NCBI GenBank assembly: GCA_001899285.1 | Contig: MKWA01000024.1 | Span: 124,001-188,000 of the forward strand | Direction of reading: 5' to 3' | DNA: 64,000 bases | From: Rhizobiales bacterium 64-17 | GTDB taxonomy: Bacteria; Pseudomonadota; Alphaproteobacteria; Rhizobiales; Xanthobacteraceae | Part shown: in pieces, positions 1-64,000 of the stretch | Layout: every line of letters starts with the position of its first letter | Numbering within the stretch: the stretch's first letter is position 1 | Notes under the pieces: generated by a model | Database searches by the model: none | The model's input: the letters and a program-made list of their open reading frames with translations, nothing else | Told to the model about the DNA's origin: nothing | Made by a program: the position numbers and the translations under genes

Positions 1-1
1 C

Positions 2-2080
2 GCGCTGCTCGATCCACGTTCGATCGCCGTTCTCGGCGCGTCGGATCGCCCCGGGTCGATTGGTGATATCATTCTTGGATCGCTGCGCAAATGCGGCTTT
101 GCCGGTGACGTTTGGCCGATCAATCCGCGCTACAAGGAAATTCACGGTTTTTCCTGTTACGAGCATATCAGCCAGATTCCCGGCGCACCCGACGTTGTCG
201 CGATCTGTACCCGTGGCGATACTGCGCCGGCACATCTGAAAGACATACTGGCGGTCGGCGGCCGCTCTGCGGTGATCTACGACGGCGGCTTCTCGGAAAG
301 CGGCGACGAAGGTGCCGCACGCCAGCGCGAGATCACCCTGTTTTGCCGGGATAACGACATTGCCCTGTGCGGTCCGAACTGCATGGGAACGATCAATGTC
401 CATAGCGGCGCGACCACCTACAAACTCCCGTTGCTCGATACAGCGCGCCTGCGCGGCAATGTCGGGCTGATCTCGCAAAGCGGATCGATCACGATTGGTC
501 TGCTGGGAGATACGCGCCGGTTCGGATTTTCAACGGTGGTGTCCACTGGCAATGAAGCCGGATTGAAGGCGGCGGACTATGTCGATGCGCTGATCGACGA
601 TGAAAGAACCGGCGTCATCGCGCTCTTCATCGAAACGGCCCGCGATCCTGCGCGGTTTCGTGCGGCACTGGAGCGCGCCGCGAATGCCGACAAGCCGGTC
701 GTTGTGCTCAAGGTGGGTCGCAGTGCCCGCGCAGAGCAGGCGGTGAAGAGTCATACCGGCGGGCTTGCCGGCGAGTCGCGGATATTCTCGGAGATGCTGC
801 GCAAGGTTGCTGCCATTGAGGTCGCTGACATCGATGAGATGACGGAGGTTCTGGCTGCGCTGCAGGTGCGCAAGCGTCCGGCTGGCCGCCGCATCGCCGC
901 GGTGACCGGTTCGGGTGGCCAGGCTGAACTCGTTTTGGATATCGCGGAAGCTCATGCCGTGGATTTGCCCCCGCTGTCGGCGGCGAGCCGTGCCGAAGCG
1001 GAATCCGTCATCGGCCATCTCACGGGCGATGGCAATCCGATGGATGCCTGGGGCAACGGCGACGTTGCACGCAATCTCCCTCACGCGTTTTCTGTTCTCG
1101 ACCGCGATCCCAATTATGATGTGATCGTTCTCTGCAATGAGAATATCGATAATGCTCCGATCGGGCGTTCCGAAGCGGTGATGAAGTTGTTTTGTGTGTC
1201 GGCGCAAGCATCGTCGAAGCCACACTTCGCTCTCAACATGCGCCCCGGTTTGATGCACAGCGGTAATCTCGAACTCCTGCGTGAGGCGGGAGCCGGGATG
1301 CTTGGCGGCGCGCGCCAGGGCCTGGGTGCGATTGATCGTGTGGCTGTGTTTGAGCAGGCTCGCCGGCGTGCCAAAGCAGAAATGTCTTCCATCGAATCGA
1401 TCAGTCTTCCGGGTACAGGCACGGGCCGGACGATCAACGAATATGATTCCAAACAAATCCTTGCCCGCTACGGTTTGCAGGTCGGCGATGAGATGCTCGT
1501 GCAGACACCGGAGCAAGCGGTCGCCTTCGCAAACAGCATCGGCTGGCCAGTGGTTCTCAAGGTCGCGTCGGATGACATGCCGCACAAGACCGAGGTCGGC
1601 GCCGTCAAACTCGGTCTCAAGAGCGAAGCTGACCTGACAACTGCCTTCACGGAACTCGCCGGCACTGTCGCCAAAATCAAACCGAAGTCGCTGCGCGGCT
1701 ATCTCGTCCAGCCGATGGTTTCCAGCGGCGTTGAAGTTTTCATCGGGCTGAGACGTGATCCGGAATGGGGCATGACGATTCTGTTCGGTGTCGGTGGAGT
1801 TCTCATCGAACTGATCCGCGAAAGCGCGATGCGGTTGCTGCCGGTGTCGGCTGACGACATTGACCGGATGCTACGGGAGACGCGCGCCTGGCAATTGCTG
1901 TCCGGTGTGCGTGGGCAGCCACCGGCCGATATCGAGGCGCTCGCTGCGTGCATGGCAGCGGTGGCCCGCTTTGGCTTGGCCGCCGGCGACAGTCTCGCGG
2001 AACTCGATCTCAATCCGATCAAGGTGTTGCCGCGTGGGCAGGGTTGCCGCGTGCTCGACGCTTTGATTGTCACGTCGTGA
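2..2080 (+). CDS. Acyl-CoA synthetase, NDP-forming (acetate-CoA ligase family), 5' truncated
   Basis: The reading frame is open from the window edge, so the N-terminus is missing; 692 residues are visible. It starts inside a CoA-binding Rossmann domain (GASDRPGSIG at visible residues 12-21), followed by succinyl-CoA-ligase-like domains with KSHTGGLAG, whose His (visible residue 251) matches the phosphohistidine loop of this family. From about residue 478 there is a C-terminal ATP-grasp domain. Known members interconvert an acyl-CoA and an NDP with acid, CoA and NTP. The substrate cannot be told from sequence. A crotonase gene follows after 17 bp with a strong AGGAGA site, so the pair probably serves degradation of a carboxylic acid. 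Base composition is lower in GC than the genes beyond 4.3 kb. Confidence 0.88.
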   Translation, partial: ALLDPRSIAVLGASDRPGSIGDIILGSLRKCGFAGDVWPINPRYKEIHGFSCYEHISQIPGAPDVVAICTRGDTAPAHLKDILAVGGRSAVIYDGGFSESGDEGAARQREITLFCRDNDIALCGPNCMGTINVHSGATTYKLPLLDTARLRGNVGLISQSGSITIGLLGDTRRFGFSTVVSTGNEAGLKAADYVDALIDDERTGVIALFIETARDPARFRAALERAANADKPVVVLKVGRSARAEQAVKSHTGGLAGESRIFSEMLRKVAAIEVADIDEMTEVLAALQVRKRPAGRRIAAVTGSGGQAELVLDIAEAHAVDLPPLSAASRAEAESVIGHLTGDGNPMDAWGNGDVARNLPHAFSVLDRDPNYDVIVLCNENIDNAPIGRSEAVMKLFCVSAQASSKPHFALNMRPGLMHSGNLELLREAGAGMLGGARQGLGAIDRVAVFEQARRRAKAEMSSIESISLPGTGTGRTINEYDSKQILARYGLQVGDEMLVQTPEQAVAFANSIGWPVVLKVASDDMPHKTEVGAVKLGLKSEADLTTAFTELAGTVAKIKPKSLRGYLVQPMVSSGVEVFIGLRRDPEWGMTILFGVGGVLIELIRESAMRLLPVSADDIDRMLRETRAWQLLSGVRGQPPADIEALAACMAAVARFGLAAGDSLAELDLNPIKVLPRGQGCRVLDALIVTS

Positions 2081-2097
2081 ACTCAGGAGAAGGTTTG

Positions 2098-2922
2098 ATG
2101 GGCGAATTGGTAAAATACCGTGTCGAAGACAAGATCGGCTATGTGACGCTAAACCGTCCCGACAAACTGAATGCGTTGAATTTCGCTTTCAAGAACGAGA
2201 TCATCGAGGCGATCGAGAATGCGGATAAAGATCCCGCGGTTTCCGTCATCGTCCTGAATGCGGAAGGGCGCGCTTTCTCCGTTGGCTTCGATATCGGTGG
2301 TGGTGGTCCGGAGCGCGACAAGGGACGCGACGATCCGCTGCACTGGGATCCGCCGTTGCACAACAGTCTGGAAATGGCGCTGTCGCCATGGACGGCGACC
2401 AAACCGGTTATCGCATCGGTGCAAGGCTACGTGCTGGGTGGTGGCTGCGAACTTGCCATGATGTGCGACCTGACGATTGCTGCCGATGACGCCAAGTTCG
2501 GTGAACCCGAAGTCCGCTTCTCGCACGTCGGGCCTGTCGTCGTCATGCCCTGGATCATCGGGCTGAAGCGCGCGCGAGAGCTGCTCTATTTCGGGGACAT
2601 GATCGATGCGGAAACCGCATTGTCTTACGGCATGATCAATCGCGTGGTGCCGTTGGCCGAGTTGGGGGAGTATACCAAACGCTATGCGCGCCGTCTGGCG
2701 CTCATAGATCCGGTTGCGTTGCGCTGGGGGAAACGCTCAGTGAACCGTAGCGCTGAAGTGGCCGGGATGCGCTCGGCGCTCGAATCCGGTGTTGATGGCT
2801 TGGTCGCGCTCTATGCGGCTAAGACCGAAATCGGCAAGCAATTCGATCATCTCGTGAATGAAAAAGGGCTGAAGGCCGCGCTTGATTGGCGTGCCGGCCA
2901 GTTCAAAGAGTTCAAGATTTGA
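2098..2922 (+). CDS. Enoyl-CoA hydratase/isomerase (crotonase) family protein
   Basis: This 274-residue protein is a crotonase-fold enzyme acting on an acyl-CoA thioester. It begins MGELVKYRVEDK at an ATG preceded by AGGAGAAGG; an upstream in-frame start lies inside the previous gene and has no such site. The two oxyanion-hole segments are visible: EGRAFSVGFD near residues 58-67 and GYVLGGGCELAM near 109-120. GEPEVRF follows and carries the Glu expected at one catalytic position. The gene sits in an operon between an acyl-CoA synthetase and an ABC ATPase, which suggests a beta-oxidation-type step on a synthetase product. Hydratase and isomerase cannot be separated here. Confidence 0.9.
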   Translation: MGELVKYRVEDKIGYVTLNRPDKLNALNFAFKNEIIEAIENADKDPAVSVIVLNAEGRAFSVGFDIGGGGPERDKGRDDPLHWDPPLHNSLEMALSPWTATKPVIASVQGYVLGGGCELAMMCDLTIAADDAKFGEPEVRFSHVGPVVVMPWIIGLKRARELLYFGDMIDAETALSYGMINRVVPLAELGEYTKRYARRLALIDPVALRWGKRSVNRSAEVAGMRSALESGVDGLVALYAAKTEIGKQFDHLVNEKGLKAALDWRAGQFKEFKI

Positions 2923-3992
2923 CCACGCCTTATATCGAACTGACGAATGTGGTGCGATCCTACGACGGGCGAACGCGTGCCGTCGATGGGATCAATTTGT
3001 CGGTGGCGAAGGGCGAGTTCATCACCTTTCTTGGACCGTCCGGCTCTGGAAAGACGACGACGCTGATGATGCTTGCCGGCTTCGAAGAGCCGGATTCCGG
3101 CGGTATCATGCTGGCCGGAAACGACATTACTCATGTGCGATCCTGGAAACGCAATATCGGTGTCGTCTTCCAGAACTATGCGTTATTCCCGCATATGACT
3201 GTTCGCAAGAACGTTGCCTTCCCGTTGGAGATGCGCAAGGTCGACGCAGCGACCATCGGCAGCAAGACGACTGAAGCGCTGGCGCTTGTCGGTCTGACAG
3301 ATTTCGCGGAGCGCTATCCGACACAGTTATCCGGCGGCCAGCAGCAGCGCGTCGCCCTGGCGAGAGGTCTTGTCTTTGAGCCCGATGTCCTGCTGCTCGA
3401 CGAACCACTCGGCGCGCTCGACAAGAATTTGCGCGAACATATGCAGGTGGAATTGAAGAGGATCCATCGCGAGGTTGGCATCACGATGATCTACGTGACC
3501 CATGACCAAAGCGAGGCGATGACGATGTCGGATCGCGTCGTTGTGTTTCGGGGCGGCAAGATAGAGCAGGTGGGGAAACCGATCGAGCTTTATGACAGGC
3601 CGAAGACGCGCTTCGTCGCTGAATTTATTGGCGACAGCAATATCCTGGATTTGAGCAGCGTGAACCAGCACGAAGGCTGGGTTGAGCATCAGTCGATCGG
3701 CCGGATCAAGGTGCAGCATTTCAATCCGTCGCCTTCGACGGAACCAAGGTATCTTCTCGTCAGGCCGGAAGAGCTCGTGACGCTCCCTGATGGGGTAGAG
3801 CCCCCTGATAACAGTTTCACGATCGAAATTGGGACGATCATTCACTATGGCAATGAAAGTGTCATGATCGGCTCGATCCCAGGTACAGATGTTTCGCTAC
3901 GAGTACGCGTTAGCGCTCGCGCTGGCCGCGATTTACCGGACAGAGGCTTGATCCGCGTTGGCTGGTCGGCAACGAATGGATATGTTGTCTGA
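2919..3992 (+). CDS. ABC transporter ATP-binding protein (spermidine/putrescine-type, with TOBE domain)
   Basis: The ATPase has 357 residues: Walker A GPSGSGKT (39-46), signature LSGGQQQ (137-143), Walker B VLLLDEP (157-163), an H-loop THDQSEAM, and a C-terminal extension of about 110 residues matching the TOBE domain of importer ATPases. I place the start at a TTG that overlaps the preceding stop as TTGA. The alternative ATG 33 bp upstream would read through the end of the crotonase gene. No permease or binding protein gene follows, so partners probably lie upstream of the window. The likely cargo is a polyamine, a carboxylate or another small organic substrate linked to the adjacent acyl-CoA genes (inference). 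Confidence 0.88.
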   Translation: MTTPYIELTNVVRSYDGRTRAVDGINLSVAKGEFITFLGPSGSGKTTTLMMLAGFEEPDSGGIMLAGNDITHVRSWKRNIGVVFQNYALFPHMTVRKNVAFPLEMRKVDAATIGSKTTEALALVGLTDFAERYPTQLSGGQQQRVALARGLVFEPDVLLLDEPLGALDKNLREHMQVELKRIHREVGITMIYVTHDQSEAMTMSDRVVVFRGGKIEQVGKPIELYDRPKTRFVAEFIGDSNILDLSSVNQHEGWVEHQSIGRIKVQHFNPSPSTEPRYLLVRPEELVTLPDGVEPPDNSFTIEIGTIIHYGNESVMIGSIPGTDVSLRVRVSARAGRDLPDRGLIRVGWSATNGYVV

Positions 3993-4279
3993 CTAAACCG
4001 TTTTATCAGTGAGCATTGCGGGCCCTGACAACAGCGCTAACCCGCTGAAGCGCGATCCTCCAGCAAATATGATGATACGCGTCGCTAAAACTTCGCGGCG
4101 CCCCATTTTGGTGATCAGCACTTAAACACAGCATCGTCGGTGTCGGTCGCATCCTAGCGGCGATGGTCAGCGATGGCCGAGAGGCTCTCCGACTCGCCCT
4201 TGCGCGACGCCTTGTCCGCGTGAGGCTGTCACTCCACGGTAGAGCACGTTGCAGACGACGCTCGGCAGGGTGAACTCCC
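3993..4279. other. Non-coding gap between convergent genes
   Basis: These 287 bp separate the ABC ATPase from the convergent CysZ-like gene. I see no convincing ORF, RNA gene, perfect terminator hairpin or long repeat. Composition changes here: the genes to the left are visibly poorer in GC than those to the right. It may mark the edge of an accessory segment, but no att site or tRNA fragment was recognised. Confidence 0.5.
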
Positions 4280-5014
4280 TCACGCTCGCTTCGGTTCGAT
4301 CAGTTCAATGCGCGGACCGGCGAGCCGCTTGTAGACATGCACCGCCAGCGCGGTGGCGAACAGCGGCGTCGCCAGATTGACGATCGGGATCGACACGAAC
4401 GCCGCCATGGCGAGGCCGGCCATGAACACCGTGCCGCGATGCAGGCGTCGCAGCGCTTTGGCGTCGGTCGGCGGCATAAACCGCATCGCCACCAGCTCGA
4501 AATATTCGCGGCCGAGCAGATAAGCGGTTGCGAAAAAGAAAATGAACACGCCGAGGCCGGCGAACAGCAGGAACGGCAGCGCGACGAGATAGACCAGCAA
4601 GGCAAGCAGCGCGGTCTTGCTACCCTCGAGGGTGGCACGGCCGAGCGGCAGCGCACGGCCGAACGGCTCGGCCGGATAGTGCTCGCGTTCGACGTGTTCG
4701 GCGATCTCGTCGACGAAGAAGCTGCCGACGAAGGCCGTCACTGCCGGCATCAGGAAGATGCCACCGAGCAGGATGCCGAGGCTCGCGGCGATGGAGACGA
4801 TCCATACCAGCACGTCCCATGCGGCATGCGGCGCGACGCCGGTGGTCACCTCGGCCCAGCCGGCACCAGTGGTGGCGAGCCAGGAGAACACGCGTTGCAG
4901 GCTGATACCGATCAGGACGATCAGCAGGAGCGCCAGGCCGACCGCTTTCAGCAAAATCCGCCGGAACGGCGGCGTGCCCATCTGGGCAATGGCCTTCACC
5001 AGTGCGTCGAACAT
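4280..5014 (-). CDS. EI24/CysZ-like integral membrane protein
   Basis: This 244-residue, very hydrophobic protein has about four membrane stretches (near residues 22-45, 69-99, 133-165 and 200-220). It fits the EI24/CysZ family, whose E. coli member takes up sulfate. The start MFDALVKAIAQM and the conserved middle region (FLMPAVTAFVGSFFVDEIAE) resemble alphaproteobacterial proteins often named 'sulfate transporter family protein'. No sulfate assimilation gene is nearby, so the sulfate role is only a family inference. The upstream neighbour on the same strand is a YiiX-like hydrolase, 49 bp away, so the two may be co-transcribed. Confidence 0.75.
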   Translation of the reverse strand: MFDALVKAIAQMGTPPFRRILLKAVGLALLLIVLIGISLQRVFSWLATTGAGWAEVTTGVAPHAAWDVLVWIVSIAASLGILLGGIFLMPAVTAFVGSFFVDEIAEHVEREHYPAEPFGRALPLGRATLEGSKTALLALLVYLVALPFLLFAGLGVFIFFFATAYLLGREYFELVAMRFMPPTDAKALRRLHRGTVFMAGLAMAAFVSIPIVNLATPLFATALAVHVYKRLAGPRIELIEPKRA

Positions 5015-5063
5015 CGTGATCTCCTCTGCCGGCAGGCAGAGTTAAGAACAGGATGGCGGCAAA

Positions 5064-5858
5064 TCAAGCCGCTGCAGCGGCCGGCGCGGGAGTGAGGGGA
5101 ACGGCCTGCGGTGCGGCCGTCTGCCGGTCGCTCCACTGCATCGCTTTGTAGTCGAAGCCGCCGGCGAGTGTCGGCTTCACCACCTCGAAATAGGGCGAAA
5201 TGTCGAAATCGCGCGGCGCGTAAAGCGAGGAATGACGGATTTCCATCAGCTCGCGCTGCATCTCCGCGTCGCGCGTTACGGTCGGCAGGATTGGATAGCG
5301 TACGGCTTCGAACGACTGCGCGATCAGCGCCGAGCAGATGATCCGCGTCGGATGGCCGGAACCGAGCGCCAGCATGCGGCGGCGGAACCGGCGCGGGATC
5401 GGCAGCGGGATCAGATAGCGCATCAAATCGATGATGTTTTTCACATCATAGTCGAAGCCGATGCGCTCGGCCGCATAGGTGCAGACGCGTACGCGATCCT
5501 CGGCAGTGAGACTGGTCGGCCGGCAGACGCGCGTGTGGCATTTGAAGTATTTCGACAGCGGCGCGGCGACCACGCCCTGGCCGATATTGGCTTCCACCAG
5601 AACGAGTGGCTCGCCGTCGGCGGTGGTGCGATCGCCGACCGGGCCGGTGTAAAGCGCCGCATGCGACCATGTCGACTGCGTCAGATATTTGATGATGCCG
5701 GAAATCTTGTTGGTGCCTTCGACCAGCAGCACGTCGCCGGGTCGCAGCACGGCGCGCAGCGCCTCCGGATCGCTCGGTGTGAAAGGCGTGTAGTCGGTCT
5801 CGCGCCGGTCGAGATACCGGGCCATCAAGCCGCCGACATGATCAAGCACGAAACTCAT
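5064..5858 (-). CDS. YiiX/YebB-like NlpC/P60-type cysteine hydrolase
   Basis: This 264-residue protein has the permuted papain-like layout of the YiiX/YebB group. RPGDVLLVEG (39-48) and TWSHAALY with His66 come first, and RIICSALIAQS with Cys174 comes late; these are the probable catalytic pair. The family hydrolyses amide or thioester-like bonds in peptides or lipids, and the physiological substrate is unknown. There is no clear signal peptide, so it may act in the cytoplasm. The C-terminus is an Ala/Pro-rich tail. It is divergent from the amine-oxidase gene, sharing a gap of about 220 bp. Confidence 0.75.
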   Translation of the reverse strand: MSFVLDHVGGLMARYLDRRETDYTPFTPSDPEALRAVLRPGDVLLVEGTNKISGIIKYLTQSTWSHAALYTGPVGDRTTADGEPLVLVEANIGQGVVAAPLSKYFKCHTRVCRPTSLTAEDRVRVCTYAAERIGFDYDVKNIIDLMRYLIPLPIPRRFRRRMLALGSGHPTRIICSALIAQSFEAVRYPILPTVTRDAEMQRELMEIRHSSLYAPRDFDISPYFEVVKPTLAGGFDYKAMQWSDRQTAAPQAVPLTPAPAAAAA

Positions 5859-6079
5859 GAGCCCCGCGTCCCCGGCGCAAAGGCGTCTGCGTCTTCTTGC
5901 GCTATATGCGCAATTCCTGACGCATTGGTCGTTGCGTCGAGATTACGCATGAAGGCATTGCGATTTGGTTCATGTCGCCGCGTGGCAACCGCTGCGTTGA
6001 CCATGCGTTAGCCATCGGATTTGCGATGAATCAAGGGTTCGGGCAGAGTAGACCGACCTCCGGAAACCGTTTGGATACT

Positions 6080-7501
6080 ATGACGACAATTAGCCGTCGT
6101 TCTTTTCTTGCCGGGTCGGCCGCGTTTGCAGCGGTGCCGGCCTTCGAACCGGCGCTTAATCCGGCGCTTGGTGCTGTGCCGGCCTCGGGCGAAGTGGATG
6201 TGGTGATTATCGGCGCGGGAGCCGCCGGCATCGCCGCCGCGCGCCGCGTCGCCGCCGCTGGACGGCGTTTCGCATTGATCGAGGCGTCGAACCGGATCGG
6301 TGGGCGCGCGTTCACCGACACCCGTAGTCTCGGCGCACCGTTCGATCGTGGTGCGCATGCGCTCTACGCCGCCGACACCAATCCGCTGCTGCCGCTCGCC
6401 GCTCGTGCCGGTTTCGAGACATCGGTGGGTCCGCGCCTGCAGAAGCTGCGAGTCGGTCGCCGTTTCGGCCGCGAGGGCGAGATCGAGGATTTCCTGGCGT
6501 CGGTGTTTCGCTCGCGCCGCGCCATCGCCGATGCGGTGCGCGGCAAGAGCGATATCGCGGCGGCGCGCGTGCTGCCGAAGGATCTGCTCGACGACTGGAA
6601 ACCGACGGTGGATTTCGTGCTCGGCGCCTATGGCACAGGGCGTGATCTTGCCGACCTCTCGGCGCTCGATCTGTCGCGGATGATGGAGCGCGACAGCCCA
6701 ACTTATGTGCGGCGCGGGCTCGGCGCGCTGATCGCCAAACTGGGCGAGGGCGTGCCGGTGCAACTCTCGACGCCGGCGACGAAGATCGAATGGCTAAAGA
6801 CGCTGGAAGTGGAAACCGAACGTGGCAAGCTGCGCGCGCGGACGGTGATCGTCACCGCATCGGCAAGCGTGCTCGCCGCCGGCAAGATCAAGTTCACGCC
6901 GGAACTGCCGAAGAGCTATGTGGACGCTTTCGCCCGGCTCAAGCTCGGCAGCCGCGATCATATTGGCCTCGAGGTGAGCGGTAATCCGTTCGGTCTGGCC
7001 GCGAACGACCTCGTTTTCCAGAAAGCCGCCAGCGCCCGCACCGGCGCATTGCTAGCGCATGTCAACGGCAGCAGCGTCTGCGTCGTCGATGTCGGCGGCA
7101 AGTTCGGGGCGGAGCTTGCGGCGCAGGGCGAAGCGGCGATGACTGATTTTGCCGTGTCGTGGCTTGCCGATCTGTATGGCAGCGAGGTGAAGTCTGCGGT
7201 CAAGCGGCAGGCAGTCACGCGCTGGAATGAGGAGCCGTGGATTATGGGCGCGATCGCTTCCGCCTCGCCGGGTGGCGATGGCGCGCGTAAGCAGCTGGCC
7301 GCGCCGGTGCGCGAGCGGGTCTGGTTCGCCGGCGATGCGGTGCACGATACGCTGGGCGGCACCGTCGCGGGCGCGTGGGAGAGCGGCACGCGTGCGGCGG
7401 AAGCCGCGTTGCGCAAGATCGGCGCGCTCAAGGATGAGAAGCCGGAGACGAAGCCGACGCGCGGTCGGGAGCGGACCCGGCGCCGCAATCGCGATCAATG
7501 A
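6080..7501 (+). CDS. Tat-exported FAD-dependent amine oxidase
   Basis: This 473-residue flavoprotein begins at MTTISRRSFLAGS, a twin-arginine signal (SRRSFLAG at 5-12), which decides the start over a longer frame opening at 5972. A dinucleotide-binding motif IIGAGAAG follows at 43-50, then the NRIGGRAFT segment typical of monoamine oxidases. Near the C-terminus are WFAGDAVHD and GGTVAGAWESG, which contact FAD in this family. The product is therefore predicted to be a folded flavin oxidase of a primary amine or similar substrate, exported to the periplasm. A basic Arg-rich tail ends the protein. Its stop overlaps the next start (ATGA), implying translational coupling with the Dph6-like gene. 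Confidence 0.85.
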   Translation: MTTISRRSFLAGSAAFAAVPAFEPALNPALGAVPASGEVDVVIIGAGAAGIAAARRVAAAGRRFALIEASNRIGGRAFTDTRSLGAPFDRGAHALYAADTNPLLPLAARAGFETSVGPRLQKLRVGRRFGREGEIEDFLASVFRSRRAIADAVRGKSDIAAARVLPKDLLDDWKPTVDFVLGAYGTGRDLADLSALDLSRMMERDSPTYVRRGLGALIAKLGEGVPVQLSTPATKIEWLKTLEVETERGKLRARTVIVTASASVLAAGKIKFTPELPKSYVDAFARLKLGSRDHIGLEVSGNPFGLAANDLVFQKAASARTGALLAHVNGSSVCVVDVGGKFGAELAAQGEAAMTDFAVSWLADLYGSEVKSAVKRQAVTRWNEEPWIMGAIASASPGGDGARKQLAAPVRERVWFAGDAVHDTLGGTVAGAWESGTRAAEAALRKIGALKDEKPETKPTRGRERTRRRNRDQ

Positions 7502-8166
7502 GCCGCGCAAAGGCGTGGATTGCCTGGTCGAGCGGCAAGGACAGCGCTTTCGCACTGCATGTGGCGCGCAGGATGCTTGATTGCGAGATCGTCGGCGCGC
7601 TGACGACCGTCACCGATACATTCCAGCGTGTCAGCATTCATGGGGTGCGCGAGGAAGTGCTGCGCGCGCAATGCGACGCGGCGGGCCTGCCGCTGCGGAT
7701 CGTGTCGATCCCTTATCCATGTCCGAACGAGATCTATGAGCAGGCGATGGCCGCGGCGATGGTAGCGGCGCGCGGAGACGGCGTGACACAGATGATTTTC
7801 GGCGATCTGTTCCTGGCGGATATCCGTGCCTATCGCGAGCAGAAGCTGGCCGGCACCGGCATCGCACCCGTGTTTCCGCTCTGGGGACGGGAGACAGCCG
7901 AACTGGCACGCGAGATGACCGCGGCCGGGCTGGAGGCCACCATCGCCGCGGTCGATTGCAAGGTGCTGACCGCAGATTTCGCCGGTCGCACGTTCGATGC
8001 AGCGACTCTGGCGGCCCTGCCACCGAATGTCGACCCGTGTGGCGAGAACGGCGAGTTTCACACCTGCGTCAGCGGTGGGCCGATGTTCGCGCGGCGCATT
8101 CCGTTGCGGCGCGGCGAGACCGTCATGCGTGACGGCTTCGCCTATGCCGATCTGATGCTAACGTAA
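7498..8166 (+). CDS. Dph6-like ATP pyrophosphatase (PP-loop, adenine nucleotide alpha hydrolase)
   Basis: The protein has 222 residues with an N-terminal PP-loop (SSGKDS at 11-16) and the family-typical GDLFLADIRAYRE and GENGEFHT blocks. In eukaryotes and archaea this fold amidates diphthine on elongation factor 2. Bacteria lack diphthamide, so the bacterial members must amidate or adenylate something else, and the substrate is unknown. Translation is coupled to the upstream amine oxidase by an ATGA overlap. The gene ends 6 bp from the convergent pheT stop, leaving no room for a terminator. Confidence 0.85.
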   Translation: MSRAKAWIAWSSGKDSAFALHVARRMLDCEIVGALTTVTDTFQRVSIHGVREEVLRAQCDAAGLPLRIVSIPYPCPNEIYEQAMAAAMVAARGDGVTQMIFGDLFLADIRAYREQKLAGTGIAPVFPLWGRETAELAREMTAAGLEATIAAVDCKVLTADFAGRTFDAATLAALPPNVDPCGENGEFHTCVSGGPMFARRIPLRRGETVMRDGFAYADLMLT

Positions 8167-8172
8167 GAGAGA

Positions 8173-10581
8173 TCAGCCGCGCAGCGCGCCGCCGTTCTTC
8201 TTCGCCACGTCGGCGACGATCTTCGCCGCCAGCGCCTCGATCTCCTGGTCGGTCATGGTCTTGTCGCGCGGCTGGATCGTCACCGCGACCGCGACCGACT
8301 TCTTGTCGGGATCGATGCCCTTGCCTTCGTAGAGGTCGAACACCGTCACGCCGGTGATCAGCTTCTTGTCCACCGCCTGCACGGTGCGGACGATGTCGCC
8401 GGCCTTGATGGCACGGGCGACGATGAACGCGAAATCGCGCGACACCGGCTGGAACGGCGACAGTTCCAGCGTCGGCTTGGCGCGGGTCGGCTTTGCTTTC
8501 GGCTCGGGGATACGCTCGAGGATCACCTCGAACGCCACCAGCGGCCCCTCGGCGTCGAGCGCCGCCAACGCGCGCGGATGCAATTCGCCGAAATGGCCGA
8601 GGATGTTCTGCGGGCCGATCTGGATCGTGCCGGAGCGACCGGGATGGAACCAGTCGGGTCCGCCCGGCACCACTTGCAGCGCCTGTATCGGCGCACCGGC
8701 GGCCGCGAGCACCGCGAAGGCATCGGCCTTGGCGTCGAACGCATCGACCGGCGCGGCGGGTGACGACCAGAACCGGCCGGCGCCGGCGGGCCGCGCCAGC
8801 GCGCGACGCACGCCGCTCGCGGCAGTGAACTGCTGGTCCGACTGATCGCCGCGAAACACCTGTCCAACCTCGAACAAGGCGACATCGGAGGAGCCGCGGT
8901 CGGCGTTCTTCTGTGCGGCGCTGATCAGACCGGCGAGCAGGCTTGGCCGCATATCGGACAATTCGGAAGCGATCGGATTGGCGAGTGCCAATTCCGCTTG
9001 TCCGCCGCCGAACGAGGTCGCCTGCGATTTTGACACGAACGACCACGTCACCGCTTCAACGAGGCCGCGTGCGGCAAGCGCGCGCTTCGCCTTGCGGGTA
9101 CGCAACTGCAGCGGCGTCAGCACGGGCTTGAACGCATCGGCATGGCGCGGGAACGGCGTCAGCGGTACCAGATCGACGCCGGCGATGCGCACGACTTCCT
9201 CGACGAGGTCGGCTTTGCCGTGCACGTCCGGACGCCACGACGGCACCGCGACTTTCAGGCGCTCGTTCGGGCCGGCGGTGAAGAAGCCGAGCTTCTCCAG
9301 CGTGCGCTTGATATCGGCCACTGGCACGTCAAGACCGGCAAGGCGCTTCACTTCGCTCACCGGGAAATCGATCACCCGGTCGGGGATTTTCACCGCACCT
9401 GCAACGACGATCTCCGACGGAGTTCCGCCGCACAGGTCGAGCACCATCTGTGTCGCGAGATCGAGGCCCGGCAGCATGAATGCCGGGTCGACGCCGCGCT
9501 CGAAGCGGTAGCGCGCATCGGTGTTGATGCCGAGCTTGCGGCCGGTCTGGGCGATGTTGATCTCGTCCCACAGCGCGGATTCGATCAGCACGTCAGTGGT
9601 CGTCTCGTCGCAGCCGGAATGCTCGCCACCCATGATCCCGGACAGCGATTCCGGGCCGGTATCGTCGGCGATCACGCACATGGCGTTGTCGAGCGTATAG
9701 GTCTTGCCGTCGAGCGCCAGCAACTGCTCGCCGTTCTGCGCGCGTCGCACGACCAGATTGCCCTTCACCTTCTTCGCGTCGAACACATGCAACGGCCGGC
9801 CGCGATCGAAGGTGATATAGTTGGTGATATCGACCAGCGCATTGATCGGCCGTAAGCCTATGGCATTCAGGCGCTTTTGCAGCCAGTCTGGCGACGGACC
9901 ATTCTTGACGCCGCGCACCAGCCGCAGGCCGAACGCCGGGCACAGTGCCTCGGCCTCGATCGTCACCGACACCGGGCAGGGGAATTCGCCCTTGATCTGC
10001 TTCACCGCGCGGTCGCGGAACGTGCCGATCAGCGCCGCGCCGAGATCGCGGGCGATGCCGGAAACGCCGGTGCAGTCCGGGCGGTTCGGCGTGAGATTGA
10101 TCTCGATCACCGGATCGTTCAGGCCGAGAACTTCGGCGAACGGCGTACCAACCGGTGCATCGGCCGGCATCTCGATAATGCCGCTATGGTCGTCATTGAA
10201 GCCTATCTCCGCACCGGAGATCATCATGCCCTGGCTTTCGACGCCGCGAATCTTGCCGACCGCCAGCGTAATATCTTTCGACGGAATATAGGTGCCGGGC
10301 AGACCGAGCACGGCCTTGATGCCGGCGCGCGCATTCGGTGCGCCGCAGACGATCTGCAAAGGCGCGCCGGTGCCGGTGTTGACCGTGCAGATGCGCAGTC
10401 GATCCGCATTCGGATGCTGTACGGCGGTCAGAACCTCGACCACCTTGAACGGCGCGAATTTTTCCGCCGGATTGTCGACGTGCTCGACCTCGAGCCCGAT
10501 CATCGTCAGCTTGTCGACGATCTCCTCGAGCGTGGCGTCGGTGGTGAGGTGATCCTTCAGCCAGGAGAGAGAGAATTTCAC
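8173..10581 (-). CDS. pheT: Phenylalanine-tRNA ligase beta subunit
   Basis: The 802-residue product is the beta chain of the (alpha-beta)2 enzyme that charges tRNA-Phe. Domains in order: an EMAPII-like tRNA-binding fold (about 39-150), B3/4 editing (about 210-385), B5 (about 400-470), a catalytic-like core, and an FDX-ACB anticodon-binding domain from about 705 to the end. The length is normal for the family. The start is a GTG that overlaps the stop of the upstream membrane-protein gene as [13 protein letters not shown] is the classical N-terminus, so this start is secure. It is the last gene of the rpmI-rplT-x-pheS-x-pheT cluster. Confidence 0.97.
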
Positions 10582-11054
10582 GGCAGTTTCCCCGGCGTCC
10601 AGAAATACAAAACAGGCAGGCTGATGAAGACAAAGATCGTGAACACGATCGACGCCTGGTTACACAACGCGTAGAGCTCGCGCCGCAGGATGATCTCGCG
10701 GCTGACGGCTTCGGCGGCAGTCGCGGGCGTCAGCCGTTCGCTGCGAAAAACCGACAGCGCGCGCAGGCAGCCGATCGCGATCAGCAGATAGACGGCGATC
10801 TCGAAGATGATTACGCCGAGCTCGACATCGTTGCTCGCCACCATCGGCGCGATCAGGCCGAGGCCGGCGATCATCACCGACACATGGGTCAACAGGCCGC
10901 CCGCCTTGGTGTCGATGGTCTGCAGCGATTCCAGCACCACCGGCGTGATCGCCTCGTTGCGGTTTCCGAGCGCGGTGCAGTAGGCGCCGATACGGCCATC
11001 CTCCCAGCGCCGGGTGATGACGTTGAACAGCAGACGATCCAGCGTCGCGATCAT
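10578..11054 (-). CDS. Small three-helix membrane protein between pheS and pheT
   Basis: This 158-residue protein of unknown function has two adjacent membrane helices (about 52-72 and 78-98), a charged linker with a probable amphipathic helix ([13 protein letters not shown]), and a third membrane helix (about 135-152). Just before the first helix it reads [15 protein letters not shown]. The D-x-K-A-x-x-L-L pattern and the helix layout resemble SLATT/PycTM-type (DUF5706) membrane domains, but this is motif reading only. The start [11 protein letters not shown] overlaps the pheS stop (ATGA), and its own stop overlaps the pheT start (GTGA). It is therefore translationally locked into the pheS-pheT unit. 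Confidence 0.75.
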
Positions 11055-12133
11055 GCGCTCAGTCCTCCCGCCAGCGTCGGGAAATCGAGCGGCCGGAAGC
11101 CGTAATGCGACAGCCAGCGCACGTCGGCCTCGAAGAACGGACGCAGATCGGGCATGCCGTATTTCAGCATGGCGATGCGATCGATCCCCATGCCCCACGC
11201 GAAGCCCTGATACTCGTCGGGATCGAGGCCACAGTTGCGCAACACGTTCGGATGCACCATGCCGCAGCCGAGAATCTCCAGCCAATCATTACCCTCGCCG
11301 AAGCGGATCTCGCCCTTGTCGCGGCGGCACTGGATGTCGACTTCGAGCGACGGCTCGGTGAACGGGAAGAACGACGGCCGGAAGCGCATCTTCACGGAAT
11401 CGACCTCGAAGAACGCTTTGCAGAACTCTTCGAGAATCCATTTCAGGTGGCCGAGATTCGATCCCTTGTCGATCACCAAGCCCTCGACCTGATGAAACAT
11501 CGGCGTGTGGGTCTGGTCGGAATCTGAACGATAGGTCCGGCCGGGACAGATCACGCGGATTGGCGGCTTCTTCGCCAGCATGGTGCGCACTTGCACCGGT
11601 GAGGTATGCGTGCGCAACAACATGCGCGATCCGTCCGGCTTCGGGTTGAAGTAGAACGTATCGTGCATTTCCCGCGCCGGATGGCCTTCGGGAAAGTTGA
11701 GCTTGGTGAAATTGTAGTCGTCGCTCTCGATATCCGGACCTTCCGCGACCGCGAAGCCCATGTCGGCGAAGATCGCGGTGAGTTCGTCCATCACCTGGCT
11801 GATCGGATGCACGCGGCCCGTTTCCGCCGGAGCCTCGCGCACCGGCAAGGTGACGTCGACAGTTTCGCTGTTGAGGCGCCGGTCGAGCGCCTCTGCGGCC
11901 AGCGCGTCCTTGCGCGCGGCGATCGCCTGCGTCACGCGCTCCTTGAGGCCGTTGATCGCGGGGCCTTGCGTCCTGCGTTCGTCCGGCGACAGGCCGCCGA
12001 GCGTTTTCAGCAATGCAGAGACCGAGCCGCTTTTACCGAGCGCGGCAACGCGCACCGTTTCGAGCGCGGCTTCGTCGCCGGCGTTGCTGATGGCACCGAG
12101 CAGTTCGTGTTCGAGCGTTGCGATATCCGCCAT
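11051..12133 (-). CDS. pheS: Phenylalanine-tRNA ligase alpha subunit
   Basis: The 360-residue class II catalytic subunit has an N-terminal coiled coil of about 100 residues, then the aminoacylation core. Visible family motifs include [10 protein letters not shown], the motif-2 region with [12 protein letters not shown] and [10 protein letters not shown], and the motif-3-like [13 protein letters not shown] near the C-terminus. Together with PheT it charges tRNA-Phe. The start ATG lies 4 bp after the DinB-like gene stop, and its ribosome site is within that gene's 3' end. The stop overlaps the following small membrane-protein gene. Confidence 0.97.
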
Positions 12134-12137
12134 CGTG

Positions 12138-12638
12138 TTACTCCGGCATCACGAACAGGTCGGTATCGTGCGGCTTGCCGCCGGCCTGCGTGAGCATCGC
12201 ATGAACCTGCCCGCGATGATGGGTCTGGTGATTGAAAAAGTGCGTCACAAGCTGCCAGCGTGGCCTTGTGACCTCGCGGTTGAGACCGCCGGAAAACCAG
12301 GTGAGGTCGCCTTCGGTCCAGCCCGGATCGAACCCGTCCGCCCACGCGATGATGGCCGCATCGGCGGCCGTGCGCTCGCGTTTGAGATCGTTCCAGTCCG
12401 GATAGAGCGATACCGACTCTCGAATCCCGACGCTTGGCTTCGGCCAACCGGCGAACCGGCTCATCCATTGCCGGTCGCCCCACAGCAGATGATTCAGTGT
12501 CTGATGGATCGAGCCGAAAAACGCGCCGCGATCCCGCCGTCTCTCGTCATCGGAGAGACGGTCGGCAACGCCGTAGAGGTTTTCATTTTGCCAGCGATTG
12601 TAACGCGACATCCGCTGGACATAAGCGGCATCGATCAT
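12138..12638 (-). CDS. DinB-family protein (four-helix, putative metal-dependent)
   Basis: The 166-residue protein fits the DinB/YfiT-like four-helix bundle. It has an early [14 protein letters not shown] segment and a late [13 protein letters not shown] segment, giving the three histidines that bind a divalent metal in this fold. It is not DNA polymerase IV, which shares the name DinB. Members include thiol S-transferases and damage-inducible proteins of unknown role. The surprising point is its place between rplT and pheS. A perfect 11-bp inverted repeat sits 14 bp upstream of its start and may set its expression apart from the ribosomal genes. Confidence 0.82.
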
Positions 12639-12651
12639 CGGTCGCCAGTCC

Positions 12652-12677
12652 GGCTCATGATCGCATGATCATGAGCC
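12652..12677 (-). promoter_or_regulatory. Perfect 11-bp inverted repeat between rplT and the DinB-like gene
   Basis: The arms GGCTCATGATC (12652-12662) and GATCATGAGCC (12667-12677) are exact reverse complements separated by GCAT. In RNA on the minus strand this is a strong hairpin starting 7 bp after the rplT stop and ending 14 nt before the DinB-like start. No T-run follows, so it is not a classical terminator. It could block RNA decay, attenuate transcription or be an operator. Confidence 0.6.
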
Positions 12678-12684
12678 TCGAGAA

Positions 12685-13044
12685 TTACGCAGGCAGCGCG
12701 GCCTTGGCCTTCTCGACGATCGCCTGGAACGCCGCCGGCTCGCGGATCGCGAGATCGGAGAGCACCTTGCGGTCGATGGTGATGCCGGACTTGTCGAGGC
12801 CGTTGATAAACTTCGAATAGGTCAGGCCGAACGGGCGCACCGCGGCGTTGAGGCGCTGGATCCAGAGCGCGCGGAACGTGCGCTTGCGGCGCTTGCGATC
12901 GCGGAACGCATACTGGTTGGCCTTCTCGACCGCCTGCTTGGCGATCCGGATCGTGTTCTTGCGACGGCCGTAGTAGCCCTTCGCGGCCTTGAGCACCTTC
13001 TTGTGCTTGGCGTGAGCGGTAACACCGCGTTTGACGCGCGCCAT
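12685..13044 (-). CDS. rplT: 50S ribosomal protein L20
   Basis: The product has 119 residues, normal for bL20: very basic, beginning [19 protein letters not shown] and containing the conserved [12 protein letters not shown] and YSKFINGL blocks. It binds 23S rRNA early in large-subunit assembly. It lies 63 bp downstream of rpmI in the usual rpmI-rplT order, and the start ATG is preceded by AAGGAGACT. Confidence 0.98.
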
Positions 13045-13107
13045 GATTAGTCTCCTTCAGGAATTCCGCAATGAATGGGGTCAAGAATGCTGCGTGGCAG
13101 CCACCGG

Positions 13108-13308
13108 TCAGCCGTTCGGCAGCCAGTATTTCTTGATGTTGTCGCCGTCGGTCTTGAACAGCACCCGCGTGCCGCGATGGTCGCGGATCTGCTGGGTGGT
13201 GCGCTTGATCATGCCGTGGCGCTTGCCGGACTGCTGGTATTTCACCTTGCCGGATGCGGTAATCTTGAAGCGCTTTTTGGCGCCCGATTTGGTCTTCAAC
13301 TTGGGCAT
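13108..13308 (-). CDS. rpmI: 50S ribosomal protein L35
   Basis: This 66-residue basic protein begins [15 protein letters not shown] and ends KKYWLPNG, both diagnostic of bL35. The ATG is preceded by CAGGAGAGCC, which fixes the start; the frame extends further upstream without resemblance to a protein. It opens the rpmI-rplT-dinB-like-pheS-x-pheT cluster. infC, usually immediately upstream, is separated here by an unrelated gene on the opposite strand, so rpmI must have its own promoter in the 240 bp upstream gap. Confidence 0.97.
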
Positions 13309-13548
13309 TTGGCTCTCCTGTTCCGGGCGGAAAACCGCCGGAATTGATGCTCCGAAGGAGCGACTTTGCTCGGATTGAGCGGGTTCATCGCCACGGCAGC
13401 CCTTTACCGGCCGGGCCATGAAGGGCGGCGTTATGGCAGAGCGCCCGGAAAATGGCAACCGGCCCGCCAAGGGTTGATGGGACGGCAGGAACCCCGGGCG
13501 GATGGGGCGAATTGACCGCCCAAGACCCCGCCGCCCGAGGAAAAGCCA

Positions 13549-13947
13549 ATGCGATCGCCTGCCCTGCCGCCGCCTGTCCGCCTCAGCGCCTTTACGGCTC
13601 TCGCGGGCCTGATGCTGACCGGCCTCCCGCTTGCCGACCAGACAGCCCAGGCGGCCGAATTCGACGGCCGCTGGAGCGTCGTGGTCGTCACCGACAAGGG
13701 TACCTGCGACCGGGCCTACCGCTACGAGGTCAAGGTCGAGCGCGGCCGGGTCGACTATGTGGGCGACGCCGCCATCGACTTCGCCGGGAAGGTGTCGCCG
13801 GCTGGATCGGTCCATGTCGATCTCGGCAAGGGCCGGTCAACCGCGCGGGCCACGGGCAAACTGGGCCGGGATGCCGGGGCCGGCACCTGGACCGGAGCGT
13901 CGGGGAACGGTGCCTGCAGTGGGCGTTGGGAAGCCGAGCGGCGTTGA
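13549..13947 (+). CDS. Small secreted protein of unknown function
   Basis: This 132-residue protein has an N-terminal signal peptide: basic start, hydrophobic core at about 12-29, and AQA-A at 33-36 as a likely signal-peptidase I site. The mature part of about 96 residues starts [17 protein letters not shown], and two cysteines (in GTCDRAY and GACSGRW) could form a disulfide. I do not recognise the family; small DGRWSV-type periplasmic proteins are common in Bradyrhizobium-like genomes. It lies alone on the plus strand between rpmI and infC and is followed by a strong hairpin terminator shared with infC. Confidence 0.75.
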
Positions 13948-13974
13948 TCGCCTGATGCCGCCTCGCAGGAAATG

Positions 13975-14002
13975 AAAAACCCCGGCTGAAGCCGGGGTTT
14001 TT
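13975..14002. terminator. Bidirectional intrinsic terminator
   Basis: AAAAACCCCGGC (13975-13986), loop TGAA, GCCGGGGTTTTT (13991-14002) form a perfect 12-bp stem with A/T tails at both ends. It lies between the convergent secreted-protein gene and infC and should stop transcription from both sides. Confidence 0.92.
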
Positions 14003-14023
14003 GTTGTGACCTTCGTATCCGCG

Positions 14024-14563
14024 TCAGCGCGGCGCCAGGATCATGACCATCTGCCGGCCCTCGAATTTGGCCGACTGTTCGATCTTGGCGATCGTGGCGG
14101 TGTCGTCGCGCACGCGGTCGAGCAGTTTGAAGCCCAACTCCTGGTGCGCCATTTCGCGGCCTCGGAAGCGCAGGGTGATCTTCACCTTGTCGCCTTCCTC
14201 GAAGAACCGCTGCATCGCCTTCATTTTCACGTCGTAATCGTGATCGTCGATCATCGGCCGGAGCTTGATCTCCTTGACCTCGACGACCTTCTGTTTTTTG
14301 CGGGCTTCCGCCGCCTTCTTCTGCGCCTGATACTTGTACTTGCCGTAGTCCAGGATCTTGCAGACGGGCGGCGCTGAATTCGGTGCGATCTCGACCAGAT
14401 CGAGTCCTGCGGCCTGCGCCATTTCAAGGGCGGTCTGGATCGGGGTGGGACCGTGGTTGGTACCGGCGGTGTCGATCAGCTGGACCTCGCGGACACGGAT
14501 CTCCTCGTTGATGCGCGGACCGTCCTTCTTGACGGGCGGCGCGGCTTTCATCGGACGGCGAAT
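14024..14563 (-). CDS. infC: Translation initiation factor IF-3, predicted ATT start
   Basis: IF-3 keeps ribosomal subunits apart and proofreads the start codon. The product from the ATT at 14561-14563 is 179 residues and contains the N domain ([17 protein letters not shown]), the lysine-rich linker helix ([16 protein letters not shown]) and the C domain ([16 protein letters not shown]). The strong AAGAGGAG site is 8 nt upstream of this ATT. The first ATG (12 nt downstream) would be too far from it, and an upstream in-frame start at 14644 has no site. Non-AUG starts are the known basis of infC autoregulation, because IF-3 rejects its own start codon. Automated callers would probably misplace this start. 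Confidence 0.93.
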
Positions 14564-14732
14564 GTTCGTGGCTCCTCTTGCTGTTGTCAGGAAACGCGGA
14601 TCGTCAGGGGTCGGTTCGGCGTTCGCGGAACGGACCCGCCCCAAAGATTGGAAGAAATAGGCCGCAAGTCAACGGCGGCGGCGCGCAAATTGCCGCATCC
14701 TTGCCAAACGGTACCGGGAAGCCACACGGCTC

Positions 14733-15995
14733 TCAGCGGCCGCTGAGCCGCGCCGCGCGGTTCTGGCTGGCGACCTCCGCATAGAGCGCCAGCGTCTGCT
14801 GGGCGACGGCCGCCTCGCTGAACTGGCCGAGTACCCAGTCGCGCCCGCGCGCGCCAATGGCGTCGCGCGCCGGTTCCGGCATCGAAAACACCCGCAGCAG
14901 CGTATCCGCGAGCGCGGCCTCGTCTCCGGCCGGGAACCGCAGCCCGGTCATGAGGTGCTCCGGCACCGCTGGGGGCGACAACACCACGTCCGGGCCGGCC
15001 GCCACGTCGGACACCACGACCGGCCGGGCCATGGCCTGCGCCTCGACGATGGCGCGCTGCAGCCCTTCCGGCTGTACCGCGGCCGAGACGACCACGGATG
15101 CCGCCGCATAAGCCGCCGGCAGATCCTCGCACGGGCGCCCGAGCCGGATGATGCCGGCGGTGTCGGACGACAGCACCAGATCCCACAGCTCGCCGGCATA
15201 TTGCGTCTGGCCGCGATCCTCGCCGACGAATACGCAGAGGAAATTTTTCAGCCCGCGCTCGCGCAGCCGCTGCGCCGCGCGCACCATCACATGGTGGCCC
15301 TTGCGGCGGATCAGCCGCCCGACCACGAGGATCACCCGCGTGTCCGGGCCGATGCCCCAGGCGGCCCGCACCGCCTCGATGCGCTCGCGGGTCATCTTGC
15401 CGATGTCGAAGCGCGCCGCATCAAGACAACCAGGAATGACGCGGATGCGATCCCAAGGCGTGCTGTAGCGATCGACCGCAAGCTGGGCGATCTGCTCGCT
15501 CGGTGCGATCATGCGATCGCCGCGTATCATCACGCTGTTGTAGAGCCGCTTGAACAGGTTCTGTTCGCGAAAACCTTTGTGCCATGTGGTGAGCAGCGGC
15601 AGGCCGGTGCGGCGCGCGGCAAGGAAGGTGCACCACGCTGGCGCGCGGCCGTGCGCGTGCAAAATGTCACAGCCACGTTCGCGGGCGATCCGCGCCAGCG
15701 CGAAGCCGTTGCGCAGCATGACGAATGGATTCTTGCTGGCGACATTGATCCGGATCAATTCGCCGCCGGCCCCGAGGACGTCTTTCACCAGCCGTCCGCC
15801 GCTCGACACGACGATGGCCTTGTGTCCCGCCGCGGTCAGCACGCGCACCAGCTCGAGCGCGCCATGATCGGCCGCGCCGGCGTCGAGCGTCGGCACGGCG
15901 ATCAACGCGGTGAGCGGTTTCAGCGAGACGATACGGGCGGAGGAGGCCGGCAATCGCTGCTCCGGAGGCGAATGTCGGGCCGGTATGCTGGACAT
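14733..15995 (-). CDS. Glycosyltransferase family 4 protein
   Basis: This 420-residue protein has the GT-B fold of family 4. The N-terminal half carries DAGAADHGALELVR and HAHGRAPAWCTF. The C-terminal half carries the nucleotide-sugar region RVILVVGRLIRRKGHHV and the E-x7-E type element PEGLQRAIVEAQAMARPVV. It probably transfers a sugar onto a lipid-linked or envelope glycan in the cytoplasm. I chose the ATG at 15995; a TTG 30 bp upstream is possible. It is the second of two tandem, homologous family 4 genes, whose copies are clearly diverged from each other. Confidence 0.85.
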   Translation of the reverse strand: MSSIPARHSPPEQRLPASSARIVSLKPLTALIAVPTLDAGAADHGALELVRVLTAAGHKAIVVSSGGRLVKDVLGAGGELIRINVASKNPFVMLRNGFALARIARERGCDILHAHGRAPAWCTFLAARRTGLPLLTTWHKGFREQNLFKRLYNSVMIRGDRMIAPSEQIAQLAVDRYSTPWDRIRVIPGCLDAARFDIGKMTRERIEAVRAAWGIGPDTRVILVVGRLIRRKGHHVMVRAAQRLRERGLKNFLCVFVGEDRGQTQYAGELWDLVLSSDTAGIIRLGRPCEDLPAAYAAASVVVSAAVQPEGLQRAIVEAQAMARPVVVSDVAAGPDVVLSPPAVPEHLMTGLRFPAGDEAALADTLLRVFSMPEPARDAIGARGRDWVLGQFSEAAVAQQTLALYAEVASQNRAARLSGR

Positions 15996-16134
15996 CAACG
16001 ATCCCGTGCAAGGTGAAGTAAGCAAGAACGACGACTATGCCGCGCCAAATGATAACGCGCCATATGACGCTGTCCCGGAGTGCGGCGGCGCGATCAGTGT
16101 CTTGGGGCGCTGCGCGGACCGGCGAATCAGAATG

Positions 16135-17355
16135 TCATTCGTCGCGAGCCAGCACAGATGTATAGACCGCACGTGTCGCCTCGGCAACGCTGCGGGGTGA
16201 AAACATGAACTCGGCGAACTGGCGCGCCCGCGCGCCCAAAGCCGCATAGGCGGTGGTGCTGAGCGACAGCACCGCGTGCAACGCCTGTGCGATTTCATCG
16301 GCATGGCCGGCGCGGACCACCCAGCCGGTGCGCAAATCCTCGGGCATGCGCGGCGGGAACAGCGTGTGTTCGGGTAACGTTCCCGACGCGGAGACGACGA
16401 CCGGCCGGCCCATGGCTTGCGCTTCCGCAACGACGCGGGCTGCGGGCGGGGGTAACGATGGTGTGACCACGACGACATCCGCTGCCGCCAGCGCGAGCGC
16501 CATCGGCGGCGCTGCGCCGCGCACGCTGTGCGGCTCGTCGTCGATCGGACCGGCGAAGCGCAGCAGCGTGTCGAGGCCGTGCGCGCGGGCTCGCTCACGT
16601 AAAATGCGAATGGCGCGCGAGCGGCGGCGCGCATCGTCGGCCAGGACCAGCAGCGTGTCGCGCTCGCCGCGTAATCCGATCAGGAGCCGCATCGCTTCGA
16701 GGATCGCGATCTGTCCATTTGCGTCGTCGACCGGCTGCGGCGCGAAGATGACCCGTTGTCCGGCGAGCACGCCCCAGGCGCGGCGCATCGCGCCGATCTG
16801 CGCATCGCTCACTGCCGCCGCACTGAACGCAGCGGTGTCGATGCTGCGCGGCACGACGGAGATCCGGTCGGGCGCGATACCGTAACGTTCGATCATCGCC
16901 AGCGAGACGAAGCTTGACGGTGCGATCACCCGGTCGCCGCGCGCGAGCACGCCCTGATAGGTGCGGCGCAGCCAGGTATCGCGTGCGATCGCGTCGGGGA
17001 ACGATGTCACCAGCCAGGCCGGGAGTTCGTGCAGCGCCGAGAGCGCACTCCACGCCGACGCCGCGCTATGCGCGTGGACGATATCGACGCGCTCGGTGAG
17101 CACATAGTCGCGCAGAAAGCGGGCATTGCCGCGCAACTGCACCGGATTGAAGGTCTCATGGCCGAGCGGCAGGAATTCGCCGCCGAGCGCGCGCAGTTCG
17201 CCGACCAGATCGCCGTCGTCGCCGGCGATGATGGTGCGCGCGCCACCCTGCAGCAGCAGCACGGCGGTATCCATCGCCGCGTGTCCGGCGGCATCGCCGC
17301 GCAGCGCCGGCACGATCTGCAGGATGGTGGCGCCCGACAGCGCGCGCGGCGTCAT
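16135..17355 (-). CDS. Glycosyltransferase family 4 protein (upstream paralogue)
   Basis: The protein has 406 residues with the same GT-B organisation as the next gene: ILQIVPALRGDAAGHAAMD at the start, HAHSAASAWSALSAL, IAPSSFVSLAMIERY, then RVVAEAQAMGRPVVVSASG in the donor-binding half. The residues aligned with the catalytic Glu of the next gene (PEGLQRAIVE there) read PPPAARVVAE here, so the first Glu of the E-x7-E pair is missing while the second is kept. It may therefore be weakly active or modified. The two genes share orientation with a 139-bp gap and probably act on the same surface polysaccharide. Confidence 0.82.
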   Translation of the reverse strand: MTPRALSGATILQIVPALRGDAAGHAAMDTAVLLLQGGARTIIAGDDGDLVGELRALGGEFLPLGHETFNPVQLRGNARFLRDYVLTERVDIVHAHSAASAWSALSALHELPAWLVTSFPDAIARDTWLRRTYQGVLARGDRVIAPSSFVSLAMIERYGIAPDRISVVPRSIDTAAFSAAAVSDAQIGAMRRAWGVLAGQRVIFAPQPVDDANGQIAILEAMRLLIGLRGERDTLLVLADDARRRSRAIRILRERARAHGLDTLLRFAGPIDDEPHSVRGAAPPMALALAAADVVVVTPSLPPPAARVVAEAQAMGRPVVVSASGTLPEHTLFPPRMPEDLRTGWVVRAGHADEIAQALHAVLSLSTTAYAALGARARQFAEFMFSPRSVAEATRAVYTSVLARDE

Positions 17356-17498
17356 CGACTGTTTCGCATCGAAATGAAGGCGCGCGGCATGTTAAGGCTT
17401 GATGTCACGGCTTGCATATCAAGACTTGCATGGTCGTCGCCTTGCGGCGAAACAGGGTGCGCGTCATCGTCGTTGCCGCGCGAATCGCTGAGTGAAAC

Positions 17499-18272
17499 AT
17501 GCCGGATTCTAGCCTCAAAACCATCAGTGTGGGACACGGAAAGGGCGCGCGCGAGATCGCCGTGCGCATGCGCGCCGGTGCGCCACCGGGCTTGTTCTGG
17601 ATGTCCGGCTTCAAATCCGACATGCAGGGCACCAAGGCCGTGGCGCTCGATGCCTGGGCGGCGGCGAACGGACGTGCCTGCGTGCGGTTCGACTATTCCG
17701 GCCATGGCGAATCCGGCGGCGCATTCGTCGATGGCACGATCGGCCGATGGCTGGACGAAAGCGTCACGGTTTACCGGCAGTTCTGCGAGGGGCCGCAGGT
17801 GGTGATCGGCTCGTCGATGGGCGGATGGCTCGCGCTGCTGCTCGCCCGCGCGTTGCAACGCGAGCCGCAAGCAGCTGCTCCGCTCGCCGGCCTCGTTCTC
17901 ATCGCGCCGGCGGTCGATTTCACCGAAGAGCTGATGTGGAAGAAATTTACGCCGGCGATCAAGAAGGAATTGGCCGAGACCGGACAATGGCGGCGGCCGT
18001 CGGAATATTCCGATGAGCCTTACATCATCACCCGCGCGCTGATCGAAGACGGTCGCGACCATCTGTTGCTTGGTGGCCTGATCGAGACCGGATGTCCGGT
18101 GCGGATTTTGCAAGGCGTGAAGGATGAAGACGTGCCGTGGCAGCATACGGTCGAGCTGGTGTCGCGGTTCGCGCGTGATGACGTGGTGCTGTCGCTGGTG
18201 AAGGACGGCGATCATCGCCTGTCGCGACCGGAGGACATCGAACGTCTGATCGCGGCGGTGGCGGAGTTTTAA
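17499..18272 (+). CDS. Alpha/beta hydrolase
   Basis: This 257-residue serine hydrolase has the nucleophile elbow GSSMGG (Ser106), an Asp candidate in GVKDEDVPW and the terminal His in [10 protein letters not shown]. The oxyanion region is [13 protein letters not shown], followed by [11 protein letters not shown]. This resembles the alpha/beta hydrolases often found beside infC in Bradyrhizobium-type genomes. The substrate is unknown; an acyl-protein thioesterase-like or carboxylesterase role is possible. The stop overlaps the convergent queG stop within a TTAA. Confidence 0.85.
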
Positions 18273-19363
18273 GCAGCCCACTCGGTCAGCACGTCCGGGT
18301 CGGACTCGCGGACGATGTGGTTCGTGCGCAAAGCATGAAATTCATCGGGTGAGAGCAGTCGGCTCAACGCCCACACTGCCGCGCCGCGCACTAGGGGCGC
18401 CGCGTCATCGATCAGCCGTTCGGCTTCCGCTGCGAGCGATTGATCCCCGGAATTGCCGATGGCGATCAGCACATTTCGCACGAAGCGGTCGCGGCCAGTG
18501 CGTTTGATGGCGGTGCGGGCAAACAGCGCGCGGAACGCCGCGTCGTCGAGTTTCGCCAGTTCGGACAAAGGCGGCGCGCGTAACGTGTCGCGTGCGGCCA
18601 GCTTCGCCTCGCGGCCGGTCTTGGCGAACTTGTTCCACGGGCAGGCGGCGAGGCAGTCGTCGCAGCCATAGATGCGGTTGCCCATGCGCGTGCGCAGGTC
18701 GCGCGGGATCGGCCCCTGATGCTCGATGGTGAGATAGGAGATGCAGCGCCGCGCATCGAGCTGATAGGGCGCGGTGAAAGCGTCGGTCGGACACGAGTCG
18801 AGGCAGGCACGACATGAGCCGCAGGTGTCCTCGCCCGGCGTGTCGAACGGCAGATCGAGCGTGGTGAAGATCGCGCCGAGAAACAGCCACGATCCGAATT
18901 CGCGCGACACGAGATTGGTGTGCTTGCCTTGCCAGCCGAGGCCGGCCGCCTGCGCCAGCGGCTTCTCCATCACCGGCGCGGTATCGACGAAGACTTTCAC
19001 TTCGCCGCCGGCGGTGGCGATCAGCCAGCGCGCGACGGCCTTCAGCCGCTTCTTGATCACGTCGTGATAGTCGGTGTCGCTTTGCGCGTAGACCGAGATC
19101 GCGGCGCGGTCCTTGTCATCGAGGATGGCGCGGGGATCGAAGTCGCGGCCGTAATTCATGCCGAGCATGATCACGGCACGCGCCTGCGGCCATAGTGCCG
19201 CGGGATCGCTTCGCCACGCTGCGCGCTCGGCGAGCCAGTGCATGTCGCCGTGCTCGCCGGCGGCGAGGAATTGCGCGAACCGCTCGCGTGCCTGTGGGCT
19301 GGTCTGCGGCGGCGCGATACCGATGGCATCGAAGCCGTGGCCGCGCGCGGCGTCGGCCAGCAC
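18269..19363 (-). CDS. queG: Epoxyqueuosine reductase
   Basis: QueG makes queuosine in tRNA from epoxyqueuosine, using cobalamin and two [4Fe-4S] clusters. The clusters are visible as [12 protein letters not shown] and, after a [11 protein letters not shown] segment, [17 protein letters not shown]-like C-terminal part ([15 protein letters not shown]) closes the protein. The start is unclear: I give the first GTG after the upstream gene (364 residues). Similarity seems to begin about nine residues earlier at LTDPTTLRA, where the only candidate codon is a CTG overlapping the fzlA-like stop at 19388-19390. Longer calls would lie inside that gene. Confidence 0.93.
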
Positions 19364-19386
19364 CGCCCGAAGTGTGGTTGGATCGG

Positions 19387-20079
19387 TCAGAAGTCGAGAT
19401 TGGCGTAGTGCTTGGACGGCAGCATCCCCGCCACTGTGTCCGTCAGCAACGCGCGGAACGACGGCCGCGATTTCACGCGGGCGTACCAATGTTTCGCTGC
19501 GTCGTTGTCGGTCCACGGCACCTCGCCCAGATAGTCGGCGGCGGAGAGATGCGCCGCCGCCGCGAGATCGGCATAGCTCAACCGCTCGCCTGCAAGCCAG
19601 TCCCGCGTCTGCACCAACCAGCCGATATAGGCGAGATGATAGCGGATATTGTGGCGCGCGGCGCGCAGCGCGCTGCTGTCCGGCGGGCCGCCGCCCTGTT
19701 CGACGGTCATGTGCCGCTTGAATTCGCGTTCGCCGACCAGCGGGCCGCTGACGTCATCGAAGAAACGCTCGTTGAACCAGGCCATCAGCCGTCTTACCTC
19801 GACGCGCTGGCTGATGGAGATCGGCAAGAGCCGCGCCTCACCCTGTTCGGCGCCACGAGTCTCGTCGAGATATTCGGCGATGATGCTGGCGCCGGGCACC
19901 GGCGGCTGGCCTTCCTCGATCAGCACCGGCAGGGATCCGGCCGGATTGAGCTTGAGGAAGTCTTCGTGGCGCTCCCACGGCCGTTCCTCGATCAGCTGGG
20001 GCTCCTGGCCGTATTCGCCGAGGATCAGCCGGACGAACCGCGAATGCGGACAGAGCGTCTGGTGCAGCAGCGTCAGCAT
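19387..20079 (-). CDS. fzlA: Glutathione S-transferase-like protein, probable FtsZ-binding FzlA
   Basis: This 230-residue GST-fold protein begins [18 protein letters not shown]; an earlier in-frame start adds 12 unlike residues. It has the thioredoxin-like domain ([12 protein letters not shown]) and a helical domain ending in [10 protein letters not shown]. The conserved C-terminal tail and the linkage to queG and uppP fit FzlA, the alphaproteobacterial GST homologue that binds FtsZ filaments and controls constriction in Caulobacter. A plain glutathione transferase is the alternative. It overlaps or abuts the queG start, so the two are probably co-transcribed. Confidence 0.75.
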
Positions 20080-20307
20080 GTGCGGCCGGCGGGCAGGTCG
20101 GTGGATGGGGACCACGACGACGGTCGGGGTATCCCGGCGGATCGTCCAAGGGAATCACGCAAGACTATGCGGGAGCGGACGCCGCCCGGCAACCGAGCCG
20201 CTTGTTGACCGTGCTGCTTTTTCATTGCCCCCTTACCGTCGTTGCGCGACAAGCGCGTATTGACCGAATCGCGCTCGCGCCGTCGCGCCGGCCCCGGGAG
20301 ATATCCA

Positions 20308-21159
20308 ATGAACTTCGACGCAATGATGGCCGCGCTCGCCGGCATCATCACCGCGCATATCGACATTGTGAAAGCCCTGGTGCTCGGCATCGTCGAAGGG
20401 TTAACGGAATTTCTCCCGGTCTCGTCCACCGGCCATCTGCTCCTCATGGAGCATTTTCTCGGCTGGGGCGATGATGCTTTCGGCAAATCCTTCGCCATCC
20501 TGATCCAGCTCGGTGCCATTCTTGCGCTACTGACGATCTATTTCGGGCGGTTATGGCGGCTCGCGCTCGGCATGTTCACGAGCTGGGCGGCGGCGCGTTT
20601 CGTCATCGGCGTGCTGATCGCCTTCCTCCCTGCCGCGGTGGTTGGTGCTTTCGCCATCGGCTTCATCAAGGGGGTGTTGTTCAACGTCTGGATCGTCTGC
20701 ACGATGTTCATCATCGGTGGCTTCGTGCTGCTGTGGGTCGATCGCAAGAATCTCGAGGCGCGCTATCACGACGCGACCGAATTCACGCTGCCGATGTATC
20801 TCGGCATTGGCATCATCCAGTGCGTGGCGATGATCCCCGGCGTGTCGCGTTCCGGCGCCACCATCGTCGGCGCGATGCTGCTCGGCGCCGACCGCCGCTC
20901 GGCGGCCGAGTTCTCGTTCTGGCTGGCGATGCCGACCATGATCGGCGCGTTCGCTTGGGAATTGTACAAGAGCCACGCCGATCTCGGCGGCGGCAACAAG
21001 ATGGTGATCGCGGTCGGCTTCGCCGCATCGTTCGTCTGCGGTTGGATCGTGGTGAAGACGTTCCTGCGCTACGTGCAGCGGCACAGCTTCGCGCTGTTCG
21101 CGTGGTGGCGTATCATCGTCGGCGTCGCCGGTCTCGCCGCGCTCGCGCTCGGCCATTAA
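20308..21159 (+). CDS. uppP: Undecaprenyl-diphosphate phosphatase (UppP/BacA)
   Basis: This 283-residue polytopic inner-membrane enzyme removes a phosphate from undecaprenyl diphosphate so the carrier lipid can be reused for wall and O-antigen synthesis. Both signatures are present: [17 protein letters not shown] near the N-terminus and [10 protein letters not shown] in the second half, supplying the catalytic Glu, Ser, His and Arg residues. The start [12 protein letters not shown] is preceded by CCGGGAG; an upstream in-frame start at 20242 lacks a site. Confidence 0.95.
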
Positions 21160-21172
21160 TTGGGCCGGACAA

Positions 21173-22156
21173 TCACGCCATCTTGGCGAACTGGCCGGTC
21201 TTGCGGAAACGCCACAGATACGACGGCACCACGGCGGTCATCACCGTCGGCGTGATACCGAGGCCCTGCAACGTATGGCCGGCGCGCGTCGCTGCATCCG
21301 ACACGACGTTGTCGGTGCGCAGCAGTTCAACCTGATCCGGCGTCAGCGGCGGCTTCGGCAGAAATTGCAGCACGGACGCTTTGATCCTGGCGAGTCCGAA
21401 CGGCAGCGGCACCAGCAGGCGTTTGCGGCCTATCGTATCGAGCGTGTAGCGCATCAGTTGCGCGAAGCTGGCTACGTCCGGACCGCCGCACTCGAACACC
21501 TCGCCGGGGCGCGGCGTATCGTGCATCAGCTTGCCGTCGGCGATGATGGCGATCGCCGCAGCGACATCGCCGACGAACACCGGTTGCAACTTCGTCTCGC
21601 CGCCGCCGATCAGGGGCAACGCCGGCACGAAGCGCGCGAGCGAGGCGAAACGATTGAAGAAATCGTCCTCCGGGCCGAACATGATCGACGGCCGCACGAT
21701 GGTCGCGCTGGGCCGCGCGGCGAGGGTGCGCGTTTCACCCTCAGCCTTGCTACGCGCATAGGCGGAGGTCGAGTCCGCATTCGCGCCGATCGCCGACACA
21801 TGGATCAGGTCGGCGCCATGGGTCGCGGCCGCGCGGGCGACGTTTTCAGCCCCTGCCGTCTGCACCGCATCGAAACTCTGGCGGCCGCGCTCGAACAGGA
21901 TGCCGACGAGATTGATCGCGAGCGCGCTACCGCGCATCGCCGCCTCGACCGAACCGGCGTGACGCAGATTGGCCTGCACCACTTCGATCTGCCCGACACG
22001 GCCCAGCGGTTGCAGGTGCCCCGCCAGTTCCGGTCGGCGCACGGCGACGCGGATGCGGTAATCGCGCTTGGCGAGCGCGCGCACCACGCTGCGGCCGAGG
22101 AAGCCGGAGCCGCCAAAAACGGTGATCAGGGTGTCGTAGGGACTGCGTGCGGTCAT
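21173..22156 (-). CDS. NDUFA9-like NAD(P)-binding SDR protein (complex I accessory type)
   Basis: This 327-residue atypical short-chain dehydrogenase has a GGSGFLGRSVVRAL nucleotide-binding loop, followed by VAVRRPEL, NLVGILFERG and SAYARSKAEGE (a Y-x3-K pair). It matches the complex I NDUFA9-subunit family. Mitochondrial members are accessory subunits that bind NADPH, while the bacterial function is poorly defined. No nuo genes are in the window. Its stop lies 13 bp from the convergent uppP stop. Confidence 0.85.
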   Translation of the reverse strand: MTARSPYDTLITVFGGSGFLGRSVVRALAKRDYRIRVAVRRPELAGHLQPLGRVGQIEVVQANLRHAGSVEAAMRGSALAINLVGILFERGRQSFDAVQTAGAENVARAAATHGADLIHVSAIGANADSTSAYARSKAEGETRTLAARPSATIVRPSIMFGPEDDFFNRFASLARFVPALPLIGGGETKLQPVFVGDVAAAIAIIADGKLMHDTPRPGEVFECGGPDVASFAQLMRYTLDTIGRKRLLVPLPFGLARIKASVLQFLPKPPLTPDQVELLRTDNVVSDAATRAGHTLQGLGITPTVMTAVVPSYLWRFRKTGQFAKMA

Positions 22157-22310
22157 CGCGCTACCTGTGATCGGGTATCTAAAGCGTCGGGTTTTGCCGG
22201 CCGGGTCGGGCGGCTGGCGAGGGCTTTAAAGCAGAGGCGGGATACAGGATTGCGGTGAGCTTTGCCACCGAATTGACAAGTCAGGGGCGCGTCCGTAGGT
22301 ATCGCCCCGA

Positions 22311-22395
<85 letters not shown>

Positions 22396-22456
22396 TCGTC
22401 CGGCCGGCGTTGAGACCGGTCGTTCATTTCAGCCGCGGCGCAACAGCGGGCACAGC

Positions 22457-23071
22457 ATGACCATCCGCCTGCATCGTGGCGATCTTCCCGATCTTTCGCG
22501 CTATTCCGGCGCCGTCGCCATCGATACCGAGGCGATGGGCCTCGATCCCAATCGAGACCGGCTCTGCGTGGTGCAACTGTCGCCCGGCGACGGTTCCGCC
22601 GACGTGGTGCAGATTCCGGCCACCGGCATTGATGCGCCCAATCTGAAACGGCTCCTGGCCGATCCGGCGATCGTCAAGATCTTCCACTTTGCCCGGTTCG
22701 ATGTGGGCCTGCTCTACAAGACCCTCGGCGTGATGGCCGGGCCGGTCTATTGCACCAAGATCGCCTCGCGGCTGGCGCGGACCTATACTGACAGGCATGG
22801 CCTCAAGGATCTGACCCGCGAACTGCTCGGTATCGACATCTCCAAGCAGCAGCAGTCGTCGGACTGGGGCGCGTCGACCCTCTCGGAAGCGCAACTGGCC
22901 TACGCCGCGTCGGACGTCCAGAACCTGCATGCGCTGCGTGAGAAGCTTGACGCCATGCTGGCGCGGGAGGGGCGGACCGAACTGGCGCAAGCCTGTTTCC
23001 GGTTCCTGCCGGACCGGGTAAGGCTCGACCTGGCCGGCTGGGCGGCCGAGGACATTTTCGCGCATTCCTGA
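22457..23071 (+). CDS. rnd: Ribonuclease D (3'-5' exonuclease domain only)
   Basis: This 204-residue DEDDy exonuclease shows AIDTEAMGL (Exo I, first D and E), FHFARFDVGLL (Exo II) and YAASDVQNL (Exo III Tyr and Asp), so all catalytic residues are present. It is half the length of E. coli RNase D and has no HRDC domains; this short form is common in alphaproteobacteria. It should trim tRNA 3' ends or other small RNAs. It lies 61 bp after tRNA-Leu and may be transcribed with it. Confidence 0.9.
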   Translation: MTIRLHRGDLPDLSRYSGAVAIDTEAMGLDPNRDRLCVVQLSPGDGSADVVQIPATGIDAPNLKRLLADPAIVKIFHFARFDVGLLYKTLGVMAGPVYCTKIASRLARTYTDRHGLKDLTRELLGIDISKQQQSSDWGASTLSEAQLAYAASDVQNLHALREKLDAMLAREGRTELAQACFRFLPDRVRLDLAGWAAEDIFAHS

Positions 23072-23277
23072 TCGCTTGCCGGACCAAAAACGGCGGCTGG
23101 ATTTAGGCTTAATCCGTGTCGGGCGTTTGATACGGCCCGCGAATATGGCACATGCAGGGGTGATGCCGGGTGGCTGAATTGCCGTTCCGGAGCCATATTC
23201 GGAAGGCTAGGTCTCCCGGAACTCAATAATCAGGCCGCCGCCGACCCCCGAGGGGCGCGGCATCAGACCACGGACCG

Positions 23278-24033
23278 ATGAACCGCTCGATCGCCGCAAC
23301 CACCGATCCGCGCCAAGATCCGCGTTTTGCGCCGACGCATTGGACGCCGAGCCGCGCCGACAGCGACCGTGCTTTCCGCGCGGCGCGCCGGCACAGCCGA
23401 ACGGTGCGGTTCCTGCGCATCGGCATTCCGATCGGTGCTGCGCTGCTGCTGCTGCTGATCGGCCTGACGACCTATCTCAATCCGCTGCGGATGCTCGGCA
23501 AGCTGCCGCTCGATGTCGGCAATCTCGTCGTCTCCGGCACGCGCATCACCATGGAGCGGCCGCGCATCTCCGGCTTCACCCAGGACAACCGCGCTTACGA
23601 TCTGTCCGCGAGCGATGCGGCGCAGGATCTCACCAAGCCCGATCTGGTGGAGCTGAAGGAATTGCAGGCGCGCATGGACATGCAGGACAAGACCAAGGTC
23701 GAGGTTTCGGCCAATGGTGGCGTCTACGATTCCAAGCGTGAGACGCTGACCTTGCGCCAGAACATTCTGCTGACATCGTCCACGGGTTATGCCGCGCGCC
23801 TGAGCGAAGCGGTGATCGACGTGCGCAAAGGCAATGTGGTGTCGGAGAAACCGGTATCGGTTGATTTGCTCAACGGCACGCTGAATGCCAACCGGCTCGA
23901 AGTGATTGACGCCGGCGATCGCGTGCGGTTTGACGGCGGCGTCACCATGGTGCTGACGTTGCCCAACGCCGATAAAGACAAGGCCGCTGCCTCACCGCAG
24001 AATGCGGCCGGACAAAGGACCGTACCGCGATGA
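23278..24033 (+). CDS. lptC: LPS export periplasmic/membrane protein LptC
   Basis: The 251-residue protein has one membrane anchor at about residues 44-64 (RIGIPIGAALLLLLIGLTTYL) and a periplasmic beta-jellyroll carrying PRISGFTQDNRAYDLSA. It bridges the LptBFG transporter and LptA in LPS transport. The last codons overlap the lptA start (ATGA). Downstream order lptC-lptA-lptB-rpoN is standard in this order of bacteria. Confidence 0.92.
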   Translation: MNRSIAATTDPRQDPRFAPTHWTPSRADSDRAFRAARRHSRTVRFLRIGIPIGAALLLLLIGLTTYLNPLRMLGKLPLDVGNLVVSGTRITMERPRISGFTQDNRAYDLSASDAAQDLTKPDLVELKELQARMDMQDKTKVEVSANGGVYDSKRETLTLRQNILLTSSTGYAARLSEAVIDVRKGNVVSEKPVSVDLLNGTLNANRLEVIDAGDRVRFDGGVTMVLTLPNADKDKAAASPQNAAGQRTVPR

Positions 24034-24695
24034 CCCGTTTGGTTTCCGTCCTCCTCGGCGCGCTCGCCGTAACCGCTGTCGGCACGATTGCATCGGCACA
24101 GCAGCGCGGTTCGGGGCCGCCCAATGCGCTACAGGGCTTCTCGCAGAACCGCGACCAGCCGGTGCAGATCGAGGCGGCGACACTCGAAGTGCGCGAGAAG
24201 GAGAAGCAGGCGACATTTTCCGGCAACGTGAAGGTGACGCAGGGCGACACCGGTCTGCGCGCGAAGTCGCTGGTCGTGTTCTACGACGACAATCGCGACA
24301 ACGGGGACAAGAAGACCAACGACAAAAATGCCAACAAAGGTCAGATGACCCAGGCGACGCCCGGCCCGAACGGCCAGCAGCAGATCAAGCGGCTGGAGGC
24401 CAAGGGCGGCGTCATCGTCACGCAGAAGGACCAGACCGTCACTGGTGATATCGGCATTTTCGACATGCGCACCAACACCGTCACGATGAGCGGCAATGTG
24501 GTGATGACCCAGGGGCAGAACGTGCTGCGCGGCGACCGGCTGATGGTCGATCTCGGTTCCGGCGTGTCGCGGGTCGAGTCCGGCAAGTCCGGCAACGGAC
24601 GCGTCCAGGGCTTGTTCCAGGCTGGCGGTGGCAAGCCCGGCGAGGGCGTGTTGCCGTCCATTCCGGCGCCTGGCGCCCGGCAACCGTCGCGTTGA
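24030..24695 (+). CDS. lptA: LPS transport periplasmic protein LptA
   Basis: The 221-residue protein has a signal peptide (about 1-25, ending IASAQQ) and an OstA/LptA jellyroll: PVQIEAATLEVREKEKQATFSGNV, then GDIGIFDMRTNTVTMSGNV. It forms the periplasmic bridge carrying LPS to the outer membrane. A charged Asn/Asp/Lys-rich insertion (about residues 85-110) and a Gly/Pro-rich tail are extra relative to E. coli. Confidence 0.92.
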   Translation: MTRLVSVLLGALAVTAVGTIASAQQRGSGPPNALQGFSQNRDQPVQIEAATLEVREKEKQATFSGNVKVTQGDTGLRAKSLVVFYDDNRDNGDKKTNDKNANKGQMTQATPGPNGQQQIKRLEAKGGVIVTQKDQTVTGDIGIFDMRTNTVTMSGNVVMTQGQNVLRGDRLMVDLGSGVSRVESGKSGNGRVQGLFQAGGGKPGEGVLPSIPAPGARQPSR

Positions 24696-24800
24696 CCCGT
24701 CGCGCATGACGTTCCTGGAACCGATGGACCTGGAATCAGCTACCATGCCGCCGCCGATGACCCATGTTCCCACCGCAAGGCAGCAGGCGAGACAGCAAGC

Positions 24801-25844
24801 TTGAATATTCTGTCGCTCTTCCGCCGCCAGCCGGCGCAGGCGCCCCGGCAGCAAGCGGTGCGCTGGGACCAGCGGCCCGTCCCCGCGCAACAGCCCGGAC
24901 AACCGGCTGCGCCGGCGCGTGCCGCCGCGCCGCAACCACAATATCCCGCGCAACATCCGCAGACGCAGCCGCAGCCGGCGCAATACGCCGCCGCGCCACC
25001 GCAGGCCCGCGCGCCGCAACCGCCGGCCCCGCAACAGCCGCCACGTCCGCCGCAGCAGCGCAGCGATGCCCGGCAGGATTCACGTCAAGATCCGCGCCAA
25101 GAGGCCCGGCAGGGTGCGCGGCACGGCTACCTTGCCGCGCATGGCGTCGAAAAAAGTTTCGGTGCCCGCAAGGTCGTGAAGGGCGCGACTATGTATGTGC
25201 GCCGCGGCGAGGCGGTCGGTCTGCTCGGTCCCAACGGCGCCGGCAAGACCACGATCTTCTACATGATCACCGGTCTCATTCGTGCCGACAAAGGCCGGGT
25301 CGAGATGGACGGTTACGACGTGACGGCGCTGCCGATGTATCAGCGCGCGCGGCTCGGCGTCGGCTATCTGCCGCAGGAAGCGTCGATCTTCCGCGGCCTG
25401 AATGTCGAGGACAATATCCGCGCGGTGCTGGAGATCGTCGAGCCGGATGCGCGGCGCCGCGAAGCCGATCTCAACGCGCTGCTGGAAGAATTCAACATCA
25501 CCAAGCTGCGCAAGACACCGTCGATCGCACTGTCAGGCGGCGAGCGCCGCCGCGTCGAGATCGCGCGCGCGCTGGCGACGCGGCCGAGCTATATGCTGCT
25601 CGACGAACCGTTCGCCGGCATTGATCCGATCGCCGTCGGCGATATCCAGCAGCTTGTGCGTCATCTCACCAATCGCGGCATCGGCGTGCTGATTACCGAC
25701 CACAATGTCCGCGAGACCCTCGGCCTCACCGACCGTGCCTACATCATCTATTCTGGCGAGGTGCTGATGGAGGGCCGGGCGCAGGACATCGTCAACAACC
25801 CCGACGTCCGCCGGCTTTATCTCGGCGAGGAATTCCGCCTCTAA
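24801..25844 (+). CDS. lptB: LPS export ABC transporter ATPase LptB with long N-terminal extension
   Basis: From the TTG at 24801 the protein has 347 residues. Residues from about 108 onward form a standard LptB: Walker A GPNGAGKTT, the signature LSGGERRRVEIARAL, Walker B YMLLDEPFAGIDP, and the terminal RRLYLGEEF. Before it lies about 105 residues rich in Pro, Gln, Ala and Arg, of low complexity and probably disordered. Related genera also extend LptB N-terminally, so this is likely translated, but no strong ribosome site precedes the TTG. The frame is open further upstream without an ATG or GTG, so the exact start is uncertain. Confidence 0.93.
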   Translation: MNILSLFRRQPAQAPRQQAVRWDQRPVPAQQPGQPAAPARAAAPQPQYPAQHPQTQPQPAQYAAAPPQARAPQPPAPQQPPRPPQQRSDARQDSRQDPRQEARQGARHGYLAAHGVEKSFGARKVVKGATMYVRRGEAVGLLGPNGAGKTTIFYMITGLIRADKGRVEMDGYDVTALPMYQRARLGVGYLPQEASIFRGLNVEDNIRAVLEIVEPDARRREADLNALLEEFNITKLRKTPSIALSGGERRRVEIARALATRPSYMLLDEPFAGIDPIAVGDIQQLVRHLTNRGIGVLITDHNVRETLGLTDRAYIIYSGEVLMEGRAQDIVNNPDVRRLYLGEEFRL

Positions 25845-25978
25845 CTTGGGCAGAGGCGTGGCTATTGCCGCAAATCAATGCGGTCGCCGCACAGCGATTG
25901 TGCAGCAAGTGTCTACGCCCGCCCGGTACCGATCTGCTATATAGCGTAAGCAAGAATCGGACCAATCCGGGATCCCCT

Positions 25979-27523
25979 ATGGCCTTGAGCCAACGTCTCG
26001 AGTTTCGCCAGACGCAAGCGCTGGTGATGACGCCGCAGCTGATGCAGGCCATCAAGCTGCTGCAGCTCTCGAGTCTTGATCTCGCTGCCTATGTGGAAGC
26101 GGAGCTAGAAAAAAACCCGCTGCTGGAGCGCGCCAGCGATGGCGAAGCACCCACGGTCGCGGACGATGCGCCCGTCGCAGCGGGTGGCGATGCCGCCGAG
26201 GGCGACTGGGCGGCGGACGAACTGGAAACCAGCCGCAGCGACATGGAAGCCGGGCTCGGCACCGAACTCGAGAACGTATTTCCCGATGACGATGGCGCGC
26301 GTGCACCGGCGGCGCAAACATCCCAGTCCGCGCCGGATGCGGACGCGCCCGCGAATTATTCCGAATGGTCGGCGTCCGGCGCGGCGGCGCCCGCCGACGG
26401 CGACTACAATCCGGAAGCCTTCGTCTCGGCCACGGCGACGCTCGCGGATCATCTCGCCGAACAGCTTGTGCTCGCCGAGCACGATCCGGTGCGGCGCATG
26501 ATCGGGCAATATCTCATCGACCTCGTCGACGAGGCCGGTTATCTCGCCGGCGATCTGGATGCGGTTGCCGACAAACTCGGCGCATCGCGCGCCGATATCG
26601 AGTCGGTGCTGTCGGTGATTCAGGGTTTCGATCCGGTCGGCGTCGCCGCGCGCGATCTAAGGGAATGTCTGGCGATTCAGCTGCGTGAGCGCGACCGCCT
26701 CGATCCGGCGATGCAGGCGTTGCTCGACAACCTCGATCTGCTGGCGAAGCGCGATCTTCCCGGCCTGCGGCGGCGTTGCGGTGTCGACGACGAGGATCTG
26801 GCCGACATGATCGTCGAATTGCGCCAGCTTAATCCCAAGCCGGGCCTCGCCTTCGGCTCGACCGCGGTGCAGCCGATCGTGCCGGACGTGTTCGTGCGCG
26901 CCGCGCCGGACGGAAGCTGGCAGGTTGAACTCAATACTGACACGCTGCCGAAAGTCCTCGTTGCGCAACGTTATTATGCGCAGGTGTCGAAGACCGCGCG
27001 CAACGACAAGGACAAGACTTATCTTGCCGATTGCCTGCAGACCGCGACCTGGCTGGTGCGCGCGCTCGACCAGCGCGCGCGGACGATCCTCAAGGTCGCC
27101 AGCGAGATCGTGCGCCAGCAGGACGCTTTCTTCGTCCACGGCGTGAACCATCTGCGGCCGCTCAATCTGAAGATCGTTGCCGAGGCGATCGGCATGCACG
27201 AGTCGACAGTGTCGCGCGTGACCGCCAATAAATATATGGCGACCAGCCGTGGTATTTTCGAGTTGAAATATTTTTTCACGGCAGCGATCGCCGCAACCGA
27301 TGGTGGCGAGGCGCACTCGGCCGAAGCGGTGCGTCACCGGATCAAGCAGTTGATCGATGCGGAAGCCGCCACCGATATCTTGTCAGACGATACGCTGGTG
27401 GAGCGTCTAAAGGAAGCTGGCATCGATATTGCACGGCGGACCGTCGCAAAATATCGGGAGGCCCTGCACATTCCCTCGTCCGTTCAACGGCGGCGCGAAA
27501 AACAGGCGGCGCTGCGCGCCTGA
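25979..27523 (+). CDS. rpoN: RNA polymerase sigma-54 factor
   Basis: The 514-residue product has Region I (MALSQRLEFRQTQALVMTPQLMQAIKLLQLS), an acidic linker (about 50-140), the core-binding domain, a helix-turn-helix (HESTVSRVTANKYM) and the RpoN box ARRTVAKYRE near the end. It directs transcription from -24/-12 promoters with AAA+ activators, typically nitrogen, carbon and motility genes. The start is the ATG before ALSQRLEF. hpf and ptsN follow, which is the conserved sigma-54 neighbourhood. Confidence 0.97.
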   Translation: MALSQRLEFRQTQALVMTPQLMQAIKLLQLSSLDLAAYVEAELEKNPLLERASDGEAPTVADDAPVAAGGDAAEGDWAADELETSRSDMEAGLGTELENVFPDDDGARAPAAQTSQSAPDADAPANYSEWSASGAAAPADGDYNPEAFVSATATLADHLAEQLVLAEHDPVRRMIGQYLIDLVDEAGYLAGDLDAVADKLGASRADIESVLSVIQGFDPVGVAARDLRECLAIQLRERDRLDPAMQALLDNLDLLAKRDLPGLRRRCGVDDEDLADMIVELRQLNPKPGLAFGSTAVQPIVPDVFVRAAPDGSWQVELNTDTLPKVLVAQRYYAQVSKTARNDKDKTYLADCLQTATWLVRALDQRARTILKVASEIVRQQDAFFVHGVNHLRPLNLKIVAEAIGMHESTVSRVTANKYMATSRGIFELKYFFTAAIAATDGGEAHSAEAVRHRIKQLIDAEAATDILSDDTLVERLKEAGIDIARRTVAKYREALHIPSSVQRRREKQAALRA

Positions 27524-27658
27524 TCGTCACAGGCGGTTCAAACGTCGCGCAAAGTCTTCCTCGGCCCCCTTCCACGACGCCTTGAAACTTGGCATCGTTA
27601 CGATGGAATCGCTTTGCTTCGATCGCGTGTAGACAATCCTGCGAAAGTGGAGGTGACG

Positions 27659-27982
27659 ATGGCCTTTCGTGTTTCCGGACGAAACCTCGAGGTCGGTGAA
27701 GCGATGCAGGAACGAATTACCGAGCGCGTGCGCGGCGCCACCACCAAATATTTTGACGGCGGATTTTCCGGTCATGCGACGATCGGCAAGGATGGTTTCG
27801 GCTATCTGACGGAGTGTGTCGTGCATCTCGATTCCGGCGTGACGCTGGAAGCGGAAGGCATGTCGGCGGATGCCTATGACAGCGCTGACAAGGCCGCGGA
27901 CAATATCGAGAAACGGTTGCGACGCTATAAGCGAAAACGTACTGATCATCGCGACGGACGCGACAAGCGCACCGTCAGTTGA
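27659..27982 (+). CDS. hpf: Ribosome hibernation promoting factor, short form
   Basis: The start MAFRVSGRNLEVGEAM follows a strong GGAGGTGA site. The 107-residue product contains only the N-terminal ribosome-binding domain and ends in a basic tail, RRYKRKRTDHRDGRDKRTVS. Alphaproteobacterial relatives of this protein normally carry a further domain of about 60-80 residues that dimerises 70S ribosomes. Here a stop intervenes, and only 122 bp remain before ptsN. In the same frame after the stop the reading (EAPEAIDGTGDAAYGP) faintly resembles the usual linker, which suggests loss of the C-terminal domain by deletion (inference). Confidence 0.85.
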   Translation: MAFRVSGRNLEVGEAMQERITERVRGATTKYFDGGFSGHATIGKDGFGYLTECVVHLDSGVTLEAEGMSADAYDSADKAADNIEKRLRRYKRKRTDHRDGRDKRTVS

Positions 27983-28104
27983 CCGAAACGGGAGCCTATG
28001 GGAGAGGCCCCGGAGGCCATTGACGGGACAGGGGACGCTGCCTATGGTCCGCGCCTTTCCAGCACATCCACGTCGCTAACATCATCCGAGCCCCGGACAG
28101 TTCC

Positions 28105-28566
28105 ATGCCGCTTACCGATCTTGTCGCGCCGAATGCCGTGATGCCGGCGCTCGCGGTCGCCAGCAAGAAGCAGGCCCTGCAGGAACTCGCCGCGCGCGCG
28201 GCGACTTTGTGCGGCCAGAGCGAAAGTTCGATTTTCGAGATTCTGCAGCAACGCGAGAAGCTTGGCTCGACCGCGGTTGGCAATGGCGTGGCCATTCCGC
28301 ACGGCAAGCTGCCGAAGCTCGGTCGTCTGTTCGGATTGTTCGCGCGACTGGACAAGCCGATCGATTTCGAGGCGTTGGATGGTCAGCCGGTCGATCTGGT
28401 GTTTCTGCTGCTGGCGCCGGAAGGCGCTGGCGCTGATCATCTCAAGGCGTTGGCGCGCGTCGCGCGTCTGCTGCGCGATCCGTCGGTCGCGGCCAAGCTG
28501 CGCGAGTCGCATACGGCGGATTCGCTTTACGCCGCACTCGCGATTTCTCCCGCCAGCGCAGCATAA
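28105..28566 (+). CDS. ptsN: Nitrogen-regulatory PTS EIIA protein
   Basis: This 153-residue EIIA-Ntr protein starts MPLTDLVAPNAVMPAL and has the phospho-accepting His66 in GVAIPHGKL. It receives phosphate from the PtsP-NPr chain and signals by binding partners such as potassium transporters, sensor kinases or (p)ppGpp enzymes. Its place downstream of rpoN and hpf is conserved. A hairpin terminator follows. Confidence 0.95.
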   Translation: MPLTDLVAPNAVMPALAVASKKQALQELAARAATLCGQSESSIFEILQQREKLGSTAVGNGVAIPHGKLPKLGRLFGLFARLDKPIDFEALDGQPVDLVFLLLAPEGAGADHLKALARVARLLRDPSVAAKLRESHTADSLYAALAISPASAA

Positions 28567-28590
28567 ACGTCAGACATTTTTTGCGGATGA

Positions 28591-28617
28591 AAGCCGCGCG
28601 CGTTGTGCGCGCGGCTT
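28591..28617. terminator. Hairpin terminator between ptsN and the DUF1150 gene
   Basis: AAGCCGCGCGC (28591-28601), loop GTTGT, GCGCGCGGCTT (28607-28617) form a perfect 11-bp stem between convergent genes. Downstream of ptsN the T-rich stretch (GCGCATTTTTGG) is slightly displaced. On the other strand A/T-rich sequence follows further out. Confidence 0.75.
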
Positions 28618-28674
28618 GCGCATTTTTGGCGCACGCTGATCCTAGCGAACGCTACTTCTTAGTGGACGCTCGTC

Positions 28675-28971
28675 TTAGTGAACGCTCATGGGCTGCAGCG
28701 AATGGCTCCAGGCATTGGCCAGCGCGGCTTCGCGGCTATCAGTCAGCATCATCGGCGTGCCGTCAGCGGCATGCAGCGCGAACAGCTCGATGCCGTCGGC
28801 CATCTCGGGGACCTGCGGAAACAGCGATTTCACGTCCTCGGAGCGGACCGGTTTCACATAGGCGATCTGGCCGTCGCCGAGATGGGCGAGCGCTTCCTGC
28901 GTGATTACCGGATGCAATTCGGTCTCTGTGGTGGTGTCGATCTTGTTGGTCAGATTGGTCACGTTGGTCAT
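28675..28971 (-). CDS. DUF1150 family protein
   Basis: This 98-residue protein starts MTNVTNLTNKIDTTTETE (AAAGGA upstream) and contains the DUF1150 core: ALAHLGDGQIAYVKPV, then ELFALHAADGTPMMLTDSREAALANA. Function is unknown. In alphaproteobacteria it regularly follows a small heat-shock gene, as here. It is therefore probably part of the heat-shock regulon, with expression read through from the hsp20 promoter 68 bp upstream of it. Confidence 0.88.
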   Translation of the reverse strand: MTNVTNLTNKIDTTTETELHPVITQEALAHLGDGQIAYVKPVRSEDVKSLFPQVPEMADGIELFALHAADGTPMMLTDSREAALANAWSHSLQPMSVH

Positions 28972-29039
28972 GGCTCTCGATCCTTTCTGTGCGCGTGGTC
29001 GAGCCCTTCTTGTGGTACTTCGCCGTTCCAGAGTTTCGC

Positions 29040-29465
29040 TCAGTCCTGCTCGCTGATCGCGATCGACCGGACGACGCGCTCCGGCTCCGGCCGGACCAGA
29101 TCGACGGACAACAGTCCGTTCTTCAGGTCGGCACCGAGCACCTCCATGCCGTCGGCCAGCACGAAGGTGCGCTGGAACTGACGCGCGGCGATGCCGCGGT
29201 GAAGGTATTGCCGGGTCTTGTCGTCCTGCTGCCGGCCGCGGATCACCAACTGGCTTTCCTCGATAGTCACGTCGAGCTGATCCCGGGTGAACCCGGCGAC
29301 GGCCAGCGTGATGCGCAGCCGGTCGGGCTGCCCCTCGCTGCGGGCGATCCGCTCGATGTTGTAGGGAGGATAACCGTCGGAGCCCTTGGCGACGCGATCG
29401 AGCACGCGCTCGATTTCGTCGAAACCCAGGAGAAACGGGCTGGACAGGGACGGAACTCTGGTCAT
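29040..29465 (-). CDS. Small heat-shock protein, Hsp20 family
   Basis: This 141-residue alpha-crystallin-domain chaperone (IbpA-like) begins MTRVPSLSSPFLLGFDEIERVLDRV. It has the core YNIERIARSE to LRITLAVAGFTRDQLDVTIEES and the AFQ-type block IAARQFQRTFVLADGM, then the NGLLSVDLVRPEPE strand. It holds unfolding proteins in a refoldable state under heat stress. Upstream are a predicted RpoH-type promoter and a leader of about 84 nt with ROSE-like features, so heat probably controls both transcription and translation. DUF1150 follows. Confidence 0.93.
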   Translation of the reverse strand: MTRVPSLSSPFLLGFDEIERVLDRVAKGSDGYPPYNIERIARSEGQPDRLRITLAVAGFTRDQLDVTIEESQLVIRGRQQDDKTRQYLHRGIAARQFQRTFVLADGMEVLGADLKNGLLSVDLVRPEPERVVRSIAISEQD

Positions 29466-29550
29466 GGACGTCAAAGCCCTCGTGAGAAGCGACTTTGGAT
29501 GAGGGCCCTTGCGGCACCCCCGTTCCGGACGGATTTCGGCCGTCCGGTCG
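29466..29550 (-). promoter_or_regulatory. ROSE-like RNA thermometer in the hsp20 leader
   Basis: The predicted leader starts with a perfect 8-bp hairpin (arms 29525-29532 and 29540-29547). It ends in a weak hairpin at 29473-29496, where AAAG pairs with CUUU. Inside it, UCGCU lies opposite the Shine-Dalgarno GAGGG so that U.G, C-G, G.G and U-A pairs form with a bulged C. That is the UYGCU signature of ROSE thermometers, first described in Bradyrhizobium small heat-shock genes. The register was derived by hand and no folding was run. Confidence 0.55.
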
Positions 29551-29556
29551 CATCGA

Positions 29557-29585
29557 ATATGGGGGGTCGTGGCGGCCCCCGCAAG
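29557..29585 (-). promoter_or_regulatory. Predicted RpoH (sigma-32) promoter of hsp20
   Basis: On the minus strand CTTGCG (29585-29580) is followed after 17 nt by CCATAT (29562-29557). This matches the alphaproteobacterial heat-shock consensus of CTTG plus a CCATAT-like -10 element. The expected start near 29550 gives a leader of about 84 nt. Confidence 0.65.
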
Positions 29586-30021
29586 AACATCGGGAACTTT
29601 TTGGGCTGGGGGGTCCTGCCGAAGGATGGGTTTTGTTCCGGCCGCGCGCTGCCAGGTCTCCCTGCTGCCGAGTCGTCCGATCGGGACACCGCGATCCGGC
29701 GGCAAGGTTGCAGCGTGCCCCCTGCCGTTGATGTCGCATGGAGTGCGCGTGCGCTCGCGATGTGCGTAACGCGTTATGCGGATCAATTTGCAGGAACGAT
29801 CCGTCGCGCTGCGTGCGACTGCATGATCAACAACACGCTGACGCAATCGATAAAACTTGAATCGTTTGCCTTAACGCAGCGCCTTGCGCGCGTTCATGGT
29901 AAAGCGCGCGTTGCGATTTTTACGTTACTTTGGCAAAAACTTTTGCCACATCGTCCATAAGCAAATTGAGCCGCTAGTTTCAGTGCTGTCGAACAACGTT
30001 TCGGCAGACAGGGAGCGGCCC
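29586..30021. other. Non-coding part of the 556-bp hsp20/hydrolase divergent gap
   Basis: Beyond the hsp20 promoter and leader, this stretch has no gene I can support. It contains G/C homopolymer runs (29561-29610), then becomes A/T-rich from about 29760 to 30000, as expected for the promoter region of the plus-strand cell-wall hydrolase. The open frames through it read as low-complexity Arg/Ala/Pro shadows. Confidence 0.5.
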
Positions 30022-31350
30022 GTGATCGCACAAGCGCAGACGTTTGAAAGCCAGAGCTTCGAGCGTGACGACGCATTTTTCGCGCAGTCGTCGGAGCAGC
30101 GTGTAATTGGTGCTGCGAAGATCATTTGTATCCTGCTCGCCGGTGTGTCGCTCGCATTCAGTTTCTTTGACATCATCGAAGTGCGGTCGTTGACCGATGC
30201 GCAGGCGATGCTGCGAGATCGCGTCGCTCCGATGCTGACGGCGTTGCTGCCGGGTACACAGGAGAAGGCCGCGTCCGAGCATGTCGTGGTGAAAGCGGAA
30301 TTCCTGCGTGACGTCGGCGCGACCGCGCGCGTGCCGTATCGCTCGCCCTATGTTCTCGCCGAGATTGATCTTGCTGCGCGCGCGACGCCGCAGCAGGTTG
30401 CTGCCTCCGTTCCCGCGCCACAGGCAAAGCCGCAGCCGGCTTCGGTCAAGGCCGCGCCGCCCGCGCTTGTCGCGCCGCGCCCGACACCGGCCCCTGCCAT
30501 GCTTGCTGCCGCTGATGTGTCGGCCGTGAGTGCGCGCGCGCCGCGCCCGCTGATGGTCGAGCGCGCCGTCGCGGCTTCCGCTTCGATCAAGGCGCCGCCG
30601 GTTATGATACTGGCGTCGGCGTCGCCGGACGATCTCATCAACATGCCGCCGCTGGAGACGCCGGAGCCGAAGATGCTGCCGCCGAGTCTTACAACGCCGG
30701 CGCTCGAGGCGCCGCGTGCTCTGACGCCGCCGGCTGCCGCGGCGGAGCCTGTTGTCGCGCCATCGACGGCAACCCCGTTCCCGTCGCTCGCCGCTGTGCC
30801 GCTGCCACGCCCGTCGCCGGAACGCGAGGACGGCCCGCATGTGCCGACACCGGCGGAACTGCTCGGTCTCGACATCAACGCCAAGGAGCGCGCCAAGGCC
30901 GAACGCTGTCTTGCCAACGCCGTCTATTTCGAATCGCGCAGCGAGCCGGTACGCGGCCAGATGGCGGTGGCACAGGTGGTGATGAACCGCGTGTTCTCGC
31001 CGTTCTATCCCAAGGACGTCTGCTCGGTGGTCTATCAGAACGCCAACCGGCGGCTGGCGTGCCAGTTTACCTTCGCCTGTGACGGCAAGAGCAAGGCGAT
31101 CCACGATCGCGGCTCATGGGCGCGCGCGGTGCGCATCGCCAAGCAGACGCTCGACGGCAAGCTGTGGGTGCCGGAAGTGGCGAAGTCGACGCACTATCAC
31201 GCGATGTATGTGCGCCCGAACTGGATCCACGAGATGCGTCGCTACTTCAAGACTGGTCTGCATCTGTTCTATCGCCCGTACAACTGGGGCGATGGCTCAG
31301 ATGAGCCCGGCTGGATGAAGCCGTTGAAGACAGCGGCGGCGAAGCACTGA
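30022..31350 (+). CDS. Membrane-anchored SleB/CwlJ-type cell-wall hydrolase
   Basis: The 442-residue product has one membrane helix (VIGAAKIICILLAGVSLAFSFF, about 28-50), a long Ala/Pro-rich periplasmic linker, and a C-terminal hydrolase_2 (SleB) domain beginning about residue 290. The domain shows NAVYFESRSEPVRGQM with its catalytic Glu, then VVMNRVFSPFYPKDVCSVVYQ and STHYHAMYVRPNW. Spore formers use SleB as a lytic transglycosylase in germination; here it should act in peptidoglycan turnover or division. I chose the GTG preceded by GGGAG six nt upstream. A TTG start at 29884 would add 46 residues without a site. Confidence 0.88.
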   Translation: MIAQAQTFESQSFERDDAFFAQSSEQRVIGAAKIICILLAGVSLAFSFFDIIEVRSLTDAQAMLRDRVAPMLTALLPGTQEKAASEHVVVKAEFLRDVGATARVPYRSPYVLAEIDLAARATPQQVAASVPAPQAKPQPASVKAAPPALVAPRPTPAPAMLAAADVSAVSARAPRPLMVERAVAASASIKAPPVMILASASPDDLINMPPLETPEPKMLPPSLTTPALEAPRALTPPAAAAEPVVAPSTATPFPSLAAVPLPRPSPEREDGPHVPTPAELLGLDINAKERAKAERCLANAVYFESRSEPVRGQMAVAQVVMNRVFSPFYPKDVCSVVYQNANRRLACQFTFACDGKSKAIHDRGSWARAVRIAKQTLDGKLWVPEVAKSTHYHAMYVRPNWIHEMRRYFKTGLHLFYRPYNWGDGSDEPGWMKPLKTAAAKH

Positions 31351-31383
31351 GGCTCCGTCATCAACCGACAAATGAATGCCAAC

Positions 31384-31413
31384 AAAAAAGCCGCCCGGGT
31401 GGACGGCTTTTTT
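31384..31413. terminator. Intrinsic terminator after the SleB-like gene
   Basis: AAAAAAGCCG (31384-31393) and CGGCTTTTTT (31404-31413) pair perfectly around a 10-nt loop. The oligo-T tail suits the plus strand and the oligo-A gives a T-run for the minus strand, so it can also end the tRNA-Ala transcript. Confidence 0.9.
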
Positions 31414-31443
31414 ATTTGATCGCGCAATCTCTGCCGCGAAGTT

Positions 31444-31519
31444 TGGTGGAGCCAGGCGGGATCGAACCGCCGACCTCCTGCATGCCATGCAGGCGCTCTC
31501 CCAGCTGAGCTATGGCCCC
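31444..31519 (-). tRNA. tRNA-Ala (anticodon GGC)
   Basis: This 76-nt gene includes CCA. The acceptor GGGGCCA pairs with TGGCTCC (one G.T), the D arm is AGCTCAGCTGGGAGAGC, and the anticodon stem CCTGC/GCAGG holds loop ATGGCAT with GGC at 31484-31486 (complement). The T arm is GGCGGTTCGATCCCGCC. The G1.C72 and G3.T70 wobble is the alanine identity element. Confidence 0.97.
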
Positions 31520-31543
31520 GAAACGGGAAACGGCTGGCTTATA

Positions 31544-31945
31544 CTAGCTCTCTTCCTCTTTGTCTCCTGCGTCGCCGATAATATCGGTGACGTCATCGTC
31601 ATTGTCGTCGGTTTCCTCGATGAAGGTGTCGTCGTCGCTGGAATCGTCGCTCGCGTCGTCCTCGACATCCACATCGTCCCCGGCGGCCGCCTTCTTGCTG
31701 CCGGAGGCCTCGGCATCGGCGTCCTCGAGCGACACGAAATCGGCATCCGCCGTCTCCGGCTCGACCGCCACGTTCTTAACCGGAGCGGCGCGGGCCGCTT
31801 CGCTGCGGGTGGCGCGGGTGGTGACGACCGGAACCACGAACACCGTCTCGCACTTCGGGCAGACGATCGGATCCTTGTTCAGGTCGTAAAACTTAGCCCC
31901 GCAACTGGCGCAAAGGCGTTTGGTGCCGAGCTCAGGTTTGGCCAC
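31544..31945 (-). CDS. FYDLN-acid family protein (TIGR02300-like zinc ribbon with acidic tail)
   Basis: This 133-residue protein starts at a GTG with AAGGA upstream. It has an N-terminal zinc ribbon (Cys12, Cys15, Cys29, Cys32) containing the FYDLNKDP signature that names the family, and then an extremely Asp/Glu-rich tail of about 80 residues that is probably disordered. The family is restricted to alphaproteobacteria and its function is unknown. The ribbon-plus-acid design suggests an interaction with RNA polymerase, ribosomes or basic proteins (inference). It lies between tRNA-Ala and aroA as in related genomes. Confidence 0.9.
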   Translation of the reverse strand: MAKPELGTKRLCASCGAKFYDLNKDPIVCPKCETVFVVPVVTTRATRSEAARAAPVKNVAVEPETADADFVSLEDADAEASGSKKAAAGDDVDVEDDASDDSSDDDTFIEETDDNDDDVTDIIGDAGDKEEES

Positions 31946-32285
31946 GTGACAATCCTTGGGAAGTGCCTTGAAACGAACCCTGCCGGAGGATGACCCATCG
32001 GGAAGGCGGCAAAAAAATCGTGCTTCACTTGGCCAGTCAAGCGCCCGCTGTCAATAGCGCAGACGCTGCCCCAAGACACGACGCCCCAAGACACGACTTG
32101 CGTCATGCTCATGGCTCATGGGTATTGGCTCTTGGCTCCGAGGCGTCGGCCGGTGCAGCGGCGGGCGGGTGACGGGCCGCGCCGGCCCGTGTTAGGACGG
32201 CGCCGCATTTTCCGGGACATTTGCCCGCTCGTTTCCGCTCCGCCCGCTGAGCCGGCGGCTGCGGCATGCAGAAGGAACCTCCGAC
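31946..32285. other. Divergent intergenic region upstream of aroA, with small repeats
   Basis: The 340 bp between the FYDLN gene and aroA hold no supported gene. There is a tandem duplication of CCCCAAGACACGAC (32069-32082 and 32084-32097), a doubled GCTCATG at about 32107-32120, and a hairpin ACGGGCC/GGCCCGT (32172-32190). AAGGA near 32272 is the probable aroA ribosome site. Promoters for both genes must lie here. Confidence 0.6.
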
Positions 32286-33620
32286 TTGACCCACGCCGCT
32301 TCCGCCCAGCCGCTCGCCGCCCGCCGCAGCGGGGCGCTCACCGGCCGTCTGCGCGCCCCCGGCGACAAGTCGATCTCCCACCGGGCCTTGATCCTCGGGG
32401 CGATGGCGGTCGGCGAAACGCGGATCGCGGGGCTCCTGGAAGGTGAGGATGTCCTCAATACCGGCAAGGCCATGCGCGCGCTGGGCGCGCAGGTCGAACG
32501 GGGCGATGACGGCGTCTGGCGGGTCCGGGGTGTCGGCGTCGGCGGGTTCGCCCAGCCGCAGGCGCCGCTCGATTTCGGCAATTCCGGGACCGGCTGCCGG
32601 CTGGTGATCGGCGCGGTGGCGGGTTGCCCGGTGGAAGCAACGTTCGACGGCGATGCCAGCCTGCGCAAGCGGCCGATGCAGCGGGTGCTCGATCCGCTGA
32701 CCCGAATCGGTGCGCGAGTGGTGTCGGTGGACGAGGGCGGCCGACTGCCGCTCGTTCTGCGCGGCGCTACCGATCCGTTGCCGATCGAATACGAGCCGCC
32801 GGTGGCATCGGCGCAGCTCAAATCCGCGGTGCTGCTGGCTGGCCTCGCCGCGCCCGGCAAAACCATCGTCATCGAGGCGGAAGCCACCCGCGACCACACC
32901 GAGCGAATGCTTCGCCAGTTCGGTGCCGAGATCAAATCCACCCATCATGGCGACCACGGTCGGCGCATCGTGCTCACCGGCCAGCCGGAGTTGAGCCCTG
33001 CGGAAGTGGTGGTGCCGTCCGACCCGTCCTCGGCGGCATTCGCGATGGTCGGCGCGCTGGTGACGCCCGGTTCCGACATCGTGCTCGAAAACGTGATGAT
33101 GAACCCGCTGCGCACCGGCCTGTTCACCACGCTCAAGGAGATGGGCGCGGCGATCGAGACGGTGACGTCACGCAACGAAGGCGAGGAGATCGCTGATCTA
33201 CGCGTCACGTTCTCGGCGTTGAAGGGCGTCGATGTGCCGGCGACGCGCGCGCCGTCGATGATCGACGAATATATCGTGCTGGCGGTCGCCGCTGCGTTCG
33301 CCGAGGGCGAGACGCGCATGCGCGGTCTGCAGGAGTTGCGCGTGAAGGAATCCGATCGTCTCGCTGCCACCGCCGACATGTTGCGGGTCAACGGCGTCGA
33401 TGTCGAGATCGACAAGGACGATCTGATCGTGCGCAGCAAGGGCCGCGCACCCGGTGGCGGCCTGGTCGCGACGCATATGGATCATCGCCTCGCCATGGCC
33501 GCGCTGATGATGGGGCTCGCCAGCGAGCAGCCGGTGCAGGTCGATGACACGAGTTTCATCGCCACCAGTTTCCCCGGTTTTGTCGAGACGATGCGCGCGC
33601 TCGGTGCCGATCTGAGCTGA
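32286..33620 (+). CDS. aroA: 3-phosphoshikimate 1-carboxyvinyltransferase (EPSP synthase)
   Basis: This 444-residue enzyme joins phosphoenolpyruvate to shikimate-3-phosphate in the shikimate pathway. Substrate-binding blocks seen are [12 protein letters not shown] near residue 28, NSGTGCRL near 99, and [15 protein letters not shown] in the second domain. The start is a TTG ten nt after AAGGA; no ATG fits the conserved N-terminus. cmk and rpsA, its usual downstream partners, are present but separated by the ahpDC genes on the other strand. Confidence 0.96.
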
Positions 33621-33629
33621 GAGAAATAA

Positions 33630-33653
33630 CCATGGCCGTGATCACGGCCATGG
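33630..33653. terminator. Perfect 24-bp palindrome between aroA and ahpD
   Basis: CCATGGCCG (33630-33638), TGATCA, CGGCCATGG (33645-33653) form an exact palindrome between convergent gene ends. GTTTT follows on the plus strand and a TTATTT stretch on the minus strand, so it probably works as a bidirectional terminator. Confidence 0.75.
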
Positions 33654-33665
33654 CACGTTTTCCGA

Positions 33666-34217
33666 TTATTCCGCCGCCGCTTTCAACGATTCCGAAACTT
33701 CGGCGGCTTCGAGTGACACCGCGAACGCCTGGATGATCGCGGCGAAACGCGCCGCGGTCTGGATCGCGTCTTCGCTGACGCCGGCGTCGCGCAGCACCTT
33801 GTCGTGCGCATCAATGCACTTGCCGCAGCCGTTGATTGCCGACACCGCCAGCGACCACAGCTCGAAATCGGCCTTGTCGACGCCGGGATTGCCGATGATG
33901 TTCATGCGCAGCCGCGCCGGCTTGGTCTCATAAGCCTTGTTCGAGGCGAGATGCACGAAGCGGTAATAGACGTTGTTCATCGACATCACCGCGACGGCGG
34001 CGTGCGCCGCGTCGAGCGCGGCATCCGACAGATGCTGACGCGCGAGCTGCTCGAACGCATGCGCCAGCGCCGGGTTACGCGTCGCGATCGCGCAAGCGAC
34101 GAACAGGCCGTAACGTTGCTGTGGGGTCAGCGTCTCGTCCGACAGCATCGACGAGACGTTGAGCTTGATATCCTTGGCGAAGGCCGGCAACCGGTCCTTC
34201 AGTTGATCGACGGTCAC
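33666..34217 (-). CDS. ahpD: Alkyl hydroperoxide reductase AhpD
   Basis: The 183-residue product is all-helical, with the AhpD active site [10 protein letters not shown]: Cys131, Cys134 and His138. It reduces oxidised AhpC, or acts as a peroxidase itself, passing electrons from lipoyl proteins. The start is a GTG. It follows ahpC on the same strand with a 92-bp gap, so the two form one peroxide-defence unit. Length matches the family. Confidence 0.93.
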
Positions 34218-34309
34218 GCTGATCTCCAGACGCTTGAATCCTGAATTTGAAACGACGCGGGCGGAACGTGTGACCGTCCCGCCCGGCGCCTCGATCGGAA
34301 TGCGACGGC

Positions 34310-34864
34310 TCAGGCCGCCTTCAGCACGTCACCGCCGACTTCGCGGTTGCATGGGCACAGCTCGTCGGTCTGCAGCGCATCGAGCACGCGTAGCGTGTCC
34401 TTCGGATTGCGGCCGACATTGAGGTTGGTCGCGTAGACGTGCTGGATCGTGTTGTCCGCATCGACGATGAAGGTGTAGCGATACGCCACGCCGTCGGGCG
34501 AACGGATGCCGAGCTGATCGACCAGCGAGCCCTTGGTGTCGGCGAACTGCCAGATCGGCAGCTTGGCGAGGTCCTTGTGGTCGCGGCGCCAGGCCAGCTT
34601 GACGAATTCGTTGTCGGTCGAGCCGCCGAGCACCACGGCATCGCGGTCGGCAAACTCACCGGCGAGGCGGGCAAATTCCGCGATCTCGGTCGGGCAGACG
34701 AAGGTGAAATCCTTCGGGTAGAAGAAAATGATCTTCCACTTGCCGGGGAAGCTCTTTTCGGTCAGTTCCTCGAACGCGGACTGGCCGCCTTCCTGATGGT
34801 TCTGGAATCCCGGCTTGACGCCAGTGACGGAAAACGAGGGAAGTTTATCGCCAATACCAAGCAT
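34310..34864 (-). CDS. ahpC: Peroxiredoxin AhpC
   Basis: The 184-residue peroxiredoxin has peroxidatic Cys57 in DFTFVCPTE and C-terminal Cys170 and Cys172 in [12 protein letters not shown], where the resolving cysteine is expected. It reduces organic hydroperoxides and H2O2. The start [11 protein letters not shown] follows AAAAAGGAGC; a longer frame from 34948 does not match the family. The divergent 165-bp gap to cmk contains a dyad that could bind a LysR-type peroxide sensor. Confidence 0.94.
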
Positions 34865-34972
34865 GTTTGCTCCTTTTTGCCGTTTTTTTTGCGTCCCGGA
34901 TTTAGCAATCGGCCGAAACGGACGCGAAATCGCGATTGCAACGCACAAAACCTTGGGTGCGCCGCGTCACGC

Positions 34973-35001
34973 GATGAGTCAAATGAGATAATCTGACTAT
35001 C
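34973..35001. promoter_or_regulatory. Possible OxyR/LysR-type operator between ahpC and cmk
   Basis: GATAATCTGACTATC (34987-35001) is an interrupted dyad, GATA-N7-TATC, with T and A at the positions of the LysR-type T-N3-A core. AGTCA (34977-34981) and TGACT (34994-34998) form a second overlapping inverted repeat. The position in front of a peroxiredoxin gene suggests OxyR control. No oxyR gene lies in the window. Confidence 0.35.
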
Positions 35002-35029
35002 CCAATAACTTTATCTGATCGGAGAAGGG

Positions 35030-35668
35030 ATGATCATCGCGATCGACGGACCTGCCGCCTCCGGCAAGGGGACTTTGGCCAAACGGCTGGCAGCGCATTA
35101 TGGCTTGCCACACCTAGATACCGGCCTGCTGTATCGCGCGGTCGGCAAGGCGGTGCTCGATCAAGGCGGCGAGCCGGCGGACCCGGTCGCGGCGGCCGCC
35201 GCCGCGCAGATGCTCGATCTCGCCCAGATCGACGAGATGGCCCTGAAAGCTGACCTATACGGTAATGCTGCCTCGGTGGTGGGCGCGATTCCCGCCGTCC
35301 GCGAGGCGCTGCTCGCATTCCAGCGCCGGTTTGCGGCGACGCCCGGCGGCGCGGTGCTCGACGGGCGCGACATCGGCACGGTGATCGCGCCGGAGGCCGA
35401 GGTGAAGATTTTCGTCACCGCCTCGCCGGAGGCGCGCGCCGACCGCCGGCTCAAGGAACTCGTGGGTCGCGGCGAACCGGCTGACGCGGCGACCGTGCTG
35501 GCCGACATCCGCAAGCGCGATGCGCGCGACGCGGAGCGGACGGTGGCCCCGTTCCGCCCGGCCGACGACGCGCACTTGCTGGACACCACGCACTTGGCTA
35601 TAGAACCGGCCGTCCGGGCGGCTCTCGACATCGTCGAGGCTTTCCGAGCGGGCCGAGGGCGCGGCTGA
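35030..35668 (+). CDS. cmk: Cytidylate kinase
   Basis: The 212-residue enzyme phosphorylates CMP and dCMP. P-loop GPAASGKGT is at residues 6-14, the [11 protein letters not shown] segment binds the monophosphate, and DGRDIGTVI carries further substrate-binding residues. The start is preceded by GGAGAAGGG. It is located directly upstream of rpsA, as in most proteobacteria. Confidence 0.96.
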
Positions 35669-35865
35669 CCGTCCCTCGCGGTTGGAGGACCAAAGCCCCG
35701 TTCGCGCCTCGATGCAGCGCTCCGGACTGCATCATCGTTCCGATCACACGGTTATCGCGCCGGCCATCCACGTTTGCGTGGAGGTTGCTGTTGGTTTTGC
35801 GAACCATCGGCCCGCGTGTTTGGAACGCCCCCGTTCAATCGCCGGCGCACCGCTGAGGATTTTTT

Positions 35866-37590
35866 ATGGCTACTGCTGCTGCTGCGAAAGCTGCTCCGCG
35901 TGAAGATTTTGCCGCGATGCTCGACGAGTCCTTCAACCATGGAAACATGCAGGAAGGCTCCGTCATCAAGGGCACCGTCGTCGGCATCGAAAAGGACATG
36001 GCGATCATCGACGTCGGTCTGAAGACCGAAGGTCGCGTGGCGCTGCGCGAGTTCACCGGCCCGGGCCGGCAGAACGAGATCAAGGTCGGCGACACCGTCG
36101 AGGTTTATCTCGACCGGATCGAGAACGCGCTCGGTGAAGCCGTTCTCTCGCGCGACAAGGCGCGCCGCGAGGAAAGCTGGGGCAAGCTCGAGAAGTCGTT
36201 CAACGCGAACGAGAAGGTGCAGGGCACCATCTTCAATCAGGTCAAGGGTGGTTTCACCGTCGACCTCGATGGCGCCGTGGCGTTCCTGCCGCGCTCGCAG
36301 GTGGACATCCGCCCGATCCGCGACGTCACGCCGCTGATGAACTCGCCGCAGCAGTTCCAGATCCTCAAGATGGATCGCCGTCGCGGCAACATCGTGGTGT
36401 CGCGTCGTACCGTGCTCGAAGAGACCCGCGCTGAGCAGCGCCAGGAACTGGTGCAGAACCTCGAAGAAGGTCAGGTGATCGACGGCGTCGTCAAGAACAT
36501 CACCGATTACGGTGCGTTCGTTGATCTCGGCGGCATCGACGGCCTGCTGCACGTCACCGATATCGCGTGGCGCCGCGTCAACCATCCGACCGAAGTGCTC
36601 AACATCGGTCAGACGGTGAAGGTGAAGATCATCAAGATCAATCACGAGACGCACCGCATCTCGCTCGGCATGAAGCAGCTGCTCGATGATCCGTGGCAGG
36701 GCATCGAGGCCAAGTATCCGGTCGGCGCCCGCTTCAAGGGCCGCGTCACCAACATCACCGACTACGGCGCGTTCGTCGAGCTGGAGCCGGGCATCGAAGG
36801 CCTGATCCACGTTTCGGAAATGTCGTGGACCAAGAAGAACGTGCACCCCGGCAAGATCGTCTCGACCTCGCAGGAAGTCGAAGTGCAGATCCTCGAAGTC
36901 GATCCGGTCAAGCGCCGCATTTCGCTCGGTCTCAAGCAGACCATGCGCAATCCGTGGGAAGTGTTCGTCGAGAAGTATCCGCCGGGCTCGGTGGTCGAGG
37001 GCGAAGTCAAGAATAAGACCGAATTCGGCCTGTTCCTGGGCCTCGACGGCGATGTCGACGGCATGGTGCATCTGTCCGACCTCGACTGGAAGCGTCCGGG
37101 CGAGCAGGTCATCGACGAATACAAGAAGGGTGACATGGTCAGCGCGCAGGTTCTCGACGTCGACGTCGAGAAGGAGCGCATCTCCCTCGGCATCAAGCAG
37201 CTCGGCGGCGACCCGATGGCGTCCGGCGTGGCAGGCGAGATGAAGAAGGGCGATGTGGTCACCTGCGAAGTGATCGACGTGAAGGAAGCCGGTCTCGACG
37301 TGAAGATCGTCGGCACCGATGTCGTCACCTTCATCAAGCGCGGCGACCTCGCCCGCGATCGCGCCGATCAGCGCTCCGACCGGTTCCAGGTTGGACAGAA
37401 GTTCGACGCGCGCGTCACCCAGTTCGACCGCAAGACCCACAAGGTCGGCGTCTCGATCAAGGCGCTCGAAGTCGCGGAAGAGAAGGAAGCCATCGCTCAG
37501 TACGGCTCGTCTGATTCCGGCGCGTCGCTCGGCGACATCCTCGGCGCGGCGCTCAAGCAGCGCTCCGACAAGGAAAAGGGCGACGAGTAA
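35866..37590 (+). CDS. rpsA: 30S ribosomal protein S1
   Basis: The 574-residue product consists of six S1 RNA-binding repeats. The third and fourth are typical, with DYGAFVDLGGIDGLLHVTDI and DYGAFVELEPGIEGLIHVSE. It recruits mRNA leaders to the 30S subunit. The start MATAAAAKAAPRE is preceded by GAGGA. The 197-bp upstream gap after cmk could hold a leader for autogenous control, but I see no defined structure in it. Confidence 0.97.
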   Translation: MATAAAAKAAPREDFAAMLDESFNHGNMQEGSVIKGTVVGIEKDMAIIDVGLKTEGRVALREFTGPGRQNEIKVGDTVEVYLDRIENALGEAVLSRDKARREESWGKLEKSFNANEKVQGTIFNQVKGGFTVDLDGAVAFLPRSQVDIRPIRDVTPLMNSPQQFQILKMDRRRGNIVVSRRTVLEETRAEQRQELVQNLEEGQVIDGVVKNITDYGAFVDLGGIDGLLHVTDIAWRRVNHPTEVLNIGQTVKVKIIKINHETHRISLGMKQLLDDPWQGIEAKYPVGARFKGRVTNITDYGAFVELEPGIEGLIHVSEMSWTKKNVHPGKIVSTSQEVEVQILEVDPVKRRISLGLKQTMRNPWEVFVEKYPPGSVVEGEVKNKTEFGLFLGLDGDVDGMVHLSDLDWKRPGEQVIDEYKKGDMVSAQVLDVDVEKERISLGIKQLGGDPMASGVAGEMKKGDVVTCEVIDVKEAGLDVKIVGTDVVTFIKRGDLARDRADQRSDRFQVGQKFDARVTQFDRKTHKVGVSIKALEVAEEKEAIAQYGSSDSGASLGDILGAALKQRSDKEKGDE

Positions 37591-37739
37591 ACATGGACCG
37601 TCGCCGTCCGTCGCGACATCGGCAACCGCTCTCGCGGTTCCGGTGCGCGGAGATGGCGGCAATCCAATCGACCTTGCGATCTCCCTCCGCTATACGGGGG
37701 GAGATCGTTTGCTTTCATGATTCCAGATGACGGTGCGCC

Positions 37740-38714
37740 ATGTGGCTTGATGCCGATACCATCGTCGATCGCCGCCGCATGCGGCGCAAACTGACCTTCT
37801 GGCGTGTCGCTGCTGTAGTGATCGCTCTGGTTGCGATCGTCGGCCTCGGCGCGCGATTCTGGCGCGGTGGCCCGATGGCGGAAGCCAGCGGCGGCATCGC
37901 CCGCATCCAGATCACCGGTCTCATTCGCAGCGATCAGGATCGCGTCGAAGCCCTCGAGCGGCTCGCCAAGTCGCAGGCCAAGGCGGTGATCGTCCACATC
38001 AACAGTCCCGGCGGTACCACGGCCGGTGCCGAGCAGCTGTTCAAGGCGCTGCGCGCGGTGCAGGAGAAGAAGCCGATGGTGGTGGTCGTCGACGGCCTCG
38101 CGGCGTCGGGCGGCTATATCGCGGCCATGGCCGCCGATCACATCATCGCCTCGGACACTTCGCTGGTCGGCTCGATTGGTGTGCTGTTCCAGTATCCGAA
38201 TTTCACCGAGATCCTGAAGACCGTCGGCGTGAAGGTCGAGGAAGTGAAATCGGCGCCGCTGAAGGCGGCTCCGAACGGCTTCGAGCCGACGAGCCCCGAG
38301 GCCCGCGCCGCGCTCGAATCCATCGTCATGGATTCGTTCGCGTGGTTCAAAGGTCTGGTTCAGGACCGCCGCAAGATGGACGATCCGACCCTGGCGCGCG
38401 TCAGCGACGGCCGCGTCTTCACCGGCCGGCAGGCGATCGGGCTGCATCTGGTCGATGCGCTGGGCGACGAAAAGACCGCCGTGATCTGGCTGGAAACGGA
38501 AAAGAAGGTGCCGGCTGACACCCCGGTGCGCGACTACAAGCTGGAGCCGCGGTTCAAGGACTTGCCGTTCCTGCACGCGGCCGCCTTCGTGTTCGAAGCT
38601 GTCGGGTTGAGCAGCTTTGCGCGGCGGCTGGAGGCATGGGGCGCGGTGCAGGCCATCGAGCGGCTGAACCTTGACGGTCTGTTGGCGCTTTGGCACCCTT
38701 CCACCCCCAATTAG
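37740..38714 (+). CDS. sppA: Signal peptide peptidase SppA, short form
   Basis: The protein has 324 residues with one N-terminal membrane helix (about 21-40) and a single peptidase_S49 domain, half the length of E. coli SppA. Catalytic Ser123 lies in GLAASGGYI and Lys175 in SAPLKAAP. It clears cleaved signal peptides from the inner membrane. It is located between rpsA and ihfB, the usual order here. Confidence 0.93.
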
Positions 38715-38766
38715 TTCAACAGGCTCAAGCCCTTCCTGTCATCAGGCTTTGGACAGCAGTACCGCA

Positions 38767-39081
38767 ATGATCAAATCCGAGCTTGTGCAGAAGATCGCCG
38801 CGCAGAATCCGCACCTGTATCAGCGCGACGTCGAGAACATCGTCAACGCGATCCTCAACGAGATCACCGCCGCCATGGCCAAAGGCGACCGCGTCGAATT
38901 GCGCGGTTTCGGCGCCTTTTCGGTGAAGCATCGTCCGGCCCGTACCGGCCGCAATCCGCGCACCGGCGACCACGTCTCGGTCGATCAGAAGTCCGTGCCG
39001 TTCTTTAAGACCGGCAAGGAAATGCGCGAGCGGCTGAACAAGGATTTCGCCGGCGACTTGTCCGCGGACGACGAGGACTAA
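38767..39081 (+). CDS. ihfB: Integration host factor beta subunit
   Basis: This 104-residue DNA-bending protein starts [23 protein letters not shown] and has the DNA-binding arm [12 protein letters not shown] with the intercalating Pro. It pairs with IhfA, which is encoded elsewhere. A further acidic tail (DLSADDED) follows the family core. An upstream in-frame start at 38671 is unlike the family. Confidence 0.95.
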
Positions 39082-39132
39082 AACAATTCGGGGCTGTAGC
39101 GCCGCGCGCGGCCCCGCCGACAAGAGGCCCCG

Positions 39133-39501
39133 ATGCTCCGCAAAGCCCTCGCGGCCATCATCCTGATCCCGATCGTTCTGCTGCTGGTGATGTTTGCCGT
39201 CGCCAACCGGCAGGTCGTGACCCTGTCGTTCGACCCGTTCGATGCGGCGAACCCTGCCTATGCGGTGGCGGTGCCGCTGTTCGTGCTGATTTTCGTGCTG
39301 GTGGTGCTCGGTGTGCTGCTGGGCGGCGTCGCCGCGTGGTTGCGGCAGAGCCGCTGGCGCCGCGCCGCGCGCCGGCTCGACGGGCAGATGCGCCGCCTCA
39401 ACGACGAGGTGCATGAGTTGCGCCGCCGCGAGATGGAGCGCAAATCACAGCCCAATTCGCAGCCCGTGGCGCCGTCGGTGCCGATGCTTCCGCCCCTTTA
39501 A
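39133..39501 (+). CDS. lapA: LapA family membrane protein
   Basis: This 122-residue protein has two membrane helices (about 7-26 and 44-66) and a cytoplasmic coiled-coil tail rich in Arg (QMRRLNDEVHELRRREME), matching the LapA/DUF1049 domain. E. coli LapA helps regulate LPS synthesis through LpxC stability. The downstream LapB is not encoded here. It sits after ihfB, as in many proteobacteria. Confidence 0.85.
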   Translation: MLRKALAAIILIPIVLLLVMFAVANRQVVTLSFDPFDAANPAYAVAVPLFVLIFVLVVLGVLLGGVAAWLRQSRWRRAARRLDGQMRRLNDEVHELRRREMERKSQPNSQPVAPSVPMLPPL

Positions 39502-39516
39502 GCGGAGCCGTTTGTT

Positions 39517-40572
39517 GTGCGGATCGTCACGGCGTCTGACATCGACCACGCGCTCGACCCTGCGGCCCTGATCGACGCGCTCGATGCGGCGTTTCGCGCC
39601 GATATCACCGTGCCGATGCGGCATCATCACACGATCCCGCAGCCTGGCGCCGATGGCACCATGCTGATCATGCCGGCGTGGACCGGGGTAGGGCAGGATC
39701 CGGAAAAGCGTGAAGCGGTTTTTCGAAAAGATCACGCCCAAAATAAAGAAGCGGCGCGGGATGCGCGCTTCATCGGTTGCAAGATCGCGACGATCCTGCC
39801 GGACAATGCCAAGCTCGGGAAACCCTCGCTCTATGGGCAATATCTGCTGCTGTCGGGCGAGAGCGGCGAACCGCTCGCGGTGATCGACGGCCGCGTGCTC
39901 ACCGCATGGCGCACCGGTGCGGCGTCGGCGCTTGCCGCGCGCTATCTCGCGCGAAAGGATGCGAAGCATCTCGTCATGATCGGCGCCGGCGCGCTGGCGC
40001 CGCATCTGATCCGTTCGCATCTGGCGGTGCGACCGATCGAACGCGTAACGCTGTGGAACCGTAGCCGGGCGCGTGCGATCTCGACCGCCTTCGCGCTCGC
40101 TGCCTCCGGGATCGAGATCGATGTCACCGACGATCTGCAGGAGGCGGTGCGGCAGGCCGATATCGTTTCCTGCGCGACGCTGGCGACCGAACCGTTCCTG
40201 AAGGGCGACTGGCTCAAGGCCGGAACCCATGTGGATCTGGTCGGCAGCTTCACCCCGAAAATGCGAGAGGCGGACGACCGGGTGCTGACCCGTGGCCGGC
40301 TCTATGTCGACACCCGCGGAGCGCTGAAGGAGGCGGGCGATCTCACCGGGCCACTGCGCCGCAAGGTCATCAAGGCGGCGGACGTGCAGGGCGACCTGTT
40401 CGAATTGTGCCGGAAAACGGTGAAAGGGCGGCGGACCCAGCGCGAAATCACCGTGTTCAAGTCCGCCGGCACGGCGGTCGAGGACTTCGCCGCCGCCGTG
40501 CTGGTGTGGCAGCGGCTGACGTCGGAAGGGCTTGCGGGCGACAGGGCAGACAAAGCCGCCCCGGCAGGCTAG
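39517..40572 (+). CDS. Ornithine cyclodeaminase/mu-crystallin family protein with repeat-derived insertion
   Basis: This 351-residue NAD(P)-binding enzyme of the OCD/mu-crystallin family begins at a GTG (MRIVTASDID). It has DGRVLTAWRTGAASALAARYL and the Rossmann loop VMIGAGALAPHL, followed by HVDLVGSF. Members act as ornithine cyclodeaminase, alanine dehydrogenase or ketimine reductase, and which one is unresolved. Residues 61-78 (DPEKREAVFRKDHAQNKE) interrupt the alignment expected between MPAW and FIGCKI. The underlying DNA is a palindromic repeat typical of Rhizobiales intergenic regions. The frame is kept, so the protein may still fold with a surface loop. Confidence 0.86.
   Translation: MRIVTASDIDHALDPAALIDALDAAFRADITVPMRHHHTIPQPGADGTMLIMPAWTGVGQDPEKREAVFRKDHAQNKEAARDARFIGCKIATILPDNAKLGKPSLYGQYLLLSGESGEPLAVIDGRVLTAWRTGAASALAARYLARKDAKHLVMIGAGALAPHLIRSHLAVRPIERVTLWNRSRARAISTAFALAASGIEIDVTDDLQEAVRQADIVSCATLATEPFLKGDWLKAGTHVDLVGSFTPKMREADDRVLTRGRLYVDTRGALKEAGDLTGPLRRKVIKAADVQGDLFELCRKTVKGRRTQREITVFKSAGTAVEDFAAAVLVWQRLTSEGLAGDRADKAAPAG
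39697..39748. repeat. Short palindromic repeat element inside a coding region
   Basis: The segment begins GATCCGGAAAAGCGTGAAGC and ends with GATCACGCCCAAAATAAAGA (39729-39748). From memory it resembles the dispersed Rhizobiales palindromic repeat (a CCGGAAAAGTG...GGTTTTCCGAAAAGATCATGC-type sequence). The arms CGGAAAA (39701-39707) and TTTTTCG (39719-39725) form a hairpin with one G.U pair. It lies in frame within the cyclodeaminase gene. Confidence 0.6.
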
Positions 40573-40642
40573 AACCCGGCGCGGGCGGCCCTTGGAGGCG
40601 TCCGGCAAACAGCCCGAGGCATTGGCGGCAGGCGTTGTTGGT

Positions 40643-41326
40643 ATGGCGTTGGTGGTGAAAATCTGCGGGCTGAAGACGCCCGAGACGGTGGACGCGGCGA
40701 TTGCTGCTGGCGCCGATCTCGTCGGCTTCGTGTTCTTCCCGCCGTCGCCGCGCCATCTCAGCCTCAGCGCCGCCAAGGTGCTGGGCGCCCATGTCGGCGG
40801 CCGGGCGGGAAAAGTCGCGCTGACGGTGAACGCCAGTGACGACGAACTGCACGACATCGTCGGCGCGCTTGCGCCGGACATGCTGCAACTGCACGGCATC
40901 GAAACGCCGGAACGCGTCGCGGTGGTGCGCTCGCGGTTCGGTCTGCCGGTGATCAAGGCGCTGCCGATCGCCGAGCGCGGCGATCTCGCGCCGGTCCGTC
41001 AGTACGAGAAGGTTGCCGACACATTGCTGTTCGATGCGCGGCCGCCGCGCGATGCGACGAGGCCCGGCGGGCTCGGCACGCCGTTCGACTGGACGCTGCT
41101 GCGCGGGCTCAATCTGCCGGTGCCGTATCTGCTGTCCGGTGGGCTCGACGCCGCCAATGTCGCGCAGGCGATCGCCATCACCGGCGCGCCCGGTGTCGAC
41201 GTGTCGTCCGGCGTCGAACGCGCGCCGGGTGAAAAGGATATCGAGAAGATTCGCGCCTTTGTGCGCGCGGCGCGCGGCGCGCAACCCGAGAGCGCGTCCG
41301 GTGAGCGAAAGGCAGCGAGCGTATGA
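40643..41326 (+). CDS. trpF: Phosphoribosylanthranilate isomerase
   Basis: The 227-residue TIM barrel isomerises phosphoribosylanthranilate in tryptophan synthesis. It begins [19 protein letters not shown] with the catalytic Cys in KICGL, then [11 protein letters not shown], and ends with [11 protein letters not shown] and the phosphate-binding GVDVSSGVE (Asp in the first). An upstream frame from 40532 is dissimilar. The stop overlaps the trpB start (ATGA). Confidence 0.95.
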
Positions 41327-42537
41327 CCATCCAGCAACCCAATTCGTTCCGCACCGGCCCGGACGAGCACGGCCGCTTCGGCAATTTCGGCGGTCGCTTC
41401 GTCGCCGAGACGCTGATGCCGCTGATCCTCGATCTGGAAAAGGCGTATACCGATGCGCGCCGCGACCCGGCATTCCAACGCGAGATGGACGGCCATCTCA
41501 AAACCTTTGTCGGTCGTCCGTCGCCGCTCTATTTCGCCGAGCGCATGACCGCGCATCTTGGCGGCGCGAAGATCTACTTCAAGCGTGAGGAGTTGAACCA
41601 CACCGGCGCGCACAAGGTGAACAACGTGCTCGGGCAGATCATGCTCGCGCGCCGCATGGGCAAGAAGCGTATCATCGCCGAGACCGGCGCCGGCATGCAT
41701 GGCGTCGCCACCGCGACCTTGTGCGCGCGATTCGGTCTCGACTGCATCGTCTATATGGGCGCGGTCGATGTGGCGCGGCAGGAACCCAATGTGTTCCGCA
41801 TGAAAATGCTCGGCGCCGAGGTGCGGCCGGTGCAGTCCGGTACGCGCACGCTGAAAGATGCCATGAACGAGGCGCTGCGCGACTGGGTCACGAACGTCGC
41901 CGACACATTCTATTGCATCGGCACGGTAGCGGGCCCGCACCCCTATCCGATGATGGTGCGCGATTTCCAGTCGATCATCGGTCAGGAGACGCGGGTGCAG
42001 ATGCAGGAGGCGGAAGGTCGCCTGCCGGATTCGCTGGTCGCCTGCATCGGCGGCGGCTCCAATGCCATGGGGCTTTTCCATCCGTTCCTCGATGATCGTC
42101 AGGTGGAAATTTACGGCGTCGAGGCGGCGGGCCACGGCCTCACTGGATTGCATGCGGCGTCGATCGCGGGGGGGCGTCCCGGCGTGTTGCACGGCAACCG
42201 CACCTATCTCCTGATGAACGAGGACGGGCAGATTCAGGACGCGCATTCCATCTCCGCCGGCCTCGATTATCCGGGCATCGGCCCGGAGCACGCGTGGCTG
42301 CACGATGTCGGCCGCGTGAATTTCCTGTCCGCGACCGACGACGAGGCGGTGGCCGCTTTGCAGCTCTGCTCGCGGCTCGAAGGCATCATTCCCGCGCTCG
42401 AATCCGCCCATGCGCTGGCGCAGGTCGAGAAGATCGCGCCGCAGAAGCCCAAGGATCACCTGATGGTGGTCAACATCTCCGGGCGCGGTGACAAGGATCT
42501 CGCTTCGGTCGCGCAATATCTGGCGGAGCGGGCATGA
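41323..42537 (+). CDS. trpB: Tryptophan synthase beta chain
   Basis: This 404-residue PLP enzyme condenses indole with serine. PLP-binding Lys98 is in HTGAHKVNN, the phosphate loop is GGGSNAMG, and the family segment [16 protein letters not shown] opens the protein. It is coupled to trpF by ATGA and to a small membrane-protein gene downstream by another ATGA. Confidence 0.97.
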
Positions 42538-42830
42538 TCGACCGGCAGAAGCTGATCGGCTGGATCATCCTGCTCTGGTCCGGCGGCTATATCTTCTATC
42601 TGCTCAAGGCGCGCCTGCTGGTGGCGGGGCCGCCGATCGAGCGCCGGGAGTGGATCTATCTGATCATGTCGCTGGTCGGGCTCGTGCTCGGCACGCTCAA
42701 CATCCGCATGGCGGCGGCACGGCTGCGTGGCGACAAAGTCGTCTGGTCCAAGCCTGCCGCCAACAAGCCTGCCGCGAATTCCAACACGCCCGCGAAAAAA
42801 GCTGGCAAAAAATCCGATCAAGCAAAATGA
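42534..42830 (+). CDS. Small two-helix membrane protein inserted between trpB and trpA
   Basis: This 98-residue protein has membrane helices at about 7-29 and 40-59 and a Lys/Ala/Asn-rich basic tail ([22 protein letters not shown]). I do not recognise its family. Its start overlaps the trpB stop (ATGA) and its stop overlaps the trpA start (ATGA), so it is translationally coupled to both. This order is seen in Bradyrhizobium-like genomes. A role in the TrpAB complex is unproven; the charged tail faces the cytoplasm if the loop is periplasmic. Confidence 0.8.
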
Positions 42831-43654
42831 CTCGCATCGACACGACATTCGCCTCGCTGAAATCCCAAGGCCGCGCCGGTCTCGTCACGTTTGTCATGGC
42901 CGGCGATCCGGATCATGAGACCTCGGCTGCGATCATTGCCGCGCTGCCGGGCGCCGGCGCCGATGTGATCGAACTCGGCATGCCGTTCACCGATCCGATG
43001 GCCGACGGCCCGGCCATCCAGGCCGCGGGCCTGCGCGCGCTGAAAGCCGGCGCGACCTTGCGGCAGACGCTGGAACTGGTGCGTGGTTTCCGCAATACCA
43101 ATGGCACCACGCCGATCGTGCTGATGGGTTACTACAATCCTATTTATGTCTATGGCGTCGAGAAGTTCCTGGTCGACGCAAAGGACGCCGGCGTCGATGG
43201 CTTGATCGTCGTCGATCTGCCGCCGGAGGAAGATGCCGAGCTGTGTCTGCCGGCGCTGAAGGCGGGCCTGAACTTCATCCGGCTCGCGACGCCGACCACC
43301 GACGACAAGCGTCTTCCGGCCGTGCTCGCGAACACATCGGGTTTTGTCTACTACGTGTCGATCACTGGCATCACCGGCTCGGCCGCGCCCGACACCAACA
43401 AGGTGGCGGCGGCTGTGGCGCGCATCAAGCGGCACACGCAGTTGCCGGTCGCTGTTGGCTTCGGCGTCCGGCGTGCGGAGCAGGCGCGCGACTTCGGCGC
43501 GGCGGCGGATGCGGTGGTGGTCGGCTCGGCGCTGGTCGATACGGTTCGCGCGCATCTGACGGCCGATGGCGCGCCGGGACCGGAGACGGTGCCGGCGGTG
43601 GCCGCGCTGGTGACCGACCTTGCGGCCGGGGTGAAAGCCGCCCGCTCAAAGTAG
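42827..43654 (+). CDS. trpA: Tryptophan synthase alpha chain
   Basis: This 275-residue TIM barrel cleaves indole-glycerol phosphate. The catalytic residues Glu49 and Asp60 are in [16 protein letters not shown]. The substrate-phosphate loops [11 protein letters not shown] and [10 protein letters not shown] are present. The start [12 protein letters not shown] overlaps the preceding stop. Confidence 0.96.
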
Positions 43655-43732
43655 AAGCGTAGGTATCTCAGTAACTTAACCTTTTGCGTGCGGGGTTATT
43701 TTCCGCCGCAATCCGGCCTATATAGTCGTCGC

Positions 43733-44641
43733 ATGAACTGGATCTCCAACGTCGTCCGCCCGAAGATTCGCAGCATTCTCAACCGCCGCGAAACGCCGGA
43801 AAATCTCTGGATCAAATGTCCGGAGACGGGTCAGCTCGTCTTCTACAAGGATGTCGAGGCGAACCAGTTCGTCATTCCCGCGTCCGGCTATCACATGCGC
43901 ATGAGCGCGACCGCGCGGCTCAAGGCGCTGTTCGATGACGGCGCCTATGAAGAGGTCGCCTGGCGCGACGTGCCGATCGATCCGCTGAAATTCCGCGACG
44001 AGCGCAAATACGCCGACCGTCTCAAGGATGCGCGCACCAAAACCGGCATGCAGGATGCGGTGAAGACCGGCATCGGCATGCTCGACGGTCTGCCGGTCAC
44101 GGCGTCGGTGCAGGACTTCGATTTCATGGGCGGCTCGCTCGGCATGGCGGCCGGTGAAGCCTTTGTTAGCGCCGCCGAGGCGGCGGTGTCGCGCAAGACG
44201 CCGTTCATCATGTTCGCGGCGTCGGGCGGTGCGCGCATGCAGGAAGGCATTCTGTCGCTGATGCAACTGCCGCGCACTACGGTCGCGGTGCAGATGCTGC
44301 GCGAGGCGAAGCTGCCCTACATCGTCGTTTTGACCAATCCGACCACCGGCGGCGTCACCGCGTCCTATGCGATGCTCGGTGATGTGCATATCGCCGAGCC
44401 GGGCGCGCTGATCGGTTTCGCCGGTCCGCGCGTGATCGAGCAGACCATCCGCGAGAAGCTCCCGGAAGGTTTCCAGCGCGCCGAATTCCTCGAAGAGCAT
44501 GGCATGGTCGACATGGTGGTGCATCGCCATCAGTTGCGCGGCACGCTGTCCAATCTCTGTCGGCTGCTGATGCGCGTGCCCGAATCTGCGTCTGCCGCGA
44601 AGTCCGGCAAAGCTACGCCACAACTGCCCGCACACGCCTAA
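43733..44641 (+). CDS. accD: Acetyl-CoA carboxylase carboxyltransferase subunit beta
   Basis: This 302-residue crotonase-fold subunit begins [16 protein letters not shown]. It has the family core [28 protein letters not shown] and [14 protein letters not shown]. It transfers carboxyl from biotin to acetyl-CoA in fatty-acid synthesis with AccA. The N-terminal zinc ribbon of E. coli AccD (four Cys) is degenerate: only Cys29 remains in [14 protein letters not shown], and the second pair reads [12 protein letters not shown]. It lies between trpA and folC. Confidence 0.95.
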
Positions 44642-44647
44642 CGTCCT

Positions 44648-45970
44648 ATGGCCACAGTCGAGACGATCGTCGAGCGGCTGACGGCGCTGCATCCCAAGCT
44701 CATTGATCTGTCGCTCGACCGGATGTGGCGCATCCTCGCCGCGCTCGATCATCCGGAGCGCAAGTTGCCGCCGGTGATCCATGTGGCTGGCACCAACGGC
44801 AAGGGCTCGACCGTCGCGTTCCTGCGCGCGATCCTCGAAGCGGCTGGGCTGTCGGTGCACGTTTATTCCTCGCCGCATCTCGTCAACATCAATGAGCGCT
44901 TCCGGATCGGCGCGCCGGATGGCGGCAAGCTCGTCTCCGACGCGGAACTGGCGCAGGCGTTGGAAGATTGCGAGCGCGCCAACGGCGACGCGCCGATCAC
45001 CGTGTTCGAGATGACCACGGCGGCGGGCATGCTGCTGTTCTCGCGCCATCCGGCCGACGTGCTGGTGATGGAGGTCGGGCTTGGCGGCCGTCTCGATGCG
45101 ACAAACGTCATCGATAAGCCGCTAATCAGCGTCATCACGCCGATCTCGATCGATCACACTGATTTCCTCGGCGACACCATCGCCGCGATCGCCGGCGAAA
45201 AGGCCGGCATCATCAAGCGGGGCGTGCCGGTCGTCTCGGCGGCCCAGCCGCGCGAGGCGCTGGCGGTGATCGAGCGGCAGGCAGCGCGGCTGTCAGCGCC
45301 GGTCGCCGTTGCCGGCGAGCATTTCACCGTGACCGGCGAGCATGGGCGGCTGGTTTATCAGGATGACGCGGGCCTGCTTGATCTGCCGGCGCCGAAACTG
45401 TTCGGGCGGCATCAGTTCGACAATGCGGGCCTCGCCATCGCGACCTTGCGGGCGTTGAAAGATGCGCTGCCGGTGCCGCCGGTAGCGTTCGAATTCGGCG
45501 TCGCCAAAGCCGAATGGCCGGCGCGGTTGCAGCGGCTCACCCATGGATCGCTGGTGCAATACAGTCCTGCGGGCAGCGAACTCTGGCTCGACGGCGGCCA
45601 TAACGCTGATGGCGGCCGCATCACTGCGGCCGCGCTCGCCGATTTCGAGGAACGGGTGTCGCGTCCGCTGGTGATGATCGTCGGCATGCTGCAGACGAAA
45701 GACTGCAGCGGCTTCCTGCGCAATTTCTCCGGGCTGGCGCGCCGGCTGATCGCGGTGCCGGTGCCGGACCAGCCGAAAAGCATGAGTGCGGAAGCGGTCG
45801 CCGATGCGGCGCGCGGCGTCGGACTCACGGCAACAACCCGCGATACGATCGTCGAGGCTTTGGAGACTGCTGCGAAGTTCGAGTTCTCGCCACCGCCGCG
45901 CATTCTCATCGCCGGTTCGCTCTACCTCGCCGGCGAGGTGCTGAAGCAGAACGGCACGCCGCCGACATAA
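44648..45970 (+). CDS. folC: Folylpolyglutamate synthase / dihydrofolate synthase
   Basis: This 440-residue Mur-ligase-family enzyme adds glutamate to (dihydro)pteroate. It has the ATP loop VAGTNGKGSTVAFL, the GLGGRLDATNV segment, DHTDFLGDT with catalytic residues, and DGGHNADG near the C-domain. It starts 6 bp after accD, and the accD-folC pairing is widespread. Confidence 0.95.
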   Translation: MATVETIVERLTALHPKLIDLSLDRMWRILAALDHPERKLPPVIHVAGTNGKGSTVAFLRAILEAAGLSVHVYSSPHLVNINERFRIGAPDGGKLVSDAELAQALEDCERANGDAPITVFEMTTAAGMLLFSRHPADVLVMEVGLGGRLDATNVIDKPLISVITPISIDHTDFLGDTIAAIAGEKAGIIKRGVPVVSAAQPREALAVIERQAARLSAPVAVAGEHFTVTGEHGRLVYQDDAGLLDLPAPKLFGRHQFDNAGLAIATLRALKDALPVPPVAFEFGVAKAEWPARLQRLTHGSLVQYSPAGSELWLDGGHNADGGRITAAALADFEERVSRPLVMIVGMLQTKDCSGFLRNFSGLARRLIAVPVPDQPKSMSAEAVADAARGVGLTATTRDTIVEALETAAKFEFSPPPRILIAGSLYLAGEVLKQNGTPPT

Positions 45971-45976
45971 ACAAAA

Positions 45977-45998
45977 CGGCCGGCTTTTCAGCCGGCCG
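45977..45998 (-). terminator. Terminator downstream of trxA (and folC)
   Basis: CGGCCGGCT (45977-45985), loop TTTC, AGCCGGCCG (45990-45998) pair perfectly over 9 bp. On the minus strand the stem is followed by TTTTGTTT, so it should end the trxA transcript. On the plus strand no T-run follows. Confidence 0.8.
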
Positions 45999-46042
45999 CT
46001 ATCGCAAAATAGGTCGCAAAAATCTGGCGGATCGATCGCGGC

Positions 46043-46363
46043 TCAGGAGCCCGACGAAATCCACTGCTGCAGCTTCGCCTTCGGCGCCGCGCCAACCTGG
46101 CGCGAGGCGATCTCGCCGTTCTTGAACATCATCAGCGTCGGGATCGACATGATGCCGTACTTCGCCGCCGTGTTCGGGTTCTCGTCGACGTTGAGCTTGA
46201 CGATCTTCACCTTGTCGCCGAGCGCGCCGGAAATCTCGTCAAGCGCCGGGCCGATCATCTTGCAGGGGCCGCACCATTCGGCCCAGAAATCGACCACGAC
46301 CGGGCCGGATGCTTTCAACACGTCCGCTTCAAAGCTCGCGTCCGTCACCTTGCCGACCGCCAT
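46043..46363 (-). CDS. trxA: Thioredoxin
   Basis: The 106-residue protein has the WCGPCK active site (Cys31, Cys34), DFWAEW before it and the cis-Pro loop [12 protein letters not shown]. It is a general cytoplasmic disulfide reductase. It is the last gene of the murU-addB-addA-trxA strand, 116 bp downstream of addA. Confidence 0.97.
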
Positions 46364-46479
46364 GGCTCACCTCGTTGTTCTGGGCAAAGGGTTATTGGGG
46401 AAAGGGGCGACTCGCCCCGTCTGTCGGAGGCAAAACCTATGAACGAGGGCGTGCACCGTCAAGGCAGCCAAAAGCGGGG

Positions 46480-49400
46480 TCACGCGGAGGTGACGAGGGC
46501 TACGGCGGCGTCCATCTCCGTGGCGGAAACCTCAACGATTTCAGCGGTATCGACCCAGATCAGGGCAGCGCGGACAGTCTTTCCGGGATAGAGCCGCTGC
46601 AGCACGGCGCGGTAGAGGCCGAGCTGGCGGATATAGGCCGGCGGGTGCGCTTTGGGTCGCCCGGTCTTGAAGTCGCCGATCAGCACCGTGTCGCCCGCGA
46701 CGGCGAGACGGTCGATCTGTCCGTTGATCCGCACTGGCGGCAGGTTTCCGACGATGGCGACCTCGGCGCGGCTTCCGGGCGTGAACAGCGGCGCGAAGCG
46801 CGGGTCGGCGAGGATCGCGAGGACGCGCTGCGCGACGGTGGCGCGATCCTGCGCGCTCCAGTCGTCGCAGGCGCGCGCCAGATAGGCGTCGGCGGCCGTC
46901 GCGCGTGTCTCCACCGGGAGATCCGGCAGCGATTGCATCAGGCGATGAACCACAATGCCGCGCTGCCGTGCCGCGCGCGCCGCGTCGTGGTTTTCGCTCG
47001 CGCGTGGGGCGACATCATCGTCATCGCTGTCGGACGGTGACACCAGTCGGATCGCGGGCGCGCGCGCCGGCGCCGGCTGCATCAGCCACGCGGGAATGTC
47101 AGGGTTCGTCGTCGCCGGTTGTGCAATGTTGACGTCGCCGGTCGGCATTTCGCCGTGACGGAAGCGCAGCACCGGCTCGCCGTCGTCTTGTTCTTGCACC
47201 GCCAGCGGCGTCAGCGCATCGGTGACCAGATCGTACCAGCAGCCGGCGGCGCGCTTGGTCCTGCCTTCGGCGCCGCAGATCACCAGCCGGTCGGCGGCGC
47301 GCGTCATCGCCACATAGAGCAGCCGGCGATGCTCGTCCTCGGCCAGTTGCTGTGCGGCCGCCCGCGCTGCGGCGGTCGCCGTATCGTCCTCATCCTTGCG
47401 TGGCGCCCAGACGATCGCCGATGGCGCATCCGGTACGGCGGACACCGGCGGCAGTTCGATCAGCTTGGGCTGTCGCGACGGATGCCCCGCCGGGGGCGAC
47501 AGCGTATCGGGCAGGAATACGACCGGCGCTTCCAGTCCCTTGGCGCCGTGCACGGTCATGACGCGGACCTCGTTGCGCTCCATCTCCAGATCGCGCTTCA
47601 CGTCGGAGCTGGTGGTGCGGACCCAGGTTACGAAACCTTGCAGCGATGGCGTCATCCGCCGCTCGTAGTCGAGCGCGAGATTGAGGAACTCGTCGATCGG
47701 ATCGGCGGCTTCCTGTCCAAGCCGCGCCAGAAGATTGCGGCGGCCGCGCTCCGCGCCGAGTACCCGCGCAAAGAACTCATACGGCGATTGCGTCGCGGCG
47801 ACCGTCGCCAGCCGTTCGAAGCGTGCCAGCGCCGCGGCGAATGCGGTGTCACTCGTCGATTTGGCGCGCAGCGATGCGATCAGCGTACCCTTCCGGTCAT
47901 AGGCAAGATCGTAAAGCTGCTGCTCGCTGAGGCCGAACAATGGGCTGCGCAGCGCCGTCGCCAGCGCGAGATCGTCATCCGGCAGCAGGATCGCATCGGC
48001 GAACACCAGTAGGTCCATGATCGCTATATGCTCGGTCAGGACCAGCCGGTCCGCGCCGGCGACGGGAATATCCGCGAACTTCAGCGCGCGGATGATCGCC
48101 TCGAACAGCGGTCCGCGCTGGCGCACCAGCACGATGATGTCCTTCGGCTCGATGACGTGACGCTTGTCGTCATCGCCGACCTGTTCGCCGCGGGCGCGCC
48201 AGGCCTTGATGGTGCGGGCGATGCGCTGCGCGAGCTGCACGCGCGGACTGGTCTCCGCGTCGGTATCGAACGGCGCATCCCAGCCTTCCTTGTCGGGGCG
48301 CGCCGCCGGCTGCGTGGTCTGCCAGATTTCGACCAGACCGGGCGAACTGCCGCGGATGGCGGTGTGCACCGTCTCTGTCGGATCGGCGCTGAGGCCGCGA
48401 TGCGCTTCCGGCTGTTTGAAAACGGTGTCCACTGCCTGAAGTACGGTCGTCACCGACCGGAATGAATAGTCGAGCGGCACACTTTCAAACGGCAGATCGC
48501 TGTCGCGGAACTGTCGCTCGAACCGCCGCTTCATCTCCGAGAAACTGCGCGGATCGGCGCCCTGGAATGAATAGATCGATTGCTTGTCGTCGCCGACGGC
48601 GAAGATCGAGCGATTGACGGTGCGTGCGCCGGCGCCGGCGGTGAATTCGGAGACCAGCCGCTCGACGATCTCCCACTGGCGCGGGCTCGTGTCCTGCGCC
48701 TCGTCGATCAGCACGTGGTCGATGCCGGAATCGAGTTTATAGTGCACCCACGCCGCATCGGTGCGCGCGAGCAGGGCGACGCTCTTGTCGATCTGATCGT
48801 CGAAATCCAAGACGCCGCGACGCTCCTTCTCGGCGCGATAGCGGCCGATCACGTCGGTGGCGAGCGTCAGCAGCGCCAGCGTACGGTCGCGGCAAGCGAC
48901 GGCGCGGCGTTTGCTGCGCAATGTTTGAAGGCGTTGCGCCTCATCGGCGAGACGATCGCACAAGGACGGATCAATTTTCTTGATCGCATTGGTCGCCAAC
49001 GATTTGCGCAGGTCTCCGTCTTTCGTGAAGAAGATGGAGGTATATTGGTCAACGCGGGGATCGCCCGCCGCCGCCAGAGCCGCTTCGAGAGCGTCGGCTT
49101 TGTCGTTATCGGTCTTCGAGCCTTGCCGGAATGTTGCGGCAAGGCTCATCCACGACGATGACGGAAAATTGGGCCCGTCAATCATCTCATGCGCGGCCGA
49201 TTCCGCCGTGTCAGTCGCGGCGATGCCCAGCGCACCACAAAGCTGGCCGGCAACATGAGCGATCCCGCCGGCATGTTCGACCCAGCGCAGGATCGCGTTC
49301 CGCTTGCCGATTGCGTCGCGGATGATGTCGCGGACCGTCTGGTCGCTCGACGTCTCGATGGCGAGCGTCAGCGCGTCATGCAATGGCCCAGACTGCTGCT

Positions 49401-49911
49401 GGGCGGCGTCGAGCAGCACCGCCATGGTCATGCGGTCGAGCAGTTCGGCCTCGCCGGCTTCGTCCAGCACCTCGAAGCGCGCGGCGACATCGGCCTCGAA
49501 CGGAAACTGGTGCAGGAGCCGCGTGCAGAAGGCGTGAATGGTCTGCACCTTCAGGCCGCCCGGCGTTTCCAGCGCGCTGGCGAACAACCGCCGCGCCTGC
49601 GCGCGCAGCGCCGGGTCCGGTTTGCGCCGCGACAGCTTGCTCATCTCTAGGTCGAGTGCCGCGTCGTCGAGCGCGGTCCAGCCGGCGAGGATGGCAAACA
49701 CACGGTTCGCCATATTGGCGGCGGCGGCCTTGGTGAAGGTGAGGCAGAGGATTTTCGCCGGATCGACGCCATCGAGCAGCTGGCGCACCACGCGCTGCGC
49801 CAGCACATAGGTCTTGCCGGAACCGGCGTTGGCCGACACCCAGGCCGACACGGCGGGGTCCGATGCTTTGCGTTGCGCGTCGTCGACGCGGGACGGGACG
49901 ATGAGACTCAT
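46480..49911 (-). CDS. addA: Double-strand break repair helicase-nuclease AddA
   Basis: This 1143-residue UvrD-like helicase has Walker A ANAGSGKT near residue 28, FTKAAAANM (motif Ia) and LDFDDQ/VLIDEAQDTS (motif II). Late motifs are TVHGAKGLEAPVV and LYVAMTRAADRL. A C-terminal RecB-type nuclease with LIGDFKTG follows. With AddB it resects broken ends for RecA. I chose MSLIVPSRVDD, which overlaps the addB stop (ATGA); a longer frame at 49989 adds a basic shadow. Confidence 0.95.
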   Translation of the reverse strand: MSLIVPSRVDDAQRKASDPAVSAWVSANAGSGKTYVLAQRVVRQLLDGVDPAKILCLTFTKAAAANMANRVFAILAGWTALDDAALDLEMSKLSRRKPDPALRAQARRLFASALETPGGLKVQTIHAFCTRLLHQFPFEADVAARFEVLDEAGEAELLDRMTMAVLLDAAQQQSGPLHDALTLAIETSSDQTVRDIIRDAIGKRNAILRWVEHAGGIAHVAGQLCGALGIAATDTAESAAHEMIDGPNFPSSSWMSLAATFRQGSKTDNDKADALEAALAAAGDPRVDQYTSIFFTKDGDLRKSLATNAIKKIDPSLCDRLADEAQRLQTLRSKRRAVACRDRTLALLTLATDVIGRYRAEKERRGVLDFDDQIDKSVALLARTDAAWVHYKLDSGIDHVLIDEAQDTSPRQWEIVERLVSEFTAGAGARTVNRSIFAVGDDKQSIYSFQGADPRSFSEMKRRFERQFRDSDLPFESVPLDYSFRSVTTVLQAVDTVFKQPEAHRGLSADPTETVHTAIRGSSPGLVEIWQTTQPAARPDKEGWDAPFDTDAETSPRVQLAQRIARTIKAWRARGEQVGDDDKRHVIEPKDIIVLVRQRGPLFEAIIRALKFADIPVAGADRLVLTEHIAIMDLLVFADAILLPDDDLALATALRSPLFGLSEQQLYDLAYDRKGTLIASLRAKSTSDTAFAAALARFERLATVAATQSPYEFFARVLGAERGRRNLLARLGQEAADPIDEFLNLALDYERRMTPSLQGFVTWVRTTSSDVKRDLEMERNEVRVMTVHGAKGLEAPVVFLPDTLSPPAGHPSRQPKLIELPPVSAVPDAPSAIVWAPRKDEDDTATAAARAAAQQLAEDEHRRLLYVAMTRAADRLVICGAEGRTKRAAGCWYDLVTDALTPLAVQEQDDGEPVLRFRHGEMPTGDVNIAQPATTNPDIPAWLMQPAPARAPAIRLVSPSDSDDDDVAPRASENHDAARAARQRGIVVHRLMQSLPDLPVETRATAADAYLARACDDWSAQDRATVAQRVLAILADPRFAPLFTPGSRAEVAIVGNLPPVRINGQIDRLAVAGDTVLIGDFKTGRPKAHPPAYIRQLGLYRAVLQRLYPGKTVRAALIWVDTAEIVEVSATEMDAAVALVTSA

Positions 49912-52900
49912 TCGTCGTCTCCGCCGTCGCCGAGCGACCATTCCTTGACGCGCGCGAGATGGTCGTAATCGCCATAGCTCGTCTTCCACATCGGATGCAC
50001 CAGCGAGCGATACGGCGTGTCTTCGTTCTCGAATTGCGCGATCACGCCGGTGAGCCGTGACAGCGCGCGGTCGGCATGATCGTCGGTGGTGCCGCCTTCC
50101 TTGAAGACGATGGTTTGCTCCTCGCCGGCCGGCGCGCCGCCCTTGAGCGAGACATAGACCAGGCCCGCGACGGAGCCACCGCCGGGAATGGCCTTAAAGC
50201 CTTTCTGTCGCAGAATTGCCGCTTCCAGCGTCAACTGTGGTGCGAGGCCGGTTCGCACCTGCTTCTCGGTCCGTTTGGCGCCGGTCTTGTAATCGAGGAT
50301 GGCGAAGCGCCCGTCCGCAAGTTGCTCGATGCGGTCGGCGCGCGCGGTGAGGGTGAAGATGCGGTCTCCGACCGGGATCTTGATGTCACCGTCGATCTCG
50401 GCGTGCAGCGCTTTCAGATTGTTGCGCCGGTTCGCATCCCATGCCGCGAACCAGTCGGCGATGCGCAGGAAGCGCGGCCACCAGAACGCGCGTGCTTCCG
50501 GGAACGCGTCGAGCCGTGCGAAGCCGGTGGCGCCGAGCGCGGTCAGCTCCTGCACCGCGCGCTCGGGCAGCGCGGCGGCGAATTTGCTGGTGAAATCGCC
50601 GACTGCCTGATGGATCACGGTGCCGCGGTCGCGCGCGCCGGGCGGCGTGTCGATGGCGTCGAGCACCGGCAGCTTCAGGATATAGCGCGCATAGATCGTG
50701 TAAGGATCGCGCAGCCAGTGCTCGATGGCCGTCACCGAAAGCTGTTTCGGCCGTGCGGCGCGCGGCGGCCGCGGCTCTGGCCGTTTCTCCGGCGTCACGG
50801 TGACAGGATGGTCGAGCTGGCGGGCGAAATGGAGATATTTGTCCCCGCGTTCGCGGGCGTCGTGCCAGGCATCCTCGCCGGCGAGCGCCGCGATCCGCTG
50901 CAGGAAACGCGACATCACCGTCGGCGCGCCGGCAAGCTTCGCCGGACGGGCGAGAAACACATCGCCTGCGCCAAGCGCCTGGGTGAAGTCATGGGCGGAC
51001 AGGCCGATGCGCCGCTCCGGCAGATCGAGCCCCAGTTTGTGGCGCATCGGCCGGCTTAGCCAAGGGTCGCTCGGCGGGTCCGGCGGCCACACGCTTTCGA
51101 TCAGCCCGCCGAGCACGATACGATCGACCTGTTGTAGGCGCGCTTCCAGCGGGCCGAAGATGCGGATGTGAACGCCCGGAAGCTCCGGCTTGCGCACCAC
51201 GCGGTCGGCGATGCTGGTGCGGAACAGTTCTGCATAATCGGCCAGCGGCATGACAAAGCTCGCCGCATGCTCGGTTGCGAGCATCTCGTCGGAGGCGCGT
51301 GTGAGATCGCGCCCGCCGAGCGCGGTGAACAGCGGCAGCGCGCCGCTGTCGTCCGCTGCGAGCGCATCGAGGCAAGCGCGATGCTGCGCGAGCAGCAGTG
51401 CGAAGCTTTGTGGCGCGCGCGTCTGCGTCAGGGTTTCGAGCGGCGCAAGCGCTGTCGCCAGCGCGGCGATCAGCGCGGTGGCCTGGTCGAGCTGCGCAGC
51501 GGATAATCGTTGCCGTGGATCGCTGCGATGGACGACGCCGGGTGTCGCCAGCGACGTGCGCAGATCGTTCAAGGCATGCGCCAGTCCGGCGGTGCCACGC
51601 TGGGGGCGTGGCCCCCGTAACAGTGCGCATTCTAGCGCGACGGTGGCCTCGCGCCATCCGCCGTCCGCGCGTCCGAGCCGCAGCAGCGGGTGTTTGAGCA
51701 GGGCGAGCAGCGTCACCGGCTCGGTGCCGCCGAGCGCCGCTTCCGCCGCGAGCCGCGCGAAAACCCCGGCCGGTGTGTCCCCGAGCGAATCGCCGCCGGA
51801 ATCGTCGACCGGGACCGACCATCGTTCCAGCGCCGCCGCCACCCGCCGCGCCAGTGCGCGGTCGGGTGTTACCAGCGCCGCCGTCTGTTCGGGGTGTTCT
51901 GCGGTCTCGCGCAGCGCCACGGCGATCGCCAGCGCTTCTTCTTCGGCGGTGGCGGCTTCGATCACAGTGACGCTGGCGAGCGGCGCGGCGGTGGCATGCG
52001 CCGTGAGCCAGCCTTGCCATTGCTCGGTGGAGGCGGCGGGCCGCATCGCTTCCGAGACGAAGGCGTCGCGGCCGCGCGATTCCGGAGCGCCAAGGATCTG
52101 CACCGCGTCGCGTTGCACGCCGATATGTTGCAGCAGGCGATACATCGCGAATTGCGGATGTGCCGATGCCGGCATGCCGCCGTCATGCGGCTCGCGCTTG
52201 TCGTCGCCGCCGATCATGTGCCATGACGGCTCGTCGAGATGCGTGTCGAGGCCTGGCAGCACCACCGCGCCATGCGGCAAGCGGGCGATGGCCGCAAGCA
52301 GGTCGGCGGTGACCGGCATCGAGCCGGTCGAGCCGGCGGCGATCACCGGGGACTGGCTCGTCGCGAGGCGGGCGATCTCGCCCTGAATCAGCCGCTCGCG
52401 CCGCACCGCGGCTTCGATGCGGCCTAGCTCGGCAAGGTGTTGCGGCCAGTAGCTGCGGGCGATCTGCAGGAATTCGAGTGTCTTCTGCCAGTACGCGTCG
52501 AAATCGTGCGGGACCAACTTGTCCAATTCATCCCATGCGACACGCCGCGTCGTCATGTCGTCGATCAGCCGCGCCAGCCCGTTCGCCAGTTCCAGCATGG
52601 CAGCCGGCGTGTTGGCGATCAGCGGCGTGTCGCCGGAGCCGGCGATGCGCTTGGCCCATTCGGCGATCGGCCGCAGCAACAACAGCCTCCGCTCGAAATC
52701 GCTCAGCGCTTCCGGTAGATCGAGCGCGAGGGCAGCGAGGTCGCCGCTGCCGGCCTGCGCGAATACGATTTCGTCTTCGTCCACATCGCCGATCGGTACG
52801 ATGCGCGGCAGGATCGCCGCGTCGCCGAGTTGCGCGAGGAAGGTGTCGCGCGCCAGCCGGCAGGCGCGCCGCGTCGGCAGATAGAGCGTCGCGCCGGCGA

Positions 52901-53036
52901 GCGCGAGCGGATCGCTCCCCGCGCCTCCCGCGGAAAATCCCGGCACCAGATCACCGCGCAGCAGTGTGCGGACCAGCACGTCGAGAAACGGCGCGGAGGC
53001 TGGGATGGTGAAAAGGCGGGGCGTCACGCCGGTCAT
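49908..53036 (-). CDS. addB: Double-strand break repair protein AddB
   Basis: The 1042-residue partner of AddA has an inactive-helicase body and a C-terminal RecB-like nuclease, beginning LSVTAIEHWLRDPYTIYARY and containing FAILDYKTG and QLTLEAAIL. In place of an N-terminal Walker A it reads YLPTRRACRLARDTF. There is no cysteine in the nuclease region, so the [4Fe-4S] staple of Bacillus AddB is absent. It is coupled to addA by overlap and lies 69 bp after the nucleotidyltransferase gene. Confidence 0.92.
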   Translation of the reverse strand: MTGVTPRLFTIPASAPFLDVLVRTLLRGDLVPGFSAGGAGSDPLALAGATLYLPTRRACRLARDTFLAQLGDAAILPRIVPIGDVDEDEIVFAQAGSGDLAALALDLPEALSDFERRLLLLRPIAEWAKRIAGSGDTPLIANTPAAMLELANGLARLIDDMTTRRVAWDELDKLVPHDFDAYWQKTLEFLQIARSYWPQHLAELGRIEAAVRRERLIQGEIARLATSQSPVIAAGSTGSMPVTADLLAAIARLPHGAVVLPGLDTHLDEPSWHMIGGDDKREPHDGGMPASAHPQFAMYRLLQHIGVQRDAVQILGAPESRGRDAFVSEAMRPAASTEQWQGWLTAHATAAPLASVTVIEAATAEEEALAIAVALRETAEHPEQTAALVTPDRALARRVAAALERWSVPVDDSGGDSLGDTPAGVFARLAAEAALGGTEPVTLLALLKHPLLRLGRADGGWREATVALECALLRGPRPQRGTAGLAHALNDLRTSLATPGVVHRSDPRQRLSAAQLDQATALIAALATALAPLETLTQTRAPQSFALLLAQHRACLDALAADDSGALPLFTALGGRDLTRASDEMLATEHAASFVMPLADYAELFRTSIADRVVRKPELPGVHIRIFGPLEARLQQVDRIVLGGLIESVWPPDPPSDPWLSRPMRHKLGLDLPERRIGLSAHDFTQALGAGDVFLARPAKLAGAPTVMSRFLQRIAALAGEDAWHDARERGDKYLHFARQLDHPVTVTPEKRPEPRPPRAARPKQLSVTAIEHWLRDPYTIYARYILKLPVLDAIDTPPGARDRGTVIHQAVGDFTSKFAAALPERAVQELTALGATGFARLDAFPEARAFWWPRFLRIADWFAAWDANRRNNLKALHAEIDGDIKIPVGDRIFTLTARADRIEQLADGRFAILDYKTGAKRTEKQVRTGLAPQLTLEAAILRQKGFKAIPGGGSVAGLVYVSLKGGAPAGEEQTIVFKEGGTTDDHADRALSRLTGVIAQFENEDTPYRSLVHPMWKTSYGDYDHLARVKEWSLGDGGDDE

Positions 53037-53105
53037 GCCGACATGATATCGGGCCGATGCCGGATCGTTACAAGATCAAAGTCGGATTGTGGATCGGACG
53101 CGAGG

Positions 53106-53852
53106 TCAGGTCTGGGTGCTGGCGGCAATCGCCGCCTCGGCGGCCTTGATCGCCTCCGGCGTCCCCACATGCATCCACACGCCCTCGAGCCGCAAGCCGA
53201 ACAGCCGACCTGCTTCGATGGCCCGGTCGAACAGCACGGTGAGCGCGAATTCGCCCTGCGGCGCTTCGCGGAACAGCGCCGGCGACAGCATCGCCGCCCC
53301 GGCGAATACGAACGGTACCACCTTGCCTTCCTGCCGGTAGGTGAGCCTTCCATCGGCGCCCATGGTGTAATCGCCACGGCCGTCATAGCCGATGCTGGTC
53401 GAGACCGGTGCCAGCAGCAGCAATGCATCCATCGTGTCGGGATCGAATGCCTCGACCAGCCGGTCCAGATTGGGCCGTGCGCCATCGATCCAGATCGTGT
53501 CCGAGTTGAGATGCAGGAATGGCGCATTGCCGAGGAGCGGTAGCGCCTGGACCACGCCGCCGCCGGTGCCGAGCACGACGTTGCGTTCGTCGGAGATCGT
53601 GATCGCGGGCTTCGCGCCGCGCGTTTGCCGCGCCTTGAGATGCTGTTCCAGCACATCGGCGAGATAGTGCACATTGACGACAGCCTGCGTGACGCCGGCA
53701 TCCGCCAGCCGGTCGAGCACATGGTCGATCAGTGGCCGCCCGGCAACCGGCACCATTGGCTTCGGTTTATCGTCGGTCAGCGGCCGCATCCGCGTCCCGT
53801 AACCGGCGGCGAGGACCATGGCGCTGCGTGGAGCGGCGGAAGAAGCAGGCAT
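53106..53852 (-). CDS. murU: Sugar nucleotidyltransferase, probable MurU (MurNAc-1-P uridylyltransferase)
   Basis: This 248-residue enzyme is of the NTP-transferase fold. The nucleotide loop LAAGYGTRMRPLTDDKPKPM is at 15-33, LGTGGGVVQALP and LNSDTIW follow, and VWMHVGTPEAI is near the end. It is annotated as mannose-1-phosphate guanylyltransferase in many genomes. Its position 8 bp after a TsaE-AmgK-like fusion fits MurU, which makes UDP-MurNAc from MurNAc-1-phosphate in the AmgK-MurU wall-recycling route of Pseudomonas and Caulobacter. Specificity is not readable here. Confidence 0.78.
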   Translation of the reverse strand: MPASSAAPRSAMVLAAGYGTRMRPLTDDKPKPMVPVAGRPLIDHVLDRLADAGVTQAVVNVHYLADVLEQHLKARQTRGAKPAITISDERNVVLGTGGGVVQALPLLGNAPFLHLNSDTIWIDGARPNLDRLVEAFDPDTMDALLLLAPVSTSIGYDGRGDYTMGADGRLTYRQEGKVVPFVFAGAAMLSPALFREAPQGEFALTVLFDRAIEAGRLFGLRLEGVWMHVGTPEAIKAAEAAIAASTQT

Positions 53853-53860
53853 CGGTTTCC

Positions 53861-55399
53861 CTAGATCGTCTTCAAGGCCGGCACGCCGATGGCGTACCAG
53901 GATTTCAGGCCGCTCAGCGCCGGGTGCGCGAGCGCGCGTTGCAGGTAATTCCATACACGCGGGATATGACGCAGATATTGTGGCTTGTGGTCGCGGCGAT
54001 CGAGCCGCGCGAAGATGCCGAGAATTTTCGTGGCGCGCTGCGCTGCCATCACCGAATAGAGTTCGGCGAATGCGGCGGCGTCGAAAGTCGGGTCGGCGTC
54101 GTGGCGCGCGCGCAGATAACGCGACAGCAGGGTGAGTTCGAGTTTTTCCGGCACGTCGATACGGGCGTCCTGCAGCAGCGAGGCGACGTCGTATGCGGCA
54201 GGGCCGATCACCGCATCTTGAAAATCGAGCAGGCCGACGCGGGCAATGCCGCTGCGCTGCGGCAACCACATCAGATTCGGCGAGTGGAAGTCGCGCAGCA
54301 CCCAGGTCGACTGAGTGTCGATCAGCGGTTGCAGCAGGTCGCGCCACAGCGAGAGGAACGTGTCGCGGCGCGCCTCCGTCAGTGGCGCGTTGAGCATCGG
54401 CAGATACCACGCCGGCAGCAGTTCAAGCTCGATCAGGAACGCATCGAGATCGTAATGCGGCAGCGTATAGGTTGTGGCCGGATCGACCGGCAGCGTCTCC
54501 GGCAGCTTCTGCCCGTGCAGCGCGGCCAGCATGTTGATGGCGGCTTCATAACGCTCCGGAATCGGCGATGGTGGCGTACCGCGCACGACGCCTTCCTTGC
54601 CAAGATCCTCCAGCACCAGCAGTCCGGCGTCGCGATCCGCATGCAGCACGGCGGGCGCGGAGAAGCCGCGCTCGCGCAGGCCACGCGCCATGGCAACGAA
54701 CGGCGTCACGTCCTCGGCGAGATGGGCGATGGCGCTATAGGGCTTGCCGTCCTGCACCGGAGGCCCGTCCGGCCGGCGCGGCGCGTCCATCAGGATCAGA
54801 TCGCGTCCTTCGTGCCGGAGCCGTTCGTAAATGCGGGTCGAGGCGTCGCCCTGGATGCGCTGGCGCTCCGCGTCGCTGAGACCCGAAGCGGCCAGGAACA
54901 CGCGCAGCGCATTGAGCCGCTCGATGCGCGGGCCGAAGCTGCCGTAGCCGGTGACGCGCGCATTGCGATGCGATGGGCCGAGCTTCGGCGCCAGTGTGAA
55001 GCCGATGTCGAGACGATCGGGCGGTAGGTAACCGGCCGCACGGTCCGGCCATTCCACCAGCGTGACGGCAGTGGGCGGCAGATCGTCGAAGCCGAGTTCC
55101 GCCAGTTCCGATGAGCCGGACAACCGGTAGAGATCGGCGTGCACCAGCGGAAATTTTGGCAGATCGTAGCTCTGCGTCAGCGTGAAGGTCGGGCTCGGCA
55201 CTTCCGTCAGCGGATCGCCGGCGAAATGGCGGATCAGTGCGCGCGCGAACGTGGTCTTGCCAGCGCCGAGATCGCCCGACAGCGTGATCGTGTCGCCGGG
55301 CGCGATGATCGACGCGATATCGCGCATCAATTTCAGCGTCGCCTGTTCATCGGACAGGGCGACGGTGAAACTTGAGTTGCCGGCCGTGGTTGGGAACAT
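53861..55399 (-). CDS. tsaE-amgK: TsaE - AmgK-type sugar kinase fusion
   Basis: The 512-residue product joins two enzymes. Residues 1 to about 150 are TsaE, with Walker A SGDLGAGKTT (41-50), PSPTFTLTQSY and VEWPDRAAGYLP; TsaE is the ATPase of the tRNA t6A pathway. From about 170 there is an aminoglycoside-phosphotransferase-like kinase with LVLEDLGKEG, the catalytic VLRDFHSPNLMW (Asp370) and LLDFQDA. Its closest described role is AmgK, the anomeric MurNAc/GlcNAc kinase that feeds MurU. The start lies 12 bp after divL with GGAGG upstream. Confidence 0.85.
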   Translation of the reverse strand: MFPTTAGNSSFTVALSDEQATLKLMRDIASIIAPGDTITLSGDLGAGKTTFARALIRHFAGDPLTEVPSPTFTLTQSYDLPKFPLVHADLYRLSGSSELAELGFDDLPPTAVTLVEWPDRAAGYLPPDRLDIGFTLAPKLGPSHRNARVTGYGSFGPRIERLNALRVFLAASGLSDAERQRIQGDASTRIYERLRHEGRDLILMDAPRRPDGPPVQDGKPYSAIAHLAEDVTPFVAMARGLRERGFSAPAVLHADRDAGLLVLEDLGKEGVVRGTPPSPIPERYEAAINMLAALHGQKLPETLPVDPATTYTLPHYDLDAFLIELELLPAWYLPMLNAPLTEARRDTFLSLWRDLLQPLIDTQSTWVLRDFHSPNLMWLPQRSGIARVGLLDFQDAVIGPAAYDVASLLQDARIDVPEKLELTLLSRYLRARHDADPTFDAAAFAELYSVMAAQRATKILGIFARLDRRDHKPQYLRHIPRVWNYLQRALAHPALSGLKSWYAIGVPALKTI

Positions 55400-55411
55400 C
55401 CGTCGCCTCCG

Positions 55412-58009
55412 TCAGGCGGCGCTCTGCTTGCTGTCGGGCACGTTGCTGTCAGATTTGCGCGCCGACTGAACGATGGGGAATTCGCACACAACCACCGTGC
55501 CGTCCCCGACGATGGAGCGCAAGTTGACCGTGCCGCCATGCAAGGCGACGAACGAGCGCACCAGCGACAGGCCGAGCCCGCTGCCACGGTGGTTGGAGCC
55601 GTGCGAATTGGTCTCGAACCAGTCGAACACCTTGCCTTGCACGTTTTCCGGAATGCCGGCGCCGTGGTCGGTGACGGTGAAGATGATGCTGCTGGCGGTG
55701 CGCTCCGCCGCCAAAGTAATCGTCGATCCTTGGGGCGAGAAACCGGCCGCATTCGACAAAAGGTTGAACAGCACTTGTCGCAGACGCCGTTCATCGGCTT
55801 CGAAGCTGCCGATAGTGGACGCCGCCTGGATATCGAGCGCGATCTTTCCACTGACGAGGCGGTCCTGAATACCCTCGGCGGCGGCATTCATCGCGTCGCG
55901 GATGTCGACCATGCCGAGATTGAGCGTCATCGCGCCGGCGTCGATGGTGGCGAGATCGAGGATGTTGTTGATCAAGGCAAGCAGGGCGTTGGTGGATGCG
56001 GTCATGTAGCCGAGATATTCGCGCTGCTTGCCGGTCAGCGGACCGAACGCCGGATCGCCGAGGAAGTGCGCGAAGCCGATGATGTTGGTCAGCGGCGAGC
56101 GCAATTCGTAGGACACATGCTGGACGAAGTTGACCTTGATCCGGTCGGCGGTTTCCAGCGCCTCGTTGCGGTCGCGCAGCGCGCGCTCGACATTCACTGT
56201 GTCGGTCACGTCGCGGAACGTCACCATGGTGGCGCCATCCGGCAGCGGCACACTGGCACACACCATCACGGTGCCGTCGCGGCGCTCCAGCGTGCCGGAG
56301 ACCGGCGTGCGCTCGTCGATGGCAGTGACGGCGGTGCGGATCGCGCGCCACAGCGAACTGTCGTCGTGCTGCGCCTGGCACCAGGCGATCACCGCTTCCA
56401 CATGCGGGCGCTGCGCCAGCGATTCCGGCTGCAGCTTCCACAGACGCTCGAAGGCAGGATTATGCAGCCGGATACGGCCGTCGCTGCCGAACACGGCCAC
56501 GGCTTCGGAGAGATGGTCGAGCGTCTCGCTCTGCACCTTGATCAGCGCGTCGTAGCGCCGCGCGAGGTCAAGGCGTTCGGTCACATCGTCGAACAGATAG
56601 GTGACGCCGCCTTCGGGATTGGGCGTGGTGACGACGCGCAACGCTTTCCCGCCGGGCAGATGCCAGAGCTGCTCCTTGGTCTCGACGGCGCGATAGGCTT
56701 CGTGCAACTGCGCTTTCCACTGCCGGAAATCCTGCTCTTCCGGCAAGCGATGCGCCGCGCGCAGCCGCTCCAGCACGGCGCTGTCGGTCGGGGCCTGATC
56801 GAGGAACGCGGCATCAAGATCCCACAACGCCCGGAACGCGGCATTGTAGAACACCAGCGTCTGGTCGGCGGAATAGATCGCAACGGCGGAGTTGAGCTGA
56901 TCGAGCGTGCGGCGATGCGCATCGACGACGCGCTTGAGCTCCGTGCGCAGCCCTTCATTTTCGGTCACGTCGATCGCCATCCCGGCGCTGCCGTGCTGGC
57001 TCGGCGCGCCGATCACGTCGAAGCTGCGCCGCGCGCCGGCGGCGATGGCCGGCAGCCGTGCGCTGAAAGTCGTGCCGTCGGCCACCGCGCGGGCGACGTC
57101 GTCGCGGGCGCCGCGATCAAGCAGTTCGACCCCGCGCGCGACGGCATCCTGCGAATCGTCGGCTTCGACCGCGCGGCTGTAGGCGGCATTGACGAAGGTC
57201 AGCCGTCCGGCGCTGTTGCGGGCCCACACTGGCGCCGGCAATGCATCGATCAAACCTTGCAGCGCATCATTCTGCGCCACGAGCTTGTCGTGCTTGGTGG
57301 TGAGTTCGAGCAAGTTCAGCTTGATGCCGCTGACATCCTTGAGGCGCAGCACGGCGCTGCCACCGATCGCGCGGCCTTCCGCTTCGATCTGCCGGCCGGT
57401 GACGGTGATCAGCGGCAGAACGAAGGACTTTCCGGCTGCGCGCAGCGTTGCCACCGCCGCTTCGAGCTTTTGCGCCGTGCGCGGGTCGAGCCAGGTTCCG
57501 AATGCCAGCACGCGCTCGGTGCCCTGCTCGTTGGCGACGAGGCTGAGGTCGCCCATGATGTCGGCGGCGGTGTTGGCGGCGCTCGGCCAGGCGATCAGGA
57601 TTTGCGGCTCGGCCTGCAGCAGTGCATTGACGCGGTCGACCTCGCTGCGCAACGCGAGGATTTCGTCGCGGAAGGAGCTTTCGCGGCGGCTGGCGCGGGC
57701 ACGGGTACGCACCAGCATGATCGCTGTGACGACGGCGAAGCAGGACAGGCCGAGTGTCAGCACCAGCGCGACGGCGTCCTGCGCGGTCAACGCGATACTG
57801 GATGGCGCCTGTTCAGCGGCGAATGCCGACGACGCAGACAGGCTGAGTACACCGCCGAACGTACCGCCGAGCGATGCGCAGGCTGCGAGGAATCGCCCTC
57901 GTCGCCGGCGAGCTTTGGACTCGCCCTCATCTGCCCGGATCGTCTCCGGCATACCCGCCTTGCCCCAAGGAAAATAGCGCCGCTGCCCGCCGCGCGAATC
58001 GCTAACCAC
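55412..58009 (-). CDS. divL: DivL-like PAS sensor pseudo-kinase (Tyr replaces phospho-His)
   Basis: The 865-residue protein has a hydrophobic segment at about 40-65, a membrane helix at 78-100, and a long region with at least three PAS-like domains (about 245-350, 365-480, 495-605). A DHp domain at 625-690 and an HATPase domain (RQVLFNLLSNA, GAGIPE, GSGLGLSLV) follow. The H-box reads VQHVSYELRSPLT: the phosphorylated His is Tyr634. This is the hallmark of DivL, which works with DivK and CckA in the alphaproteobacterial cell cycle. The gene order divL-tsaE is also conserved. The start may be the GTG given here (GAGGG upstream) or the ATG at 57952. Confidence 0.9.
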   Translation of the reverse strand: MVSDSRGGQRRYFPWGKAGMPETIRADEGESKARRRRGRFLAACASLGGTFGGVLSLSASSAFAAEQAPSSIALTAQDAVALVLTLGLSCFAVVTAIMLVRTRARASRRESSFRDEILALRSEVDRVNALLQAEPQILIAWPSAANTAADIMGDLSLVANEQGTERVLAFGTWLDPRTAQKLEAAVATLRAAGKSFVLPLITVTGRQIEAEGRAIGGSAVLRLKDVSGIKLNLLELTTKHDKLVAQNDALQGLIDALPAPVWARNSAGRLTFVNAAYSRAVEADDSQDAVARGVELLDRGARDDVARAVADGTTFSARLPAIAAGARRSFDVIGAPSQHGSAGMAIDVTENEGLRTELKRVVDAHRRTLDQLNSAVAIYSADQTLVFYNAAFRALWDLDAAFLDQAPTDSAVLERLRAAHRLPEEQDFRQWKAQLHEAYRAVETKEQLWHLPGGKALRVVTTPNPEGGVTYLFDDVTERLDLARRYDALIKVQSETLDHLSEAVAVFGSDGRIRLHNPAFERLWKLQPESLAQRPHVEAVIAWCQAQHDDSSLWRAIRTAVTAIDERTPVSGTLERRDGTVMVCASVPLPDGATMVTFRDVTDTVNVERALRDRNEALETADRIKVNFVQHVSYELRSPLTNIIGFAHFLGDPAFGPLTGKQREYLGYMTASTNALLALINNILDLATIDAGAMTLNLGMVDIRDAMNAAAEGIQDRLVSGKIALDIQAASTIGSFEADERRLRQVLFNLLSNAAGFSPQGSTITLAAERTASSIIFTVTDHGAGIPENVQGKVFDWFETNSHGSNHRGSGLGLSLVRSFVALHGGTVNLRSIVGDGTVVVCEFPIVQSARKSDSNVPDSKQSAA

Positions 58010-58084
58010 AATACCCTCAACGAGAATCCACTCGTAAGAGTCCAGATCGTGAACAGCAGTTTTCGCGCGCGATCGCTGCCGCGA

Positions 58085-58495
58085 TCAGGCCAGCCGCTTC
58101 GCCCGCGCGGCGAGATCGGCGATGCTGATGCCGCTCAGCGCCGTGGAAAATGCTTCTTCGGCACGGATCAGCGCGGGGCGCACCACATCGTGCACGAGCG
58201 AGGTTTCCGCGAGCGGTGGTTCATCGTGATCCTCGGCCTTGCCGGCGGCGCGCAGGATATCGTCGGCGGTGATGGCACGGCTGTCGCGAGCCAACGCGTA
58301 GCCGCCATGCGGACCGCGGATGCCCTTGAGCACACCGTCGCGGACCAGTGCCTGCAGCACCGGCTCGAGATGCCGGGGCGGAAGGTCGTGGCGTTCCGCC
58401 AGGTGCTTGGCGGAAACGGGACGTTCGGTACCGTGGACGGCGATATCGATCACGGCCGCAATGGCCAGGATGCCCTTGCGGGACAATAGTGGCAT
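58085..58495 (-). CDS. Rrf2-family transcriptional regulator
   Basis: This 136-residue winged-helix regulator starts MPLLSRKGILAIAAVIDIAV and has the recognition region HDLPPRHLEPVLQALVRDGVLKGIRGPHGGYAL, typical of Rrf2. It contains no cysteine at all, so it cannot hold the Fe-S cluster used by IscR, NsrR or RirA. It may respond to something else, or to no ligand. It lies 75 bp upstream of divL on the same strand and may be transcribed with it. Confidence 0.88.
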   Translation of the reverse strand: MPLLSRKGILAIAAVIDIAVHGTERPVSAKHLAERHDLPPRHLEPVLQALVRDGVLKGIRGPHGGYALARDSRAITADDILRAAGKAEDHDEPPLAETSLVHDVVRPALIRAEEAFSTALSGISIADLAARAKRLA

Positions 58496-58576
58496 TGAAA
58501 GGCGGACCGGGTTGTCGCGTGAAGAGGAATGGCGAACGGTATCCCGGTAACACTACTGGTAAAAGTTCCAGCGCGT

Positions 58577-59062
58577 CTAGTGTTTTTCGCGGGCGGTGGA
58601 TGACGTGGCGCTGCCGGTCGATCCGAATCCTCCGTCGCCGCGCGCGGTGTCGTCGAGCGATGTGACTGCGATGGGTTGCACGCGCGTCACCGGCGCGACC
58701 ACGAGCTGCGCCATGCGCAGACCGCGGGTGACGGTGAAAGACTCGCGACCGTGATTGATCAGCAGCACTTTCACCTCGCCGCGATAATCGGCGTCGATGG
58801 TGCCGGGCGCGTTGAGAACCGTGACGCCATGCTTGGCGGCGAGACCGGAGCGCGGACGCACCTGTGCCTCGTGGCCCGGCGGTACGGCGATGACGAGACC
58901 GGTCGGCACCATCGCAGTTGTGCCGGGCGCCAGTTGCAGCGGGACGTCGGCTTCGACGGCGGCCATCAGATCGAGACCAGCGGCGTCGGCGGTCTGATAG
59001 GCGGGCAGCGGCAGGTCGGCGCCGTGCGGCAAGCGCAGGATGTGCAGCGGAATCTCGCTCAT
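58577..59062 (-). CDS. dut: Deoxyuridine 5'-triphosphate nucleotidohydrolase (dUTPase)
   Basis: This 161-residue trimeric dUTPase carries the motifs [47 protein letters not shown] and the C-terminal [10 protein letters not shown]. It removes dUTP and supplies dUMP. The start overlaps the coaBC stop (ATGA). The pairing with coaBC is very widespread in bacteria. Confidence 0.97.
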
Positions 59063-60474
59063 GATTTTGCTTTCATCTTGTCATGCATCGTTCGCGCGAT
59101 GTGTTCGATCAGCATTCGCGCGACGGCTTCTTTCGATTGTGGCGGCCAGTGTTCGACACCGGTCGCGCTGATGAGGTGCACGGTGTTGCTGTCGCCGCCC
59201 ATGATGCCGGTCGCGGGCGACACATCGTTGGCGACGATCCAATCGCAGCCCTTGCGCGCCAGCTTCTCGCGCGCGTGACGCTCCACATGCTCGGTCTCGG
59301 CGGCGAAGCCGATCACCAGCGGCGGCCGGCGCGACGACGGCAATTTGGAAATGGTGGCGAGGATGTCGGGATTCTCCGTCAGCGACAGTTCCGGCGTCGC
59401 GGCGCCGGCCTGCTTCTTGATCTTCTGTTCGCTGTCGCGCGCGACGCGCCAGTCAGCCACCGCAGCGGCGAAAATCGCAATATCCGCGGGCATCGCCTTC
59501 TCCACGGCGGCGAGCATGTCGCGCGCGGATTCCACATGCACGACGTTGACGCCTTGCGGATCGGGGATCGTCACCGGTCCGCTGACCAGCGTCACCTCCG
59601 CACCGGCGGCGGCGGCGGCGGCGGCGATCGCGTGGCCCTGCTTGCCCGACGAACGGTTGGCGATGTAGCGCACCGGATCGATCGGCTCGTGGGTCGGGCC
59701 GGATGTGATCAGCACGCGATAGCCGGCGAGCGATTTTTCCGGTGGCGTCAGCAGTGCGGTCGCGCGCTCGGCAATCTCCAGCGGCTCGGCCATGCGTCCA
59801 CGTCCACGCTCGCCGCGTTCGGCCATCTCGCCCTCGCCGGGGCCGACCAGCGTGACCCCGTCGCTCTGCAACTGTGTGACGTTGCGCTGTGTCGCCTTGT
59901 TGGCCCACATGCGTGGATTCATCGCCGGGGCGAGCAGGATCGATTTGTCGGTGGCGAGCAGCACAGCGGAGGCGAGATCGTCGGCGTGGCCGTTCGCCAT
60001 CTTCGCCATGAGATCGGCGGTCGCCGGCGCGACGATGACGAGATCGGTGTCGCGCGCCAGCCGGATGTGGCCGACATCGAATTCGTGGTCGGGATTGAAT
60101 AGGTCGGTATAGGGCCGCTCGCCGGCGATGGCGCCGACCGAGAGCGGCGTGATGAATTCGCTGCCCGCGCGGGTGAGCACGCAGCGCACCGCGACACCGC
60201 GCTCGCGCAGGCGGCGGATCAGGTCGAGGGATTTGTAGGCGGCGATGCCGCCGCCGATGATCAGCAGCACACGGGCCGGCTTCGCTGCCGCCGCGGCGGC
60301 CGAAAGAGCCTCCGCCGGGGTTGGATGAGTTGCCGGAGGGCTCTCGGCGTCCGCCGCCGCGTCGCGGAGGATGGTACGGGCTTCCTCTTCGACCGAACGG
60401 CCATGGCGGGCGGCGCGCAGCCGCAGCCGCGCCTTCATCGCCTCATCGAGCTTGCGGATGGTCAGGCTGCCCAT
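59059..60474 (-). CDS. coaBC: CoaBC with N-terminal ribbon-helix-helix domain
   Basis: The 471-residue bifunctional enzyme makes 4'-phosphopantetheine. The CoaC flavoprotein part starts at about residue 67 ([19 protein letters not shown]) and includes HIRLARDTD and APAMNPRMW. The CoaB ligase part follows with [16 protein letters not shown] and NRSSGKQG. Residues 1-40 ([20 protein letters not shown] onwards) form a FitA/VapB-type ribbon-helix-helix domain joined by an Ala/Pro-rich linker, which is not found in E. coli CoaBC. The ATG is preferred to a TTG 9 bp upstream. Confidence 0.95.
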
Positions 60475-60520
60475 GGGCAGCAAAACTAGGCCGGAAATGA
60501 TGGCATTGCAATCAGTGCAA

Positions 60521-62095
60521 TCAGTTCAGGGCGAGAATCACCAATCCGCCGAGCAGGGCTGCAATCACCCACAGGGCCACCGTCTGCCAGCGCCGGGCGC
60601 GGCGGTCGGCGAGCGTCAGCGCCGTCACCGTCTCCGGGGCCAGCACCAGCCCGTTGCGGGTGGCCTCATCCATCTGGTCGGCGATCTGCCCGGCACGGGT
60701 CAGCAGCGCCGGCACCTGGGCGAGGAACCGGCCGATCTCGCCGGCGCCCTCGGCGGCGTTCTGCAGCCGTCCCGAGGGGCCGAGCCGTTGCGTCATCCAT
60801 TCGCGCACCACGGGATCGGCGGTGCTCCACATGTCGAGGCGCGGATCGAGCGTCCGCGCCACGCCTTCGACCACCACCATGGTCTTCTGCAGCAGCAGCA
60901 GTTCCGGCCGCGTGCGCATGTCGAACAGTGCCGTTACCTCGAACAGCAGCGTCAGCAGCTTCGCCATGGAAATCTGTTCGGCGGTGCGGCTGTGGATCGG
61001 CTCGCCGATGGCGCGGATCGCCTGCGCGAAATTGTCGACCGAGTGATGCGGTGGCACATAGCCGGCATCGAAATGCACCTGCGCGACGCGGTGATAGTCA
61101 CGGGTGATAAAGCCGAACAGAATCTCGGCGAGGAACAGCCGCTCCTTCGGGCCAAGCCGTCCCATGATGCCGAAGTCGACGGCGATCAGCTTGCCGTCGT
61201 CATCGACTAGCAGATTGCCGGGATGCATGTCGGCATGAAAAAAACCGTCGCGTAGCGCGTGGCGCAGGAAGTTCTGGATCACTGCACGGCCGATCGCGGG
61301 CAGGTCGAAGCCTTTTTCGGCGAGCGTGGCGCGATCGTTGAGCGCGGTACCGTCGATCCATTCCAGCGTCAGTACGTCGCGCGTGGTCCGGTTCCAGTCG
61401 ACCGTTGGCACGCGGAAACCGTCGTCGTCGCGCGTGTTCTCCGCCATTTCGGAGAGCGCGGCGGCTTCGAGCCGGAAATCCATCTCCATTGCTACCGAGC
61501 GTGCCAGCGTGCGCGCGACCTCGATGAAGCGCAGCCGCTGCGCCTCGCTCGACCATGCTTCCGCCTGCGCGGCAGCGAAGGCAAAGGCGTCGAGATCGAT
61601 CTTGAAGCGATGCTCGATGCCGGGGCGCAGTACTTTCACCGCGACGGATTTGCGGCCCTCCGGTGTGTCGATGTCGGCGCGGTGCACCTGCGCGATCGAG
61701 GCGGCAGCGACAGGCGGACTGAACGATATAAAATGCGCAGATAACGGGCCTTCCAGCGCGGTCTCGACGATGCGTTCGGCTTCCGCCTGCGGAAACGGCG
61801 GCATCTTGTCCTGCAGCCGCTCGAGATCGCGGGCGATGGCGGCGCCGACCACGTCCTGCCGCGTCGCCAGAAATTGTCCGAGCTTCACATAAGTGGGGCC
61901 AAGCCGTGTCAACGCATTGGCGAGCCGGCTCGATCCGTCGCTGACGCCGCGCCGTTCGATCAGCTTCGCTAAAGCGAGCGCGGTGCGTGCCGGCACTGGC
62001 AGCGGTCGCGGATCGACCAGCGACAGCACGCCTTCGCGCGCGAACACGAAGCCGGCGCGGCCGAGCCGGATCAGATGATGGATGGAGCCGAACAT
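60521..62095 (-). CDS. ubiB: UbiB-family ubiquinone biosynthesis kinase-like protein
   Basis: This 524-residue ABC1/ADCK3 atypical kinase has the KxGQ segment LGPTYVKLGQFLATRQD, the Ala-rich loop AAASIAQVHRA, HADMHPGN and VDFGIMGRL. Two C-terminal membrane helices include the end WQTVALWVIAALLGGLVILAL. It supports coenzyme Q synthesis. It lies 33 bp after ubiE. Confidence 0.95.
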   Translation of the reverse strand: MFGSIHHLIRLGRAGFVFAREGVLSLVDPRPLPVPARTALALAKLIERRGVSDGSSRLANALTRLGPTYVKLGQFLATRQDVVGAAIARDLERLQDKMPPFPQAEAERIVETALEGPLSAHFISFSPPVAAASIAQVHRADIDTPEGRKSVAVKVLRPGIEHRFKIDLDAFAFAAAQAEAWSSEAQRLRFIEVARTLARSVAMEMDFRLEAAALSEMAENTRDDDGFRVPTVDWNRTTRDVLTLEWIDGTALNDRATLAEKGFDLPAIGRAVIQNFLRHALRDGFFHADMHPGNLLVDDDGKLIAVDFGIMGRLGPKERLFLAEILFGFITRDYHRVAQVHFDAGYVPPHHSVDNFAQAIRAIGEPIHSRTAEQISMAKLLTLLFEVTALFDMRTRPELLLLQKTMVVVEGVARTLDPRLDMWSTADPVVREWMTQRLGPSGRLQNAAEGAGEIGRFLAQVPALLTRAGQIADQMDEATRNGLVLAPETVTALTLADRRARRWQTVALWVIAALLGGLVILALN

Positions 62096-62128
62096 GTCAG
62101 TGCATCGGTGTCGGGGCGGTGTTATGCG

Positions 62129-62890
62129 TCACAGCCGCCAGCCCGAATGGATGCAGACGATGCCGCCGCTCAAGCGCGTGAACGACGCGCGGCGAAAGCC
62201 GGCGGCCGCGATCATGTCGGCGAAGCGTTGCGGCGCCGGAAACTGGCGGATCGACTCGACGAGGTAGCGATAGGATTCGCGGTCGCCCGTCACCGCGCCG
62301 CCCAGCGCAGGAATGACGTTGAAGGAATAAAGATCATACAATCGGTCGAGCCCCGGCAGATCGGGCATCGAGAATTCGAGACAGACGAAGCGGCTGCCCG
62401 GCCGCAGTACGCGATACGCTTCTTTCAATGCCTGATCGATACGCGGCACGTTGCGGATGCCGAAAGCGATGGAATAGGCGTCGAAGCTTTTGTCCGGGAA
62501 CGGAAGCTCTTCCGCATTGCCCTCGATGAAGTCGATGGCATCGTCGCGGCCGAGCTTGGCGATGCGTTCGCGGCCGACCGCGAGCATGCCGCCGTTGATG
62601 TCGAACACGGTGGCCTTGGTGCCGCTGCCGCCGGCATCGACGACGCGCAGCGAGATGTCGCCGGTGCCGCCGGCGACGTCGAGCAGATGGAATGGCTGCG
62701 GCCCGCGCGGCGGGTTGATGGCGGTGACCAGCGCATCCTTCCAGGCGCGATGCAGGCCCGCCGACATCAGGTCGTTCATCAGGTCGTAGCGGCCGGCGAC
62801 CGAGTGGAATACCTCGTCCACCATCCCCTGCTTCTCGCTCAGGGGCACGTCTCGAAAGCCGAAATGGGTCTGGTCGTCGCGCGTCTGCAT
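62129..62890 (-). CDS. ubiE: Demethylmenaquinone/2-methoxy-6-polyprenyl-1,4-benzoquinol methyltransferase
   Basis: This 253-residue SAM methyltransferase starts [12 protein letters not shown], with GAGGATCGGTGGA upstream; a GTG 27 bp earlier is possible. Motifs are [25 protein letters not shown] (SAM), [10 protein letters not shown] and [13 protein letters not shown], and it ends in VCIHSGWRL. It performs a C-methylation in ubiquinone synthesis and is divergent from mutM with 76 bp between. Confidence 0.96.
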
Positions 62891-62966
62891 TCCACCGATC
62901 CTCGTCGGATGGACCATAGCGCGGCGCGGCGCGGCAGGCTATCTGTCGGTCGGGAGAGCCTTAATC

Positions 62967-63848
62967 ATGCCGGAATTACCCGAGGTCGAGACGGTCCGCC
63001 GTGGCCTCGCGCCCGTGATGGAAGGCGCCCGCTTCGCCAAGGTCGAGGCGCGGCGCGGCGACCTGCGCTGGCCGCTGCCGGAGCAGTTCGTACAGCGGCT
63101 GGAGGGCAAGACCGTCGTGGGACTCGGCCGCCGCGCCAAATATCTGCTGGCCGACCTGTCGTCGGGCGAAGTGCTGATGATGCATCTCGGCATGTCCGGC
63201 TCGTTCCGCATCGCCGTGCCGTCCGGCGAGGACACTCCGGGTGATTTCCATTATTCGCGCGGCAAGCTCGCGGCGCACGACCACATCGTCTTCCACATGT
63301 CGAACGGCGCGGTGGTGACGTTCAACGACCCGCGCCGCTTCGGCTTCATGAAGCTGACGCAGCGCGCCGAACTCGACGACCATCCGCTGATGCAGGCGAT
63401 GGGCCCGGAGCCGCTCGGCAATGCGTTCAATGCGGCGATGCTGGCGGAAGCGGTCGCCGGCAAATCGACCTCGCTGAAAGCCGCGCTGCTCGACCAGCGC
63501 GTCGTCGCCGGGCTCGGCAACATCTATGTCTGCGAGGCGCTGCATCGCGCGCATCTGTCGCCGCGCCGCAAGGCATCGACGCTCGCCGACCGCAAGGGCG
63601 CGGCGAACGAGCGCGCGGACGCGCTGGTGCCGGCAATCAAGGCGGTGCTCAACGCCGCGATCGAGGCCGGCGGCTCGTCGCTGCGTGATCACCGTCAGAC
63701 CGACGGTGAACTCGGCTACTTCCAGCACCATTTCTGCGTCTACGACCGCGAGGGCGAGAAGTGCCCGACGCGGGGATGCACCGGCACGGTGAAGCGGATC
63801 GTCCAGGGCGGCCGCTCGACGTTCTATTGCCCGGTGTGCCAGAAATAA
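62967..63848 (+). CDS. mutM: Formamidopyrimidine-DNA glycosylase
   Basis: This 293-residue repair enzyme removes 8-oxoguanine. The catalytic N-terminus [14 protein letters not shown] (Pro1, Glu2) is intact, [19 protein letters not shown] is present, and the C-terminal zinc finger with [13 protein letters not shown] and YCPVCQK is complete. The divergent position to ubiE is common in alphaproteobacteria. Confidence 0.97.
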
Positions 63849-63870
63849 CGAAACCCCGGAGACCTTTGCC

Positions 63871-64000
63871 ATGAGCTACCAGCATCTTCTTGTCGAAACC
63901 AAAGGCCGCGTCGGCGTGATCCGCCTCAACCGGCCCGGCGCGCTCAATGCGCTGAATTCGGAGTTGAAGGCCGAACTGGCGCGCGCCATCGGCGCCTTTG
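63871..64000 (+). CDS. Enoyl-CoA hydratase/isomerase, 3' truncated by window edge
   Basis: The first 43 residues are present: MSYQHLLVETKGRVGVIRLN and RPGALNALNSELKAELARAI, the standard crotonase N-terminus. GGAGA lies 8 nt upstream of the ATG. It begins 22 bp after mutM and may be in one transcript with it. The rest of the gene is outside the window; substrate unknown. Confidence 0.88.
   Translation, partial: MSYQHLLVETKGRVGVIRLNRPGALNALNSELKAELARAIGAF

Follow-up and report, generated by a model that had tools for sequence, protein, structure and literature searches.

In-frame palindromic elements in the protein-coding genes of Rickettsia were reportedly described by Ogata et al. in 2000 and 2002, and the rhizobial repeat RIME is said to go back to Osteras et al. 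in 1995. Rickettsia palindromic elements (RPEs) are palindromes that lie in frame within protein-coding genes (PMC10969869, PMC3733652). The second source describes the GTAG- or CGTC-tagged REPs of many genomes as mostly intergenic and close to the ends of ORFs, with some copies inside ORFs; it also notes that recB of two Xanthomonas species carries REPs at nearly the same position that differ from one another (PMC3733652). RIME and the Sm repeats appear in PMC2245857 and PMC2873474 as rhizobial intergenic repeats of Rhizobium and Sinorhizobium.

The locus analyzed here lies in a window of 64,000 nucleotides (the whole stretch of DNA under analysis) belonging to G000, a genome of 4.63 Mb in 26 contigs, and very probably represents a dispersed palindrome that was inserted in the loop of a reductase, is read in frame and tolerated, and has entered this loop repeatedly. 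RPEs and the present element are alike in being dispersed palindromes found in frame in alphaproteobacterial genes; on the other hand, RPEs occupy many host genes whereas interior copies of this element are seen in one gene only, and the 4.6 Mb size of its host genome is unlike the RPE case. Like the intragenic REPs, it is a short palindrome located mostly between genes with some copies in an ORF, but it is a longer, nested palindrome of 49 bp in which an exact GTAG at the left border is found in 4 of 86 copies and CGTC or GACG near an end in 3 of 86, a count restricted to these exact tags, PMC3733652 allowing also the variants TGTC and CCTC. With RIME and Sm repeats it shares the property of being a repeat of rhizobial intergenic regions. 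The first-pass annotation of this DNA was right in citing a Rickettsia precedent. The case is not an isolated one, since the same loop is occupied in two other species, and in-frame palindromes are documented beyond Rickettsia (PMC3733652). In-frame palindromes are already known, and the present ones recur clearly at one permissive site; in the open-access literature, covered through titles and abstract openings, no report was found of this element inside a protein.

The protein encoded by the host gene matches NCBIfam NF004793/PRK06141 with 389.7 bits (cut-off 322) as well as Pfam PF02423 (ornithine cyclodeaminase/mu-crystallin), the name given by the model being delta1-pyrroline/piperideine-2-carboxylate reductase; in a Foldseek ranking the first place is held by 6t3e, a delta1-pyrroline-2-carboxylate reductase, and the third by 7rbp, a piperideine-2-carboxylate reductase. 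The closest relative of G000 at this gene is genome G016, whose enzyme is identical in sequence to that of locus L057 from Pseudolabrys sp. ACE_PRO36. Close to its C terminus the G000 enzyme has five residues, encoded at 40516-40530 of the window, that are absent from G016.

Table. Features of the reductase gene and of the palindromic element, in window positions
Feature	Position	Strand	Basis or remark
Reductase gene hosting the element (ornithine cyclodeaminase/mu-crystallin family; PRK06141-like)	39517..40572	+	351 aa, GTG start
Family-foreign DNA, in-frame residues 57-81	39685..39759	+	Orthologue alignment; borders +/- ~6 bases
Left-border TAG, out of frame in the window (GTA GGG)	39689..39691	+	Sequence, copies
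Core of the palindrome (49 bp, sub-family A)	39691..39739	+	19 genomic copies aligned, RNA fold
Left outer arm GGGCAGGATC	39691..39700	+	Sequence, genomic copies
Left inner arm CGGAAAA	39701..39707	+	Sequence, fold
Right inner arm TTTTTCG	39719..39725	+	Sequence, fold
Right outer arm GATCACGCCC	39730..39739	+	Sequence
A-rich tail AAAATAAAGA	39740..39749	+	Comparison among copies

The sequence at 39697-39748 reads as the first-pass annotation described it, and the hairpin recognized there is borne out, although the element proves to be larger (Table); the palindrome of the window folds with -21.5 kcal/mol (z -3.96), none of 200 shuffles being as good. The copy of G016 folds with -30.2 kcal/mol (z -5.57), whereas the hairpin is weaker in the copies of two further genomes, G038 (z -1.61), where 13 of 200 shuffles do as well, and G111 (z -2.46), where 5 of 200 do. 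The core pattern, with up to three mismatches allowed, has a single match in the window and none in 100 shuffles. Within 39500-40000 no Rfam family reaches its gathering cut-off; the best match over the element (39686-39745) is BASRCI408, the Brucella sRNA CI408, with 27 bits vs a cut-off of 398, and this model may contain a related repeat. A terminator role was considered and rejected: two terminator-like matches occur in 39400-40700, where 0.8 are expected, and neither coincides with the palindrome.

The supposition that the repeat is dispersed was correct, since it is not single-copy: a 71-base query has 19 matches at E<=0.001 in G000, the window site included, the remaining copies being 78-87% identical to that of the window. 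The consensus of the copies is the nested palindrome GGGCGTGATC CGGAAAA ... TTTTCCG AAAA GATCACGCCC, the first block of which is the commonest form of the left outer arm and differs at two bases from the arm found in the window; TAG stands at the left border in 53 of the 86 sub-family A copies of the four genomes. Sub-family B is rarer, five copies having been placed, that of G038 being GCGCGGCCAGCAAAAGTGGGAACCGGTTTTGCGTCCGGCCGCGC; GGCC outer arms are found on both sides of the G038 insert, on one side of the G111 insert and in none of the other three placed copies. Relatives are found with a 59-base query in 51 plasmid records, most of which belong to Rhizobium, with 22, or to Bradyrhizobium, with 13; in 19 of the 20 plasmid rows listed no annotated feature lies beneath the match, the gene table being incomplete, and one record is unannotated. 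RAYT transposases, which we take to belong to PF01797, were considered as mobilizers of the element and discarded, Y1_Tnp (PF01797) being found in none of the four genomes, one of which is 83% complete, while the control search was positive in 5 of 14.

In the window protein 28 residues separate W55 from R84, an interval that in 23 close orthologues without insert comprises 5 residues in 15 cases and 2-11 in the other 8. In keeping with this, residues 1-335 of the protein match positions 1-312 of the NF004793 profile and therefore include 23 extra residues. The net extra length between MPAW and FIGCK thus comes to about 23 residues; in-frame extra residues had been correctly placed there by the earlier annotation, their number having been underestimated at about 18. 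The register used in the window (GGG CGT GAT CCG...) is clear of the TAG and TGA of the element itself and is open in 73 of the 86 sub-family A copies, the other forward registers being open in 28 and 1. The most probable course of events is that a copy of the dispersed, normally intergenic palindrome was inserted into the DNA coding for a β-hairpin tip with a net length change that was a multiple of three; given this and a register avoiding both stops, the element would be translated as about 23 extra residues and the reductase would keep working. We infer that the insert is translated in vivo and that the enzyme carrying it would stay active.

At the same loop the sister genome G016 bears a near-consensus copy whose left end is two residues shorter. 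Between G000 and G016, the 319 codons outside the insert display 36 synonymous and 2 nonsynonymous changes vs 2.5 and 5.5 (path-averaged) across the insert region (25 codons), a difference with a Fisher test p of 0.0002 or 0.0008 depending on the rounding of the counts; both indels, 2 codons in the insert and 5 near the C terminus, preserve the frame. Since nonsynonymous changes are few outside the insert and many inside, the enzyme is under purifying selection while the peptide of the insert drifts, the insert being tolerated. The AlphaFold2 model obtained from a 43-row alignment has a mean pLDDT of 91.7, which averages 58 for residues 61-70 and 53 for residues 71-80 of the insert. These low-confidence residues are flanked by strands 47-56 and 85-93, so that in the model the insert lengthens the tip of a β-hairpin; the extra residues are probably disordered and located at the protein surface.

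As anticipated, the orthologue alignment indicates that the insert residues are not common to the family, the element being present in the loop in 4 of 68 distinct rows and absent from 64. In G038, placed in the same genus as G000, the loop reads MPAW-TQARPAKVGTGFASGRAPELNSAGE-RFLGCK and contains a forward sub-family B copy in a different register, while in G111, of another genus, it reads MPAW-TLSLAAQPDAKPVSTFAGRAADDQ-RYIGCK and contains a reversed sub-family B copy. In the genus of G000, where 43 genomes were searched and 12 matched, all three close orthologues (identity at least 67%, the next being 51%) carry the element, and in the genus of G111 the loop element is present in one of eight genomes. 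The distance between the TGG codon and the start of the element varies among the carriers. An exact long-insert pattern between conserved codons is found in 3 of 391 genomes of the family, each a known carrier; G000 is missed by it because its GGT codon differs. Even without the element this loop is the most length-variable segment, with a spread of 9 residues in the 64 element-free rows, the next being 6. The 68 rows were drawn from 93 loci, with 15 exact duplicates removed; L057 and L059, having the same sequences as L046 and L047, were taken out, as were L065/L134, with MLAW for MPAW and, by eye, an insert-free loop TAGEGSFLGCK, and L049, L051, L056, L089, L101, L107 and L110, whose ORF was unrecovered or not comparable, while 16 of the 46 genome matches, having no locus, were covered by the exact pattern alone. 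In locus L127 of genome G079 the loop MPAW-AVAGRAEGD contains GCTGGACGCGC, which resembles the right-hand arm seen in G111 and may be a scar left by excision, although it is too short for proof.

Altogether 91 copies were placed in the four genomes (19 in G000, 18 in G016, 42 in G038 and 12 in G111), the survey covering for G038 the listed 40 of 68 candidates and leaving aside 2 of 13 G111 matches, loci L178, L258 and L259, which were fetched and gave no match, and weaker matches. Four of these copies are interior, each at the enzyme loop, this assignment being based on coding potential on both sides for three copies and on homology for that of G111, which the coding rule scored as a tail, so that the sensitivity of the rule is imperfect. 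Two further copies yield C-terminal tails, of MtnA in G000 and of a luciferase-like monooxygenase in G111, and for the other 85 the rule gave no confident coding context. ORFs spanning a copy number 61, of which 37 (32 copies), extending 40 codons or more to either side, were scanned with Pfam; of the remainder, 7 belong to the four copies in the enzyme and 17 reach 30-39 codons on one side. In the scanned ORFs no domain extends across the element or occurs on both its sides. Loci L112-L124 (12 Bradyrhizobium and one Hyphomicrobiales MAG), found via the peptide of the repeat, contain by eye no convincing interior case.

A tree of 31 rows built after removal of the loop places G111 with two non-carriers (support 100/96), the positions of G000/G016 and G038 remaining unresolved. 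The tests reject a single clade of all four carriers (p-AU 0.00125) and a G038+G111 clade (p 0.00182), but not a G000+G016+G038 clade (p-AU 0.25); insofar as the groups were chosen after the carriers were known, these p values are weakened and are to be taken as indicative. From the clade tests and the tree we conclude that the loop has apparently been entered at least twice, and three insertions are likely because G000 and G038 differ in both sub-family and register, although the clade that is not rejected would also accommodate, in that genus, a single insertion with later replacement. The balance tips slightly towards a still-mobile palindrome, with no RAYT partner found in the four genomes, that would use this enzyme loop as its landing site and would have produced three separate insertions there, from two sub-families, in both orientations and in three registers, each giving a different peptide. 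That a single ancestral insertion was lost from most descendants, flipped in one line and overwritten by the other sub-family elsewhere is rather improbable: palindromes are prone to deletion, the GGCC arms common to the G038 and G111 inserts hint at shared ancestry plus inversion, and the GCTGG.CGCGC stretch of G079, perhaps a scar, together with the G000+G016+G038 clade, would fit such a history, but this history has to contend with the rejection of the all-carrier clade, with the supported clade joining G111 to two non-carriers, with a single carrier among eight genomes of its genus, with the unequal distances from the TGG codon and with the sub-family and register differences mentioned above.

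The recurrence, i.e., the entry of the same loop in related species at least twice and probably three times, would be due to this loop being the most length-tolerant place of the protein; we infer that tolerance rather than target preference is responsible. A preference of the insertion machinery for the DNA of the loop, with tolerance in a secondary role, is unlikely though worth bearing in mind; the confinement of interior copies to this loop among the 91 placed and of the exact pattern to known carriers among the 391 genomes speaks in its favor, whereas the insertion points lie several bases apart and the length variation seen without the element explains the survival of insertions there. 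Recruitment of the peptide for an enzyme function is very doubtful, for the peptides of the three lineages are dissimilar, the insert evolves much more rapidly than the remainder of the gene and the AlphaFold2 model assigns it no confident structure, even if the reading frame stays open in the two sister genomes as well as in the other carriers. Finally, a decaying pseudogene or an assembly error, in favor of which nothing was found, is hardly credible in view of an insert common to two separate genomes, strong purifying selection outside it and a near full-length profile match.

Repeated entry of a permissive loop adds a case of in-frame palindromic insertion for Pseudolabrys-like bacteria (Xanthobacteraceae) and, occurring at one and the same site, renders tolerance, target choice and fate of the peptide directly comparable. 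Annotators are also warned that the loop residues owe their origin to a repeat and do not characterize the family. If the three insertions are true, they would amount to a natural repeat experiment in which new protein sequence is made out of selfish DNA.

Some minor observations concern other copies. In four of the scanned ORFs (L006, L155, L165 and L166) domains are found downstream of the element only; in L006 and L155, from G000 and G016, the element precedes a PAS-domain protein, with which it shares an open frame, and is probably 5' of the true start. The MtnA (methylthioribose-1-phosphate isomerase) of G000, encoded at positions 1453-2655 (-) of L017, extends for 38 residues beyond the start of another copy, which is read in the register used in the window, and its best profile match stops at residue 362 of 401. 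In G111, the luciferase-like monooxygenase encoded at 418-1554 (+) of L186 takes its last 18 residues from a sub-family B copy, ARSAKVDTGFAFDRAVAK.
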